DNA of 64,000 bases, taken from Streptomyces sp. NA02950 (lineage in GTDB: Bacteria; Actinomycetota; Actinomycetes; Streptomycetales; Streptomycetaceae). The notes below the pieces were generated by a model that was not told the DNA's origin, did no database searches, and saw only the letters and a program-made list of their open reading frames with translations. The translations under genes and the position numbers were made by a program. The stretch is taken from NCBI RefSeq assembly GCF_013364155.1, contig NZ_CP054916.1:310001-374000 (forward strand), written 5' to 3'. This document shows positions 1 through 64,000 of the stretch, piece by piece (the first letter of the stretch is position 1; each line of letters starts with the position of its first letter).

Positions 1-2454
1 CGCTCCGCCGTCAGGCCGAACCGGCCGGCGTACCCGCGGGCGAGTCCGGCGCCCGCGATGTACAGCTCGCCGGTGACGCCCCCCGGCACGGGGCGCAGCG
101 CCTCGTCGAGCACGTACACCCGCATGTTGGCCATCGGGCGGCCGATCGGCACGGAGTCGGGCACGTCCGGCGCCGAGCGCAGCGGGAAGGCGGTGGCGAA
201 GGTCGTGGTCTCGGTGGGGCCGTAGCCGTCGACGACCCGGGTCCGCGGGCAGGCTTCCAGCACCCGTCGTACGGCCGTGGCGGGTACGGCCTCGCCCCCT
301 GTCCACACCTCGCGCACTCCGGCGAAGCTCGCCGGGGACTCCTCGGCGAAGAGCCGGAAGAGGCCCGCCGTCAGCCACAGTGCCGTGACGCCCTGCCCGG
401 CGATCGCTTGCTCCAGGGCGCGTACGTCCAGATCGCCTGGAGCCACCACCACGGTGCCGCCGGACAGCAGCGGCACCCACAGCTCGTATGTCGAGGCGTC
501 GAAGGTGTGCGGCGAGTGCAGCAGCACCCGCTCGTGACCGCCGGTGCCCGCCCAGCGGGGGTCGAGGGCCAGGGCCGCCACGGCGCGCTGGGTGACCGCG
601 ACGCCCTTGGGCAGGCCCGTCGAGCCGGACGTGAACATCACGTAGGCGAGCTGGTCGGGATGGCCGGGGACGTGGGGGTCGCTCGACGGCTCGTCGGCCA
701 GGGAGGCGTCGGCATCGACCGTGACGACCGCCGCGACCTCGTCCGCCGGAGCCGAACCGCGCAGTGCGCCGTCGGTCAGCAGCACCGACGCGGCCGTGTC
801 CCGCAGGGTCCAGCGCAGCCGGTCCTGGGGGGCGTCGGCGTCGAGCGGCACATAGGTGCCGCCGGCCTTGAGCACGGCCAGGATCGACACCACCAGGTCG
901 AGGGAGCGGCGTTGCAGCACGGCGACCGCCTGCTCCGGCCGTATGCCCAGCGCCAGGAGCCGGTGAGCCAGCCGGTTGGCCCGCGCGTCCAGCTCGGCAT
1001 ACGTCATCCCGGTGTCGCCGAGGACGACGGCGAGGGCGTCCGGGGTGCGTTGCGCCTGGGCCCGGAACAGCTCGGGGAGGGTGGCGTGCGGGAGGGGCGC
1101 CGTGGTGTCGTTCCACTCCTCGACCAAGCGGGTGTGCTCGGTGGGGTCGAGGACGTCCAGCCGGCTGACCCTGCTCCGCGGGTCGTCGGCTATGTGGGCC
1201 AGGACGCGTTGGATCCGCTCCACCAGGGTGCGGGCGGTGGCCTCGTCGAACAGGTCGGGCCGGTAGTCGAGCCGTAGTTCGAGTTCGTCGGCGGGAGAGG
1301 CGAGCAGGGTGAGCGGATAGTGCGTCGCCTCCTCGCCGCCGCCTCCGGTGATGGGCAGTCCGCCGGGCTGCCGGGTGGCGTCGGGGTCGTGCGGATAGTT
1401 CTCGTAGACCACGAGGGTGTCGAAGGTCGCCCCCGGTCCTGCCAGGCGCTGGATCTCGGTCAGTCCCAGATGCTGGTGGGCGATGAGTTCCGCCTGCTGG
1501 GCCTGGAGGTCCGTGAGCAGGTCGGTGAAGCGCTGTCCGGGCCGCAGACGGACCCGTACCGGGAGGGTGTTGATGAACAGGCCCAGCATCCGCTCGACGC
1601 CCGGCAGATCGGCCGGACGGCCGGCGACGGTGGTGCCGAAGACCACGTCGCTCCGGCCTGTGAGCATGCCGACCAGGACCGCCCAGGCGCCCTGCACGAC
1701 GGTGTTCAGCGTCAGACCGTGCTCCCGCGCCGTCTCCCGCAGCGCGAGGGTGAGCGGTGCGTCGAGCCGTACGATCACGTGGCGCGGCTGGACCGGCTCG
1801 GCGGTCCCGTCGGCCGGGGCGACGAGGGTCGGCTCCAAAGTGCCCGCGAGCACCGACCGCCATGCCTCCGCGGCGGCCTCGCCGTCCTGGCGGTTCAGCC
1901 AGGCCAGGTAGTCCCGGTAGGGGGGCACCGGCGGCAGACCGCTCGCGTCGCCGCCCGCGGCGTAGATCTGCGACAGTTCGCCGTACAGGATGGGCAGCGA
2001 CCAGCCGTCCGTGAGGATGTGGTGCATGGTCACCACGAGGCGGTGGCGGTCCGCGCCCAGCTTCAGCAGCAGCAGTCGCAGGGCCGGCGGCACGGTGAGG
2101 TCGAACGGCGCAAGGTCCTCCTCGGCGAGCCGGGCCGCCTCGGCCTCGGCCTCCGCCGCGGGCAGACCCGACAAGTCCACCTCCCGCCACGGCACATCCA
2201 CATCCCGCACCACCACCTGCACCGGGCTCTCCATCCCGGGCGGCTGGCAGAACGCCGTCCGCAGACTCGCGTGCCGATCGAGCAACGCCCGCCACGAACG
2301 CCGCAGCACACCCGCGTCCACCGCGCCCTCGAGATCCAGGTGGCGCCGGCCCACATACACATCGCGGGCGTCTTCGTCATAGCGCGCGTGGAACAACAGC
2401 CCTTCCTGCAACGGGGACAACGGCCATACGTCGACCAGGCCCGGCACCGCCGCC
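1..2454 (-). other. NRPS module 10: C-A (incomplete), predicted valine
   Basis: The C domain begins with the [14 protein letters not shown] motif of the D-accepting subtype, matching the epimerase of module 9. The specificity residues of the A domain, aligned by eye to the GrsA positions, read D-A-Y-W-W-G-G-T-F, which I associate with valine. The domain is cut by the window edge shortly after the YGPTE and AGxGLARGY motifs, so the terminal lysine and carrier domain are not seen. Confidence 0.75.
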
Positions 2455-5400
2455 TCCAGTTCCTCGACCTCCGCCTGGGCGAGCGTGACCAGCGGGAAAT
2501 CGGAGGGAGTATGACCACCGCTGTCCGGCTCACCGGCGTGCGTGGCCAGACCGGTGAGCATGGCGACCCATGCGGAGGTCAGCTCCCGCAGCGTCTCCTC
2601 GTCGAAGAGGCCGGCCGGGCCGCCCAGGGTGACGGTCAGCTCGGGCCCTTCGGGGAGGTCGCGGACCAGGCCGCCCGCTTCGAGCGCGTGCGGCAGCGCC
2701 ATTCGGGCGTCGGAGGAGCCGCCGAGGACCGTGTCGGCGTCGGGCTGCCAACTGGCGGCGGATGCCGTGTGGTCGGCGGGGGTGAAGCGGCCCAGGTAGT
2801 TGAAACCGACCTGTGCGGTGGGGAGTTGGGCGAATTCGGCCGCCGTCTCCGGGTTGAGATACCGCAGCATGCCATACCCCAGCCCATCCCCCGGGACCGC
2901 CCGCACCTGCTCCTTGACCCGCTTCAGCAACCGACCGGCCTCCACGCCACCGGCCCGGATCCGCCCGTGATCCACCCCCGAGGCATCCAGCCGCATCGGA
3001 TACGAGCTGGTGAACCAGCCCACCGTGCGACTGAGGTCCATGTCATCGGCCAAAGGCTCCCGCCCGTGGCCCTCCACATCCACCAGCACCCCGCCGGAAA
3101 GAACACCCCGCTCATCCAGCGCCGCCACCAAACCCGCCAGCAGCACATCATCAACACCCGCATGGAAGACGGCCGGAACCCGGGTCAGCAGCTCCGCCGT
3201 CACCGCCACCGGCACCTGCACCTCAACCCCACGGGTGCCACCCGCCACCGTATCCACCACCGGATCCAAGCCCCGCCGCCCCAACACCGGATCCGCACCC
3301 TCAAGCACACTCAACCACCCCGGCAGCTCCGCCACCCGCTCCGGACGCACCGCCTCCGCGACCAGCGCCTGCGCCCACCCCCGGAACGACACACCCACCG
3401 CATCCAGCACCACCCCGCCACCCGACGCATACGCCACCGCCAGATCCGGCACCAGCACCCGCCACGACACACCATCCACCACCAGGTGGTGGGCCACCAG
3501 CAGCAGCCGACCCGGCCGCTCGGCCCCCGCGTCGAGCCAGACGGCCTCGATCATCCGGCCGGCGACCGGGTCGAGCCGTTCCACGGCTCCGCGCTCGGCG
3601 TCACGCACCAGTTCTGTCGGATCGCCGACGGTGGCGGTGGCGGTGGCGGTGGTGACATCCACCCGCCGCACGGACGGGACAGCGGAGCCCTTCTCCGCCA
3701 CCTCCAGGGCGTCCGCCTCACCGTCGACCAGCACCAGACGGGCACGCAGCACATCATGGTGGTCGAGCACCGTGCGCAAGGCCGCCTCCAGCCGCGGCAG
3801 TTCCAGACCGGCCGGGACTTCGAGCAGCATCGACTGGGAGAACGTCCCGGTCAGCGCGGCCGGGCCGGCCCGCTCGACCAGCTCCCGCATGACCGGGGTC
3901 AGGGGCACCTGCCCCACGGCCGCCGTCCGGGTCTCTGCGGCGGGGCCCGTGGCGGCCTTCCCGGCGACCCGCGCGAGGCCGGCCGGGGTCTTGTACTCGA
4001 AGACCTGCCGGGCGGTGAGCAGGACTCCTGCGCGGCGGGCCCGGGAGACGATCAGCATCGACATGATCGAGTCGCCGCCCAGCTCGAAGAACGAGTCCTC
4101 GGCACCCACCCGGTCCAGACCCAGCACCTCACGGAACAGACCGCACAGGATCTCTTCCAGCGCGGTCGCCGGACCGCGCCCGGTCGATGCCCCGAACTCC
4201 GGTGCGGGCAGCGCCGACCGGTCCAGCTTGCCGTTCTCCGTCACCGGCAGGCGGTCCAGCGCCACGATCGCGGCGGGCACCATGTACTCGGGGAGGACCC
4301 GGGCCGCGGACTCCCGCAGTGCGTCCGTGTCCAGGCCTCCCCGAACGGGGACGGCGTACCCGACTATCCGCCTGGCCCCCGGCTGGTCCTCCCGTACCAC
4401 CACCGCGACCTGGGCGACGCTCTCGTGCCCGGCCAGCACCGTCTCGATCTCACCCAGCTCGATCCGGAAACCCCGGATCTTCACCTGGTCGTCGGCCCGG
4501 CCGGAATACAGCAGTTCGCCGTCCGGGGTCCAGCGCACCAGGTCACCGGTGCGGTACATGCGGTCCGAGCCGGGGAAGGGGCAGGCGACGAACCGTTCCG
4601 CCGTCAGACCGGTGCGGCCCGCGTAGCCCCGCGCCAACTGCACGCCCGCCAGGTACAACTCACCCGTGACACCGGGCGGCACCGGACGCAGGAACTCGTC
4701 CAGGACGTACGTCTGCGTGTTCCACACCGGACGCCCGATGGGCACGGACGCGTACGGCGTGCCGTGAGTGCCCTCCCACTGCGTGACCTCCACGGCGGCC
4801 TCCGTGGGGCCGTAGAGGTTGTGCAGCCGCACCCCGATCCGGGCGCGGAACTCCTCCACGAGGTCCGTCGTCAGAGCCTCGCCACTGCAGAAGACCATCC
4901 GCGGGGCGGCGCGATCGCCGGGGCCGATTACCTGGAGGAAGACGCCGAGCATCGACGGGACGAAGTGCATGACCGTCACGGCCTGCCGGGCCACCACCTC
5001 CATCAGGTAAGCGGGGTCACGGTGGCCTCCGGGCCTGGCCATGACCAGGGCGGCGCCCGCGGTGAACGGCCAGAAAAGCTCCCACACCGACACGTCGAAA
5101 CCGGTCGGCGTCTTCTGGAGCACCCGGTCCTCGGCGGTGAGGCGGTAGGTGTGCTGCCGCCACCGCAGATAGTTCGTGATCGAGCGGTGGCTGACCACCA
5201 CACCCTTGGGGCGGCCCGTCGATCCCGAGGTGTAGATCGTGTACGCGGCCGCGTCGGGCGGGATCGTGACCGCCACGGGGGCGCCGGAGCACGCGTCGAC
5301 CTCCGCGGCGGTCCGCGCCCCGTCCCAGACCGTCCAGCCGGCGGGTCCGGCCTGGTCGTCGGCGGTCGCGTCGGTGCACAACACGACCGTGGGAGAGGCA

Positions 5401-8400
5401 TCGGCCAGCATGTAGGCGATCCGGTGGGCCGGGTAGTCCGGGTCGACGGGGACGTACGCGGCACCGGTCTTCACGATGCCCCACAGCACGACCACGAGGT
5501 CGACCGACCGCTCCATGAGGACGGCGACCCGGCTCTCGGGACGGACACCGCGGCCGATCAGCCAGTGCGCCACCCGGTTGGAGCGCTCGTCCAGTTGCGC
5601 GTATGTCAGCGAGGAGTCCTCGTCGGTGACGGCGAGGGCGTCCGGGGCGCGGGCGGTCCGGGCGGCGAACAGGGCGGGGAGAGTGGTGGCCGGGTGGACG
5701 TGCCGTGTGTCGTTCCACTCCGCCACGACGCGTCGGCGCTCGGCCTCGTCCAGAACGTCCAGCTCGCTGGTCCGCAGCCGCGGGTTGCCGGCGATCTGTT
5801 CCAGCGCCTGGACCAGCCGTCGGGCCAGGGCACGGGCGGTGTCCTCGTCGAACAGATCGGCCGAGTACTGGATGCCGCCCTCGATTCCGGCGGGCGCTCC
5901 CCGCTGGTCGCGGAGTTCGGCCAGTCCGATCGACAGGTCGAAGCGGGCGGAGAACGCCTCGTCGGCGGGGATCGGCCGGACGTCGAGGTCTCCCAGTTCC
6001 CAGGAGGCGTCCGCGCCCGGTGTGTTGTCGAGGGTGAGCATGATCTGGAAGAGCGGGTGCCGGGCCAGGGAGCGTTCGGGGCTGAGGTCGTCCACCAGCC
6101 GCTCGAACGGCATGTCCTGATGGGCGAACGCCGCCAGATCGGTCTCCCGGACCCGGACCAACAGCTCCTCGAACGTCGGGTCGCCACTCGCGTCGGTGCG
6201 CAGCACCAGCGTGTTCACGAAGAAACCGGCCAGGTCCTCCAGGGCCGCGTCACCTCGGCCCGCGACCGGGGTGCCGACGGGGATGTCGGTGCCGGCGCCG
6301 AGCCGGGTCAGCAGCATCGCCAGCGCGGCCTGGATCACCATGAAGGTGGTGGCCGAGGCCTGCCGGGCCACGGAGGCGAGCGCGCCGTGGGTGTCGGGCC
6401 GGATGCCCATGGGGACCCAGCCGCCCCGGAAGGAACCGACCGCCGGCCGGTTGCGGTCCACGGGCAGGCGCAGCTCCTCGGGCAGGCCCGCCAGCGCCCG
6501 GCGCCAGTAGCCGAGTTGGGCGCTCAGCAGGCTGTCCGGGTCGTCGAGGTCGCCGAGGACCTCGCGTTGCCACAGGGCGTAGTCGGCGTACTGGACCGGC
6601 AGCGGTGCGAAGCCGGGCGCCCGGCCCGCGCAGCGGGCCGCGTAGGCCGTGCGCAGGTCGCGGGCGAGGACGCCCATCGACCAGCCGTCGACGGCGATGT
6701 GATGGGAGACCAGCAGCAGCACGAACTCCGGCCGTGCCGCGGCCGGCAGGGTCAGCAGTTCGGCGCGCCAGGGCAGGTCCCGGGTCAGGTCGAACAACCG
6801 GTTCGCCAGTTGCGCCATGACCTCGGGCAGCTCGGCCCGGGTGACGTGGTGCACGCTCAGGGCCGGGCGCCCGGCCGGTCCGTGGGCGATCCGCTGCCGG
6901 GGCACGCCATCGGTCTCCGGGAACACCGTACGCAGGGTCTCGTGCCGGTCGGCGACGTCGCCGAGGGCCGCCTCCAGCGCGACGGGGTCCGGCTCACCGG
7001 TGAGCCGGAGCGCGAGCGGCATGTTGTAGGCAGCGGCCGCCCCGGACTCCTCCAGCCTGTTGAGGATCCACATGCGCTGCTGACCGAACGACAGCGGCAG
7101 CACTTCGGGGCGCGGCCGGGCGACGATCCCTGCGCGCACCGCGGGGCCGTCGGCGTTCTCCACCATGCGGGCCAGACCGGCCACGGTCGGCTCGGCGAAG
7201 AGTTCCCGGATGCCGACCTCGGTGTCCAGGGTGGAGCGGATGGCGGCGATCAGCCGCATCGCCAGCAGCGAGTCACCGCCCAGGTCGAAGAAGGACGCGT
7301 CGACGCCGACTCGCTCCAGGCCGAGGGCCTGTGCGAAGAGCCCGCTCAGGATCTCCTCGACGGGGGTGGCCGCTGCCCTGCCTTCGCCACCGAGGCCGGG
7401 GGCGGGCAGCGCGGCCCGGTCCAGCTTGCCGTTCGCGGTCACCGGCAGGGAGTCGAGGACGACCACGGCGGACGGGACCATATGGTCCGGCAGTTTGTCC
7501 GCGGCGAAGGTGCGCAGCCCCTCCCCGTCGACGTCGTCACGGGCCGGGACGACATAGGCGACCAGACGCGGCACACCGGGCTGGTCCTCGCGGACCACCA
7601 CGGCGACCTGGCCGACGCTCGCGTGTGCCGCCAGCACCGCCTCGACCTCACCGGGTTCGATCCGGAAGCCACGGATCTTCACCTGGTCGTCCGCACGGCC
7701 CGCGAACACCAACTGACCGTCCACGGTCCACCGGGCCAGGTCACCCGTGCGGTACATGCGGGCGCCGGAGCCTCCGAACGGGCAGGCGACGAAGCGCTCG
7801 GAGGTCGGGCCGGGGCGCCGGACATAGCCGCGCGCCAGGCCCGCCCCGGCGACGTACAGGTCACCGACCACCCCCGGGGGCACCGGGCGCAGGAACGCGT
7901 CCAGGACGTACGTCCGCGTGTTCCACACCGGGCGGCCGATCGGCACAGCCCCGTCGCCCGGGGCCAGCGCCTCGGTCATCGTGGCGCATACGGTGGTCTC
8001 GGTGGGGCCGTAGGCGTTGACCATCCGCCGGTCCCGCGCCCACCGCGCGGACAGCGCAGGCGGGCAGGTCTCGCCCGCCACGACCAGCGTCTCCAGCGTG
8101 CCGGGCAGCCGGTCGACGCCCGCCAGCAGCGACGGCGGCACCGTCACATGGGTCACCGTGAAGTCGTCGAGCAGGTCCTCCAGCCGCCCGAACGGTGGCA
8201 TCCGGTCCGCCGGGGCCACCACCAGCGTGGCACCCGCGAGCAGCGCCATGCACACCTCGGACACCGCCGCGTCGAAGCCGAGCGCGGCGAACTGGAGCAC
8301 CCGGGAGTCCGGTCCGACCCGGAAGCGGTCGATCTGCGCGCCCGACAGGCCCGCGAGACCGGCATGGGTGACGACCACTCCCTTGGGTGTGCCGGACGAC

Positions 8401-11400
8401 CCGGAGGTGTAGATGACGTAGGCCGGTTGGGCCGGGCACAACGGAGAGACACGGTCGGTGGCGGCCGGTGCGGTGGTGGCCGGTGCGGTGGTGGGGGCGG
8501 TCGCGATCTCGGCGGCGGTCGCCGGGGCGTCCCACCGCACCCGTGCGGCTCCGGCCGGGAGCAGCCCGCTGGTCGATGTGGTGCACAGGACCGTCGCCGG
8601 GTCGGCGTCGGCGAGCATGTAGGCGATGCGGTCGGCCGGATAGGCGGGGTCGACGGGCAGGTAGGCCGCACCCGCCGTGACGACGCCGAGCAGGGCGACG
8701 ATCTGGTCTGCCGATCGCTCGATGAGGACGGCGACCCGGTCCTCCGGGCCGATGCCGCGGCCGAGCAGCGCGTGGGCGACCTGGTTCGCACGCGCCTCCA
8801 GCTCCGCATACGTCAGCGTGACCTCCCCGTCCGTCACCGCCACGGCATCCGGGGTGCGGGCCACCTGGGCCCGGAACAGCTCGGGCAAGGTCCGGGCGGA
8901 GGTCTCCCGGGCGGTGTCGTTCCAGGTATGGAGCACCGCCTGCCGTTCGGTCGGGTCGAGCACGTCCAGCTCGCTGAGCCGCATTCCGGGATCGGCGGCC
9001 AGCTGCGCCAGGACAGCCTGGAGCCGACGGGCGAGGTCGTGGGCCGTGGTGCCGTCGAACAGGTCCTTGGCGTACTGGAGGTCGCCGGTGATCCCGTTCG
9101 GCGCACCACGCTCATCGCGATGCTCGGCGAGGCTGATCGACAGGTCGAACCGGGCGGGGATCGCCTCGTCGGGGAGGGTGTCGGCGCTCTCGGGGTGCAC
9201 GGTGAGACCGGGGAGGTCCCATTGCGCGGGCGGCACGTTCTGCAGCACCAGCATGATCTGGAACAGCGGATGCCGGGCGAGCGACCGCTCCGGATTGAGC
9301 TCGTCCACCAACCGCTCGAACGGCACGTCCTGATGGGCGTAGGCCGTCAGATCCGCCTCCCGGACCCGCCCCAACAGCTCCGCGAAGGCCGGATCGCCGC
9401 TGACATCGGTGCGCAGCACCAGCGTGTTCACGAAGAAACCGGCCAGGTCCTCCAGGGCCGCCTCACCACGGCCCGCTGTCGCCGTGCCGACGGGGATGTC
9501 GGTGCCCGCGCCGAGCCGTGCCAGCAGCATCGCCAGCGCCGCCTGCACCACCATGAACAGGGTCGCCGACCCCTGACGCGCCACCTCCAGCAATGCGGCG
9601 TGTGTCTCCGGGTCCACTTCCAGCGGAACCGAGCCGCCCTGGTACGACGCCACCGCCGGCCGCCTCCGATCCGCCGGAAGCGCCAGCTCCTCCGAAAGGC
9701 CGGTCAACGTCTGCCGCCAGTAGTCCAGTTGGGCACTGATCAGGCTGTCCGGGTCGTCCGGATCGCCCAGCACCTCACGCTGCCACAGCGCGTAGTCGGC
9801 GTACTGCACCCCCAGCGGCGCCCACTGCGGCACACCACCACCCAGCCGAGCCGCATACGCCACCCGCAGATCACTCGCCAGGACCCCCATCGACCAGCCG
9901 TCCACCGCGATGTGATGCGCCACCACCAGCAGCACAAACTCACACTCCGACAGCGCCACCAACGACACCCGCCACGGCAGCTCACCAGCCAGATCAAAGC
10001 CCCGCGCCGCCTCCCCGACCAGCACCCCCGCCAGCTCCGCCTCGCCGACGTCGCACACGCGCAACTCCGGCCGACCCGCCGCACCCACCAGAATCCGCTG
10101 CCGCGGCACACCACCGACCGCCGGAAACACCGTACGAAGACTCTCGTGCCGATCGGCCACATCACCCAGCGCGGCCTCAAGCGCGGTCAGGTCCAGGTCA
10201 CCGGAGAGGCGCAGCGCGAACGCCATGTTGTAAGCGGCGCCCACCCCCGCTTCCTCGAGCTGGTTGAGGAACCACATCCGCTGCTGGCCGAACGACAGCG
10301 GGACCACATCGGGCCGTTCTCGTACGGTGATTCCGGCCCTGGTGTCGGCCCGGCCGCCCTCGGCCAGGCGGGCCAGGGACTCGGCGGTGGGTGCGCCGAA
10401 CAGCTCGCGGATGCTGATCTCGGCGTTCAGCGCCGTCCGGATGGAGGCGATCAGCCGCATCGCCAGCAGCGAGTCACCGCCCAGGTCGAAGAAGGACTCC
10501 TCGGCGCCGACCCGCTCCAGGCCCAGCACCTCGGCGAACAGCCCGCAGACCACCTCCTCCAGCGGGGTCGCGGGCCCGCGGCCCCGGCCGACGGTGATGG
10601 CGGGGACGGGCAGGGCGGCGCGGTCCAGCTTGCCGTTGACGGAGACCGGCAGCGCTTCGAGCGTCACCACGGCGGCGGGCACCATGTACTCCGGGAGGCG
10701 GTCGGCGACGTACTCCCGCAGCCTCTCCGTGCCCCCGCCAACGGTCGGTACGACGTAGGCCACCAGCCGCTTCACCCCCGGCTTGTCCTCCCGCACCACC
10801 ACCGCCACCTGGGCCACGCCCGCGTGGGCCGCCAGCACCGCTTCGACCTCACCGGGCTCGATCCGGAACCCACGGATCTTCACCTGATCGTCGGCGCGGC
10901 CCGCGAACACCAACTGCCCCTCGGCAGTCCACCGGGCCAGATCACCGGTGCGATACATCCGCACACCGGACCCGCCGAACGGCGCCGCCACGAAACGCTC
11001 CGCCGTCAGACCCGAGCGACCCGCGTACCCACGCGCCAGCCCCGCCCCGGCCACGTACAGCTCACCGACCACACCCGGCGCCACCGGACGCAGAAACTCA
11101 TCCAGCACATACGCCCGGCTGTTGTCCATCGGATACCCGATCGGCACACCATCCGGCACCGACTCCCCGGCCCTGAACGCCAACTGCGTCGTGAACGCCG
11201 TCGTCTCCGTCGGCCCGTAGGTGGTACGGACCGTCAGCTCCGGATGGACATCCAGCAGGGCCCGGATCGCGGCGGCGGACACCACGTCCCCACCCGTGGA
11301 CACCTCCCGGACGCCGGCGAAGATTTCCGGCGACTTCTCCGCGAGCACCCGGAACAACCCCGCCGTCGCGTGCACGTTCGTCACACCCTGGGCGGCGATC

Positions 11401-14400
11401 ATCCGTCCCCGCGCCGCCGCGTCCTGCTCACCCGGCGGCAGCAGCACCAGTCGGCCACCGTGCACCAGCGGCACCCACAGCTCATACGTCGAGGCGTCGA
11501 AGGCGTGGTTGGCCTGCACGAGGACCCGCTCCACGATGTCCTCGCCCCAGGTGCGGTCCAGGGCGAAGGCGATCACGTTGGCATGAGTGACGGCCACGCC
11601 CTTGGGCACCCCCGTGGAGCCGGAGGTGTACATCACGTAGGCCACCTGCCGCGGAGACGCGAGGTGGCGCGCATACCGTGGCCCGACGGGCTCGGGCACC
11701 TCCCCGACCAGGACCGCGCCGAGTTCCGGCACCGGACGGTCGGCCAGCACCACCGACACCCCGGCCTCCCCGGTCACGGCCCGCAGCCGCTCCACGGGGT
11801 GCCCGGCGTCCAGCGGAACGTAGGCCGCGCCCGCCTTCAGCACGCCCAGCAGTACGGCAACGAGATCGGCACAGCGGTCCATCACCACTCCGACCCGCTC
11901 CTCCGGGCGGATGCCCCGTCCGATCAGCCAGTGCGTGATCCGGTCGGCCCGCTCGTTCAGGTCCGCGTAGGTCAGGGTGGCGCCCTCACCGACGACGGCC
12001 ACCGCGTCCGGGGTGCGCGCCGCCTGGGCCTCGAACAGGGCGGGCAGCGTGGTCATGGGAAGCGGCCGCGCCGTGTCGTTCCAGCCGTACACCACCTGGT
12101 GCCGCTCGGCCTCGTCCACGACGTCCAGCCGGGACACCGGCACCCCGGGGTCGGCCGCGATCCGGCGCAGGACCCGCCGCACCCGCTCCGCGAGCGCCCG
12201 GACGGCTGCCTCGTCGAACGCGTCGGGCCGATAGTCGAACTGGAGCTCCAGCTCCTCGGAGGGGGACACGACCAGCGTGAGCGGGTAATGCGCCGCTTCC
12301 TCGCCCCCGCCGCCGACGATCCGGGCGGCGCCCAACTCCCGGGAGGACCGCGGGCCTTCCGGATAGCTCTCGTAGACGACCAGGGTGTCGAAGGTCGCGC
12401 CCGCGCCCGCCACCCGCTGGATCTCCGTCAGCCCCAGGTGCTGGTGCGCGATCAGCCCGGCCTGCTGGGACTGAAGGCCGGTCAGCAGATCGACGAAGCC
12501 GAGGCGCGGATCGAGCCGGACCCGGACCGGGACGGTGTTCATGAGCAGTCCGAGCATCCGCTCCACACCCGGCAGCTCGGCCGGGCGGCCGGCGACGGTG
12601 GCGCCGAACACCACGTCGCTCCGGCCCGTGAGCATGCCGACCATGAGCCCCCAAACACCCTGCACCACCGTGTTCACGGTCAGCCCGTGGACGCGCGCCA
12701 CCTCACGCAGCGCCCGGGTGACCGGCGCGTCGAGCGTGACGACGACGTGCCGCGGCTGTACGGGCCGGGCGTCGCGCTGCATGGGGGCGACCACGGTCGG
12801 CTCGGTGACCTGCGTCAGCAGCCCCCGCCAGGCCTGCCGGGCCGCGTCCTTGTCCTGACGGTCCAGCCAGGACAGATAGTCCCGGTACGGGGTCACCGGC
12901 GGCAGACCCCTCGTGTCGCCGCCGGCGGCGTAGATCCGTGCCACTTCACCGAACAGCACAGGCAGCGACCAGCCGTCCAGCACGATGTGATGCATCGTCA
13001 TCAGCAGCCGGTACCGGTCCGCTCCCAGCTTCAGCAGCGAGAACCGCAGCAGCGGCGGCACCGCGAGGTCGAACCGCCCCAGGTCCTCCTCGGCGAGCCG
13101 GGCCGCCTCGGCCTCGGCCTCCGCCACGGGCAGGCCGGACAGGTCCCTCTCGCGCCACGGCAGCTCGACCTCCCCCCTGACCACCTGTAAGAGTCCGCGG
13201 AAACCGGCCCGCAGATTCGCGTGCCGGTCCACCAGCGCCTGCCACGAACGCCGCAACAGCGCCGGGTCCAACGCGCCTTCCAGATTCAGATACCGCTGGC
13301 CCACGTACGCGTCGTGGGCGTCCTCGTCGTACCGCGCGTGGAACAGCAGCCCTTCCTGCAAGGGCGACAGTGGCCATACGTCGAGCAAGGCCGGGACCGC
13401 CGCCTCCAGTTCCTCGACCTCCGCCTGGGCGAGCGTGACCAGCGGAAAGTCGGAGGGAGTATGACCACCGCTGTCCGGCTCACCGGCGTGGGCCGCGAGT
13501 CCGGTGAGCATGGCGGCCCAGGCGGAGGCGATCGCCTCCAGTGCCGTGTCGTCGAACAGCCCGGCGGGGCACGCCAGCGTCAGAGTCAGCTCGGGTCCTC
13601 CGGAGAGGTCGCGGACCAGTCCGCCGGCCTCCACGGCGTGTGTGAGGACTGCGCGTTCGTCGGCGGTTCCACCGAGCGCCAGGTCCCGGGCGGGCTGCCA
13701 ACTGGCCGTGGTCGCGGTGTGGTCGGCGGGGGTGAAGCGGCCCAGGTAGTTGAAACCGGCCTGTGCGGTGGGGAGTTGGGCGAATTCGGCCGCCGTCTCC
13801 GGGTTGAGATACCGCAGCATGCCGTACCCCAGCCCATCCCCCGGGACCGCCCGCACCTGCTCCTTGACCCGCTTCAGCAACCGACCGGCCTCCACGCCAC
13901 CGGCCCGGATCCGCCCGTGATCCACCCCCGAGGCATCCAGCCGCACCGGGTACGAGCTGGTGAACCAGCCCACCGTGCGACTGAGGTCCATATCATCGGC
14001 CAAAGGCTCCCGCCCATGGCCCTCCACATCCACCAGCACCCCGCCGGAAAGAACACCCCGCTCATCCAGCGCCGCCACCAAACCCGCCAGCAGCACATCA
14101 TCAACACCCGCACGGAAGACGGCCGGTACGCCGGTCAGCAGCTCCGCCGTCACCCCCACCGGCACCCGCACCTCAACACGGCGCGTACCACCCGCCACCG
14201 TGTCCACCACCGGATCCAAGCCCCGCCGCCCCAACACCGGATCCGCACCCTCAAGCACACTCAACCACCCCGGCAGCTCCGCCACCCGCTCCGGACGCAC
14301 CGCCTCCGCAACCAGCGCCCGCGCCCACCCCCGGAACGACACACCCACCGCATCCAGCACCACCCCGGCACCCGACACATACGCCGCCACCAGATCCGGC

Positions 14401-17400
14401 ACCAGCACCCGCCACGACACACCATCCACCACCAGGTGGTGGGCCACCAGCAGCAGCCGACCCGGCCGCTCGACCCCCGCGTCGAACCACACCACCCGCA
14501 GCATCCGGCCCGCCACCGGATCCAGCCGCCCGGCCTCCTCCTCCGCCACCGCCCGCACCCTCAAGGCCCACCGATCCCCGGCCACCCCGGCAGCATCCAC
14601 CCGCCGCAGAACCGGCCTGACCGAGCCCTTCTCCGGTACCTCCAGCGCATCCGGCTCACCGCCGACCAGCACCAGACGGGCACGCAGCACATCATGATGG
14701 TCGAACACCGTACGTAACGCCGCCTCCAGACGCGACAGTTCCAGACCAGGCGGCACCTCCAGAACCATCGTCTGAGAGAACGCCCCGGTCAGCGCGGCCG
14801 ACCCCGACCTGTCCACCAGCTCTCGCATGACGGGGGTCAGGGGCACCCGCCCCACACTCGTCGTGTGCGTCTGGGTGGGGCCCACGTCGGCGCCCTCGGC
14901 GATACGGGCCAGTGCGGCGGGGGTGCGGTGTTCGAAGACCTGCCGCGCACTGATCACCGCACCGGCGCGACGGGCGCGGGCGACGACCAGCATCGACATG
15001 ATCGAGTCGCCGCCCAGCTCGAAGAACGAGTCCTCGGCACCCACCCGGTCCACACCGAGCACGTCACGGAACAGATCGCACAGGAGCTCTTCCATGGGCG
15101 TGGCAGGACCGCGCCCGCTCGCCCCGCCGAACTCCGGGGCGGGCAGCGCCGCCCGGTCCAGCTTGCCGTTGACCGTCACCGGCAGCGCGTCCAGGAGCAG
15201 GATGGCCGAGGGGACCATGTAGTCGGGCACCTTGCCCGCCACATACTCCCGCAACGCCTCCGCGTCCGGGTCGTCACCGGACGGGACCACATACCCCACC
15301 AGCCGCTTGGCTCCGGGCTGATCCTCCCGTACCACCACCGCGACCTGACCGACGCTCTCATGCGTCGCCAGCACCGCCTCGACCTCGCCCGGCTCGATCC
15401 GGAAACCACGGATCTTGACCTGATCGTCGGCGCGACCGGCGAACTCCAGCCGCCCGTCCAGCGACCATCGCGCCAGGTCACCCGTGCGGTACATCCGCTG
15501 ACCGGGGCCGCCGAACGGCGCGGCGACGAACCGCTCGGCCGTCAGCCCCGCACGCCCCGCGTACCCGCGCGCCAACCCCGCCCCGGCGACGTACAGCTCG
15601 CCGACGAAACCCGGTGCCACCGGACGCAGAAACGCGTCCAGCACGTACACACGACTGTTGTCCATTGGGGCACCGATCGGCACGCTGTCCGGCACCGGGT
15701 CCCCGGCCGTGAACGCCAGCTGCGTGGTGAACGCCGTCGTCTCCGTGGGCCCGTAGGTGGTACGGACCGTCAGCCCCGGGTGCCTCTTCAGCAGGGTCCG
15801 GATGGCGGCGGCGGAGACCACATCCCCGCCGGTGGACACCTCCCGGACGCCGGCGAAGATCTCCGGCGACTCCTCCGCGAGCACCCGGAACAGCCCCGCC
15901 GTCGCATGCACATTCGTCACACCCCGGCCGGCGATCACCCGTCCCCGCGCAGCCGCATCCCGCTCACCCGGCGGCATCACCACCAGCCGCCCGCCCCGCG
16001 CCAGGGCCACCCACACCTCGTACGTCGACGCGTCGAACGCGTGATTCGCCTGCAGCAGGACGCGCTCCACCACGTCATCCCGCCAGGCACGGTCCGCGAC
16101 GAAGGCGGCGATGTTCGCGTGTGTGACCGCAACCCCCTTCGGCACACCCGTCGACCCCGACGTATACATCACATACGCCAGGCCGGCGGGCGACACCGCG
16201 ATCCCCGGATCCACCGGCTCCGCCCCGAACGCCTCCACCACCGGCACCACCGGCAGCCCGTCCACCTCCCGGTCGGCCAGCACCAGCGACACCCCGGCCT
16301 CCGCCACCACCGCCCGCAACCGCTCCACCGGATGACCCGCGTCCAACGGCACATACGCCGCGCCCGCCGTCACCACACCCAGCAACACCGCCACCAGCTC
16401 GGCTGACCGGTCCAGCACCACCCCCACCCGGTCCTCCGGCCCCACACCCCGATCGCTGAGCCAATGGGCAACGCGACGCGCCCGGTCCGCCAGCTCGCCG
16501 TAGGTCCAGGACACGTCACCGTCAACCACCGCCACCGCGTCCGGGGTGCGGGCCACCCGGGCCGCGAACAGCTCGGGCAGCGTATGGACGGGCAGCGGCT
16601 GGGCGGTGTCATTCCACGCCTCCACCACCTGCCGCACCTCGACGGGATCCAGCGCCTCCAGCCGCCCGAGCTCCCGGTCGGGGTCGGTGGCGATCTGCTC
16701 CAGCACCCGCACCAGCCGCTCCCCCAGCCGCCGCACGTCCGCGGCGTTCAAGAGGCCGGGCTGGTAGTCGAAGCGCAGTTCCAGCTCGTCCAGCGGGATC
16801 ACGGCCAGGGCCAGCGGATAGTGGGCCGCGTCCTCGCTCGCGGAACCGTCGATCTTCAGGCCGCTGAGCTGGAGCGGACCGTCGGGGTTGCGCGGATAGT
16901 TCTGGTACACCAGGAGCGTGTCAAAGGCCGCCCCGGTACCGGCAACGCGCTGGATCTCCGCCAGCCCCAGGTGCTGGTGCGGAAGCAGCCCGGCCTGCTG
17001 GACCTGAAGGTCCGCCAGCAGCTCGGCGACCGTGCGGTAGGGGTCGAGGCGGACGCGGACCGGCACCGTGTTGATGAACAGGCCGAGCATCCGCTCGACG
17101 CCGGGCAGATCGAGGGGGCGACCGGCCACCACGGCGCCGAAGACGACGTCGCTGCGGCCGGTCAGCATCCCGAGCAGGGTGCCCCAGGCGCCCTGTACCA
17201 CCGTGTTCAGGGTCAGCCCGTGGCGGCGGGCGGTCTCCCGCAGAGCCTGTGTCAGCTCCGCATCGACCCGTACCGTGGTGTGCCGCGCGGCGGACGAAGG
17301 GCTCGCGGTGGAGCGGTTGGGGCGGACCAGTGTGGGTTCGTCCATGCCGGCGAGCGCCGCGCGCCAGGCCTCCCGGGCGGCGTCCTTGTCCTGACGGCCC

Positions 17401-17954
17401 AGCCAGGTCAGATACTCCCGGTAGGGGGTCACCGGCGGCAGCCCTGTGACATCGCCGCCGGTGGCGTACAACCGGGACAGCTCGCCGAAGAGAACCGGCA
17501 GTGACCAACCATCCATCAGGATGTGATGCAGCGTCAGGACAAGCTGGTGGCGCGCGTCGTCCAGCTTCACCAGCAGCAGCCGCAGAAGTGGCGGGACGGA
17601 GAGGTCGAAGCGGGCCTTCTCCGCCTCGGTGAGGCACCGGACTTCGGCCTGCCGCTCGGCCGGCTCCAGGGCGGACAGATCGACCTCGCGCCACGGCAGT
17701 TTCACGCCCGAGGCGATCAGCTGAACGGGGTTGCCCGTGCTGCGCCGCTGGAAGCTCGCCCGCAGCGTCGCGTGCCGGTCGAGCAGTGCCTGCCAGGATG
17801 CCTTGAGGACGTCGACGTCCAGCGCGCCCCTGAGCTCCATCGCTCCCTGGAGCACATAGACGTCGTGGGCGTCCTCGTCGTACCCCGCGTGGAAGAGCAG
17901 GCCTTCCTGGAGCGGCGACAGGGGCCACACATCCTCGATACGCACCTGGGTCAC
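1..17954 (-). CDS. Nonribosomal peptide synthetase, second subunit (modules 6-10, partial)
   Basis: This cytosolic multimodular NRPS extends the peptide handed over by the upstream subunit. It runs off the left edge inside the adenylation (A) domain of module 10, so no thioesterase is visible. I chose GTG at 17954 because it overlaps the upstream TGA as GTGA and is followed at once by a condensation (C) domain ([14 protein letters not shown]). Approximate residues: C6 5-440, A6 445-940, T6 960-1015, E6 1035-1500, C7 1510-1960, A7 1960-2455, T7 2470-2530, C8 2555-3010, A8 3010-3520, T8 3530-3590, C9 3615-4070, A9 4075-4590, T9 4605-4665, E9 4680-5165, C10 5170-5615, A10 from 5620. Thiolation (T) domains carry LGGDS; C and epimerization (E) domains carry HHxxxDG. 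C6 is the type that accepts a D-residue, matching the E domain that ends the upstream protein. Antisense open frames across it are composition artefacts. Confidence 0.95.
2455..7109 (-). other. NRPS module 9: C-A-T-E, predicted D-serine
   Basis: The C domain has the [10 protein letters not shown] motif of the L-accepting subtype, as expected because module 8 lacks an epimerase. The A-domain pocket reads D-V-W-H-F-S-L-V-E, one residue away from the serine code of EntF, with the typical MHFVPSML and CSGEAL context. The carrier domain has LGGDSI. The E domain has [10 protein letters not shown]. Its second half is nearly identical in DNA sequence to that of module 6 (offset about 10.95 kb). Confidence 0.8.
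7110..10299 (-). other. NRPS module 8: C-A-T, predicted tyrosine-like
   Basis: An L-accepting C domain ([14 protein letters not shown]) follows an epimerase-free module. The pocket residues read D-A-S-T-V-A-A-V-C, a code I associate with tyrosine or beta-hydroxytyrosine. The carrier motif is LGGDSL and there is no E domain. The C domain and the start of the A domain are nearly identical in DNA to module 2 of the other subunit at a constant offset of 24758 nt. Confidence 0.75.
10300..13434 (-). other. NRPS module 7: C-A-T, unassigned substrate
   Basis: A D-accepting C domain ([14 protein letters not shown]) follows the epimerase of module 6. The pocket residues read D-A-Y-H-S-G-T-A-F, identical to modules 3 and 6. 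I cannot assign this code to an amino acid. The carrier motif is LGGDSL and there is no E domain, so this residue should stay in the L form although its two same-code sisters are epimerized. Confidence 0.75.
13435..17954 (-). other. NRPS module 6: C-A-T-E, unassigned substrate, epimerized
   Basis: The module opens the second subunit. Its C domain is the D-accepting subtype, as required because module 5 ends with an E domain. The pocket residues are D-A-Y-H-S-G-T-A-F, the same as modules 3 and 7. The carrier motif is LGGDSI and the E domain has [10 protein letters not shown]. Short stretches of the A domain and most of the E domain use T- and G-ending codons unlike the rest of the gene. Confidence 0.75.
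13741..14700. repeat. E-domain block present three times (also about 2797-3530 and 22990-23938)
   Basis: The E domains of modules 6, 4 and 9 share long near-identical DNA. Offsets are about 9238 nt between the module 6 and 4 copies and about 10950 nt between the module 9 and 6 copies. The shared part covers the [10 protein letters not shown] half and the [16 protein letters not shown] and GYGML motifs, and uses G- and T-ending codons. Confidence 0.8.
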
Positions 17955-20900
17955 CGCGCTCCCCCTTCGTCTGCAAGCCTGATCTGGAACTCGTCGATCT
18001 CGTCCTGAGTGAGCGTCACCAGGGCGAAGTCGGAGGGGGTATGGCCGCTTCCTGGGTGGGCGCCGTCGGGGTCGTCGGTGTGGGCCGCCATCCCGGTGAG
18101 CATCGCGACCCATCCGGCGGCCAGTTCATCGAGCGCGGCCCGGTCGAGCAGGCCTTTCGGGCAGGTCAGGGTCACGGTCAATGCGGGTCCTTCGGGCAGG
18201 TCACGCACGAGCCCCCCGGCTTCGAGCGCATGGGAAACGGCCATCCGGGCGTCGGCCGAGCCGCCCAGGACCACGTCTCCGACAGGCTGCCAGCTCGCCC
18301 CGGCGATGTCATGGCCGTCCAACTGCCCAGCCGCCGAGGTGAAGCGCCCCAGGTAGTTGAAGCCGATCTTGGCCGTCGGCACTTCCGACAGGGCCGGGGC
18401 CGTCTCCGGGTTGAGGTAGCGCAGCAGCCCGTAGCCGAGCCCGTCGCCGGGCACCGACCGCAGCTGCTCCTTCACCTGCTTGATGAGCACGCCGACCGCC
18501 GCGGCGCCGGAGCGGATCTCCGCGTACGGGGTGGTGCCGGGGTCCAGGCGCACCGGGTGCGAGCCGGTGAACCAGCCGATCGTCCTGGTGAGGTCGATGT
18601 CCTGGCCGCCCGGACCTTCGGCGAGCGGCACCCGGCCGTGCCCCTCGATGTCGACGAGCATCCCGGAGGCGGTGGTGCGCCCCCTGGTGTGGTGCCACTC
18701 GGCCAGCGCGCCGACGAGGCCGGCCAGCAGGACGTCCTCGACCCCCGCGTAGAAGGCGGCCGGGATCCGAGTGAGCAGGGCGGTCGTCACGCCGACGGGC
18801 ACCGCCAGGGACACCGCGTGCACACCGGCGGCCACCGTGTCCACGGCCGGGTCGAGCGGGCGGGTGCCGATCAGCGGGTCCGGGCCGTCCAGCAGCCGGG
18901 TCCACTGGGGCAGTTCGGCCACCCGGTCGGCGTGTACGGCCTCCCGGCGCAGGACGTGGGCCCAGCGCCGGAAGGACGTTCCCACCGGGTCGAGCCGGAC
19001 GTCCCGGCCGGCCTCCAGCGCCTCGTAGGCGGACGCCAGGTCGGGCAGCAGCACGCGCCAGGACACTCCGTCGACCACCAGATGGTGCGCCACCAGCAGC
19101 AGACGACCCGGGGCGGCCGGGCCCGCGTCGAACCAGACGAGCTGGAGCATCACGCCCGCCGTCGGGTCGAGCCGGTCCACGGCGGCGCGGAACTCCGCCG
19201 TCACGTCCGGTGTGGCGGCGCGCACCAGACAGTCCGCGCCGGTCGGTCCACCGCCGCGCTCCGGCACCACCAGGGCGTGCGGTCGGCCGTCCGCGAGTTC
19301 GAGGCGGGCCCGCAGGATGTCGTGGTGGTCCAGCAGTGCCTGAACCGCGGTGGCGAGCCGGGCGAGGTCGAGTCCTGCCGGGACCTCGACCAGCATCGAC
19401 TGGGTGAGGGATCCGATCAGCGCCGTGGGACCGGCCCGTTCGGCCAGCTCCCGCATCACCGGAGTGAGCGGGATCGAGCCGATGCCCACGTCGGTTTCGC
19501 GTACGACGGCGGCGGGCTCGGCGGCGGCCCGGCCTGCCACGAGGGCCAGGGCGGCCGGAGTCTTGTGCTCGAACATCTGCCGGGCGCTGATCACGAGTCC
19601 GGCGCGGCGGGCCCGGGAGACGACCAGCATCGACATGATCGAGTCGCCGCCCAGCTCGAAGAACGAGTCCTCGGCGCCGGCCCACTCCACGCCCAGCACC
19701 TCACGGAACAGTCCGCACAGCACCTCCTCGGCCGGAGTCGCCGGGCCCCGGCCGGCCGGGCGGGCGCCGAGGTCCGGCGACGGCAGCGCGTCCCGGTCGA
19801 GTTTGCCGTTGACGGTGACGGGCAGCGCGTCCAGGGCGACGACGGCGGCCGGCACCATGTGTTCCGGCATCCGGCCGGCCACATGGTCGCGCAGCGCCCC
19901 GGCGTCGATGCCGGTGTCCGGGTCGGCGGCCACCACATAGGCGACCAGACGCTTGACGGTGCGGGCATGGCCGTCCTGCCGGTCGGCGCGGGCGATCACC
20001 GCGACCTGGCCTACGCTGTCGTGCCCGGCCAGCACCGCCTCGATCTCGCCGGGTTCCACGCGGAAGCCACGGATCTTCACCTGGTGGTCGACGCGCCCCG
20101 CGAACCGCAGTTCGCCCTCGGGGCTCCAGCGCGCGAGGTCGCCGGTGCGGTACATCCGCTCGCCGGAGACGGAGAACGGACAGGCGATGAAGCGCTGCGC
20201 GCTCAGGTTCGGGCGCCGCAGGTATCCGCGCACCACGCCCGTTCCGGCGACATACAGTTCGCCGGTGACACCAGGTGGCACCGGGCGCAGGAACTCGTCC
20301 AGGACGTACACGCGGACGTTGGCGATCGGGCCGCCGAGCGACACGGTGTCGGGGAGTTCCGCGGGCGCCGTCCAGCAGGTGACGTCCACGGTGTTCTCGG
20401 TGGGGCCGTACTCGTTGTAGAACGCCCGCCCCGGGGCCCACCGACGGACCACGTCCGGGCCGCACTCCTCGCCCGCGGTGACCACATGCTCGATCCCACG
20501 CAGCACGGCCTCGGTCCGGGCGTCGTCCCCGGTGAGGGTCTCCAGGACGCTCGGGGTGAAGGTGACGGCGTTGGGGGTCAGCGTCTCCAGTTCCAGCAGG
20601 AGATCGCCGTCGCGCCGGGCGACGCAGAGCGTGGCACCGCCGGCCAGGGTCGGGAAGATCTCCGACACGGAGGTGTCGAAGGACACCGATGCGAATTGCA
20701 GCACCCGGTCGCCGGGCCCCCAGCCGTAGGCGCCGATCCTCCACGTCACGTAGTTGACGAAACCCCGGTGCGGGACGGCGACGCCCTTGGGGGTGCCGGT
20801 GGATCCGGAGGTGTAGATCACATACGCGGGGTGGGCGGGCCGCAGCGGCACGACGCGGTCGGCGTCGGTCGGCGCGGTCGGCGGACGGCCCGCCAGGTCG

Positions 20901-22639
20901 GCGGCGACGCCGGGGTCGTCCCAGAGGAGCCGTTCGAACCCGGCGGTGGACCGGGCGTTCCGGCGGGTGCACACGAGTGCCGCCGGGCGCGCGTCGTCCA
21001 GCATGAAGCCGATCCGCTCAGCCGGATAGCCGGGGTCGATCGCAACGTAGGCGGCGCCCGCCTTCAGCACGCCGAGAAGCACTGTGAACAGGTCGACCGA
21101 CCGCTCCATCACCACGCCGACCAGGTCCTCCGGGCCGATGCCCCGGGCGATGAGCCAGTGCGCGACCTGGTTGGCCCTCGCCTCCAGCTCCGCGTAGGTC
21201 AGGGCGGCCTCCGCGGTGACGATCGCCGGCAGCTGGGGCGTCCGGGCCGCCTGCGCCTCGAACAGGTCGGTGACCAGCGCGGCCGGCACGGCCCGGGCGG
21301 TGTCGTTCCACTCGTCCAGGAGGCGCCGCCGCTCGGCGGGTTCCAGGACATCGAGGTCGGCTACCCGGAGCTCTGGATCGCGGGTGAGCTGCTCCAGGAG
21401 CCGGTTCAGCCGGGCCGCCAGCTCCCGGGCCGAGGCCTCGTCGAACACGTCGGGCCGGTACTCCAGCCGCAGCTCCAGGCCGTCGCCGGGGGTCGCGAGC
21501 AGGGTGAGCGGATAGTGGGCCGCCTCCTCGCCGCCGCCTCCGGTGATGGGCAGTCCGCCGGGCAGCCGGGTGGCGTCGGGGTCGTGCGGATAGTTCTCGT
21601 AGACCACGAGGGTGTCGAAGGTCGCCCCCGGTCCTGCCAGGCGCTGGATCTCGGTCAGTCCCAGATGCTGGTGGGCGATGAGTTCCGCCTGCTGGGCCTG
21701 GAGGTCCGTGAGCAGGTCGGTGAAGCGCTGTCCGGGCCGCAGACGGACCCGTACCGGGAGGGTGTTGATGAACAGGCCCAGCATCCGCTCGACGCCCGGC
21801 AGATCGGCCGGACGGCCGGCGACGGTGGTGCCGAAGACCACGTCGCTCCGGCCTGTGAGCATGCCGACCAGGACCGCCCAGGCGCCCTGCACGACGGTGT
21901 TCAGCGTCAGACCGTGCTCCCGCGCCGTCTCCCGCAGCGCGAGGGTGAGAGCGTCGCCGGTGCGGGCGACGACGTGTTCCACCGGGGCGCCGCCGCCGTC
22001 CACCGGGCCCACCAGGGCGGGGTCGTCGGCACCGGCGAGGAGGTCCCGCCAGGCGTCGCGGGCTGCGGCCTTGTCCTGACGGCCGAGCCAGGCCAGGTAG
22101 TCCCGGTACGGGGTCACCGGCGGCAGACCGCTCGCGTCGCCCCCGGCCGCGTAGATCGTGGACAGCTCGCCGAACAGGACGGGCAGGGACCAGCCGTCCA
22201 GCACGATGTGGTGTGAGGTGACCAGCAGCCGATGGCGCGCGGGCCCCCGCTTCAGCAGCAGCAGTCGCAGCGCCGGTGGCACGGTGAGGTCGAACGGCGC
22301 CAGGTCCTCCTCGGCGAGCCGGGCCGCCTCGGCCTCGGCCTCCGCCGCGGGCAGACCCGACAAGTCCACCTCCCGCCACGGCACATCCACATCCCGCACC
22401 ACCACCTGCACCGGGCTCTCCATCCCGGGCGGCTGGCAGAACGCCGTCCGCAGACTCGCGTGCCGATCGAGCAACGCCCGCCACGAACGCCGCAGCAGTT
22501 CCGTATCCAGGTCTCCTTCCAGGTCCAGGTGGCGCCGGCCCACATACACATCGCGGGCGCCTTCGTCATAGCGCGCGTGGAACAACAGCCCTTCCTGCAA
22601 CGGCGACAGTGGCCATACGTCGAGCAAGGCCGGGACCGC
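17951..22639 (-). other. NRPS module 5: C-A-T-E, unassigned substrate, epimerized
   Basis: A D-accepting C domain follows the epimerase of module 4. The pocket residues read D-T-S-T-V-A-E-V-D, which I cannot assign; the domain shares the SFDxSVxEIFP and LCVARRDGD context with module 2, so the two may activate related residues. The carrier motif is LGGDSI and the E domain has [10 protein letters not shown]. The E domain is followed by only a short tail, with no obvious long docking helix. Confidence 0.75.
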
Positions 22640-25600
22640 CGCCTCCAGCTCCTCGACCTCCTCCTGGGCGAGCGTGACCAGCGGAAAGTCGGAGGGAGTA
22701 TGACCACCGCCGTCCGGCTCACCGGCGTGGGCCGCGAGTCCGGTGAGCATGGCGGCCCAGGCAGAGGCGATCGCCTCCAGCGCCGTGTCGTCGAACAGCC
22801 CGGCGGGGCACGCCAGCGTCAGAGTCAGCTCGGGTCCTCCGGCGAGGTCGCGGACCAGACCTCCTGCGTCGAGCTCGTGGGTCAGCACCATGCCGTCGTC
22901 GGCCGTACCGCCCATGGCGGTGTCGGGGGCGGGCTGCCAGGCACCGTCCGGCGTGTCATGGGCGGGGGTGAAGCGGCCGAGGTAGTTGAAGACGATGCGC
23001 GCCTCGGGCAGTTCGGCGAACTCCAGGGCGGTGTCCGGGTTCAGATGGCGGAGCATGCCGTACCCCAGCCCGTCCCCCGGGACCGCCCGCAGCTGCTCCT
23101 TGACCCGCTTCAGCAACCGACCGGCCTCCACACCACCGGCCCGGATCCGTCCGTGGTCGACGGTGCCCGGGTCGAGCCTGACGGGGTACGAGCTGGTGAA
23201 CCAGCCCACCGTGCGACTGAGGTCCATGTCATCGGCCAGAGGCTCCCGCCCGTGGCCCTCGACGTTCACCAGCACCCCGCCGGGTAGACCGCCTCGCTCA
23301 TCCAGCGCCGCCACCAACCCGGCCAGCAGCACATCATCAACACCCGCATGGAAGACGGCCGGTACGCCGGTCAGCAACTCCGCCGTCACCCCCACCGGCA
23401 CCCGCACCTCAACACGGCACGTACCACCCGCCACCGTGTCCACCACCGGATCCAAGCCCCGCCGCCCCAACACCGGATCCGCACCCTCAAGCACACTCAA
23501 CCACCCCGGCAGCTCCGCCACCCGCTCCGGACGCACCGCCTCCGCAACCAGCGCCCGCGCCCACCCCCGGAACGACACACCCACCGCATCCAGCACCACC
23601 CCGGCACCCGACACATACGCCGCCACCAGATCCGGCACCAGCACCCGCCACGACACACCATCCACCACCAGGTGGTGGGCCACCAGCAGCAGCCGACCCG
23701 GTCGCTCGACCCCCGCGTCGAACCACACCACCCGCAGCATCCGGCCCGCCACCGGATCCAGCCGCCCGGCCTCCTCCTCCGCCACCGCCCGCACCCTCAA
23801 GGCCCACCGATCCCCGGCCACCCCGGCAGCATCCACCCGCCGCAGAACCGGCCTGACCGAGCCCTTCTCCGGTACCTCCAGCGCATCCGGCTCACCGCCG
23901 ACCAGCACCAGACGGGCACGCAGCACATCATGGTGATCGAGCAGCGTGCCCAACGCCGCCTCCAGACCCGACAGTTCCAGACCAGGCGGCACCTCCAGCA
24001 CCATCGTCTGAGAGAACGCCCCGGTCAGAACCGTCGGGCCGGAGCGCTCGGCGAGTTCCCGCATCAACGGGGTCAAGGGCACGGTGCCGGTCCCCCGCTC
24101 GTCGGTGCTGCCGGTGGCCTCCACGGTGGCCGCGGCCCGGGACAGTGCGGCCGGGGTGCGGTGCTCGAAGACATTCCGGGCGGTGAGCAGGACTCCGGCG
24201 CGGCGGGCGCGGGTGACGAGCAGCATCGACATGATCGAGTCGCCGCCCAGCTCGAAGAACGAGTCCTCGGCCCCGATCCGCTCCAGGCCGAGCACCTCGC
24301 GGAACAGACCGCACAGGATCTCTTCCATCGGCGTGGCCGGACCGCGCCCGGTGGATCCGCCGAACTCGGGGGCGGGCAGCGCCGCCCGGTCCAGCTTGCC
24401 GTTGACCGTCACCGGCAGGCCGTCCAGGACCACCACAGCAGCGGGGACCATGTACTCCGGCACGATTCGCCCGGCGTGCGCCCTCAGCGCTTCCCCGTCA
24501 ACCCCGTCACCCGACGGTACGACGTAGGCCACCAGCCGTTTGACCCCCGGCTGATCCTCCCGGGCCACCACCGCCACCTGACCGACACCCTCATGCCCGG
24601 CCAGCACCGACTCGATCTCACCCAACTCGATCCGAAAACCACGGATCTTCACCTGATCGTCAACCCGGCCCGCGTACAGCAGCTCGCCGTCCGGCGTCCA
24701 GCATCCCAGGTCACCGGTGCGATACATGCGATCCGAGCCGGGGAACGGGCACGCCACAAACCGCTCCCCCGTCAAACCCGGACGCCCCGCATACCCCCGC
24801 GCCAGCTGCACCCCCGCCAAATACAACTCACCCGTCACCCCAGGCGGCACCGGACGCAAAAACTCATCCAGCACATACACCTGCGTGTTCCACACCGGAC
24901 GCCCAATCGGCACCAACCCCCCGACCACCCCACCCGCACAATCCCACCACGTCACATCCACCGCAGCCTCAGTCGGACCATACAAATTGAACAACCCCAC
25001 CCCACCCAACCGGGCACCGAACTCCTCCACCACCTCCCACCCCAACGCCTCACCACTACAGATCACCCACCGCAACCCCGACACCACCCCCACCCCCACC
25101 GCCCGCACAAACGCCCCCAGCATCGACGGCACAAAATGCATCACCGTCACACCACACCGACCCACCACATCCACCACATACGCCGCATCCCGATGCCCAC
25201 CCGGCCGCGCCATCACCAACCCCGCACCCACCACCAACGGCCAGAAAAACTCCCACACCGACACATCAAAACCCGACGGAGTCTTCTGCAACACCCGATC
25301 ATCCCCACCCAGAGGAAACCGACTCTGCATCCACACCAACCGATTCACGATCGCCCCATGGCACACCACCACACCCTTCGGACGACCCGTCGAACCCGAC
25401 GTATACATCACATACGCCGGATGAGACCCCAACACCCTTGACACCACCGGACCCGCAGAATGCGACGCCACCTCCGCCACCGTCCCCGGCGCATCCCACA
25501 CCACCCACCCCGAAGACCCAGCCGCATCACCAGCGGTCGCACTCGTGCACACCACCACCGCCGGACCAGCATCCTCCAACACATACGCAATCCGCTCCGC

Positions 25601-28600
25601 CGGATACTCCGGATCAACCGGAACGTAAGCAGCACCAGCCTTCAACACCCCCCACAACACCACCACAAGATCAACCGACCGCTCCATCAACACAGCAACC
25701 CGACTCTCAGGCCCCACACCCCGCCCGACCAACCACCAGGCCACCCGACTCGACCGCTCATCCAACTCCGCATACGACAACGACAAACCCGCATCATCCA
25801 CCACCGCCACCGCACCCGGCGTCCGCCCCACCTGCACCCCGAACAACCCCGGCAACGTCCCACCACAAACACCCACCACCGTGTCATTCCACTCCCCCAC
25901 CACCCACCGCCGCTCGGCCGCGTCGAGTAGTTCCAGGCGGCCGACACGCATCCCCGGGTCGGCGGCCACCTGGTCCAGCACCCTTACGAGCCGTTCGGAC
26001 AGGGCCCGGACGGTGCGTTCGTCGAGGACGTCGGGGCGGTAGTCGAGCCGTAGTTCGAGCTGGTCGCCCGGGATGACGCCGAGGAACAGCGGGTAGTGGG
26101 CCGCGTCCTCGCCGTCCAACCGGCCCACGTTGACGCCGTCGAGGCGCAGCGGGCCTTGAGGGTGTCGCGGATAGTTCTCGTACGCCAGCAGGGTGTCGAA
26201 TGCCGCGCCCGCACCGGCGAGGCGCTGGATTTCGGTGAGGCCGAGGTGCTGATGTGCCATCAGTTCGACCTGTCGGGTCTGTAGCTCGGCGAGAAGTTCG
26301 GAGACCGTCAGGCTCGGGTCGAGACGCACACGTACCGGGATGGTGTTCATGAGCAGTCCGAGCATCCGCTCGGCACCCGACAGATCGGCCGGACGGCCGG
26401 CCACGGTGGCTCCGAACACGATGTCGGTCCGGCCGGTGACCATGCCGACCAGGACGCCCCACGCTCCCTGGATCACCGTGTTGAGGGTGAGGCCGTTGAC
26501 ACGCGCCATGTCCCCCAGCCGCGCGGTCAGCTCCGCACCGGCCGTCGTGGTGATCGTCCGGGGTGGCATGGGCTCGCCGCCCCGGTCGTCGGGGGCGACA
26601 AGGGTCGGCTCGGAGGCACCGGACAGGGCTTCCCGCCACGCGTCCCGGGCGGCTTCCTTGTCCTGGCGCTCCAGCCAGGCGAGGTAGTCCCGGTACGGGG
26701 TCGCCGATGGCAGTCCGCTCGCGTCGCCCCCGGCCGCGTAGATCTCGGAAAGCTCGTCGAACAGGACGGGCAGCGACCAGCCGTCCAGCACGATGTGGTG
26801 AAGCGTCACGAAGAGCCGATGGCGTGCCGAACCCAGCCTCACCAGTAGCACCCGGAGCATCGGCGGGGCCGCCAGGTCGAACCGGGCCTGCTCCTCCCGC
26901 ACCAACCGCGCCACCTCGGCCTCAGCATCCGCCTCGGATAGGCCGGACAGACCGGACAGGTCCACCTCGCGCCAGGGCAGCACGGCCTCGGCGAAGACCA
27001 CCTGGACGGGGCGTTCCATCCGGGACGTCTGCCGGAACCCGGTCCGCAGGGCGGCGTGCCGGTCCAGCAGAGCCTGCCACGCGCGGCGCAGGATCCCGGT
27101 GTCGAGCGTGCCCTCCAAGTCGACGAAGGTCTGCTCGACATAGATGTCACGGGTTTGCTCGTCATACCGAGCGTGGAAGAGCAGGCCCTCCTGCAGCGGG
27201 GACAGCGGCCATACGTCGATCAGGCCCGGGACGTCCCTCTCGAACTCCTCGACGTCCTCCTGCCCCAGCGTGACCAGGGGGAAGTCGGACGGGGTGTGTC
27301 CGCCGCTGCCGTCCCGGCCGGCGTGGGTGGCGAGTCCGGTCAGCATCGCCGACCAGCCGGAGGCCAGTTCCCGCAGCGTCTCCTCGTCGAACAGGCCGAC
27401 GGGGCCGACGAGGGAGACGGTCAGCTCGGAGCCTTTCAGGCCCTCGGACACCAGGCCGCCGGCTTCCAGTGCGTGGGAAGCGACCATGCGGGGGTCGGGC
27501 CGCCCGTCCAGGCCCAGGCCGTCGACGGGCCGCCAGCTTCCGCCAGAGGTGGCGGGGTCGGTGTGCGTGAGCCGTCCGAGGTAGTTGAAGCCGATCTGTG
27601 CGGCGGGCAGTGCGGCGAGTTCGGAGGCCGTCTCCGGGTTGAGGTGACGGAGCATGCCGTAGCCGAGCCCCTCGCCTGGGACGGCCCGCACCTGCTCCTT
27701 GACCTGCTTCAGCAGCCGACCCGCCTCCGGGCCACCCGCCCGTACTTGTGCCAGATCGGCGGAGCCGGTCTCCAGCCGTACCGGATGGGAGCTGGTGAAC
27801 CAGCCGACCGTGCCGGTCAGATCCATGTCGTCGGCGAGCGGCACACGGCCGTGCCCTTCCACGTCGACCAGCAGCCCGCCGGGGACGTCGCGTCCACCGG
27901 CCGGACGCCACTCCTCCACGGCCGCCGCCAGACCGGTCAGCAGCACCTCGTCGACACCGGCGTGGAACGCGGTGGGCACTTGGGTCAGCAGCGCCTCGGT
28001 GACGGACATCGGCAGTCGCAGCTCGACGCGTCGCATGCCGGCACCCTCGGTGTCGACGGCCGGATCCAGGGCACGGTCGGTGAGCGGGGCGTCCGGGCCG
28101 TCCAGCAGCCGGGTCCAGGTCGGCAGTTCGTCCACGCGCTCGGCACTCATCGCCTGCTCGGCCAGGGCAGTGGCCCACTGCTGGAACGAGGTGCCCGCGG
28201 CGGGCTCCCCACGGTCCGCGGCCGACTCCCCACGGTCCGCGGCCGGCTCATCCGGGTCGGCGAGCGCGTACGCGGCGGCCAGGTCCGGGACGAGTGTCCG
28301 CCAGGACACGACGTCGATCACGAGGTGGTGGGCCACCAGCAGCAGTCGGCCAGGAGCGCCCGGCCCCGCGTCGAACCAGACCACCCGCACCATGACCCCG
28401 GCCACCGGGTCGAGTTGCCGCACGGCCTGCTCCGCCTCGGCGGCCATGTCTTCCGTTCCGGCACACACCACGCAGTCGGCGGCCGTCACCCCGTGGCCAG
28501 GCTCCGGGATCACCAGCCGACCCGCTTGCCCGTCGAACTCCAGCCGCGCGCGCAGCAGACCGTGCCGGTCGAACAAGGCCTGCACCGCCGCCGCCAGCCG

Positions 28601-31600
28601 GTCCGGATCCAGCCCTGCGGGGACCTCCAGCAGCATCGACTGGGAGAACGTCCCGGTGAGCGCCGCCGAGCCCGCCCGCTTGGCGAGTTCCAGCATGGCG
28701 GGGGTGAGGGGCACCGGCCCGCTGCTCCGCCTGCCGGGCACTGCCGCGTCAGTGGTGGCCGCACCGGCTACGCGGGCCAGTGCGGCGGGGGTGCGGTGTT
28801 CGAAGACCTGCCGGGCGGTGATCACCGCACCCGCGCGACGGGCGCGGGCGACGACCAGCATCGACATGATCGAGTCGCCGCCCAGCTCGAAGAACGACTC
28901 CTCGGCACCCACCCGGTCCAGGCCCAGCACCTCGGCGAACAAGCCGCACAGGAGTTCCTCGCCCGGGGTCTGCGGGCCTCGGCCGGTGCCGCCGGTGAAC
29001 TCGGGCGCGGGCAGGGCCGCGCGATCCAGCTTGCCGTTGACGGTGACCGGCAGAGCGTCCAGGAGAAGGATGGCCGAGGGGACCATGTAATCGGGCACCT
29101 TGCCCGCCACATACCTCCCCAGCATCTCCGCGTCGAGGTCGTCACCGGCCGGGACCACATACCCCACCAGACGCTTGGCACCCGGCTGATCCTCCCGCAC
29201 CACCACAGCGACCTGACCGACGCTCTCATGCGCCGCCAACACCGCCTCGACCTCACCCGGCTCGATCCGGAAACCACGGATCTTCACCTGATCATCCGCA
29301 CGCCCCGCGAACACCAACTGACCCTCGGCGCTCCACCGGACCAGGTCACCGGTGCGATACATCCGCTCACCCGACCCACCGAACGGCGCCGCCACAAAAC
29401 GCTCCGCCGTCAGACCCGAGCGACCCGCGTACCCACGCGCCAGCCCCGCCCCGGCCACATACAACTCGCCTATGACGCCCGGCGCCACCGGACGCAGAAA
29501 CTCATCCAGCACATACACCCGACTGTTGTCCATCGGATACCCGAGCGGCACACCATCCGGCACCAACTCCCCAGCCCTGAACGCCAACTGCGTCGTAAAC
29601 GCCGTCGTCTCCGTCGGCCCGTACGTCGTACGAACCGTCACCTCCGGATACCTCTCCAACAGGGCCCGGATCGCGGACGCGGACACCACATCCCCACCCG
29701 TGGACACCTCCCGCACCCCAGCAAAGATCTCCGGCGACTCCTCCGCCAACACCCGGAACAACCCCGCCGTCGCATGAACATTGGTCACACCATGCTCAGC
29801 AATCAAACGACCACGCACCGCCGCATCCTTCTCACCCTGCGGCAACACCACCAGCCGCCCACCCCGCGCCAGCGTCACCCACAGCTCATACGTCGAGGCG
29901 TCAAACGCATGGTTGGCCTGCACCAGCACCCGCTCCACCACATCGTCACGCCAAACACGGTCCGCAACAAAAGCCGCAATGTTCCCGTGAGTGACCGCCA
30001 CACCCTTCGGCACACCCGTCGAGCCCGAGGTGTACATCACATACGCCAGACCGTCCGGCGACACAGCCACCTCAACCGGCCCATCCGCCCCCGCGACTTC
30101 ATCAACCACCACCGGGTCATCCCACCGCACGGCCCCGGCCACCCGGCCCGCATACGCCCCGGTGGTCAGCACCAGCGAAGGCGCCGCATCGGACAGGATG
30201 AAACCAATCCGCTCAGCCGGATAGTCCGGATCCACCGGCACATAAGCCGCCCCCGCCCTGACCACACCCAACAAAACCACCACCAGCTCCGCCGAGCGAT
30301 CCATCACCACACCCACCCGGCTCTCCGGACCCACCCCCCGATCCACCAGCCAACGCGCCACCCGCTCCGCCCGAGCATCCAACTCGGCATACGTCAACGT
30401 CACATCCGAACCGACCACCGCCACCGCATCCGGCACACACCCCACCCGCACCGCGAACAACTCCGGCAGCGTACGAACCGACAACGGCCGAGCGGTGTCA
30501 TTCCACCCCTCCACCACCCGCCCCACCTCGGCAGGCTCCAACACCTCCAGCCGACTCACCCTGATCGACGGATCCGCCGCCACCTGCTCCAGCACCCGCA
30601 CCAGCCGGTCCGCGAGCGCCCGAGCCGTGGAGCCCTCGAACAGGTCGGTCGGGTACGACAGGTCGCCGTCGATGCCGTCCGGAGTGCCCTGACCGTTCCG
30701 GTGCTCGGTGAGGGTCACGGACAGGTCGAACCGGGCGGGCACCGGCGCGGTCTCCTCGGTCCGCACGGTGAGGCCGGGCAGTTCCCAGGCGGGGGCCGGT
30801 ATGTTCTGGAGCGCCAGCATGATCTGGAAGAGGGGGTGGCGTGACAGCGAGCGCTCGGGACTGAGATCGTCCACCAGCCGCTCGAACGGCACGTCCTGAT
30901 GGGCGAACGCCGCCACGTCGGTCTCCCGGACCCGGGCCAACAGCTCCTCGAACGTCGGGTCACCGCTCACATCGGTGCGCAGCACCAGCGTGTTCACGAA
31001 GAAGCCGACCAGGTCCTCCACGGTGGAGTCGCCACGGCCGGCGACCACCGTGCCCATGGGAAGGTCGGTTCCGGCGCCGAGTCGGGCCAGGAGCATCGCC
31101 AGCGCCGTCTGGATCACCATGAACAGGGTGGCCGAACCGTGCTGAGCGGCCTCGGTGAGCGCGGTGTGGGTGGCACCGTCCACCCGGACCGGCACCGACC
31201 CGCTCTCGAACGACGGCACCGCGGACCGGACCCGGTCCACGGGCAGCGTCAGTTCCTGGGGGAGGTTGTCCAGCACGCCGCGCCAGTAGCCGAGTTGGGC
31301 GCACAGCAGGCTGTCCGGGTCGTCGGGGTCGCCGAGGACGTCGCGCTGCCACAGGGCGTAGTCGGCGTACTGCACCGGCAGCGGCTCCCAGTCCACCGCG
31401 GAACCGGCACGGCGTGCCTGGTACGCAGCCTGGAGGTCGCGGGCGAGGACACTCATCGACCAGCCGTCGACCGCGATGTGGTGCGCCACCAGCAGCAGCA
31501 CGCACTCGGTGTCGGTCAGGACCAGCAGCTCGGTCCGCCACGGCAGATCGCGGGCGAGGTCGAAGCGCCGGCGGGCGGCCTCGGCCAGCGCGGCGGGCAG

Positions 31601-34600
31601 CTCGTCCTCGGCGAGCCGCCGCCGGTGCAGCCGGGGCCGGCCCTCCGGGCCGTGCAGGATGTGCTGCCGGGGGACGCCGTCCCTCTCGGGAAACACCGTA
31701 CGCAGGATCTCGTGCCGCTCGGCCAGGTCACCGAGCGCGGCCTCCAACCCGGCCACGTCGAGCGCACCGGACATGCGCAGCGCCAGCGGCACGTTGTAGG
31801 CCGCGCCCGCGCCGGCCTCCTCCAACTGGCCGAGGAACCGCATGCGCTGCTGGCCGAAGGAGAGCGGCAGTGGGTCGGGGCGGGTACGCGCGACGACCTG
31901 GAGGCGTGCGGCATCCCGCTCCCGCTCCAGCAGGGCGGCGATGCCCGCAGCCGACGAGGCGCCGAACAGCTTGCGGATGTTGATCTCGGCACCGAGGTCC
32001 TTGCGGATCCGCCCGATCAGCCGCATGGCGAGCAGCGAGTCGCCGCCCAGCTCGAAGAACGACTGCTCCGCGCCGATGCGTTCGAGGCCCAGCAGCTCAC
32101 CGAACAGCCCGCACAGCGCCTCCTCCAGCGGGGTCGCCGCGCCCCGGCCCACGGTGTCGCCCAGGGTGGGCGCCGGGAGCGAGGCCCGGTCCAGCTTGCC
32201 GTTGACCGTCATCGGCAACGCGTCCAGTACCACCACGGCCGAGGGCACCATGTAGTCCGGCAGAGCCCGCGCGGCGTGCTCGCGCAGCGCGCCGCCGTCG
32301 ACGTCCTCAGCGACCGGGACGGCATAGGCGACCAGCCGCTTCACACCCGGCTGGTCCTCCCGGGCCACCACCGCCACCTGCCCGACGCTCTCGTGTGCCA
32401 CCAGCACCGCCTCGACCTCACCGAGCTCGATGCGAAGACCACGGATCTTCACCTGGTCGTCCGCACGGCCGGCGAACACCAACTGGCCCTCGCGGGTCCA
32501 GCGCACCAGGTCACCCGTGCGGTACATCCGCTCGCCCGGGTCCGAGAAGGGGCAGGCGACGAAGCGCTCGGAGGTCAGGCCGGGGCGCCGGACGTAGCCG
32601 CGCGCCAGGCCCGCCCCGGCGACGTACAGGTCACCGACCACCCCCGGCGCCACCGGGCGCAGGAACTCGTCCAGGACGTACACCCGGGTGTTGGTGACGG
32701 GAACGCCGAGGGACACCGCGTCCGGAACCGGGTCGGGAGCCGCCCAGGCGGTGACGACGACGCTGGCCTCTGTCGGCCCGTACTCGTTGTGGAAGGTGCG
32801 TCCGGGGGCCCAGCGTCGGACCAGCTCGGGCCCGTACTCCTCACCGCCCAGGACGATGTGCCGGACGGTGTCCCGTACGGTCGCCGAGCGCTCGTCGTCG
32901 CCGACGATCGACTCCAGGACGCTCGGGGTGAACGTGACGGCGGTGACGGCCAGTTGCTCCAGCTCCGTCAGGGTGTCGCCGTCGCGGCGGGCGACACAGA
33001 GGGTGGCACCGCCCGCCAGCGCGGGGAAGATTTCCGCGACGGACACATCGAACGACACCGACGCGAACTGGAGCACCCGGTCGCCCGGACCCCAGCCGTA
33101 GCGGTCCACGCGCCAGGCCACCAGGTTGGACAGGCCCCGGTGGGTGACCGCGACGCCCTTCGGTGTCCCGGTCGACCCGGAGGTGTAGATCACGTACGCC
33201 GTATGGGAAAGGCGCAGGGGGGCGGCCCGGTCGGCGTCGACGGGCGCGGTCGTGGGAGCGGCAGCGATCTCGCCCGCGGTGGACGGGTCGTCCATGGCGA
33301 GGAAGGGGAAGGGGGCATCGGCCGGTGCGCTCGCACGGGTGCACAGAACAAGCACAGGGTTGGTGTCGGCCAGCATCAGCCGGATACGGTCCGCCGGATA
33401 GGCGGGATCCACGGGTACATAGGCGGCACCCGACGTGAGCACGCCGAGCAGTACGGCGACCAGCTCGACCGACCGCTCCATGAGGACGGCGACCCGGTCC
33501 TCCGGGCCGATGCCGCGGCCGAGCAGCGCGTGGGCGACCTGGTTCGCACGCGCCTCCAGCTCCGCATACGTCAGCGTGACCTCCCCGTCCGTCACCGCCA
33601 CGGCATCCGGGGTGCGGGCCACCTGGGCCCGGAACAGCTCGGGCAAGGTCCGGGCGGAGGTCTCCCGGGCGGTGTCGTTCCAGGTATGGAGCACCGCCTG
33701 CCGTTCGGTCGGGTCGAGCACGTCCAGCTCGCTGAGCCGCATTCCGGGTTCGGCGGCCACCTGCGCCAGGACAGCCTGGAGCCGACGGGCGAGGTCGTGG
33801 GCCGTGGTGCCGTCGAACAGATCCTTGGCGTACCGAAGGTCGCCCGCGATCCCGGCCGGCGCGCCGCGCTCATCTCGGCGCTCGGCCAGGTTGAACGACA
33901 GGTCGACGCGCGCCGGGACCGCCTCGTCGGGCAGTGCTCGTTCGTCCACGGCTTCGACCGTCAGGCCCGGCAGTTCCCATTGCGCGGGCGGCACGTTCTG
34001 CAGCACCAGCATGATCTGGAACAGCGGATGCCGGGACAGTGACCGCTCCGGGTTCAGCTCGTCCACCAACCGCTCGAACGGCACGTCCTGATGGGCGTAG
34101 GCCGCCAGATCCGCATCCCGGACCCGCCCCAACAGCTCCGCGAACGTCGGATCGCCGCTGACATCGGTGCGCAGCACCAGCGTGTTCACGAAGAACCCGG
34201 CCAGATCCTCCAGCGCACGGTCTCCCCGCCCGGCCACCGCCGTACCCACCGGGAGGTCGCTCCCCGCGCCGAGCCGGGTGAGCAGCATCGCCAGCGCCGC
34301 CTGCACCACCATGAACACGGTGGCCGAACCCTGACGCGCCACCTCCAGCAGCGCCGCGTGTGTCTCCGGGTCCACCTCGACCGCCACGGAGCCACCCCGG
34401 AACGACGCCACCGCCGGCCGCATCCGATCCGCCGGAAGCGCCAGCTCCTCCGGCAGGCCGGTCAATGCCGCCCGCCAGTAGTCCAGTTGGCCGCTGATCA
34501 GGCTGTCCGGGTCGTCCGGATCGCCCAGCACCTCACGCTGCCATAGCGCGTAGTCGGCGTACTGCACCCCCAGCGGCGCCCACTGCGGCACACCACCACC

Positions 34601-37600
34601 CAGCCGAGCCGCATACGCCACCCGCAGATCACTCGCCAGGACCCCCATCGACCAGCCGTCCACCGCGATGTGATGCGCCACCACCAGCAGCACGCACTCA
34701 CACTCCGACAGCGCCACCAACGACACCCGCCACGGCAGCTCACCAGCCAGATCAAAGCCCCGCGCCGCCTCCCCGACCAGCACCCCCGCCAGCTCCGCCT
34801 CGCCGACGTCGCACACGTGTAATTCCGGCCGACCCGCCGCACCCACCAGAATCCGCTGCCGCGGCACACCATCGACCGCCGGAAACACCGTACGAAGACT
34901 CTCGTGCCGATCGGCCACATCACCCAGCGCGGCCTCAAGCGCGGTCAGGTCCAGGTCACCGGAGAGGCGCAGCGCGAACGCCATGTTGTAAGCGGCGCCC
35001 ACCCCCGCTTCCTCGAGCTGGTTGAGGAACCACATCCGCTGCTGGCCGAACGACAGCGGCAGCACATCGGGGCGGTCCGCCGCGACCAGGGCGGCGCGGA
35101 CTCCGGTGTCCCGCCGGGCGTCGACCATTCGGGCGAGTTCAGCGACCGTGGGTCCACGGAACAGATCACTGATACCAATCTCGGCGTCGAGCACCGTACG
35201 GATCCGGACGATCAGACGGGTCGCCAGCACGGAGTCGCCGCCCAGCTCAAGGAACGAGTCCTCGGCTCCCACCCACTCCAGGCCGAGCACCTCGCGGAAC
35301 AGACCGCACAGGATCTCTTCCATCGGCGTGGCCGGACCGCGCCCGGTGGATCCGCCGAACTCGGGGGCGGGCAGCGCCGCCCGGTCCAGCTTGCCGTTGA
35401 CCGTCACCGGCAGGCCGTCCAGGACCACCACAGCAGCGGGGACCATGTACTCGGGGAGCCGGTCGGCGACGTACTCCCGCAGCGTCTCGGTCTCCCCATC
35501 GGCGACCGGTACGACGTAGGCCACCAGCCGTTTGACCCCCGGCTGATCCTCCCGGGCCACCACCGCCACCTGACCGACACCCTCATGCCCGGCCAGCACC
35601 GACTCGATCTCACCCAACTCGATCCGAAAACCACGGATCTTCACCTGATCGTCAACCCGGCCCGCGTACAGCAGCTCACCCTGGGCGGACCACCGCGCCC
35701 TGTCGCCCGTCCGGTACATGCGATCCGAGCCGGGGAACGGGCACGCCACAAACCGCTCCCCCGTCAAACCCGGACGCCCCGCATACCCCCGCGCCAGCTG
35801 CACCCCCGCCAAATACAACTCACCCGTCACCCCAGGCGGCACCGGACGCAAAAACTCATCCAGCACATACACCTGCGTGTTCCACACCGGACGCCCAATC
35901 GGCACCAACCCCCCGACCACCCCACCCGCACAATCCCACCACGTCACATCCACCGCAGCCTCAGTCGGACCATACAAATTGAACAACCCCACCCCACCCA
36001 ACCGGACACCGAACTCCTCCACCACCTCCCACCCCAACGCCTCACCACTACAGATCACCCACCGCAACCCCGACACCACCCCCACCCCCACCGCCCGCAC
36101 AAACGCCCCCAGCATCGACGGCACAAAATGCATCACCGTCACACCACACCGACCCACCACATCCACCACATACGCCGCATCCCGATGCCCACCCGGCCGC
36201 GCCATCACCAACCCCGCACCCACCACCAACGGCCAGAAAAACTCCCACACCGACACATCAAAACCCGACGGAGTCTTCTGCAACACCCGATCATCCCCAC
36301 CCAGAGGAAACCGACTCTGCATCCACACCAACCGATTCACAATCGCCCCATGGCACACCACCACACCCTTCGGACGACCCGTCGAACCCGACGTATACAT
36401 CACATACGCCGGATGAGACCCCAACACCCTTGACACCACCGGACCCGCAGAATGCGACGCCACCTCCGCCACCGTCCCCGGCGCATCCCACACCACCCAC
36501 CCCGAAGACCCAGCCGCATCACCAGCGGTCGCACTCGTACACACCACCACCGCCGGACCAGCATCCTCCAACACATACGCAATCCGCTCCGCCGGATACT
36601 CCGGATCAACCGGAACGTAAGCAGCACCAGCCTTCAACACCCCCCACAACACCACCACAAGATCAACCGACCGCTCCATCAACACAGCAACCCGACTCTC
36701 AGGCCCCACACCCCGCCCGACCAACCACCAGGCCACCCGACTCGACCGCTCATCCAACTCCGCATACGACAACGACAAACCCGCATCATCCACCACCGCC
36801 ACCGCACCCGGCGTCCGCCCCACCTGCACCCCGAACAACCCCGGCAACGTCCCACCACAAACACCCACCACCGTGTCATTCCACTCCCCCACCACCCACC
36901 GCCGCTCGCGGTCCATGAGGGCGTCGAGCCGTCCCACCGGGGTGTGGGGTGCCTCAGCGGCCGCTTCCAGGAAGGCGCTGAAGGCCTTTTGGTGGGCGGT
37001 GAAGTCGTCCGTGCCCGGCGACGAAACGTCGCCGTCGAAGTCGATCCGGATCCGGCCGTCGCCGGATCCCCCACGGACGGTGATCATCAGGTCCTCGACG
37101 GGCGGGACCGAGACGTCGTGCGCCCTACCCACCGAGCCCGCGAAATCCAGGTCGTGGTCGAAGGCGACAACGTTGACCAGAGGCCCGAACTGCCGTTTGC
37201 CGCCGGCCGGCCAGTCGAGTTCGCGACGCAGGTCCTCGCCCCGGAACCGCTGGTGCCGTGCGATGTCGCGCAGTTCGTCCCGCGCCCTCCGGGCCAGGGT
37301 GAGGGTGTCGTCCCGCGGATCGACCCGCACTCGCATCGGCACGATGTTGGCCATCGTGCCGGGTGTGCGCCCGGAGAGCGCCGTGATCCGGCCTGTCACG
37401 GAGACGCTGAAGACGACATCCTCAAGTCCGGTGATGCGGCTGAAATAGGCGGCGGCCGTGCCGATGACAACATGTGCCCAGTTGACGCGGGACGCCGCGG
37501 GCAGCTGTCGTAGCCGCTGCGCGCTGGAGGCGTCGAGCCAGGTGGTCTCCCGCCGGAAGGCGGCGTCGGCCCCGCCGCCGACGGGCAGGCTCACCGGGTC

Positions 37601-38215
37601 GGGCCGGTCGGCGAAGCGGCCGGTCCAATAGGCGCGGTCCCGGTCCTGGGCGGCGGAGCCCCGGTACCTCTCCTCCTCGTCGAGGAGGTCCGTGAGCGAT
37701 CCGAACCGGGGGCGGGCACAGGGCGTCCCACGGACGAGGGCGGTGTAGATCTCCGCCACGCGCCGCCCGAAGACGGACCAGCCGTAGGCGTCCATCACGA
37801 CGTGGTTGTACCGCTGGTACCAGAGGTGACGGTGCTCGGAGGTCCGCAGAAGCGCGTAGGAGAAGAGGGGGCTGGCCGTCGGATCCGCCGGGGAGGCCAG
37901 GTCCTCGCGCATCCAGGCATGCGCCTCGCCCTCCGGGTCCGGGGAGGCGCTCAGGTCGAGAACGGTGAGGGACCACTCGGGGTCCGCGGGGATCTGGTGG
38001 GGGCCGGCGAGGTCCTCCTCGATCCGGACGTTGAGTCCCTCGGTCTCCGCGACGGCCTGCCGCAGCGCGGTCTCGAACGTGGGCCCGTCGACCGGCCCGT
38101 CGATCTCCACGTACTCCCCGGAGTTGTAGACGGGGCTGGGATCGCCGATGCGCTGCGCGAGCCAGATGTCGTACTGGGCCGCGGACAGGGGCAGTCGACG
38201 GTCGTCCTGAGACAT
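17951..38215 (-). CDS. Nonribosomal peptide synthetase, first subunit (modules 1-5)
   Basis: This 6754-aa NRPS starts the peptide chain. Approximate residues: starter C 1-440, A1 440-960, T1 965-1025; C2 1055-1500, A2 1515-2015, T2 2030-2090; C3 2110-2560, A3 2565-3070, T3 3085-3150, E3 3175-3640; C4 3660-4095, A4 4100-4615, T4 4630-4700, E4 4715-5175; C5 5195-5635, A5 5640-6140, T5 6160-6220, E5 6245-6735. I place the start at ATG 38215 ([14 protein letters not shown]), six bases after a GAGGGG ribosome site. A longer in-frame start at 38410 lies inside the carrier-protein gene and is rejected. The N-terminal C domain resembles starter domains of siderophore-type synthetases and should take an acyl group from the free carrier protein 43 nt upstream. 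The stop overlaps the next NRPS start as GTGA. Confidence 0.96.
22640..27249 (-). other. NRPS module 4: C-A-T-E, predicted D-serine
   Basis: The C domain is the D-accepting type, following the epimerase of module 3. The pocket residues read D-V-W-H-I-S-L-V-D, a serine code. From about 24721 to 25909 the A-domain DNA is almost identical to module 1 (three mismatches seen). The carrier motif is LGGDSI. The E domain shares long near-identical stretches with module 6 at an offset near 9238 nt. Confidence 0.85.
24721..25909. repeat. Near-identical A-domain block, copy in module 4
   Basis: This block matches 35713-36901 at a constant offset of 10992 nt. I saw only three mismatches (near 25008, 25348 and 25550). 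It ends abruptly at both sides, and the sense strand uses codons such as TTG, GTT, TAT and GGT that the flanking NRPS sequence avoids. Confidence 0.9.
27250..31879 (-). other. NRPS module 3: C-A-T-E, unassigned substrate, epimerized
   Basis: An L-accepting C domain ([14 protein letters not shown]) follows an epimerase-free module. The pocket residues read D-A-Y-H-S-G-T-A-F, shared with modules 6 and 7. The carrier motif is LGGDSI. The E-domain active-site motif reads [10 protein letters not shown], with Val where the other E domains have Gly. A linker near 28205-28250 contains a 21-bp tandem duplication that repeats an AADRGE-like segment in the protein. Confidence 0.75.
31880..35089 (-). other. 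NRPS module 2: C-A-T, unassigned substrate
   Basis: The C domain ([14 protein letters not shown]) is the L-accepting type, as expected after module 1. The pocket residues read D-V-A-T-V-G-E-V-V, which I do not recognise; module 5 is its closest relative here. The carrier motif is LGGDSL and there is no epimerase. The C-domain DNA from 33481 to about 35048 is nearly identical to that of module 8. Confidence 0.75.
33481..35048. repeat. C-domain block of module 2, duplicated in module 8 (8723-10290)
   Basis: Several segments checked by eye across this span align to 8723-10290 at the same 24758-nt offset. They cover the A-domain start, the inter-domain linker and the whole L-type C domain. Small divergent patches (for example 33880-33960 against 9120-9200) interrupt the match. 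Confidence 0.8.
35090..38215 (-). other. NRPS loading/first module: starter C-A-T, predicted serine
   Basis: The N-terminal C domain ([15 protein letters not shown], then [13 protein letters not shown]) looks like starter domains that acylate the first amino acid. Its active-site motif is NHVVMDAYG, so the second histidine and the aspartate are kept while the first histidine and the glycine are replaced. The A-domain pocket reads D-V-W-H-I-S-L-V-D, a serine code. The carrier motif is LGGDSV and there is no epimerase, so an N-acylated L-Ser is expected. Confidence 0.82.
35713..36901. repeat. Near-identical A-domain block, copy in module 1
   Basis: This is the partner of 24721-25909 and covers most of the serine-type A domain of module 1. 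Homology continues toward 35280 with short divergent stretches, while sequence beyond 36901 belongs to the unrelated starter C domain. Confidence 0.9.
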
Positions 38216-38258
38216 GCGAGTCCCCTCACTCCAGGTTCGGTACGTTGCGAGCGCGGCG

Positions 38259-38486
38259 TCAGTCGGCCGCCACCAGGCCGTAGATGGACGCGAGGCTCGG
38301 TGCCTCGAGCAGATCGATGACGCTGACGCTCCGTCCCGCCCACTCCTCCAGGGCGGTGACGAGCCACAGCAGGTGGACGGAGTCCCACCCGGGCAGGTCG
38401 TGCAGACCACGCTCGGCGTCCTCGACGGTCACGAGCAGCCCGATCTCCTCGCGGATCAGGGCGATGAACTCTTCGAGGTCCTTCAT
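38259..38486 (-). CDS. Free-standing acyl carrier protein
   Basis: A 75-aa acidic carrier protein. The phosphopantetheine site is Ser36 in the [13 protein letters not shown] motif. It is too small for anything but a single carrier domain. It should hold a glycerate-derived acyl group, loaded by the FkbH-like protein encoded just upstream, and present it to the starter C domain of the NRPS. Its ATG overlaps the FkbH stop as ATGA, and the NRPS start lies 43 nt downstream, so the three are almost certainly co-translated. The carrier role is clear from sequence; the identity of the acyl group is inferred from the neighbour. Confidence 0.92.
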
Positions 38487-40387
38487 GGGAGGTCGCCTTG
38501 GGGGGTGTCGTCGATGCGGATATGCGAGGGCACCGGGGCGATGTCGGTCAGCGGGTGCCGGAAGGTCAGCACTTCGGCGCCGCCGCGGGCGCCGTCCTCC
38601 GGGCGGCCAGCGATCGGGACGAAGCCGTTCCGCGGGTAGAAGTCGACGACACGCCGGTTCTTGGCGGTCTCGCGGTAGCGGCCGACGACGGCGGTGGCGC
38701 CGGTGTCCCGGGCCTGCCGCAGCACCCAGGACAAGCAGGCCTCTTCGATGGACCGGGAGAAGACCCGGCAGCTCAGCAGGAAGTTGTTGATGCGCAGCAG
38801 GTCGCCGTCGCGCCGCGCCAGGACCGCGCCGACCAGTCCGTGGTCGCCGAACCGGTCACGGGCGTGGACGGCCAGCGTGAGCGCCGCGGGGTCCTTCGTC
38901 AGGGCGAGTACGTCAGCGGGCTGCAGCCGCTCGCCGGTCAGGTTGAACTGATTGGTACGAAGGGTGAGTTGGGCGACCCTGGGCACCTCGGCCTCGGTGG
39001 CCGGTCCGATGCGGAGGTGGACGCCCAGCTCGCGCAGGTAGTCCTCGGTCGAGTCGAAGCTGTCGAGGAAGCTCTTGCGTGCCGCCCCCTCCCGGTAGCG
39101 GGAGGCCCGGACCCGGTCCTCGGCGGTGACCTCCCGCACATCGAACCAGCCGTCGCGCAGCAGGGCACGCCGGTGCCAGGCGGGTTCGCCGTCCACGTCG
39201 ATCACCGCGACGCCCGGCAGCTCGCGGCGGACCAACTCGCGTTCGAAGGCGCTGTCGTCGACGAAGACGAAGCTGTCGACGGACAGGCCCAGGGTCTCGG
39301 CCAGCTGCCGCAGGTTGTCGTGCTTGGGCTGCCAGTTGGCGACGATGTGGACGAAGTCCTCCTCGCACAGGGCCATGCGCGGGTGCTCGCGCAGGGCCCG
39401 GGTCACCGCCTCGGGCTCGTTCTTGCTGATGGCCGCGAGCAGGACGCCCTGCGCGCCGAGCTGGCGGACGACCCGCTGGAACGCCAGGAACGCCTCACCG
39501 CGGTGGCCATCGCCGATCTCGATGCCGTCCACTCCGTCGTCGCCGAGCACGCCACCCCAGAGGGTGTTGTCGAGGTCGAGCACGAGACATTTCTTGGCGT
39601 GTCCGGTCAGTTGCCGGGCCAGGTGGCCGATCTCCTCCGCGTACGCGGAGAGCAGGCCGTCGGTCAGATGAGCCTTGGCGTAGGTGCTGAGCCTGTCGTC
39701 GCTGACCGGCACCCCCTGTGCGGCGATGGGGTCCAGGTCGAGTACGACGACCGAGGGGTTGTCCTCGGCCAGCCGCAGCAGCCGTGCGTTGGCCTCCCGC
39801 CACACCGCGCCCAGTCGGCCGCGGGACCGGTGGTCCACGAGCTGGCGGGTGTGGCCCGGCAGCAGGGGCATCGTGTTGAGCACCAGCGTGCCGGGGGTCT
39901 CGGCGAACCGGGCGGCGAGCCGTTCGATCAGGGCGAGCTTCTCCGCCGCGACCCGGGCCACGTCGTCGGCGCCCCAGACCACCGGCACCTCATCGAACAC
40001 GATCATCGGGTCCAGGACGCACAGGACGAGGTCCGGGCGGGCCGTGTTCAGGGCGCCTGCGGGGTCGAGCAGGTCGAAGACGTAGTTGTCGAAGTCGGAC
40101 AGTGCCGTGCGCGCCACCAGGCCGTGCCGGGCCAGCTGCGCGGCCAGCGCCGGGGCCAGTGCCGCGAGGGTGCCGTGACCGGTGATGCCGATGGTGACAA
40201 GGGGCACTTCGGTGTGGGTCCGGGTTATGTCCTCGGGGTCGAGCCGGGCGAGCAGCCGTCCGGCGCGCAGCAGATCCGCCCCCGAGAGGCGGGCCGCCAG
40301 CCGGCCCGCTCGCGGGTACTCGGCGACCAGCCGGCCCGCTTCGGCCAGATTGCGCAGCTCGGCCGCGGCCGAAACGTCAGCGGACAC
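38483..40387 (-). CDS. FkbH-like HAD-family glyceryl transferase/phosphatase
   Basis: A 634-aa protein of the FkbH/OzmB type. Members take 1,3-bisphosphoglycerate, dephosphorylate it and transfer the glyceryl group to a carrier-protein thiol. Residues 60-260 form an SGNH-like region. The HAD core starts with DLDNT at 271-275 (catalytic Asp271 and Asp273) and carries VFVDDSAFER further on. The last 150 residues look GNAT-like. I chose GTG at 40387, six bases after a GGAGG site. It lies 3 nt after the transporter stop and overlaps the carrier-protein start. The usual partners for methoxymalonyl-ACP (dehydrogenases, O-methyltransferase) are absent from the window, so a simple glyceryl or later-modified starter is more likely than methoxymalonyl extension. 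Confidence 0.92.
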   Translation of the reverse strand: MSADVSAAAELRNLAEAGRLVAEYPRAGRLAARLSGADLLRAGRLLARLDPEDITRTHTEVPLVTIGITGHGTLAALAPALAAQLARHGLVARTALSDFDNYVFDLLDPAGALNTARPDLVLCVLDPMIVFDEVPVVWGADDVARVAAEKLALIERLAARFAETPGTLVLNTMPLLPGHTRQLVDHRSRGRLGAVWREANARLLRLAEDNPSVVVLDLDPIAAQGVPVSDDRLSTYAKAHLTDGLLSAYAEEIGHLARQLTGHAKKCLVLDLDNTLWGGVLGDDGVDGIEIGDGHRGEAFLAFQRVVRQLGAQGVLLAAISKNEPEAVTRALREHPRMALCEEDFVHIVANWQPKHDNLRQLAETLGLSVDSFVFVDDSAFERELVRRELPGVAVIDVDGEPAWHRRALLRDGWFDVREVTAEDRVRASRYREGAARKSFLDSFDSTEDYLRELGVHLRIGPATEAEVPRVAQLTLRTNQFNLTGERLQPADVLALTKDPAALTLAVHARDRFGDHGLVGAVLARRDGDLLRINNFLLSCRVFSRSIEEACLSWVLRQARDTGATAVVGRYRETAKNRRVVDFYPRNGFVPIAGRPEDGARGGAEVLTFRHPLTDIAPVPSHIRIDDTPQGDLP

Positions 40388-40390
40388 AGG

Positions 40391-42655
40391 TCACCTCCCC
40401 GTCGGTTCGGTGTCCGTCCCGTGGGGACGGAGGTCGCCGCCGCCCAGGATCCGCAGCGGAGGCGGGCCGGCGGGGACGCCCTCGGCCGAGCCGGCGGGCG
40501 CGGACGCGCCGGGCGGCGGGCCATCGGGTACGGCCTGCCGGGGGCCGCCCGGCGGCGGACCGCCGGGGGCGCCGAAGGGATCCGGGCCACCCGGGCCACG
40601 CGGCCCGCCCGGGCCGCTGAAGCTCCCCGGGCCGCCGGGGCCGCCGGGGGGCGGACCGGCGGGCAGGCCGAACTGCGGGCCACCGAAGTGCTGCGGGCCA
40701 CCGGGGCCGCCGAAGGGATCGGTGCCGCCCGCGAGCTGGGCGACGGGTTGGGGGTCCTCGGCCAGGGGGCGCTGCGCGGCGAACTGGGTGCGGTAGAGCT
40801 CCGCGTAGAGCCCGCCTTGCAGCAGCAGGTCCTCGTGGACGCCCTGCTCCCGGATCTCGCCGCCCTCGACGACCAGGATCTGGTCGGCCTCGCGGATGGT
40901 GGACAGCCGGTGGGCGATCACCAGGGAGGTGCGGCCCGCGAGTGCGGTCTTCAGCGCGCGCTGGACGGCGGCCTCCGACTCCGAGTCCAGGTGCGCGGTG
41001 GCCTCGTCGAGGACGACGACCGGGGGCGCCTTGAGGAGCAGCCGGGCCAGGGCGATCCGCTGCTTCTCGCCGCCGGACAGCCGGTAGCCGCGGTCCCCGA
41101 CAATGGTGTCCAGGCCGTCGGGCAGGGACGAGATCAGGTCCCAGATCTGGGCTGCCTTGCAGGCCTCGGCCAGATCGTCCTCGGTGGCGTCCGGGCGGGC
41201 GTACATCAGGTTGGCCCGCAGGGTGTCGTGGAACAGATGCGCGTCCTGGGTGACCATGCCGATGGTCTCCCGGAGCGAGTCAAGGGTCAGGTCGCGGGCG
41301 TCGACACCACCGATCCGGACGGTTCCGGAGGTGGGGTCGTACAGCCGGGGCACCAGGTGGCTGATCGTGGTCTTACCCGCGCCGGAGGGCCCGACCAGCG
41401 CGGTGAGCGTGCCCGCCGGGAGCTTGAAGGTGAGGTCCTTGAGGGTCAGTGCGTTGCCCTTGCGCACCTGTGAGGGAAGCGCGATCGACTCCAGCGAGGC
41501 GAGGGAGACGTCGGAGGCGGCCGGGTAGCGGAAGCTGACGTCCTCGAACCGGATCTCGGGGGACTGCCTGCCGCCGCCGGACGCCTCCGTGGCGTCGGGC
41601 TTCTCCGCGATCAGGGGCTTGAGGTCGAGCAGTTCGAAGAGCCGGTCGAAGCTGACGAGCGCCGTCATCACATTGGCCTGGAGGCTGGACAGCTGGTTGA
41701 TCGGTCCGAACAGCCGGGTGAGCAGTGCGGCCAGGGCGACCAGCGTGCCGAGCTCGAAGGCGTCGCGGATGACGAGGGCGCCGCCGACGCCGTAGGTCAC
41801 GGCGGTGGCCAGGGTCGCCATCAGGGTGACGGAGACCATGAGCATCCGGGAGTAGACGAAGGTGACGACGCCGATGTCGCGGACCCGGCCGGCCCGCTTG
41901 CGGAACAGCTGGGTCTCCTGGGCCGGCCGGCCGTACAGCTTGGACAGCAGCGCGCCCGACACGTTGAAGCGCTCGTGCATCAGCTGGCCCATCTCGGCGT
42001 TCTGCTCCATCGACTCCCGCATGAGCCGCTGCATCCGCCGACCGATGATCTTGCCGGGCAGAACGAAGAACGGCAGGAGGAGCAGGGCGACGACGGTGAT
42101 CAGCCAGGAGAGGTAGAACATCGTGCCGAGCACCAGGGCGAGCGAGAGGACCCCGGACACGACCGTCGACAGCAGCGTGGTGAGGGCCTGTTGAGCCCCC
42201 ACCACGTCCGTGTTGAGCCGACTGACGAGCGCGCCGGTCTGCGCCCGCGTGAAGAAGGCGAGCGGCTGCTTCTGGACGTGCTGGAAGACCTCGGTGCGCA
42301 GATCGAAGATCAGCCCCTCGCTGATGCGGGCCGAGTACAGGCTCTGGGTGAAGGCCGCGGCAGCCTCCAGCAGCGCGAGACCGGCGACGCTCAAGGCCAC
42401 GGTCAGGACGATGCCGTTGTCCCGGGGGATGATCCCCCTGTCGATGAGGACCTTGAACAGCAAGGGGCTCGCCACCGTGATCACAGCTTCCAGGGTGGTG
42501 ATCAGCAGGAGAAGCGCCACGGCCCAGCGGTAGGGCTTGATGTAGGGGAGAATCCGCGGCACGGTGCCGGCTTTGATTCTCTGTCGAGTCGGCCCGTCCT
42601 CCGAGCCGAACCCGTGTATCACCATTTGCGGCCCCGAGCCGCCGATCATGGCCAC
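40391..42655 (-). CDS. ABC exporter, fused permease and ATPase
   Basis: A half-transporter of about 754 aa: a six-helix membrane domain (residues 45-340) fused to an ATPase. Walker A GPSGAGKT is near 423-430, the LSGGE signature near 528-532, Walker B VVVLDEAT near 547-554, followed by the IAHRLST switch. It probably works as a homodimer that exports the cluster's peptide or a precursor. Residues from about 640 to the end are a Gly/Pro-rich, low-complexity tail not typical of the family. TTG 42658, GTG 42655 and ATG 42649 are all possible; GTG sits five bases after AAGGAG and was chosen. The stop lies 3 nt before the FkbH start. It follows the mbtH-like gene after 155 nt that contain a small TTCCC-GAAA-GGGAA hairpin (42745-42758). 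Confidence 0.93.
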   Translation of the reverse strand: MAMIGGSGPQMVIHGFGSEDGPTRQRIKAGTVPRILPYIKPYRWAVALLLLITTLEAVITVASPLLFKVLIDRGIIPRDNGIVLTVALSVAGLALLEAAAAFTQSLYSARISEGLIFDLRTEVFQHVQKQPLAFFTRAQTGALVSRLNTDVVGAQQALTTLLSTVVSGVLSLALVLGTMFYLSWLITVVALLLLPFFVLPGKIIGRRMQRLMRESMEQNAEMGQLMHERFNVSGALLSKLYGRPAQETQLFRKRAGRVRDIGVVTFVYSRMLMVSVTLMATLATAVTYGVGGALVIRDAFELGTLVALAALLTRLFGPINQLSSLQANVMTALVSFDRLFELLDLKPLIAEKPDATEASGGGRQSPEIRFEDVSFRYPAASDVSLASLESIALPSQVRKGNALTLKDLTFKLPAGTLTALVGPSGAGKTTISHLVPRLYDPTSGTVRIGGVDARDLTLDSLRETIGMVTQDAHLFHDTLRANLMYARPDATEDDLAEACKAAQIWDLISSLPDGLDTIVGDRGYRLSGGEKQRIALARLLLKAPPVVVLDEATAHLDSESEAAVQRALKTALAGRTSLVIAHRLSTIREADQILVVEGGEIREQGVHEDLLLQGGLYAELYRTQFAAQRPLAEDPQPVAQLAGGTDPFGGPGGPQHFGGPQFGLPAGPPPGGPGGPGSFSGPGGPRGPGGPDPFGAPGGPPPGGPRQAVPDGPPPGASAPAGSAEGVPAGPPPLRILGGGDLRPHGTDTEPTGR

Positions 42656-42810
42656 CAAATCTCCTTGTTGGTCGAGTCAGCGGACGCGCCTGAGCTATTC
42701 GGACTCTTGAAGTCGATCCGGTAATGACCAGCGACCGCGGCCTCTTCCCGAAAGGGAAAGCAGAATCTGCTCGTCGCGGTCCAGGTGTTCGAGGTACGCG
42801 AAAAGATCCG

Positions 42811-43035
42811 TTACAGAGCGCGCTCGTACTGCTTCATTTCCTCGATGAGGCTCTTGGGGCGCATATCCGTCCAGGTCTCCTCGATGTAGTCGAGGCAGGC
42901 CCTCCGGGTGTCCTCGCCGAACGCAATCTCCCAGCCTGCCGGAACGTCCGCGAACGTGGGCCAGAGGGAGTACTGCCCCTCATCGTTGACGAGCGCGTAG
43001 AACACACCGTCCTCGTTGTCGAACGGATTCGCCAT
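42811..43035 (-). CDS. mbtH: MbtH-like NRPS accessory protein
   Basis: A 74-aa protein with the family signature: N-terminal [18 protein letters not shown] and the closing [12 protein letters not shown]. MbtH-like proteins bind adenylation domains and are often needed for their folding or activity. This one should serve the two NRPS subunits downstream. A GGGGAGGGA ribosome site precedes the ATG. It is the first gene of the minus-strand biosynthetic unit, about 65 nt downstream of a plausible promoter. The symbol denotes the family, not an experimentally known orthologue. Confidence 0.97.
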
Positions 43036-43069
43036 GTTCGTCCCTCCCCGTGAAGCCGATCCGATTCCA

Positions 43070-43098
43070 GAAAGGCGCGTGCCTTTCGAATTATTCGA
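43070..43098. promoter_or_regulatory. Two abutting inverted repeats in the mbtH leader
   Basis: GAAAGGC-GCGT-GCCTTTC (43070-43087) is a perfect 7-bp stem with a 4-nt loop. It touches TCGAA-TTA-TTCGA (43086-43098), a perfect 5-bp dyad. Both lie just downstream of the candidate start of transcription, where an operator or an RNA hairpin could act. No family assignment. Confidence 0.45.
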
Positions 43099-43107
43099 CT
43101 TCGAGCG

Positions 43108-43136
43108 ATCGTAGTTGCCGAGATCTCAGGCGACAA
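43108..43136 (-). promoter_or_regulatory. Candidate promoter of the mbtH-NRPS operon
   Basis: On the minus strand a TTGTCG box (43131-43136) and a TACGAT box (43108-43113) are separated by 17 nt. Transcription would start near 43100 and give a leader of about 65 nt before mbtH. It is the only well-spaced pair I found in the 400-nt region upstream of mbtH. Prediction by eye only. Confidence 0.45.
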
Positions 43137-43138
43137 GC

Positions 43139-43438
43139 AAGGCAGACGTGCGTCCAACCATCCGATTCCGACACTTGGACACCTGCTGGATCATCAAAAT
43201 CCCGTCACCGCGGCAACGATTGGCGGTTTTCCCTGCGAGCGTCATGCGAAAACGGCCGACTGTCGGGCCAACGGCCGTCCAACCGTGCATTTTCGCCCCT
43301 CACCGAGACGCTCCACCACCACACAGCCCTCAAGATCCGAAGCGACCTCACAGAGTCCTACTGGGGAAGGGGCGGTCGGGGTGCCCAACGGGTTTTCCCG
43401 GTCCTCAGGTCCGGACCGACGTTGCCAGGTGAGGGTCT
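43139..43438. other. Intergenic region upstream of mbtH, no gene seen
   Basis: About 300 nt with lower GC than the surroundings and no convincing coding frame. The decamer ATCCGATTCC occurs here (near 43160) and again near 43058. Before the transposon inserted, the left end of this stretch joined directly to the stop codon of the response regulator now at 51295. Confidence 0.5.
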
Positions 43439-43442
43439 CTAA
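43439..43442. repeat. Left target-site duplication CTAA of the composite element
   Basis: CTAA directly abuts the IS1380-type left end at 43443 and matches the four bases that follow the right end. Confidence 0.7.
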
Positions 43443-43458
43443 CCTCGATCGTTCATGA

Positions 43459-43484
43459 GGGCCCGTCAGCTTGCTGACGGGCCC
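43459..43484. terminator. Strong hairpin inside the IS end
   Basis: GGGCCCGTCAGC-TT-GCTGACGGGCCC is a perfect 12-bp inverted repeat followed by TTTGT on the plus strand. Weaker versions sit at the same place in the related ends near 46675 and 50773. In plus orientation it would stop transcription entering the element from outside. Confidence 0.6.
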
Positions 43485-43614
43485 TTTGTGGTGGGTGTTG
43501 GTCGGGGTTTTCGGGGTCTGGGCAGGCTGATGGCCCGGTTGTCGCGCCGGGTGTGCGCCGGGTTCCACTGTTCCGGTGGGGTGGCGCTGCTTGCAGGGAC
43601 GAGGAAAACACTAG

Positions 43615-45275
43615 CCTCGCGCTTTCGTGAAGCGGGCTGTCCGACAGGCGGTCAGGAAAGCAGAAAGTGCCCCTGACCAGCAAGAATGAGGATTGTCGAG
43701 GTCCTTGTTCCTGCCACCGCCGGAGGCACTTCCCAGGTGAAGCACTCTATCGGGTCCTACCCCCGTGTCCGTGTCCAGGATGACGGCCGCCAGGTCGTCT
43801 CCCAGGCCGGGTCGGTCCTGCTCGTCGAAACGGTCCGCAAGACCGGTCTCGACCAGGCCATATCCCAGGCTCTGGTTCCGTGGCGCAAACCTCGGGCCGT
43901 TCACGATCCCGGCAAGGCCCTCCTGGACGTCGCCCTGGCGGTCGCACTGGGCGGGGACTGCCTCGCGGACGTGGCGATGCTGCGGTGCGAGCCAGCCGTC
44001 TTCGGCCCGGTCGCCTCCGACCCGACCATCTCCCGCCTGATCGACACCCTCGCCGCCTCCGGCGACAAAGCCCTGCATGCCATCCGGTCCGCACGGTCTG
44101 AAGTCCGCCATCGTGCCTGGTCGTTGGCCGGCAAGAACGCCCCGGACGCCGACGGCCAGGTCGTCATCGATCTCGACGGCGTCCTCGTGATCGCCCACTC
44201 TGACAAGGAGGACGCAGCAGCGACCTGGAAGAAGACCTACGGCCATCACCCGCTGACAGCTTTCGTCGACCACGGACCGGGCGGAACCGGTGAGCCGGTC
44301 GCCGCCCTCCTCCGACCGGGAAACGCAGGCTCGAACACCGCTGCCGACCACATCGCCACCGCCCAACTGGCCCTCGCCCAGCTGCCGAAGAAGTACCGGC
44401 GAGGGCGGCAGACGCTGATCCGCACGGACTCCGCCGGCGGAACCCACGACTTCGTGTCCTGGCTCGCGAAACGAGGCCGATGGCTGTCCTACTCGGTCGG
44501 CATGGTGATCACCGAGGCGATCCACGAACACGTACTGCAGATCCCAGCCTCAGCCTGGACCCCGGCCGTCAAGACCGATGGCGAGGCCCGTGACGGGGCC
44601 TGGGTCGCCGAGCTCACCGGCAAGCTCCTGGACGGCTGGCCCGAAGGCATGCGACTGATCGTCCGAAAGGAACGACCACATCCCGGCGCCCAGTTGAGGA
44701 TCACGGACGCGGACGGCATGCGGATCACGTGCTTCGCGACCAACACCCCAAACCGGCCGATCGCTGAGCTCGAGCTCCGTCACCGGCTGCGGGCCAGGGC
44801 CGAGGACCGGATCCGAGCCGCCCGGTCCACCGGCCTGCGCAACCTGCCCCTTCACACAACAGCCCAGAACAAGGTCTGGCTGGAGATCGTCCAGATTGCC
44901 CTCGACCTGCTGGCCTGGATGCCCATGCTCGCCCTCACCGGCAAGGCCCGGCTCTGGGAACCCCGCCGACTGCGGTTCCGCCTGTTCTCCGCAGCCGCCC
45001 AACTCGTCACCACCGGCCGCCGCAGAATCCTCCGCCTCGCCCAGCACTGGCCCTGGACCAGGGAGATCACTGCCGCCCTCGAACGACTCGCGATCCTGCC
45101 CACCCCCGGCTGACCAGCAACTCTCCACCGTCCCGACGACAACATCACCCGCCCCGGGCAGTGGAACCCGGCGCCCACCCGACGCGACAACCGGGCCGCT
45201 GGCCTGCCCACCATCAGCTCCGGAAACAGAAAGGGTCCACCGACTCCGTCGACGGACCCCCGCGAAAGATCGAGG
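43615..45275 (+). mobile_element. Intact IS1380-family insertion sequence, copy 1
   Basis: A 1661-bp element with imperfect terminal inverted repeats: CCTCGCGCTTTCG at the left and the complement of CCTCGATCTTTCG at the right. It is bounded by a CTAG direct repeat (43611-43614 and 45276-45279). It carries one transposase gene. A 12-bp imperfect hairpin (45233-45259) sits just inside the right end and could terminate transposase transcription. It inserted into an older IS remnant of the same family. Confidence 0.93.
43686..45113 (+). CDS. IS1380-family transposase, copy 1
   Basis: A full-length 475-aa DDE transposase. Recognisable family features are DPTISRLIDTLA near residue 117, the first-aspartate region DLDGVLVIAHSDKEDA followed by TWKKTYGHHPL, the second-aspartate region TLIRTDSAGGTHDF, and the RARAEDRIRAAR segment holding the catalytic glutamate. 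It would catalyse cut-and-paste movement of the surrounding element. The ATG at 43686 matches the start of the related copy at 48249. No frameshift is seen, so it may be active. Confidence 0.95.
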   Translation: MRIVEVLVPATAGGTSQVKHSIGSYPRVRVQDDGRQVVSQAGSVLLVETVRKTGLDQAISQALVPWRKPRAVHDPGKALLDVALAVALGGDCLADVAMLRCEPAVFGPVASDPTISRLIDTLAASGDKALHAIRSARSEVRHRAWSLAGKNAPDADGQVVIDLDGVLVIAHSDKEDAAATWKKTYGHHPLTAFVDHGPGGTGEPVAALLRPGNAGSNTAADHIATAQLALAQLPKKYRRGRQTLIRTDSAGGTHDFVSWLAKRGRWLSYSVGMVITEAIHEHVLQIPASAWTPAVKTDGEARDGAWVAELTGKLLDGWPEGMRLIVRKERPHPGAQLRITDADGMRITCFATNTPNRPIAELELRHRLRARAEDRIRAARSTGLRNLPLHTTAQNKVWLEIVQIALDLLAWMPMLALTGKARLWEPRRLRFRLFSAAAQLVTTGRRRILRLAQHWPWTREITAALERLAILPTPG

Positions 45276-45490
45276 CTAGTCAGCCGGTGGTCGGCAGGGC
45301 GTGGAGTCGTTCCAAGGCTTCGGTGATCACAGCTGTCCAGGGCCAGGACGGCTTGGGGGATGGCGTCGATGATGGTCATGCCGACCGAGTACGACAGCCA
45401 CCTGCCGCGCTGGGCGAGCCAGGCGACGAACTCGTGCGTGCCGTCGCCGGAGTCGGTACGGATCAACGTCTGCCGGACGCGCCGCAACCA

Positions 45491-46213
45491 GTGATCTCGG
45501 TGGCTCGGCCCAGCAGTTGCCTTGCCTGATCGAGGCGGCCCACTGGCGGGTGCGCGGCCTGCGCGCGGTGACCGTGGCGTTCCCTGGCTCCGGCGCCCCT
45601 GTGCCCTGCGCCGCGCTGAGCTCAGATACGGGCGCGGCCGAGACGGCCGACGTGTCAACCTCTGGTGCATGGCGCTGGAAGCCGTCGAGGGCAGGCTGCG
45701 CAGCCTGCCGGAGGTTGGGGGTTACGACAGCCTGGCCGGGGTGGCCCGCGGGGCCTGCTGCACACGACGGCGGTGAGCGCGACCGCAGGCCGAGCCGCCT
45801 GGCGTAGCGGGCTCTCGCCCGGCCGAAGGCCGAAGCCCCCGGCGCACAGCGCCGGGAACCCACCGCGCGTACCCGCGAAGGATGGAAGCCCCAAAGCCCC
45901 CTGATCTTCGCAACTGGCTGGTTACGCCGGTACCGGGAGCCGGCCTGGCCGACGCCACGGCTGCCCGCGCTTCGCGACGTCCTGACGCTGGCTTGCCCGC
46001 TCCGGCTGAGCGCCATACTGGGCGCCCGGCTCTTGGTCGGGACCGGCGACGACGGACTCGCCTTTCCGCCGACGACGTAGCCGGGGAGGCTCCCACCCTT
46101 GGTGTTCGACCAGCACCCTCCCGAGTGCGTGTTTACCCTGTTTTTCTATATTTTGTCGCTATTCTGTGGTGACGCCCGCTCATCCGGAGTAGGCCAGGTA
46201 ACCAGAGGGAGCC
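45491..46213. other. Passenger DNA with no supported gene; AT-rich promoter-like end
   Basis: About 720 nt between the left-arm remnant and the passenger gene. Open frames exist on both strands but none has a ribosome site, known motif or consistent codon use. The last 80 nt differ sharply: 46131-46166 is AT-rich (TTTACC, TATATT, TATTCT boxes) and lies 50-80 nt upstream of the GTG at 46214, so it probably contains the passenger promoter. Confidence 0.4.
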
Positions 46214-46659
46214 GTGGTGGCTGAGCCGATTACTAAGTTCGACCCGAGTGGCAAGGCCACGATCCTCAGCTACAACGTTCCGGAGCCGACCTCCTACAGC
46301 GGGCGCAACATCATCGCCTTGGATGTGGACAACCCCAAGGAGTGGTTCCGCGACTCCGCGTTCAAGGCTCCAGAGCGCACACCGGCCCAAGCACTGCGCG
46401 AGCTGACCGCTACGGATGTGGCCACGATGCTTCGCACCGGAGACCTCAAGACCTTCCCCGGGATCAGGAACCCAGCCGCCACCCACGCCGGGCTATTTGC
46501 CCCGCACAGCGCGGTCGCAGGCAGCGCGGGCGCGCTGGACACGGCCACCACCAGCGTTCTGGCCCAGGCTCTGCGCAAGGCCACGGTCGAACCGGATTTG
46601 ACGCCTCTGACCGAAACAGCAGGCGTGCCGTCCCCCACTCCGCCTCCGTCTCCGCCTAG
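46214..46659 (+). pseudogene. Unknown passenger gene, 5' part, split by IS insertion
   Basis: This encodes the first 148 codons of a protein I do not recognise (VAEPITKFDPSGKATILSYN...). The GTG start follows AGAGGGA. The frame runs into the IS at 46660. When 46660-48324 (the IS plus one CTAG copy) is removed, codon 149 forms across the junction and the frame continues without a break into 48326 and on to the stop at 49789, giving 636 aa. The N-terminal 150 residues end in a Pro/Ser-rich linker, which is where the IS landed. A truncated product ending in IS-derived residues could still be made. Confidence 0.85.
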
Positions 46660-48320
46660 CCTCGATCGTTCATGAGGGGTCGTCAGTTTGCTGGCGGACT
46701 CTTTGTGGTGGGGGTTTCGGCGTCTGGGCAGGCTGACGGCCCGGTTGTCGCGTCGGGTGGGCGCCGGGTTCCACGGCTCCGGTCGGGGGTGGTGCTGCTC
46801 GCAGGGACGGGAACGTGCCGGTCAGCCGGGGTTCGGGAGGACGCGGAGCCGGTCCAGGGCATCGCTGATCACGTCGGCCCAGGGCCAGTGCCTGGCCAGG
46901 CGGAGGTAGCGGCGGCGGCCGGTGGTGATGAGCTGCGCGGCGGCGGAGAACAGCCGAAGCCGAAGGCGGCGGGGCTCCCACAGGCGGGCCTTGCCGGTGA
47001 GAGCGAGCAGGGGCATCCAGGCCAGCAGGTCCAGGGCGATCTGGACGATCTCCAGCCAGATCTGGTTCTGTGCGGCGCCGTGGTGGGGAAGGTTGCGCAG
47101 GCCGGTGGCGCGGGCGGCGCGGATGCGGTCCTCAGCACGGGCACGCTGGCGGTGGCGCAGTTCAAGGGCGGCGATCGCCTCGCCCGCTGTGTTGGTGGCA
47201 AAGCAGGTCAACCGCATGCCGTCGGCGTCGGTGAAGCGCAACTGGGCACCGGGGTGCGGCCGTTCCTTCCGCACGATCAGCCGCAGCCCGTTGGGCCAGC
47301 CGGTCAGGCAGTCGCCGCCGAGTTCGGCAACCCAGGCGCCGTCGCGGATGTCGCCGTCGGGTTCGACGGCCGGTGTCCAGGCCGAGGCCGGGACCTTCAG
47401 GACGGCCTGGTGGATGGCGTCGGTGATGGTCATGCCGACCGAGTACGACAGCCACCTTCCGCGCCGGGCGAGCCAGGCGACGAACTCGTGGGTGCCTCCG
47501 CCGGAGTCGGTACGGATCAGCGTCTGCCGGCCGCGCCGGAGCCGTTTCGGCAACTGGGCCAGGGCCAGTCTGGTGGCCTCGATGTGGTCGGCGGCGGTGT
47601 TGGAGCCCGCGTTGCCGGGCCGCAGCAGGCCCACGACCGGCTCGCCGGACCCGCTGCGGCCGTGGTCGACGAATCCCATCAGCGGGTGGTGGCCGAACGT
47701 CTTCTTCCAGGTCGCGGCTGCGTCCTGCTTCTCGGAGTGGGCCAGGACGAGGACGCCGTCGATGTCCACGATCACCTGCCCGCCCGTGTCCGGCGCTGCT
47801 TCACCGGCCAACCGCCATACGCGTTCGCGTACTTCAGCACGGGCGGTGCGCAGTGCTGCCAGGACCCGCTGTCCGCCCGACGCCAGCGTGTTGATCAGCC
47901 GGGAGACCGTGGGGTCGGAGGCTACCGGCCCGAACACGGCCGGCTCAGCCCGCAGCAAGCCCACGTCGGCCAGGCAGTCCCCGCCGAGTGCCACCGCGAG
48001 CGCGACATCCAGCAGGATCTTGCCCGGATCGTGCACCGCCCGGGCCTTCCGCCACGGCTCAAGCGCCGCCGATATCGCCGTGTCGAGACCGGACTTGCGG
48101 ATCGTCTCGACCAGCAGCACGGCCCCGGCCTGCGAGACGACCCCACGACCGCCGCCCTCGACGCGGACACGCGGGTAGGACCCGATACGCTTCTTCACCT
48201 GGAAAGTGCCTCCGGCGGTGGCGGGAACAAGGACCTCAGCAATCCTCATTCTCGCTGGTCAGAGGCACTTTCTGCTTTCTTGATCACCAGTCGGACAGCC
48301 CGCCTCGTGAAAGCGCGAGG
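46660..48320 (-). mobile_element. Intact IS1380-family insertion sequence, copy 2
   Basis: A 1661-bp element, the same length as copy 1 but inverted. It is bounded by CTAG (46656-46659 and 48321-48324), with ends CCTCGATCGTTCATGAG and the complement of CCTCGCGCTTTCACGAG. It disrupts the passenger gene. The clean target duplication and intact transposase point to a recent insertion. Confidence 0.94.
46822..48249 (-). CDS. IS1380-family transposase, copy 2
   Basis: A 475-aa transposase closely related to, but clearly not identical with, copy 1; many substitutions are scattered along the length. It has the same landmarks: DPTVSRLINTLAS, DIDGVLVLAHSEKQDA, TLIRTDSGGGTHEF and RARAEDRIRAAR. The start is ATG 48249, about 70 nt inside the element end. 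It reads against the passenger gene. The damaged left and right arms look closer to this copy than to copy 1, judging by the shared CCTCGATCGTTCATGAG terminus. Confidence 0.95.
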   Translation of the reverse strand: MRIAEVLVPATAGGTFQVKKRIGSYPRVRVEGGGRGVVSQAGAVLLVETIRKSGLDTAISAALEPWRKARAVHDPGKILLDVALAVALGGDCLADVGLLRAEPAVFGPVASDPTVSRLINTLASGGQRVLAALRTARAEVRERVWRLAGEAAPDTGGQVIVDIDGVLVLAHSEKQDAAATWKKTFGHHPLMGFVDHGRSGSGEPVVGLLRPGNAGSNTAADHIEATRLALAQLPKRLRRGRQTLIRTDSGGGTHEFVAWLARRGRWLSYSVGMTITDAIHQAVLKVPASAWTPAVEPDGDIRDGAWVAELGGDCLTGWPNGLRLIVRKERPHPGAQLRFTDADGMRLTCFATNTAGEAIAALELRHRQRARAEDRIRAARATGLRNLPHHGAAQNQIWLEIVQIALDLLAWMPLLALTGKARLWEPRRLRLRLFSAAAQLITTGRRRYLRLARHWPWADVISDALDRLRVLPNPG

Positions 48321-48324
48321 CTAG

Positions 48325-49789
48325 TGGTCCATCCCTTGAAAGCGTCCAGGACACCCCGGGCGGCCCCACCAGCGACGTGACGCACCTGGCCCGGGCCGTG
48401 CGCGGCTCGATCCTCTCGCAGGTCGCCCTGGCCGACCACCGGGTGCGGCCGCAGATCACCGATCTGGACATCGCGCATGTCACGGAGATGCTGCAGACGG
48501 GCAAACGGCTGAGTGTGCACCGCACCCTGTGGGGGGAGTACACGCACACCTTCCTCCCAGACCCCTTCGGGGCGCCTGCCGCCGATGGGGTGCTGGCCGA
48601 AGGGAAACCGCAGATCTCGCTGGTGGAGACCTACCGGCTGTCCACCTTCCTTGGCCAGTACGGTGCCGGCCGGACTCTGAAGACCTTCACCCTGCTGCCG
48701 GGTGAGAAGACCACCATCAGTATCAAGACGTTCCGCAAGACCGAGACCGACAGCAAGTCGGCTTCCAGCGTGCTCGATTCGTTCACCAAGGAAAGTGCCG
48801 ACGACTTCGAAAGCACCGTCCAGCACGAGAACTCTGACAAACAGGCACAGCAGAAAAGCCTTGAGTGGCACGTCGAGGCAGAAGCCTCCGGCTCCTGGGG
48901 ATTCGCCAGTGCGAAGGTCAGCGGCGGCGTCAAAGGCTCCTCCGCGTCCCAGCGCGAGCAGTTCGCCAAGAACATGAGCAACGCGGTCAACAAGCACGCG
49001 TCCAAGGCATCAGCGAAGCGGGACGTGCAGATCAACACCTCCCAAGAGGTGAAGACGCAAAGCGGCGAGGAAACCTCGATCACCCGTCAGCTTGAGAACA
49101 TCAACGTCGGACGGACCCTGAACTTCGTCTTCCGCCAGATGAACCAGGAACACATCACTATCCTGCACCTGGTCGACGTGCGCGTCGCCTTCTGGAACGG
49201 CTACGGCGAATCGGTAGACGAGGTTCCGCTGTCCGGGCTCAACGACCTGCTGGACACCTACGTCAAGCCCGAGAAGAAGAGCGACCTGCGAAAGATGGTC
49301 CTTGACCAGCTGTCCACGATCTTCGACTACGAGGACAAGCTGGTCGAACCGTCCATGGTGGAAACACGTCAGATCGGCCCGACCGGCTCAACCGACACCT
49401 ACCTGCGATGGCGGAAGAAGAAGTCGACCTACCGCGACGAGACCGGAAACGAGATCACCGTTCCCGGCATCATCCTGAACGTGGACAAGACGGTCATGCG
49501 GACCGAGGGCGTCGTCGTGGACGCACTCCTGGGCCAAGGGAACGCCCTCGACGAATACTCGCAAGGGCTGCAACTCAGCGCCGTTCGCGAACGCGCACTC
49601 GACAACGACCGCGAGGCTTTGGGACAGAAACTCGTCACCGACAACGAGAACGCCAAAGCCAAGATTTACAAGGACATCTTCACCCCTTCCGTCGCCCTGC
49701 CCGGCAAGATCTCGGTCTCCGCCTCGGACACCGGAGTGACCGTCGCCAGCACCGCCAGCGCCGATGGCGCCCACGCCGTCGGCGGGTAG
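48325..49789 (+). pseudogene. Unknown passenger gene, 3' part (488 codons)
   Basis: The continuation of the gene begun at 46214. A GTG at 48377 could restart translation (470 aa), but it has no good ribosome site and lies inside the reconstructed frame. The protein has a beta-rich stretch (KTFTLLPGEKTTISIKTF), then about 160 residues rich in Ser, Thr, Lys and Glu with a Gly/Ser-rich hairpin-like segment (ASGSWGFASAKVSGGVKG), then a conserved-looking LNFVFRQMNQEHITIL block and a soluble C-terminus. No signal peptide or long membrane helix is visible. The polar Ser/Thr-rich middle with alternating residues loosely recalls aerolysin-type pore-forming proteins, but I see no diagnostic motif. The next gene starts 6 nt after the stop. 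Confidence 0.8.
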
Positions 49790-49795
49790 CGGCCC

Positions 49796-50728
49796 ATGAA
49801 CACCCCCACGCCCGACGTGGCATTGGCACCCGCCGGAGCAGCTCTCCGGCCCGCCTCCCTCGCCCCGCGGAACCAAGTCCTGTCACCCGGACCGCCCACC
49901 GGTTTTGCGCCAGTCCGGCTGAGAAATATGGACCGCGCCCAGAAGCTGGCCGCGGGCTCGGACGACTGCGAGGCCCTGGCGCTCCTGTTCTCGGATCCAG
50001 GGATCATCGACGACGGCACCGTACCGGGCCGGCTCAGGGAGATCCTGGCCATCACAGAACACTTCGCCATTCCCGGTCTCCAGACACGGATCCGCTTTCA
50101 CGACCGGGGATTCAAGGGTCAGCCCACCCCGGGAGGGCCAGGCTTCCGCGACCCGTGGCCCAAGAGCGACAATCAGGTCGGCCACTTCCTCTCGGCGGCC
50201 GGCATGAATTTTCAGCCCGACGTGGTCCGCCGTGAGGTCGGAGGAGTAGGCCCCACCGTGCGATCGCTACTCCGGGCTCCAGACAACATGAGCGACCGGG
50301 AGGTGGTGCAGCGGCTGGTTATTGGCCATGAGAAGGCGCCAGACCCCGCGGTGGACGCACCCTCGATGGCCGCCAGCGCGCTGGGGGGACTCTCGGGTGG
50401 TAGCTCCCTCGGAGCTATCGTGGGGGCCGCGGCCGGGGCGGCCATGAGCGTGGTGAGCGGGTTCCGCGTCCAGTTCGAGGCGGTCACACCATCCGATATG
50501 AGTGCCTGGGCGGCCGCTCTGTCGGCACTGGGGAACAATTCGGTGATCAACCTCGCAGCCGCCGAGCCGCACCTACGCAAGATTCCCATCAACTACAGTT
50601 TCTCGGGCAACAGCATTCAAGACCTCCGGCTCAGCCTGTGCGGCTGGTATCTCGGACAAGCCATCGCCAATCGCTTCGCCTCGCGGGAGGACGTGGCCAA
50701 GTGGGTCCGGATCAATCTCCACGCTTAG
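49796..50728 (+). CDS. Unknown 310-aa protein, partner of the split passenger gene
   Basis: The ATG lies 6 nt after the stop of the preceding gene, so the two were surely one operon. The N-terminal 40 residues are Ala/Pro-rich and probably unstructured. Residues 100-135 contain FHDRGFKG and DPWPKSDNQVGHFLSAA, which look like a conserved core with possible catalytic His and Asp residues. Residues 191-223 form a Gly/Ala-rich apolar segment (GGLSGGSSLGAIVGAAAGAA) that resembles membrane-inserting glycine-zipper sequences. The C-terminus is a mixed soluble domain. I cannot place it in a family. Expression may be polar-silenced by the upstream IS unless it has its own promoter. Confidence 0.8.
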   Translation: MNTPTPDVALAPAGAALRPASLAPRNQVLSPGPPTGFAPVRLRNMDRAQKLAAGSDDCEALALLFSDPGIIDDGTVPGRLREILAITEHFAIPGLQTRIRFHDRGFKGQPTPGGPGFRDPWPKSDNQVGHFLSAAGMNFQPDVVRREVGGVGPTVRSLLRAPDNMSDREVVQRLVIGHEKAPDPAVDAPSMAASALGGLSGGSSLGAIVGAAAGAAMSVVSGFRVQFEAVTPSDMSAWAAALSALGNNSVINLAAAEPHLRKIPINYSFSGNSIQDLRLSLCGWYLGQAIANRFASREDVAKWVRINLHA

Positions 50729-50760
50729 AGATCCCGACGGAAGATCACCTGCTCCACCAG

Positions 50761-51294
50761 CCTCGATCGTTCATGAGTCCCCGGCAGCTTGCTGACGGGG
50801 ACTCTGCGTCGTGGGGTGCGGTCTTTTCGGAGCTGGGGCAGGCTGAGGACCCGGCTGTCGGGCCGGGTGGGCTCCGGGTTCCACGGCTCCGGGGGTGATG
50901 CGGGCGAACACGGCCGGCTCTGCCCGCAGCATCGCGACATCAGCCAGGCAGTCCCCGCCCATGGCCACGGCGAGCGCAACATCCAGCAGGATCTTCCCCG
51001 GGATCGTGCACCGCCCGGGGCTTGCGCCAGGACGCGAGTGCCTGGGACATCGCCGCATCCAGCCCGGTCCTGCGGGCTGTTTCCACCAGCAGACGGCACC
51101 GGCCTGCGAGACCACCCCGCGACCATCGCCCTCGACGCGGACATGCGGGTACGACCCGATACTCTTCTTCACCTGAGGAGCGCAGCTTTCCTGACGACGA
51201 ACAGGATCTTAGACAAGTCCCATCGTTCCAGGTCAGAGACACTCCTCGCTTTTTTGATCACACCCCGGACACTCACACTCGCGAAAGCGCGAGG
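50761..51294 (-). pseudogene. Right-arm IS1380 copy, internally deleted
   Basis: Both termini are present (CCTCGATCGTTCATGAG at 50761, complement of CCTCGCGCTTTCGCGAG ending at 51294), but only about 530 bp remain. The minus strand encodes the transposase N-terminus (KKSIGSYPHVRVEGDG, later DVALAVAMGGDCLADVAML) with frameshifts, then jumps directly to the 3' non-coding end. It cannot make transposase, yet its ends could still be used in trans by the intact copies. Its inner flank (CCAG) does not match the outer CTAA. Confidence 0.85.
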
Positions 51295-51298
51295 CTAA
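51295..51298. repeat. Right target-site duplication CTAA of the composite element
   Basis: CTAA directly follows the IS1380-type end at 51294. Its complement TTAG includes the TAG stop codon of the response-regulator gene, so that gene was left intact by the insertion. Confidence 0.7.
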
Positions 51299-51960
51299 TC
51301 TGCCGAGGGCTGGTGTGACAGGCCCGCGGAGTAGGCGAGGATCGCCGCCTGAACCCGGTTGGTCAGGCGGAGCAGCCGCAGGATCCGGCTGACCTGCGTC
51401 TTGACCTGGGACTCGGTCAGGCCCCGGCATGCGCCTATCTCGGCATTGGACAAGCCCTGGGCGATCAGGGCGAGGATCGTGCGCTGCTCCTCCGGGAGGG
51501 CACGCAAGCGGTCATGGGCGCTGGGGACGGGCCAGGCGGCGTGCGGGGTGAACCGCTGGATCAGCGCGCGGGTCATCGACGGGGAGATGATCGCGTGGCC
51601 GCCCGCGACGGCTTTGACGGCGCTCAGCAGGTCGTGCGGCGAGGCGTCCTTGACCAGGAAGCCGTCGGCCCCGGCTGTGAGAGTTGCGAAGAGGTAGTCG
51701 TCCAGGGCATAGGACGTGAGCATGATCACGCGCGGCGGCTGCGGAAGCAGCACCATTTCACGGACTGCGGCGAGCCCGTCCATGGCGGGCATGCGGATGT
51801 CCACGATGGCGAGGTCCGGCTGGTGCGTGCGAGCAGTGTCGATGGCCTGCAAGCCGTCGGTGGCCTCCGCGACTACCGTGATCTCGTCATCCGATTCGAG
51901 CACGAGACGGATGCCCTGACGCACCAGCGCCTCGTCGTCCACCAGCAGAACCCGGATCAT
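51295..51960 (-). CDS. NarL/LuxR-family response regulator
   Basis: A 221-aa two-component response regulator. The receiver domain has DDE at 8-10, phospho-acceptor Asp54 in AIVDIRMP, a Thr82-containing LTSY and Lys104. The LuxR-type helix-turn-helix spans roughly 150-215 (QGLSNAEIGACRGLTESQVKTQ would be its core). I start it at ATG 51960 (MIRVLLVDDE); longer frames run into the kinase gene. It overlaps the kinase by 74 nt, so the pair is co-transcribed. The TAG stop lies in the transposon target duplication, and the pre-insertion sequence would also stop there, so the protein is unchanged. Its former nearest downstream neighbour was mbtH, which makes it a candidate cluster regulator. Confidence 0.94.
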   Translation of the reverse strand: MIRVLLVDDEALVRQGIRLVLESDDEITVVAEATDGLQAIDTARTHQPDLAIVDIRMPAMDGLAAVREMVLLPQPPRVIMLTSYALDDYLFATLTAGADGFLVKDASPHDLLSAVKAVAGGHAIISPSMTRALIQRFTPHAAWPVPSAHDRLRALPEEQRTILALIAQGLSNAEIGACRGLTESQVKTQVSRILRLLRLTNRVQAAILAYSAGLSHQPSAD

Positions 51961-53329
51961 CGGGCTCCCCAGGAGGACACGGACCGAGGAACTCCGCCGC
52001 GGCCCACGGCTCGTCGGCCGCACCGGCGTCGGCGGCGGCCTCGGCCGGTATGCGGGCGACCAGACTGAACCCGCCCTGCGGCGTCGCAAACGTCCACACG
52101 GCTCCCCCCACCATGGAGACCCGCTCGCGCATCCCGGTGAGGCCATGGCCACCCCCCGGTGTCGGTCCGGCCACCGGCTTGGGCGGCGGGCCGTTGCGGA
52201 TGCTCACTTCCACGCTCTGGGCGGAGGCCACGACCGTCACGCGGACCTCGGCTCCAGGCGCGTGCCGCACCGCGTTCGCGATCCCCTCTTGGATCACGCG
52301 GTAGGCGGCCCGCTGGGCCGCCGCGTCGGCTTTCTCGGGCTCTCCGCTGACCTGACACGTTGCTAGTACGCCCGCGTGCCGTACTTCGTTCACCAAAGCC
52401 TGAACGTCTTTCCGCCACGCTCCGGTTCCGAGGGCCCCCGAACCGGCCGATGCCTCGCCCTCTCCCCCGCCCTGCCCGTCCACGTCCTCGTACCGCAGCA
52501 CGTCCAGCAGATCCCGCAGTTCACCCATGGCACGTCGGCCCAGATCGCCGAGAAGACGGGCTCTGGTGTGCGCCGTGGACTCCTGGGCCTCGCTGATTTC
52601 CAGAGCTCCTGCTTGGATGACGATGAGCCCCACATAGTGGGCGACCACGTCATGGATGTCCCGGGCGATCCGTGCGCGCTCCTCCAGCCGGGCGTTCCGC
52701 GTGGCCAGTTCCTGCTCCCGCTGGAGTTGCCCCGCCCTGCGCCGCAGGCTCCGAATGAGCGCCCGGTGCGCGCGAACCGTCGTGGCCACCAGCGTCGGAG
52801 CGATGAGCATCGGGAGCAGGTAACCCACCGCGGCGTCCTCGACGAACAGCGGCACGGGAGGTCGTTCGCCGGTGATCAGCAGGAAGTCCAGGACGGGCAC
52901 GGTCACGCTTGCCATGCCGACCGTCACCGCCCAGCGGGTCCGCCCACGCACGACCAGGGTGTAGATCGCTAGGGGAAAGGTGATTCCGCAGCCTCCCAAC
53001 CACAGGTCGGCGAGGGATGCCGCGGCCAGGACCATCGGCAGTCGTCGGCGGGTCAGGATCGCGAGAGCGGAGAGGATTTCCGCGGCGTTGACCGCCACGA
53101 GGAGGGCGCTGGAGGATGCCCCGTCACCGGGCTCCGGGTACGTCATACGCCAGATCGGAAGGAACACCAGCCACTGCAGGAGGCTGTACGCCATCGCGGC
53201 CACCGTGAGCGCGGCATCGATCGCAATGTCCCGACTGATCAGCAGCTGCCCCTCCTTCGCTCTCGCCGGTGCTTGGACCGCCGCGCGGACGGTCGCTCGG
53301 GGAGCCTCACGAGCAGCGGTCTGACCCAT
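51887..53329 (-). CDS. DesK-type sensor histidine kinase
   Basis: A 480-aa membrane sensor kinase. Residues 35-190 contain about six apolar helices with short loops, so it probably senses a membrane-associated signal. The HisKA_3 motif ARIARDIHDVVAH places the phospho-histidine at 226. The ATPase N-box includes EGIANAVRHAPGA (348-360) and the G-box GGGHGLTGM (392-400). It phosphorylates the regulator whose gene overlaps its last 74 nt. ATG 53329 has only a weak ribosome site, so a start a little downstream is possible. The last 50 residues, encoded partly by the overlap, are Gly/Pro/Ala-rich and not part of the catalytic fold. Confidence 0.93.
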   Translation of the reverse strand: MGQTAAREAPRATVRAAVQAPARAKEGQLLISRDIAIDAALTVAAMAYSLLQWLVFLPIWRMTYPEPGDGASSSALLVAVNAAEILSALAILTRRRLPMVLAAASLADLWLGGCGITFPLAIYTLVVRGRTRWAVTVGMASVTVPVLDFLLITGERPPVPLFVEDAAVGYLLPMLIAPTLVATTVRAHRALIRSLRRRAGQLQREQELATRNARLEERARIARDIHDVVAHYVGLIVIQAGALEISEAQESTAHTRARLLGDLGRRAMGELRDLLDVLRYEDVDGQGGGEGEASAGSGALGTGAWRKDVQALVNEVRHAGVLATCQVSGEPEKADAAAQRAAYRVIQEGIANAVRHAPGAEVRVTVVASAQSVEVSIRNGPPPKPVAGPTPGGGHGLTGMRERVSMVGGAVWTFATPQGGFSLVARIPAEAAADAGAADEPWAAAEFLGPCPPGEPDDPGSAGGRRGAGASGHPSRARIG

Positions 53330-53509
53330 GCCGCGGGCGCCCGGATCTCCCTTGTGCCGGCTGCCATCGCCGTCCTCCCTGCCAACTTCCTGTCACGCCG
53401 GAGGCCGAGGGCCGGGCCCATACCGGTTTGCGGACCCGCTGGCCTTATGTGGCGGCCGCGTGCGCCGACCGGCTCGCACCGGGACCCTCCGGTGCCTGGC
53501 AGGCGCGGG

Positions 53510-53549
53510 GGCCGGGGTACCGTCGCTCCGAATCGACGGTACCCCGGCC
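53510..53549. terminator. Perfect 16-bp hairpin after the protease gene
   Basis: GGCCGGGGTACCGTCG (53510-53525) pairs exactly with CGACGGTACCCCGGCC (53534-53549) around an 8-nt loop. It lies 40-80 nt after the protease stop codon on the minus strand, with no U-tract, as is common for actinomycete terminators. It would separate protease transcription from the kinase operon downstream. Confidence 0.85.
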
Positions 53550-53590
53550 GGTCATGGTGCCGTGGGGACCCAACAGACTTCCTGTGTCGG

Positions 53591-55684
53591 CTACTTCACG
53601 TTGACGGCGTTCCATGCTGCGGCGACGGTCCGGGCCTCGGTACTGTCCTTGCCGAACAGGTCGGCGGCAGCCTGCACCGAGCCCTTCCGGGCATCCTGGA
53701 AACCGGTGTTCGAGGTGAAGTACGTCGTCACGGCCCGGAACCAGATCTTCTCGGCCGCGTCGTTGCCGACTCCCTTCACCTGGGAGTTGTCGCACGTCGG
53801 ACTGTCGCCGAACTTGGACTTACCGCTGCCGTTGGCCAGCAGGAAGAAGAAGTGGTTCGACACCCCGCCGCCGGAGTGCGGACCCAGCTGGCCGACGCCG
53901 GGTGAGAAACAGTCAGGAGAATTTCCGTCCTTGGAGGGGCGGTCCATGAACCGCTGCAACTGCTTCTGCCGGCCGTCGGCTTCGAGGCTCTCGCCTAGTG
54001 TGAAGTCCGGCGGGTCCTTCGGGTTGTTGGTGAAGAACTCGGTCATCGTGCCGAAGATGTCACTGGTGGACTCGTTGAGCGCCGACGGCTCACCCTGTTC
54101 GGACAGGGCGTTGTTCGACAAGGTCACCAGATGGCCCATCTCATGGGCAACGACGTCGAGTTCAGCGAGCGGCTTGACGTTCCGGCCGTCCCCGTCCCCG
54201 AAGACCGCGACAAAGTTCTGCGGGTCGGCGAAGGCGTTGACGACACCGTCGCCGTAGTGAGAGTAGAGGGTCGGGCCTCGCCCGTCACCGCCAAAGCCGT
54301 CGCGACCGAACTGCTTCTGGAAGAAGTCCCATGCCTGGGACGCTCCGAAGTGCACGTCGGCTGCGGCGGTGGAGCGATCGGCGTCGTCTCCGGTGCCGAA
54401 GGTGTTGTCCTGGTTGACGACGGCAGCGGCTCCGGGCACGCCGAGCGGATTGCCGTTGTCGCCTCCGCCCTGGCCGTTATCGCCTCCGTCCGGGGGTGGG
54501 GCGGTGCTACCACCGCCGTCCGGAGGTGAGGCGCTGCCGGCACCGCCCTGGTCATCGCCCGCGCTCTGGGGTGGGTACTGTCCGCCCTGGTCCTCGTCGG
54601 CGTCCTCAGGCGGAGTATCTCCGCCCAAGTCATCACCCTCGCCCAGGGACCGCGTGCCTGCGCCCGAGTACGGGATTCCGGCAAGGCGCCTGCCTGGCTC
54701 GCCCGCTCCGTAGCAGACCGGTACTCCGCTCAGGCAATACGCCGCGGAAGCCGCACGCAGGGCTGGCAAGGGCCCTATGCCGAAGGCGGCCCCTTGATTC
54801 CCGTTCCGGCCGTCACCGGAACCGTCGCCACCACCAGAGGGATCCTGCGGACCACTTGCGTCATCGGGGCCGCCGGTGCCACCACCGGGGCCACCGCCCG
54901 CACTCTGGCATTCCGGGTCCTCCGGCGCGCACTGGTTCTTGGCGTCCAGGGTGGTCATCCCGCCCCGCGTGCCGTCCTTGAGTTCGAACCCGCCCTGCCG
55001 GCTGGGTGTGGTCTCCAGCTCCACCTGCCCGCTGAACAGCGTCTTGCCTGTCCCCTTCTCCTGCAGATAGCGGTCCCGGGTGCCCAGGATGAACCCGTTC
55101 TCCGCTTCGACGTAGGTATGCACCTCGGCGGGGGTGCCGTCGGCGCGGACTCCGCGGATCACGTTCTCGTAGGCAAGCTGAGATCGCTTCTTCCCCGCCC
55201 ACACGACGAGCCGGGATCCCGCCCGGGCGTCCCGCGCGGCCCGGGCCGAGTTCTTGCCCGGGCCGGCCGCCAAGCCCTTCTTGCCCTTTCCGTCCGTCGC
55301 TCGTTCCCGCACGGGGGTGTGCTTGAACGCGCTCTTCCACGCGTCCTCGGCGGAGAGCGTGGGGTGGGTGTCGAGGTCCGGCGCCGACGAGATCGTCTGG
55401 CTGGTGCTCTTGAGCCGACCGTCCTTGGTCATATGCAGAACAAGGTCGCCGCCGATGACCGGCAAGCCCTGGTAGTACCGGTCCATCCGGATGTGCCGGT
55501 CGCCGTTCGCGTCCTGCTGAATGGCCCTCGTCCGGAACGTCTGGCCGCGCGCGTCATGCGTCTGGGCAGGATCGCTCTTGAGAGCCTCGTAGGCCAGTAA
55601 GCGAATGTCCGACCCCCGCGGATCATCCGGGTTGGCCGACGCGTTGATCGCTATGGCGGTGACGAGGGAGCCCACAAGTCCCAT
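53591..55684 (-). CDS. Secreted M4-family (thermolysin-like) metallopeptidase
   Basis: A zinc endopeptidase precursor, 697 aa from ATG 55684. An apolar secretion segment (residues 1-18) precedes an FTP/PepSY-type propeptide (about 25-255). Residues 263-420 are a Gly/Pro/Asp-rich insert not found in classical thermolysins. The catalytic domain has HEMGH at 514-518, the zinc-ligand Glu538 in NESTSDIFG, and the GGGVSNHFF motif with the active-site His near 611. ATG 55684 has no ribosome site and lacks a basic N-region. The true start is probably 19 codons upstream, where a perfect AGGAGG stands seven bases before an in-frame AAG at 55741 and an SRRTSLLA Tat-like motif follows. That AAG may be a lost ATG or a sequencing error. 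Confidence 0.9.
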   Translation of the reverse strand: MGLVGSLVTAIAINASANPDDPRGSDIRLLAYEALKSDPAQTHDARGQTFRTRAIQQDANGDRHIRMDRYYQGLPVIGGDLVLHMTKDGRLKSTSQTISSAPDLDTHPTLSAEDAWKSAFKHTPVRERATDGKGKKGLAAGPGKNSARAARDARAGSRLVVWAGKKRSQLAYENVIRGVRADGTPAEVHTYVEAENGFILGTRDRYLQEKGTGKTLFSGQVELETTPSRQGGFELKDGTRGGMTTLDAKNQCAPEDPECQSAGGGPGGGTGGPDDASGPQDPSGGGDGSGDGRNGNQGAAFGIGPLPALRAASAAYCLSGVPVCYGAGEPGRRLAGIPYSGAGTRSLGEGDDLGGDTPPEDADEDQGGQYPPQSAGDDQGGAGSASPPDGGGSTAPPPDGGDNGQGGGDNGNPLGVPGAAAVVNQDNTFGTGDDADRSTAAADVHFGASQAWDFFQKQFGRDGFGGDGRGPTLYSHYGDGVVNAFADPQNFVAVFGDGDGRNVKPLAELDVVAHEMGHLVTLSNNALSEQGEPSALNESTSDIFGTMTEFFTNNPKDPPDFTLGESLEADGRQKQLQRFMDRPSKDGNSPDCFSPGVGQLGPHSGGGVSNHFFFLLANGSGKSKFGDSPTCDNSQVKGVGNDAAEKIWFRAVTTYFTSNTGFQDARKGSVQAAADLFGKDSTEARTVAAAWNAVNVK

Positions 55685-55747
55685 GGTCGCTAAGAGAGAC
55701 GTGCGCCGGCTGTAGAGGGGAGATCGTCGTCGCCGTGTCTTGTGAAG

Positions 55748-55754
55748 TCCTCCT
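55748..55754 (-). promoter_or_regulatory. Ribosome binding site without a start codon
   Basis: AGGAGGA is an ideal site placed seven bases upstream of an in-frame AAG (55741) in the protease gene. No ATG, GTG, TTG or CTG exists at the right distance. Confidence 0.6.
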
Positions 55755-55785
55755 GTTGACAGGTGGATTGGTCGCGTAGACGACC

Positions 55786-55808
55786 TCTCGGCACACGGTG
55801 TGCCGAGA
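55786..55808. promoter_or_regulatory. Perfect palindrome upstream of the protease
   Basis: TCTCGGCACAC-G-GTGTGCCGAGA is an 11-bp perfect inverted repeat with a one-base centre. It lies about 45-70 nt upstream of the expected protease start, a place suited to an operator. The tight centre makes a protein-binding dyad more likely than an RNA stem. Confidence 0.5.
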
Positions 55809-56061
55809 CACCCGGCAAGGCGGGACTGGAGCGCATACCCCTCTCCGCACCTGTTTCGCGGCTCGCAGGGCGCTCGGACGGGGGCAAGAGCGCCCTTGTT
55901 CCGCGCCGGGAAAGTATTGCGGCGCAAGCCGCGGCAGGCGCATCGATAGCGGCGTTTGAATTCCGCGCCGATGCCCGCCTGTGCCGGGTGAGAGGAATTC
56001 AAGGACCGACGAACGTCCCGCGGATCGGCCTGAAGGAGGACCCTTCCCTCGACCAACGTCG

Positions 56062-56260
56062 GTGCTTTCCGGGCTGTCGGCGCCAGTCGTCGAGGTCGTG
56101 GTGGACGGCGGTGACGTCGTGGTGGTCACGGCCCCGCCCGGGAGGACGCGGTTGCCGTGTCCGGTGTGCGGGACGCCTACGGCGAAGGTGCACGGGTACC
56201 AGGGCCGGACGGTGAGGGACGTGCCGGTGACGGCCCGGCCGTCAGGTCGTCGACCACGTG
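56062..56260 (+). pseudogene. ISL3-family transposase remnant (N-terminal scrap)
   Basis: The frame from the GTG at 56062 reads VLSGLSAPVVEVV, then LPCPVCGTPTAKVHGYQGR and VRDVPVTARPSG. This is the zinc-finger-like start of an ISL3-type transposase. Homology is lost after about 65 residues, and the DDE domain is absent. No terminal repeats were found. Confidence 0.65.
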
Positions 56261-56380
56261 TTGCGACGACTTCTGGAAAGCGCCGTCCCGATGACGGGGG
56301 AGGTCGATCGTCGGCCCGCCAGTGCCTGATGGCACGTCATCATCAGTCCCGAAAGGGCGCCTGCATTCCCGCCGCTGCGG

Positions 56381-57640
56381 TTAGGGGGTGCCCTTGGTGA
56401 ACAGGGTTCGTTCGAGCGCGGATCGGATGGAGCCGGAGGCGCTGTCACTGGCCGGGGTAAGCGCCAGTACCGCCGTCATCAGAAGCAGCACCCGAACGCC
56501 TCCGCCGGTGGCGCTGTCCACTCCGGGCAGCAACGGAATGACCCCGGCGAACGCCACGAGAACGAGGCTGGAGCCGGTGCGGCGCACGAGCCGGGCGGCC
56601 CGGGAGGCCGACGGCTCAGCAGTGCTGTGTTGCATGAGGGCCTCCAGATCGCCCGTAGCGAGGGCGAGGACACCCATGCGCAGCGAGGTGGTGATTGCGT
56701 CGTACTCCTGGGCGGTGCGCACCTGAGTGATCGCGCGGTCGTGGCGTCGGATCAGTTCTGCCAGAGCCGCGTGGAACTGTCTTGCCTGGCGTCTTGCCGC
56801 GACCTCAGTGATCGAGGTTCTACGTCGAACGATCGCGGTCTCGTTGGCGACTTGGGTTGCAACGGCAAGTCGGTCCCTGACGACCTTGATGTTTCGCGGA
56901 TCCCACCACCGGGCCCGCCCTTGGAAACACGCCGCTGTGGCCGCCGTGAGTGCGACCAGCACGGCGTCGAGGGGACGAGGTCGATGAGGCTGCTGGTATC
57001 TGCGGTTGAGCAGTCCTTCAACCGTGCCGATCCAGCGGTTCACTTGTAAGCCCAGGATCACACCGAACAGCCCTGCCGCAGCCGTGATCAACTGCTGGCC
57101 TGGCGGGATGGACAAGGCTGTCTCAACGGTCAGCCAGGAAGCCACAACAGCGACAGAAGCAGTGGCAAGCACCATTCCCGGTACAAACCAATAAGCAACC
57201 TGCGGATGCGTGACGCGCCAGATCGTGCCTCGAAGGCCGAGTGCCCCGAAGACGGAGACGATCTCGCGCATGTCATTCCGGGTAACGAGGAGAGTGCTGA
57301 GACAGACGGCGGACCAGGTCGCTGTGGGAAAGAGCCACCAGGGCGCGCCGGTGGTACCGTCGGTGCCCGTCGCGAACAGTGTGGCCACCACACCGGCAGT
57401 GACAGAGGCTGCCGCCATTCCGACTGCTGTGACAACGGTGGCGACGTAGTTGGTCACAAACCGCAGGTTCAGCGGGTAGCGGTTACGGATCCAAGCGTGG
57501 AGCACAGCCGTCTGGACCATGCGCCGCTCGCTGTCACCGAGATCGGGAAAGGCCAGCACATACCGGCGGGTCTGTGAAGCGATGTCCCGCAACCACTGTG
57601 CCTCCTGGCGGAGAAGTTCGTCATGGCTCAAGACCCGCAT
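56381..57640 (-). CDS. Multi-pass membrane protein of unknown function
   Basis: About 419 aa from ATG 57640 (MRVLSHDELLRQEAQ); a longer frame reaches 57769 but adds only Arg-rich residues without a ribosome site. After a polar N-terminus there are roughly four apolar helices between residues 60 and 200, a soluble middle with several Arg-rich helical segments (about 205-345), and one or two apolar helices before a polar C-terminus. I recognise no catalytic motif or family. It stands alone, facing an ISL3 remnant and the protease, and no partner is evident. Confidence 0.7.
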   Translation of the reverse strand: MRVLSHDELLRQEAQWLRDIASQTRRYVLAFPDLGDSERRMVQTAVLHAWIRNRYPLNLRFVTNYVATVVTAVGMAAASVTAGVVATLFATGTDGTTGAPWWLFPTATWSAVCLSTLLVTRNDMREIVSVFGALGLRGTIWRVTHPQVAYWFVPGMVLATASVAVVASWLTVETALSIPPGQQLITAAAGLFGVILGLQVNRWIGTVEGLLNRRYQQPHRPRPLDAVLVALTAATAACFQGRARWWDPRNIKVVRDRLAVATQVANETAIVRRRTSITEVAARRQARQFHAALAELIRRHDRAITQVRTAQEYDAITTSLRMGVLALATGDLEALMQHSTAEPSASRAARLVRRTGSSLVLVAFAGVIPLLPGVDSATGGGVRVLLLMTAVLALTPASDSASGSIRSALERTLFTKGTP

Positions 57641-58105
57641 GCGGCTGAGTCTTCCCAAGGTGAGGCCGCCACAAGCTCGTTGATCGGTCTTACGACGAAC
57701 GATGCGCGCAGCTGTTCGCGTTCGGCGACGTCGAACGTCGACTGGTGGTACTGCACGCGGACAACCCATGTGGATGGCGGGCCGGGGACGCGGCTCTCGA
57801 CGGCATGAGCCGCCCGCCAGACCGCCTCAACGCGTTGACGGATGCCGTGCGCGACGGGTTGGACCTGGCGATGGTCGCCGATACGCGGAGGGGACGCTGG
57901 ACGTGGTTGACGCCCTGGTGGCTGCCCGCACCTGGATGGACGGGCCTCGAGCCGAAACGTGGTCCCCCGGTCACGGGACAGCTGCAGATGGCGGCGGGGC
58001 GAGGCTCATGCCCGGGCATCGCGCATGGCCGCGCCCCGCTCCGGACGCACTGGCCGTACGCGGTAACCGGTGTTCGAGGGTGATGTGACTGGGTGGGGCT
58101 GTGGT
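57641..58105. other. Intergenic stretch without a supported gene
   Basis: Open frames on both strands cover this span, but none has a start with a ribosome site or a recognisable motif. It should contain the promoter of the membrane-protein gene and the 3' end of the catabolic operon transcript. I saw no strong hairpin after the YhfX-like stop. Confidence 0.4.
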
Positions 58106-59296
58106 TTACGCGGGCCAGGAGGTGGCGGAGCCGTCGGCGGACCAGATACCGGCGACGCGGGGGGTGCTGGTGGACAGGCCGGTGATGCCTGCGGTGTAGG
58201 CGCGGGTGACGAACGCCTGGATGCGGAAGCCGAACACGACGCTCGCGCCGATCTCGGGGGCGGCGTGTCCCGTCGGGTGCAGCTGGCCGTAGTAGTCGAT
58301 GGCCTGCGCCGGCGGCAGGGTGGCGGACAGCAGTGCGGCCGAGGACGGGTCGTGGCCGACGATGGCCCGCATGGGGTAGGGCGGGAAGACGGGGTCGACG
58401 TACATGCCGCCGCCGAAGCAGTAGGCGCGACCGCCGTAGAGGTGGCTGACCTCGCTGAGGTAGCACACTGCTGGCAGTTCGGGCAGGTCACGCACGGCGT
58501 GCCAGGGGGTGGTGCCGGTCAGGGCGTGGCCTGGTTCGACCTGGGTGACCCCGACGGAGGCGAGGGCAGAGAGGGTCTCGGTGGAGGTGGTGCCGGGGCC
58601 GTTGATCTGGATGTCGGTGCGGCCGTGGTCGCCCAGCCGGCTCGCGGCCCGCTCCAGGGTGGTGAGGTTGCGGGTTCGGCGCACGGTGCGGGTCTCGCGG
58701 TCGAACAGCAGGGCGGGAAAGGTGGTGATGCCGGCGAAGTGCGCCGAGTCGAGGGCATCGAGCTGGTCGGCGACGGCGAGGACATCGCCGGCGGGGAAGC
58801 CGCCTTCGTGCCCGGAGTAGAACTCATCACCTTCGGCGTACACGCGCGCGAGCAGCGCCTGGTCGTGGCCGCAGGCGGCTGCGGCCTTGGCTGCCTGGCG
58901 TGCCTTGTCGTGGTTGAAGACGGTCCAGTTGGCCGGGTGCATCGACGCTGCGGCGCTGGCTTCGGCCTGGGGGACTTGCACGAGGTGCCCGATGTGGCCG
59001 AGTTGCATGCCGGCTCGGAAGGTGGCGCGGGCGCATTCCATGTCGACCGCGACGCTGGCTTCGATGCCACCAGCGGTGATCGCCTTGCATGCGTCGGGAT
59101 TGCGGCCGATCTGCTTCGTCATGGCGAAGGCGGTCAGCCCGAGCCGGGTGGCCTCGCTGGAGATGGACTGGGCGTTTGCGGTGATCGCATCGAGGTCGAG
59201 GACATAGGTATTGGCCGGCAGCTGTCCCTGCTGATGGAGGGAGATGGCCGCGTCGATCAGTGCGGGATTGCGGCGGCGGAGGAGGTCGAGGAACAC
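58106..59296 (-). CDS. YhfX-like PLP-dependent enzyme (alanine-racemase fold)
   Basis: A 396-aa protein resembling the YhfX group, which share the PLP-binding barrel of alanine racemases and D-amino-acid lyases. The likely Schiff-base lysine is Lys61 in FAMTKQIGRNP, on the strand where racemases have their PLP lysine. Later features are QINGPGTTSTE, QVEPGHALTGTTPWH and SEVSHLYGGRAYCFGGG. Its reaction is unknown; racemization, epimerization or elimination of an amino acid released by the operon are all possible. It is the last gene of the operon, 46 nt after the SIS gene. Confidence 0.85.
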   Translation of the reverse strand: MFLDLLRRRNPALIDAAISLHQQGQLPANTYVLDLDAITANAQSISSEATRLGLTAFAMTKQIGRNPDACKAITAGGIEASVAVDMECARATFRAGMQLGHIGHLVQVPQAEASAAASMHPANWTVFNHDKARQAAKAAAACGHDQALLARVYAEGDEFYSGHEGGFPAGDVLAVADQLDALDSAHFAGITTFPALLFDRETRTVRRTRNLTTLERAASRLGDHGRTDIQINGPGTTSTETLSALASVGVTQVEPGHALTGTTPWHAVRDLPELPAVCYLSEVSHLYGGRAYCFGGGMYVDPVFPPYPMRAIVGHDPSSAALLSATLPPAQAIDYYGQLHPTGHAAPEIGASVVFGFRIQAFVTRAYTAGITGLSTSTPRVAGIWSADGSATSWPA

Positions 59297-59342
59297 GGTG
59301 GGACTCCGGTCGAGATGGCGCAGGTCGCTGGCGGGCGCGGGA

Positions 59343-60383
59343 TCAGTGAGTGAGGGTGACTTTGTTGAGCCCGGTGGGCTGGTCGGGGTCTATGCCGAGG
59401 GCTGCGGCGGTGGCCAGGGCGAGTTGCTGACCCCGCACGGTGGCCAGCAGGCACTCGCCCATGTGACCGAGGGCAGGCCATCTGGCGTCGGCCTCGATTC
59501 CCGTGCCGCTCAGGCTGACCTGCGCCCCGCGGCGGGTGAGGTCGCCGCGCAGCGCGCGGGTGTCGTCATCGGCCGGGCCGGAGCCGGCGAACAGTACGGC
59601 CCGGGACCCCGGCCCGCATGCAGCGATGGGCCCGTGGCGGAAGTCGGCTGTGGAGAAGCCGTGGGCCATGCTGCCGGTGGTCTCCTGTACCTTCAGGGCG
59701 GTCTCCAGCGCGGCCGGGTAGCACGCACCACGGCCGACCACGGCGATCCGGTGGTGTTCGGTCGGCCTCGTCGCAACCGGTGCGACAGATTCGTGGTCGG
59801 CGAGGATGTCGCTGACATGGCGCGGGAGCTGCGCGGCGTCCGCGGCTGTCAGGCCACCGGGCCCCAGACCGCTGGCGATGGCGAGGACGGCGAGCATTTG
59901 GCTGGTCACCGTTTTCGTCGCGGGCACCGCCTTCTCGGGTCCCGCAGCGAGGTCGACGCTGTGGTGCGCCAAGCGCGCCAGCGGCGAGCCCGGGTCGTTG
60001 GTGACCGTAATGACCGAAGCGCCGCAGGCCGCGTAGCGTCCGGCGATGTCGACGATCTCCGGCGTCTGCCCCGACTGGGACAGCGCGACCAACAGCCAAC
60101 CGTTGAAGTGCTCCGGGGACCGCTGGTAGGCGGTGGCGATGCTGGGGGCGACCAGGCAGGTCGGCAGGCCGCTTTGGTGCTCGACGGCGTACCGGCCGAG
60201 CAGGGCAGCGTGGTCCGATGATCCCCGGGCCAGGAACGCGACCCCGGCGATGCGGCCCATCCCCTCGGCGATGGAGTTCACCTGCCCGGCGATCGGGGCG
60301 AACCTGTCAGCGAGGTTGGCCAGAACCTCAGGCTGCTGGCTCATCTCGGCGTGCATGTGCCGCCCGAGGAGTGCGGTGCTCAC
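59343..60383 (-). CDS. SIS-domain sugar isomerase/deaminase or deglycase
   Basis: A 346-aa protein with two SIS domains and no glutaminase domain. It resembles GlmS isomerase halves, NagB-II type deaminases and FrlB-type deglycases. The first domain has ARGSSDHAALLGRY and ALSQSGQTPE; the second has VGRGACYPAALETALKVQE and STADFRHGP. Such enzymes act on amino-sugar 6-phosphates or 6-phosphofructosamines in the cytosol. I chose GTG 60383: it follows GGAGG by six bases and overlaps the permease stop as GTGA. The kinase encoded upstream would supply its phosphorylated substrate. Confidence 0.88.
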   Translation of the reverse strand: MSTALLGRHMHAEMSQQPEVLANLADRFAPIAGQVNSIAEGMGRIAGVAFLARGSSDHAALLGRYAVEHQSGLPTCLVAPSIATAYQRSPEHFNGWLLVALSQSGQTPEIVDIAGRYAACGASVITVTNDPGSPLARLAHHSVDLAAGPEKAVPATKTVTSQMLAVLAIASGLGPGGLTAADAAQLPRHVSDILADHESVAPVATRPTEHHRIAVVGRGACYPAALETALKVQETTGSMAHGFSTADFRHGPIAACGPGSRAVLFAGSGPADDDTRALRGDLTRRGAQVSLSGTGIEADARWPALGHMGECLLATVRGQQLALATAAALGIDPDQPTGLNKVTLTH

Positions 60384-61891
60384 TGTGTGCCTCCGGTTTG
60401 CAGGTCGGGTCGATGCGCTGCGGGGGTCCGGCCGTCGGCTTCGCGTGGGGCGCGGTCCGTCTCTTCGGCTGTCTCGGTGTCGGCCTCCGTGTCGGATTCG
60501 AAGACGTGGCCCATGGCGGAGACCAGAGCGGGCCTCCTGGCGCGCAGGAAGATCAGATATCCGGCGCCAAGGACCATCCAGGCGACGATGAGATACGGGA
60601 CGAGGTTGTTCGGCCACGCGGGCAGCGGATGGATCTGGCCCCATATCGGCAGCAGCATCAAGATCGCGGTGGCCACCGGGAGGACGCCGAGTCGGATCCA
60701 CCGGAACTCGCTCGGGTGCTCACGCCGGTAGAAGCGGATAACCGCCAGGCTGATCAGGATGTAGATGATGATCATGCCCAGGCCCAGCACGGTGCCCGCG
60801 AAGCTGTACACGCCCAACGGCCCGAACTTTGCTCCCATAAGGAAGGTGAAGGCAAAGGAGAAGAGCATGTAGCCGCCGAGGGCGATGTGGGGGATCTGGC
60901 GGCGGCTGGTCCGTCCGAGTGCCTTGGGCAGGATTCCTTCGCGGCCCATGGCGAACAACACCCGCACGAAGGAGTTGGAGCCGGAGACGAAGTTCGCGAA
61001 CTGGCCGACGATCACGGTGAGCATCAACGCCCAGGTGACGCCCCAGTACCGATGGGCCAACGTCGTCCACGGCGAAGCGTCGGCGGCGAATGCGTTCGCG
61101 TGCCCTGGGCCGTAGCCGATCGCCGCGCCATAGGCGGTGAGGGCGTAGAAGGTTCCGATGACGATGACCGCGCTGAACAATGCGACCGGTACGGTGCGCT
61201 TGGCCGCCTTGGCCTCCTCACCGAGGGTGGCCACCGATTCGAAGCCGATGAACATCAACACGCCCCACAACATGCCCGTGCCCAGGCCGGAGGTGCCGCC
61301 CAGCGAGTGGGTGGGGCTGAACGGGGCCAGGCTGAGACCGTGGTCGCCGCCCTTGCCGAGGATGGTGAGCGTGAGGCCGAGCATCACGCCGACTTCGAGG
61401 ACGAGGAAGACCATCGCGACCTTGGCCGAGTCCGAGATGCCCAGCGCGTTGATGCCCCACACGATCAATCCGAACAGCAAGGTCATCAGCTGCCATGCGA
61501 TGTGCACATGGAAGACCGCGGCGAGGAACTGGGAGCTGTAGGTGCCGATCGCGGCGAGCAGCATCGGGGCGACCATGCCGTAGCTGAGCAGCAGCAGCCA
61601 GCCGGAGATGAAGCCGCCCGCGGGGCCGAAGCCGTGCGTGTTGAACGTGTACGCGAAGCCCGCGGCAGGGATCTTGCGTGCGAACGCGGCGATGGTGTTC
61701 GCGACCAGCAAGCAGGCGATCAGAGCGAGCAGGACCGCCAGCGGCAGCGCGTACCCAGCACCCGCGGCGGCCGGTGGGGTGTTGAACGCAACACTCGTGG
61801 CGGGCCCCATGAAGGCCATGCACATCGCGACCGAACCGGCGATGGACAAGGTGTTGCGTCGAAGCGAGTGGCGCGCGTTGGTGTCGGTCAT
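60380..61891 (-). CDS. APC-family amino acid/amine permease
   Basis: A 503-aa integral membrane transporter with about 12 apolar helices. The first helices follow the family pattern (AGSVAMCMAFMGPATSVAF, then FARKIPAAGFAYTFN), and GFESVATLGEEAK is the helix-6 motif. The last 60 residues are an acidic, disordered cytoplasmic tail. It should import the substrate of the operon, which is therefore likely to carry an amino-acid or amine part. The ATG overlaps the kinase stop (ATGA), and the stop overlaps the next start (GTGA). Confidence 0.92.
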   Translation of the reverse strand: MTDTNARHSLRRNTLSIAGSVAMCMAFMGPATSVAFNTPPAAAGAGYALPLAVLLALIACLLVANTIAAFARKIPAAGFAYTFNTHGFGPAGGFISGWLLLLSYGMVAPMLLAAIGTYSSQFLAAVFHVHIAWQLMTLLFGLIVWGINALGISDSAKVAMVFLVLEVGVMLGLTLTILGKGGDHGLSLAPFSPTHSLGGTSGLGTGMLWGVLMFIGFESVATLGEEAKAAKRTVPVALFSAVIVIGTFYALTAYGAAIGYGPGHANAFAADASPWTTLAHRYWGVTWALMLTVIVGQFANFVSGSNSFVRVLFAMGREGILPKALGRTSRRQIPHIALGGYMLFSFAFTFLMGAKFGPLGVYSFAGTVLGLGMIIIYILISLAVIRFYRREHPSEFRWIRLGVLPVATAILMLLPIWGQIHPLPAWPNNLVPYLIVAWMVLGAGYLIFLRARRPALVSAMGHVFESDTEADTETAEETDRAPREADGRTPAAHRPDLQTGGTQ

Positions 61892-62997
61892 CTGCGGGAG
61901 TCCTTACAAGCGAAGCGGCTATCGACGTGCGGGTCCGCAGGGGAAGCCTGCGAGGACGCCGACCCAGCCGGGCGAGCACCCTGTGCCATGGTCTGGCGTG
62001 AGGACGGTGGTCGGTGCGACGGCAGTGGATTCTCCAAGGGCCACTGTGCTGAACCCGGCTGATCACTTCCCAGCTGGTCCAAGGCGAGCGCGACCGCACC
62101 GTAGAGAGAGGCGTCCTCCATGAAATGTGCGGCAACCACCTGCGGGGGGAACGGCACCCTCCGGTCTAGACATGCCGACAAGGCCGGCAGGATTGCGTCG
62201 GCCGAGGCCATCATGCCGCCGCCCACCACGACCCGTTCCGGATCAACGAACACCGCGATATTGGCGATCGCCCTGCCCAACGTATCGAGCATCTCGTCCA
62301 CGATCTCGCGTGCCGCGGAGTCGGTCCGCTCGAACAGCGCCGCCGCGGTCAGCTCGACGCCGAGCAGTTCGCCGGCCCGATCGCCGAGCGCCTTGCCGCC
62401 GACGATCTCCTCCAGCGGCGCCCGCCCGTCGGCGACACCAACGGCCGAGGCGCCGCCGGGATCGACATACGCGATCTCCCCCGCGGCCTGATGAGCACCA
62501 CCCACAACCTCGCCGCCGACCGTCAACGCTGCGGCAATGCCCGTCCCCAGGCTGGCGTAGACACCAGGATCCACGCCTCGCAACGCTCCGAAGCGGACCT
62601 CGGCCAGAGCGCCGGCGCGCACATCGTTGCAGACCGCAGGCACCTGATCGATCTCCAGAGCCTGCTGGAGCCGCCGCGCCAGGGCGATGTTCTCCCAGCC
62701 CGGAAGGTTCGGCGTCAACAAGATCCGATCAGGCTGGATCACACCGGGGGCCACGGCGGCGTAAGCGCGGACCGGCGCTGCGTAGGCATCCACCGCACGA
62801 TGCTCCAGGTGGCGGACGGCCGCAGCAGTCCGCTGCAGTGCCTGGTCCGGGCCCTGCTGGGCCCGGGTGTCCAAGCGCACCCGCTCCAGCAGTCCACGGG
62901 CGGACGCCAAGGCGACCTCGATGTTCGTCCCGCCGAAATCGACGCCGATCGCCGTCCGCCCACCGTGCCGATCTCGGCCCACGTATCCTTCGAACAT
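61888..62997 (-). CDS. ROK-family sugar kinase
   Basis: A 369-aa kinase of the ROK (repressor, ORF, kinase) family. The N-terminal ATP-binding loop is GVDFGGTNIEVAL; SLGTGIAAALTVGG and GGGMMASAD are the later nucleotide-site motifs, and the VCNDVRAGALAE aspartate is the likely catalytic base. The CxCGxxGC zinc motif of many ROK kinases is missing; the position reads VDPGGASAVGVADGRAPLEE. About 60 residues at the C-terminus are disordered and Pro/Ser-rich. First gene of the operon; ATG 62997 lies close to a palindrome. ROK kinases usually phosphorylate hexoses or amino sugars at C6, which fits the SIS enzyme downstream. Confidence 0.9.
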   Translation of the reverse strand: MFEGYVGRDRHGGRTAIGVDFGGTNIEVALASARGLLERVRLDTRAQQGPDQALQRTAAAVRHLEHRAVDAYAAPVRAYAAVAPGVIQPDRILLTPNLPGWENIALARRLQQALEIDQVPAVCNDVRAGALAEVRFGALRGVDPGVYASLGTGIAAALTVGGEVVGGAHQAAGEIAYVDPGGASAVGVADGRAPLEEIVGGKALGDRAGELLGVELTAAALFERTDSAAREIVDEMLDTLGRAIANIAVFVDPERVVVGGGMMASADAILPALSACLDRRVPFPPQVVAAHFMEDASLYGAVALALDQLGSDQPGSAQWPLENPLPSHRPPSSRQTMAQGARPAGSASSQASPADPHVDSRFACKDSRR

Positions 62998-63007
62998 GAT
63001 GAAGAGT

Positions 63008-63018
63008 CTTTATTAAAG
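63008..63018. promoter_or_regulatory. Candidate ROK operator near the kinase start
   Basis: CTTTA-T-TAAAG is a perfect 5-bp dyad 11 nt upstream of the kinase ATG in an AT-rich patch. ROK repressors often bind AT-rich dyads at their own promoters. It lies downstream of a TTGACG box (complement at 63028-63033) that could be the -35 element of the kinase operon. Confidence 0.45.
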
Positions 63019-63072
63019 AACCTTTAGCGTCAACCCCCGTTTGGTGATCAACACACGTGAAGCGCCCTACAC

Positions 63073-63085
63073 TGTCGATTCGACA
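63073..63085. promoter_or_regulatory. Second dyad in the divergent promoter region
   Basis: TGTCGA-T-TCGACA is a perfect 6-bp inverted repeat 17 nt upstream of the repressor ATG. Its position suits autoregulation of the repressor gene. It does not resemble the AT-rich dyad at 63008, so the two may bind different proteins. Confidence 0.45.
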
Positions 63086-63101
63086 ATTTCCGAGGTGAAC
63101 G

Positions 63102-64000
63102 ATGGTCCACTCCGAGCAGTCCCCCGGCATCCAGAGCGCCGCCGTGGCTCCATCGCTACTGCGCCAGATGAACCAGCGCCTGCTGCTCGACCGGCTCTTC
63201 ATCCACGGTGCGGCCGTCCGGCCACAACTCGCCCGCGACACCGGCCTCTCCCTGCCCACCGTGATCGCAGCCCTACGCGATCTGGAACAAGCCGGACTGG
63301 TCCGGGCCGCAGGACGACTCGAAGCCGCCCAGGGGCGCCCGGCCGCCGCCTACGAAGCAGACCCCACCGCCGGATCAGTCGTCGGTGTCGACATCGGCCG
63401 CGAGAAGCTACGCCTGCTCGTCACCGACCTCGCGGGCCAGCCGCTCAGTCGGCTCGAAGTCCGCAACACCGCCCGTACCGCAGGAGCCCTCGTCAACCAA
63501 GTCGAGCAAGCTGTCGCCGACGCCACCACCCAGGCCGGACTCGAAGCATCAGACGTCACCCACACCGTCATCGGCTCACCCGGCGTTTTCGACCCCCAGC
63601 GCGGACGCATCATGTACGCGGCCAACCTCCCCGGCTGGCAACGCGCCGGCCTCGCCGAAACCCTCACCGAACGACTCGGCACCGCACTGACCATCGACAA
63701 CGACGCCAACCTCGCAGCCCTCGGTGAACACACCTACGGCGCCGCACGCGGCAGGCGCCACTTCGCCTACCTCACCATCGGCACCGGAGTCGGCCTCGGC
63801 CTCGTCCTCGACGGCCGCCTGTACCGAGGGCACAGCGGTGCCGCCGGAGAGGTCGGATACCTCCCCATCGGTGACCGAATCGCCGAAGATCACCCCAGCC
63901 ACCCACGACGCGGCATGCTCGAGGAAGCCATCGCCGCCGACGCCTTCGTCCGCCACGGCCTCGCCCAAGACATGACAGGCCCCCTCACCGCGGCATCCAT
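63102..64000 (+). CDS. ROK-family transcriptional repressor (partial at right edge)
   Basis: At least 299 residues are visible before the window ends. Residues 22-72 form a winged helix-turn-helix (LARDTGLSLPTVIAALRDLE), and from residue 92 a ROK sugar-binding fold begins (VVGVDIGREKLRLLV, IDNDANLAALGEH, TIGTGVGLGLVLDG, GAAGEVGYLPIGD). The start is ATG 63102 after GAGGTGA. It is transcribed away from the kinase-permease-SIS-YhfX operon across a 104-nt gap with two dyads, so it is the probable local repressor, released by a sugar ligand. Like the kinase, it lacks the CxCGxxGC zinc motif at the usual place (HPSHPRRGMLEE instead). Confidence 0.92.
   Translation, partial: MVHSEQSPGIQSAAVAPSLLRQMNQRLLLDRLFIHGAAVRPQLARDTGLSLPTVIAALRDLEQAGLVRAAGRLEAAQGRPAAAYEADPTAGSVVGVDIGREKLRLLVTDLAGQPLSRLEVRNTARTAGALVNQVEQAVADATTQAGLEASDVTHTVIGSPGVFDPQRGRIMYAANLPGWQRAGLAETLTERLGTALTIDNDANLAALGEHTYGAARGRRHFAYLTIGTGVGLGLVLDGRLYRGHSGAAGEVGYLPIGDRIAEDHPSHPRRGMLEEAIAADAFVRHGLAQDMTGPLTAAS

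What the first reader, a model, noticed from the sequence alone, without database searches (positions are those of the whole stretch)
46214..50728. A split 636-aa gene and its 310-aa partner: an unrecognised two-gene system carried on a transposon
Removing the intact IS (46660-48320) and one CTAG copy joins two fragments in exact frame, giving a 636-aa protein (446 + 1465 nt, 637 codons including stop). The next gene starts 6 nt after its stop. Neither product matches a family I know. The long one has a beta-rich N-terminal half, a Ser/Thr/Lys/Glu-rich middle with a Gly/Ser hairpin-like segment, and a conserved-looking LNFVFRQMNQEHITIL block. The short one has a DPWPKSDNQVGHF core and a glycine-zipper segment. 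A coupled pair of this kind on a mobile element could be a toxin, defence or competition system. That function is inference.
Basis: partly seen in the sequence, partly recalled or inferred. Interest (0 to 1): 0.85.

Follow-up and report, generated by a model that had tools for sequence, protein, structure and literature searches.

The report
Broken carrier gene with swappable partner
A soil Streptomyces carries a gene broken by a jumping element; intact relatives in other bacteria and an archaeal genome stand directly before different, often toxin-like genes, which suggests an unrecognised two-gene system in which one shared protein works with exchangeable weapons.

Summary
The split gene and its partner are real. 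An intact IS1380-family element (46660-48320, CTAG duplications) interrupts gene A; its flanks, searched apart, align to the two ends of the same intact ~635-aa proteins. Gene A belongs to an unnamed, sporadic family (1061 proteins at E<=1e-3; no match in Pfam, NCBIfam, PADLOC or PHROGs).

Gene B is not a fixed partner. Its all-helical domain is elsewhere the C-terminal payload of eCIS_core (DUF4157) proteins (6 of 11 genome loci). In other genomes unrelated genes follow gene A: Ntox44 (Sinorhizobium plasmid), an Endonuclea_NS_2 nuclease (archaeal genome), a lysozyme-like protein (two Streptomyces, by motif), a HELGH protein (by motif) and two unknowns. One locus has none; one is a remnant.

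Best reading: gene A is the constant part, perhaps a carrier or pore, of a two-gene system with exchangeable toxin payloads. Swapping is shown on 11 loci; toxicity, delivery and the pore are inferred, and the fold similarity to beta-pore-forming toxins is below noise. 'Carried on a transposon' is not shown. The window's own gene A is probably inactive.

The parts
46214..46659 (+). Gene A, 5' piece: conserved N-terminal segment and start of the variable linker
   Evidence: Separate BLASTP hits to 17 of 17 intact relatives tested; true start probably 46217
46656..46659 (.). Left copy of the CTAG target duplication
46660..48320 (-). Intact IS1380-family insertion sequence; transposase 46822-48249 (minus strand)
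   Evidence: NCBIfam NF033539 E 7e-98; ends 14 of 18 matching
48321..48324 (.). Right copy of the CTAG target duplication
48325..49789 (+). Gene A, 3' piece: main domain with long beta strands (model of intact P0002), S/T/K/E-rich middle and LNFVFRQMNQE block; listed as a 470-aa open reading frame from 48377
49796..50728 (+). Gene B, 310 aa: low-confidence, Ala/Pro-rich leader (about 1-37) and an all-helical domain related to the C-terminal payload of eCIS_core and RHS-type proteins
50757..51294 (.). Truncated IS1380-family copy directly after gene B

Best explanation
Gene A is the constant component of an unrecognised two-gene system whose second gene is an exchangeable effector, toxin-like in most cases where anything can be recognised. 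The second genes share no common leader that I could show, and none checked has a signal peptide visible by hydropathy. The likeliest division of labour: gene A's product, a soluble protein with long beta strands and an amphipathic Gly/Ser-rich segment, binds and carries the effector or opens a membrane for it after release from the cell, while the downstream gene supplies the damaging enzyme. Shown here: the family, the split, the downstream position and the swapping of unrelated downstream genes. Inferred: that the two products act together, that the second is toxic, that gene A carries it or forms a pore, and who the target is. In this strain the IS has probably silenced gene A; gene B is intact.
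For: Downstream gene at 11 gene A loci with any downstream information. Gene B at 6 nt (window). Gene B on a contig of the same length in S. mirabilis. A 314-aa protein with an E...GLMQ pattern overlapping the gene A stop by 4 nt in S. longispororuber. The same family under the adjacent locus tags ACFY2W_26985/26990 in Streptomyces NPDC001262. A HELGH protein in G1328. A 308-aa unknown at 12 nt in G1273. A 447-aa unknown at 133 nt in G1322. Ntox44, Pfam E 7.4e-18, at 33 nt on plasmid pAK76, where the gene A relative is 27% identical over half of P0002 and reaches E 5e-57 with the A1 profile. Endonuclea_NS_2, E 8.1e-15, at 2 nt in archaeal genome G1439, with similarity to the EssD secretion-system nuclease (E 2.8e-4). 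Gene B's domain sits behind eCIS_core in 6 of 11 genome loci, some with an AAA ATPase, a CIS tape-measure protein or a further eCIS_core protein nearby, and behind RHS-type cores.
Confidence: 0.55

Rival explanations
1. Gene A is itself the toxin, a beta-pore-forming protein, and the downstream gene is an independent second effector in the same operon; there is no carriage.
For: Long beta strands, S/T-rich middle and amphipathic beta pattern at 321-350. By my count 21 of the 25 listed structural rows that span the beta part are aerolysin, CPE, parasporin, Tpp/Bin, Cry35/Cry78, Mpp75 or monalysin entries, and 2 more are lectins. Brevibacillus and Bacillus members.
Confidence: 0.2
2. The genes are cell-wall or cell-death factors used inside the producer (programmed lysis, development), not weapons.
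For: No signal peptide visible by crude hydropathy in the gene A sequences or the six partners checked; the GLMQ partners look like wall hydrolases by eye; one family member has a fused PG_binding_1 domain; Streptomyces contractile systems act in cell death (titles and abstract starts).
Against: Ntox44 and Endonuclea_NS_2 partners, an archaeal host for one pair (archaea lack murein, recalled) and sporadic presence (7 of 392 Streptomyces genomes, own included) do not fit a conserved developmental role.
Confidence: 0.12
3. Gene B and the other partners are cargo of a contractile injection system, and gene A is an accessory cargo, chaperone or baseplate protein of that system.
For: Gene B's domain is a recurring eCIS_core payload, with CIS genes beside some copies.
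Against: None of the 11 genomes with the other gene B-type domains gave a gene A match (the same profile rings). No CIS gene was recognised at the gene A loci, though only a few neighbours went through Pfam. The own genome gave no Phage_sheath_1 match, the control ringing in 3 of 14 genomes (whether it would ring for a Streptomyces system is not known). The eCIS_core and Phage_T4_gp19 searches were uninformative because no control rang.
Confidence: 0.06
4. The downstream neighbours are chance neighbours on mobile islands rich in toxins.
For: Few loci; IS elements, a plasmid location and lower G+C around the pair.
Against: Spacing of -4 to 33 nt in the same direction in five loci (window, G212, G1273, pAK76, G1439). 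Upstream genes seen in three loci (a 69-aa hypothetical and TraA; a DUF5667 protein; an FG-GAP protein) are not toxin-like, but this was not systematic.
Confidence: 0.07

Closest known systems
eCIS-associated toxins with an eCIS_core (DUF4157) leader
   Same: Gene B's domain is the C-terminal payload in such proteins; N-terminal DUF4157 with a C-terminal toxin domain is described in PMC8213781 (passages read).
   Different: Gene B has no eCIS_core domain, stands alone behind gene A, and no contractile gene was recognised near it.
Polymorphic toxin systems (PMC3482391, passages read)
   Same: A constant part combined with unrelated, exchangeable toxin domains, including Ntox44, which that paper lists.
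   Different: The constant part is a separate upstream gene of an unnamed family, payload and carrier are not fused in the loci read, and no immunity gene was recognised.
Binary (AB) toxins with a translocating B component (recalled)
   Same: Two adjacent genes: a candidate membrane-active partner and a candidate enzyme.
   Different: No Pfam match of either piece to such a family; the second gene is exchangeable; membrane activity untested.
Streptomyces umbrella toxin particles (PMC11062931, passages read)
   Same: Streptomyces, variable toxins; beta-propeller-type genes near some gene A loci.
   Different: Umbrella toxins have a TAT signal and ALF repeats; gene A has no such N-terminus and no Pfam domain. 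Trypsin-like or lectin partners were not searched for.

Membership tests
Polymorphic toxin system | Constant part with exchangeable, unrelated toxin domains | tested here: met
   9 of 11 gene A loci have a partner gene, of 7 unrelated kinds; two kinds have significant toxin-type Pfam matches. Few loci
Polymorphic toxin system | Toxin fused to the C-terminus of the trafficking part | tested here: not met
   The payload is a separate gene in the loci read; the one fusion among the 120 listed relatives is PG_binding_1 in P0026
Polymorphic toxin system | Immunity gene next to the toxin | tested here: inconclusive
   None recognised beside the payloads read; no systematic search
eCIS effector (gene B) | Domain occurs as payload of eCIS_core proteins | tested here: met
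   6 of 11 genome loci; 8 of 61 aligned sequences
eCIS effector (gene B) | Own eCIS_core domain | tested here: not met
   No PF13699 in gene B at E<=1
eCIS effector (gene B) | Contractile injection system in the same genome | tested here: inconclusive
   No Phage_sheath_1 match (control 3 of 14); eCIS_core and gp19 controls did not ring
Aerolysin-like beta-pore-forming toxins (gene A) | Shared fold | tested here: inconclusive
Aerolysin-like beta-pore-forming toxins (gene A) | Membrane pore | not testable with these tools
   Needs an assay
Known defence system | Match to a PADLOC model | tested here: not met
   0 families at E<=1 for both pieces of gene A and for gene B
Umbrella toxins | TAT-type signal on the toxin scaffold | tested here: not met
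   No twin arginine and no hydrophobic stretch in the first 45 residues of gene A or P0002 (crude hydropathy)

The most novel reading that the evidence does not exclude
Gene A is a new kind of toxin carrier: a stand-alone soluble delivery protein, with no contractile machine and no fusion, that works with whatever effector gene stands behind it (nuclease, Ntox44, wall hydrolase, peptidase, eCIS-type payload) and has spread across Bacteria, Archaea and, by one Foldseek match, a giant virus of amoebae.
Probability: 0.3. Interest if true: 0.9.

Novelty: new variant of a known kind. Interest (0 to 1): 0.7.

Why it matters
If the pairing holds, an unnamed family with more than a thousand members becomes a marker for finding unknown effectors (the gene behind it) and a candidate protein-delivery module far simpler than contractile machines or giant RHS proteins. 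It also gives gene B's domain, an eCIS payload without a name in Pfam, a second context. The claim is directly testable by reading the next gene in intact loci.

Full report
Observation. The window lies in a Streptomyces genome: G212, labelled 'same genus' as the window's genome, carries the 55115-base contig of the S. longispororuber protein P0008. Gene A is cut by an IS1380-family element at 46660-48320, with the transposase on the minus strand, 14 of 18 matching end bases and CTAG on both sides. I kept the pieces apart. Each of 17 intact relatives tested was hit by both pieces at opposite ends; in P0002 they cover 1-146 and 144-631. The split is therefore a simple insertion into a once-intact gene, inside a variable Pro-rich linker. 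Gene B follows the stop by 6 nt. The region is lower in G+C than the left part of the window, and further IS1380 copies or fragments lie on both sides. A transposon that carries the pair was not shown.

Gene B family. 75 proteins were found. The domain ends eCIS_core proteins in 6 of 11 genome loci and a few RHS-type proteins. In L006 it lies in a co-directional run with a CIS tape-measure protein (E 4.5e-135), an AAA ATPase and another eCIS_core protein; in L002 it follows an AAA ATPase, and three genes before it stands an eCIS_core protein with a deaminase-toxin match below Pfam's cut-off. DUF4157 at the N-terminus with a toxin at the C-terminus is a published pattern of eCIS-associated toxins (PMC8213781; PMC11297309 treats DUF4157 as a marker of such toxins; passages read). 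The domain is all-helical (pLDDT 87) with invariant H130, H178, E179, D183 and D276, which looks like a hydrolase site (inference); no fold match was found. The window's version has no eCIS_core domain, and the genome gave no Phage_sheath_1 match (control 3 of 14).

The partner changes. None of the 11 genomes found through gene B's domain gave a gene A match (several are MAGs), so A and B are not a fixed pair. Seen from gene A, the next gene varies. Gene B in the window, and on a contig of the same length in S. mirabilis (adjacency not read). A 314-aa protein whose GTG start overlaps the gene A stop by 4 nt in S. longispororuber, and its relative with the adjacent locus tag in Streptomyces NPDC001262; both have an E...GLMQ/GIMQ pattern that recalls lytic transglycosylases (by eye, recalled; Pfam and PDB profile searches negative). 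A HELGH protein in G1328 whose start is uncertain. A 308-aa protein at 12 nt in G1273 and a 447-aa frame at 133 nt in G1322, both without family matches; the latter has a low GC3. Ntox44 at 33 nt on a conjugative Sinorhizobium plasmid. Against this, G261 has only a LuxR-type gene 277 nt downstream, G260 holds a broken remnant, and two further relatives of the partner genes (P0124, P0199) lie on contigs whose lengths match no listed gene A relative (capped list). Of 11 loci, then, 9 have a partner gene of 7 kinds: 4 rest on significant sequence evidence (two gene B, one Ntox44, one nuclease), 3 on motifs seen by eye and 2 are unknown.

Mechanism. What is shown is a constant first gene and an exchangeable second gene in a tight, once overlapping, co-directional arrangement. 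Because several second genes are domains known from toxin systems, the simplest reading is a two-part weapon. The first protein could carry the second, make a pore for it, or act as a second toxin beside it; I favour carriage or translocation because unrelated second genes keep the same first gene, but no shared adaptor was found. No signal peptide was seen by crude hydropathy in the gene A sequences or the six partners checked, so release by lysis or an unknown route is assumed. In this strain gene A is interrupted, so the locus is probably a decaying copy.

Comparison. It works like a polymorphic toxin system in its swapping of payloads, but it fails the usual fusion criterion and no immunity gene was recognised. 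Gene B is a member of an eCIS payload domain family, yet not shown to be an eCIS effector here. Membership of gene A in any pore-forming toxin family is untested beyond weak fold similarity. The umbrella toxins of Streptomyces (PMC11062931, passages read) show that new carriers of polymorphic toxins remained to be found in this genus; their TAT signal was not seen in gene A.

Noticed in passing
BFVD entry A0A5K0U6Q4: A 642-aa protein of the giant amoeba virus Yasminevirus matches the gene A model over 530 columns (Foldseek E 3.1e-8, 17% identity, TM-score 0.23).
   Followed up: no
L030 7665-9209: The archaeal gene A relative has one in-frame TAG between its N-terminal segment and main domain, roughly where the Streptomyces copy carries its IS.
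   Followed up: no
L018 4718-6148, L019 6758-8215, L022 11828-13024: Beta-propeller-type genes near three gene A loci: hemopexin repeats (Pfam E 1.1e-14), FG-GAP repeats (E 5.5e-36), and a possible propeller seen by eye only (no Pfam match).
   Followed up: partly
L030 10437-11270: A 277-aa protein with a CGGM motif, possibly a papain-like peptidase (by eye), lies convergently after the archaeal nuclease gene.
   Followed up: no
window 43439-45489: A nest of IS1380 pieces upstream of gene A: an end fragment, an intact transposase gene (43686-45113, plus strand) and an internal fragment at 45344-45489.
   Followed up: partly
window 49796-49927: The protein database's gene call for gene B is 266 aa and drops an Ala/Pro-rich leader that P0122 conserves.
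   Followed up: partly
L002 2404-6114: An eCIS_core protein with a C-terminal deaminase-toxin match below cut-off (E 4e-4) lies three genes before the gene B-type protein.
   Followed up: no
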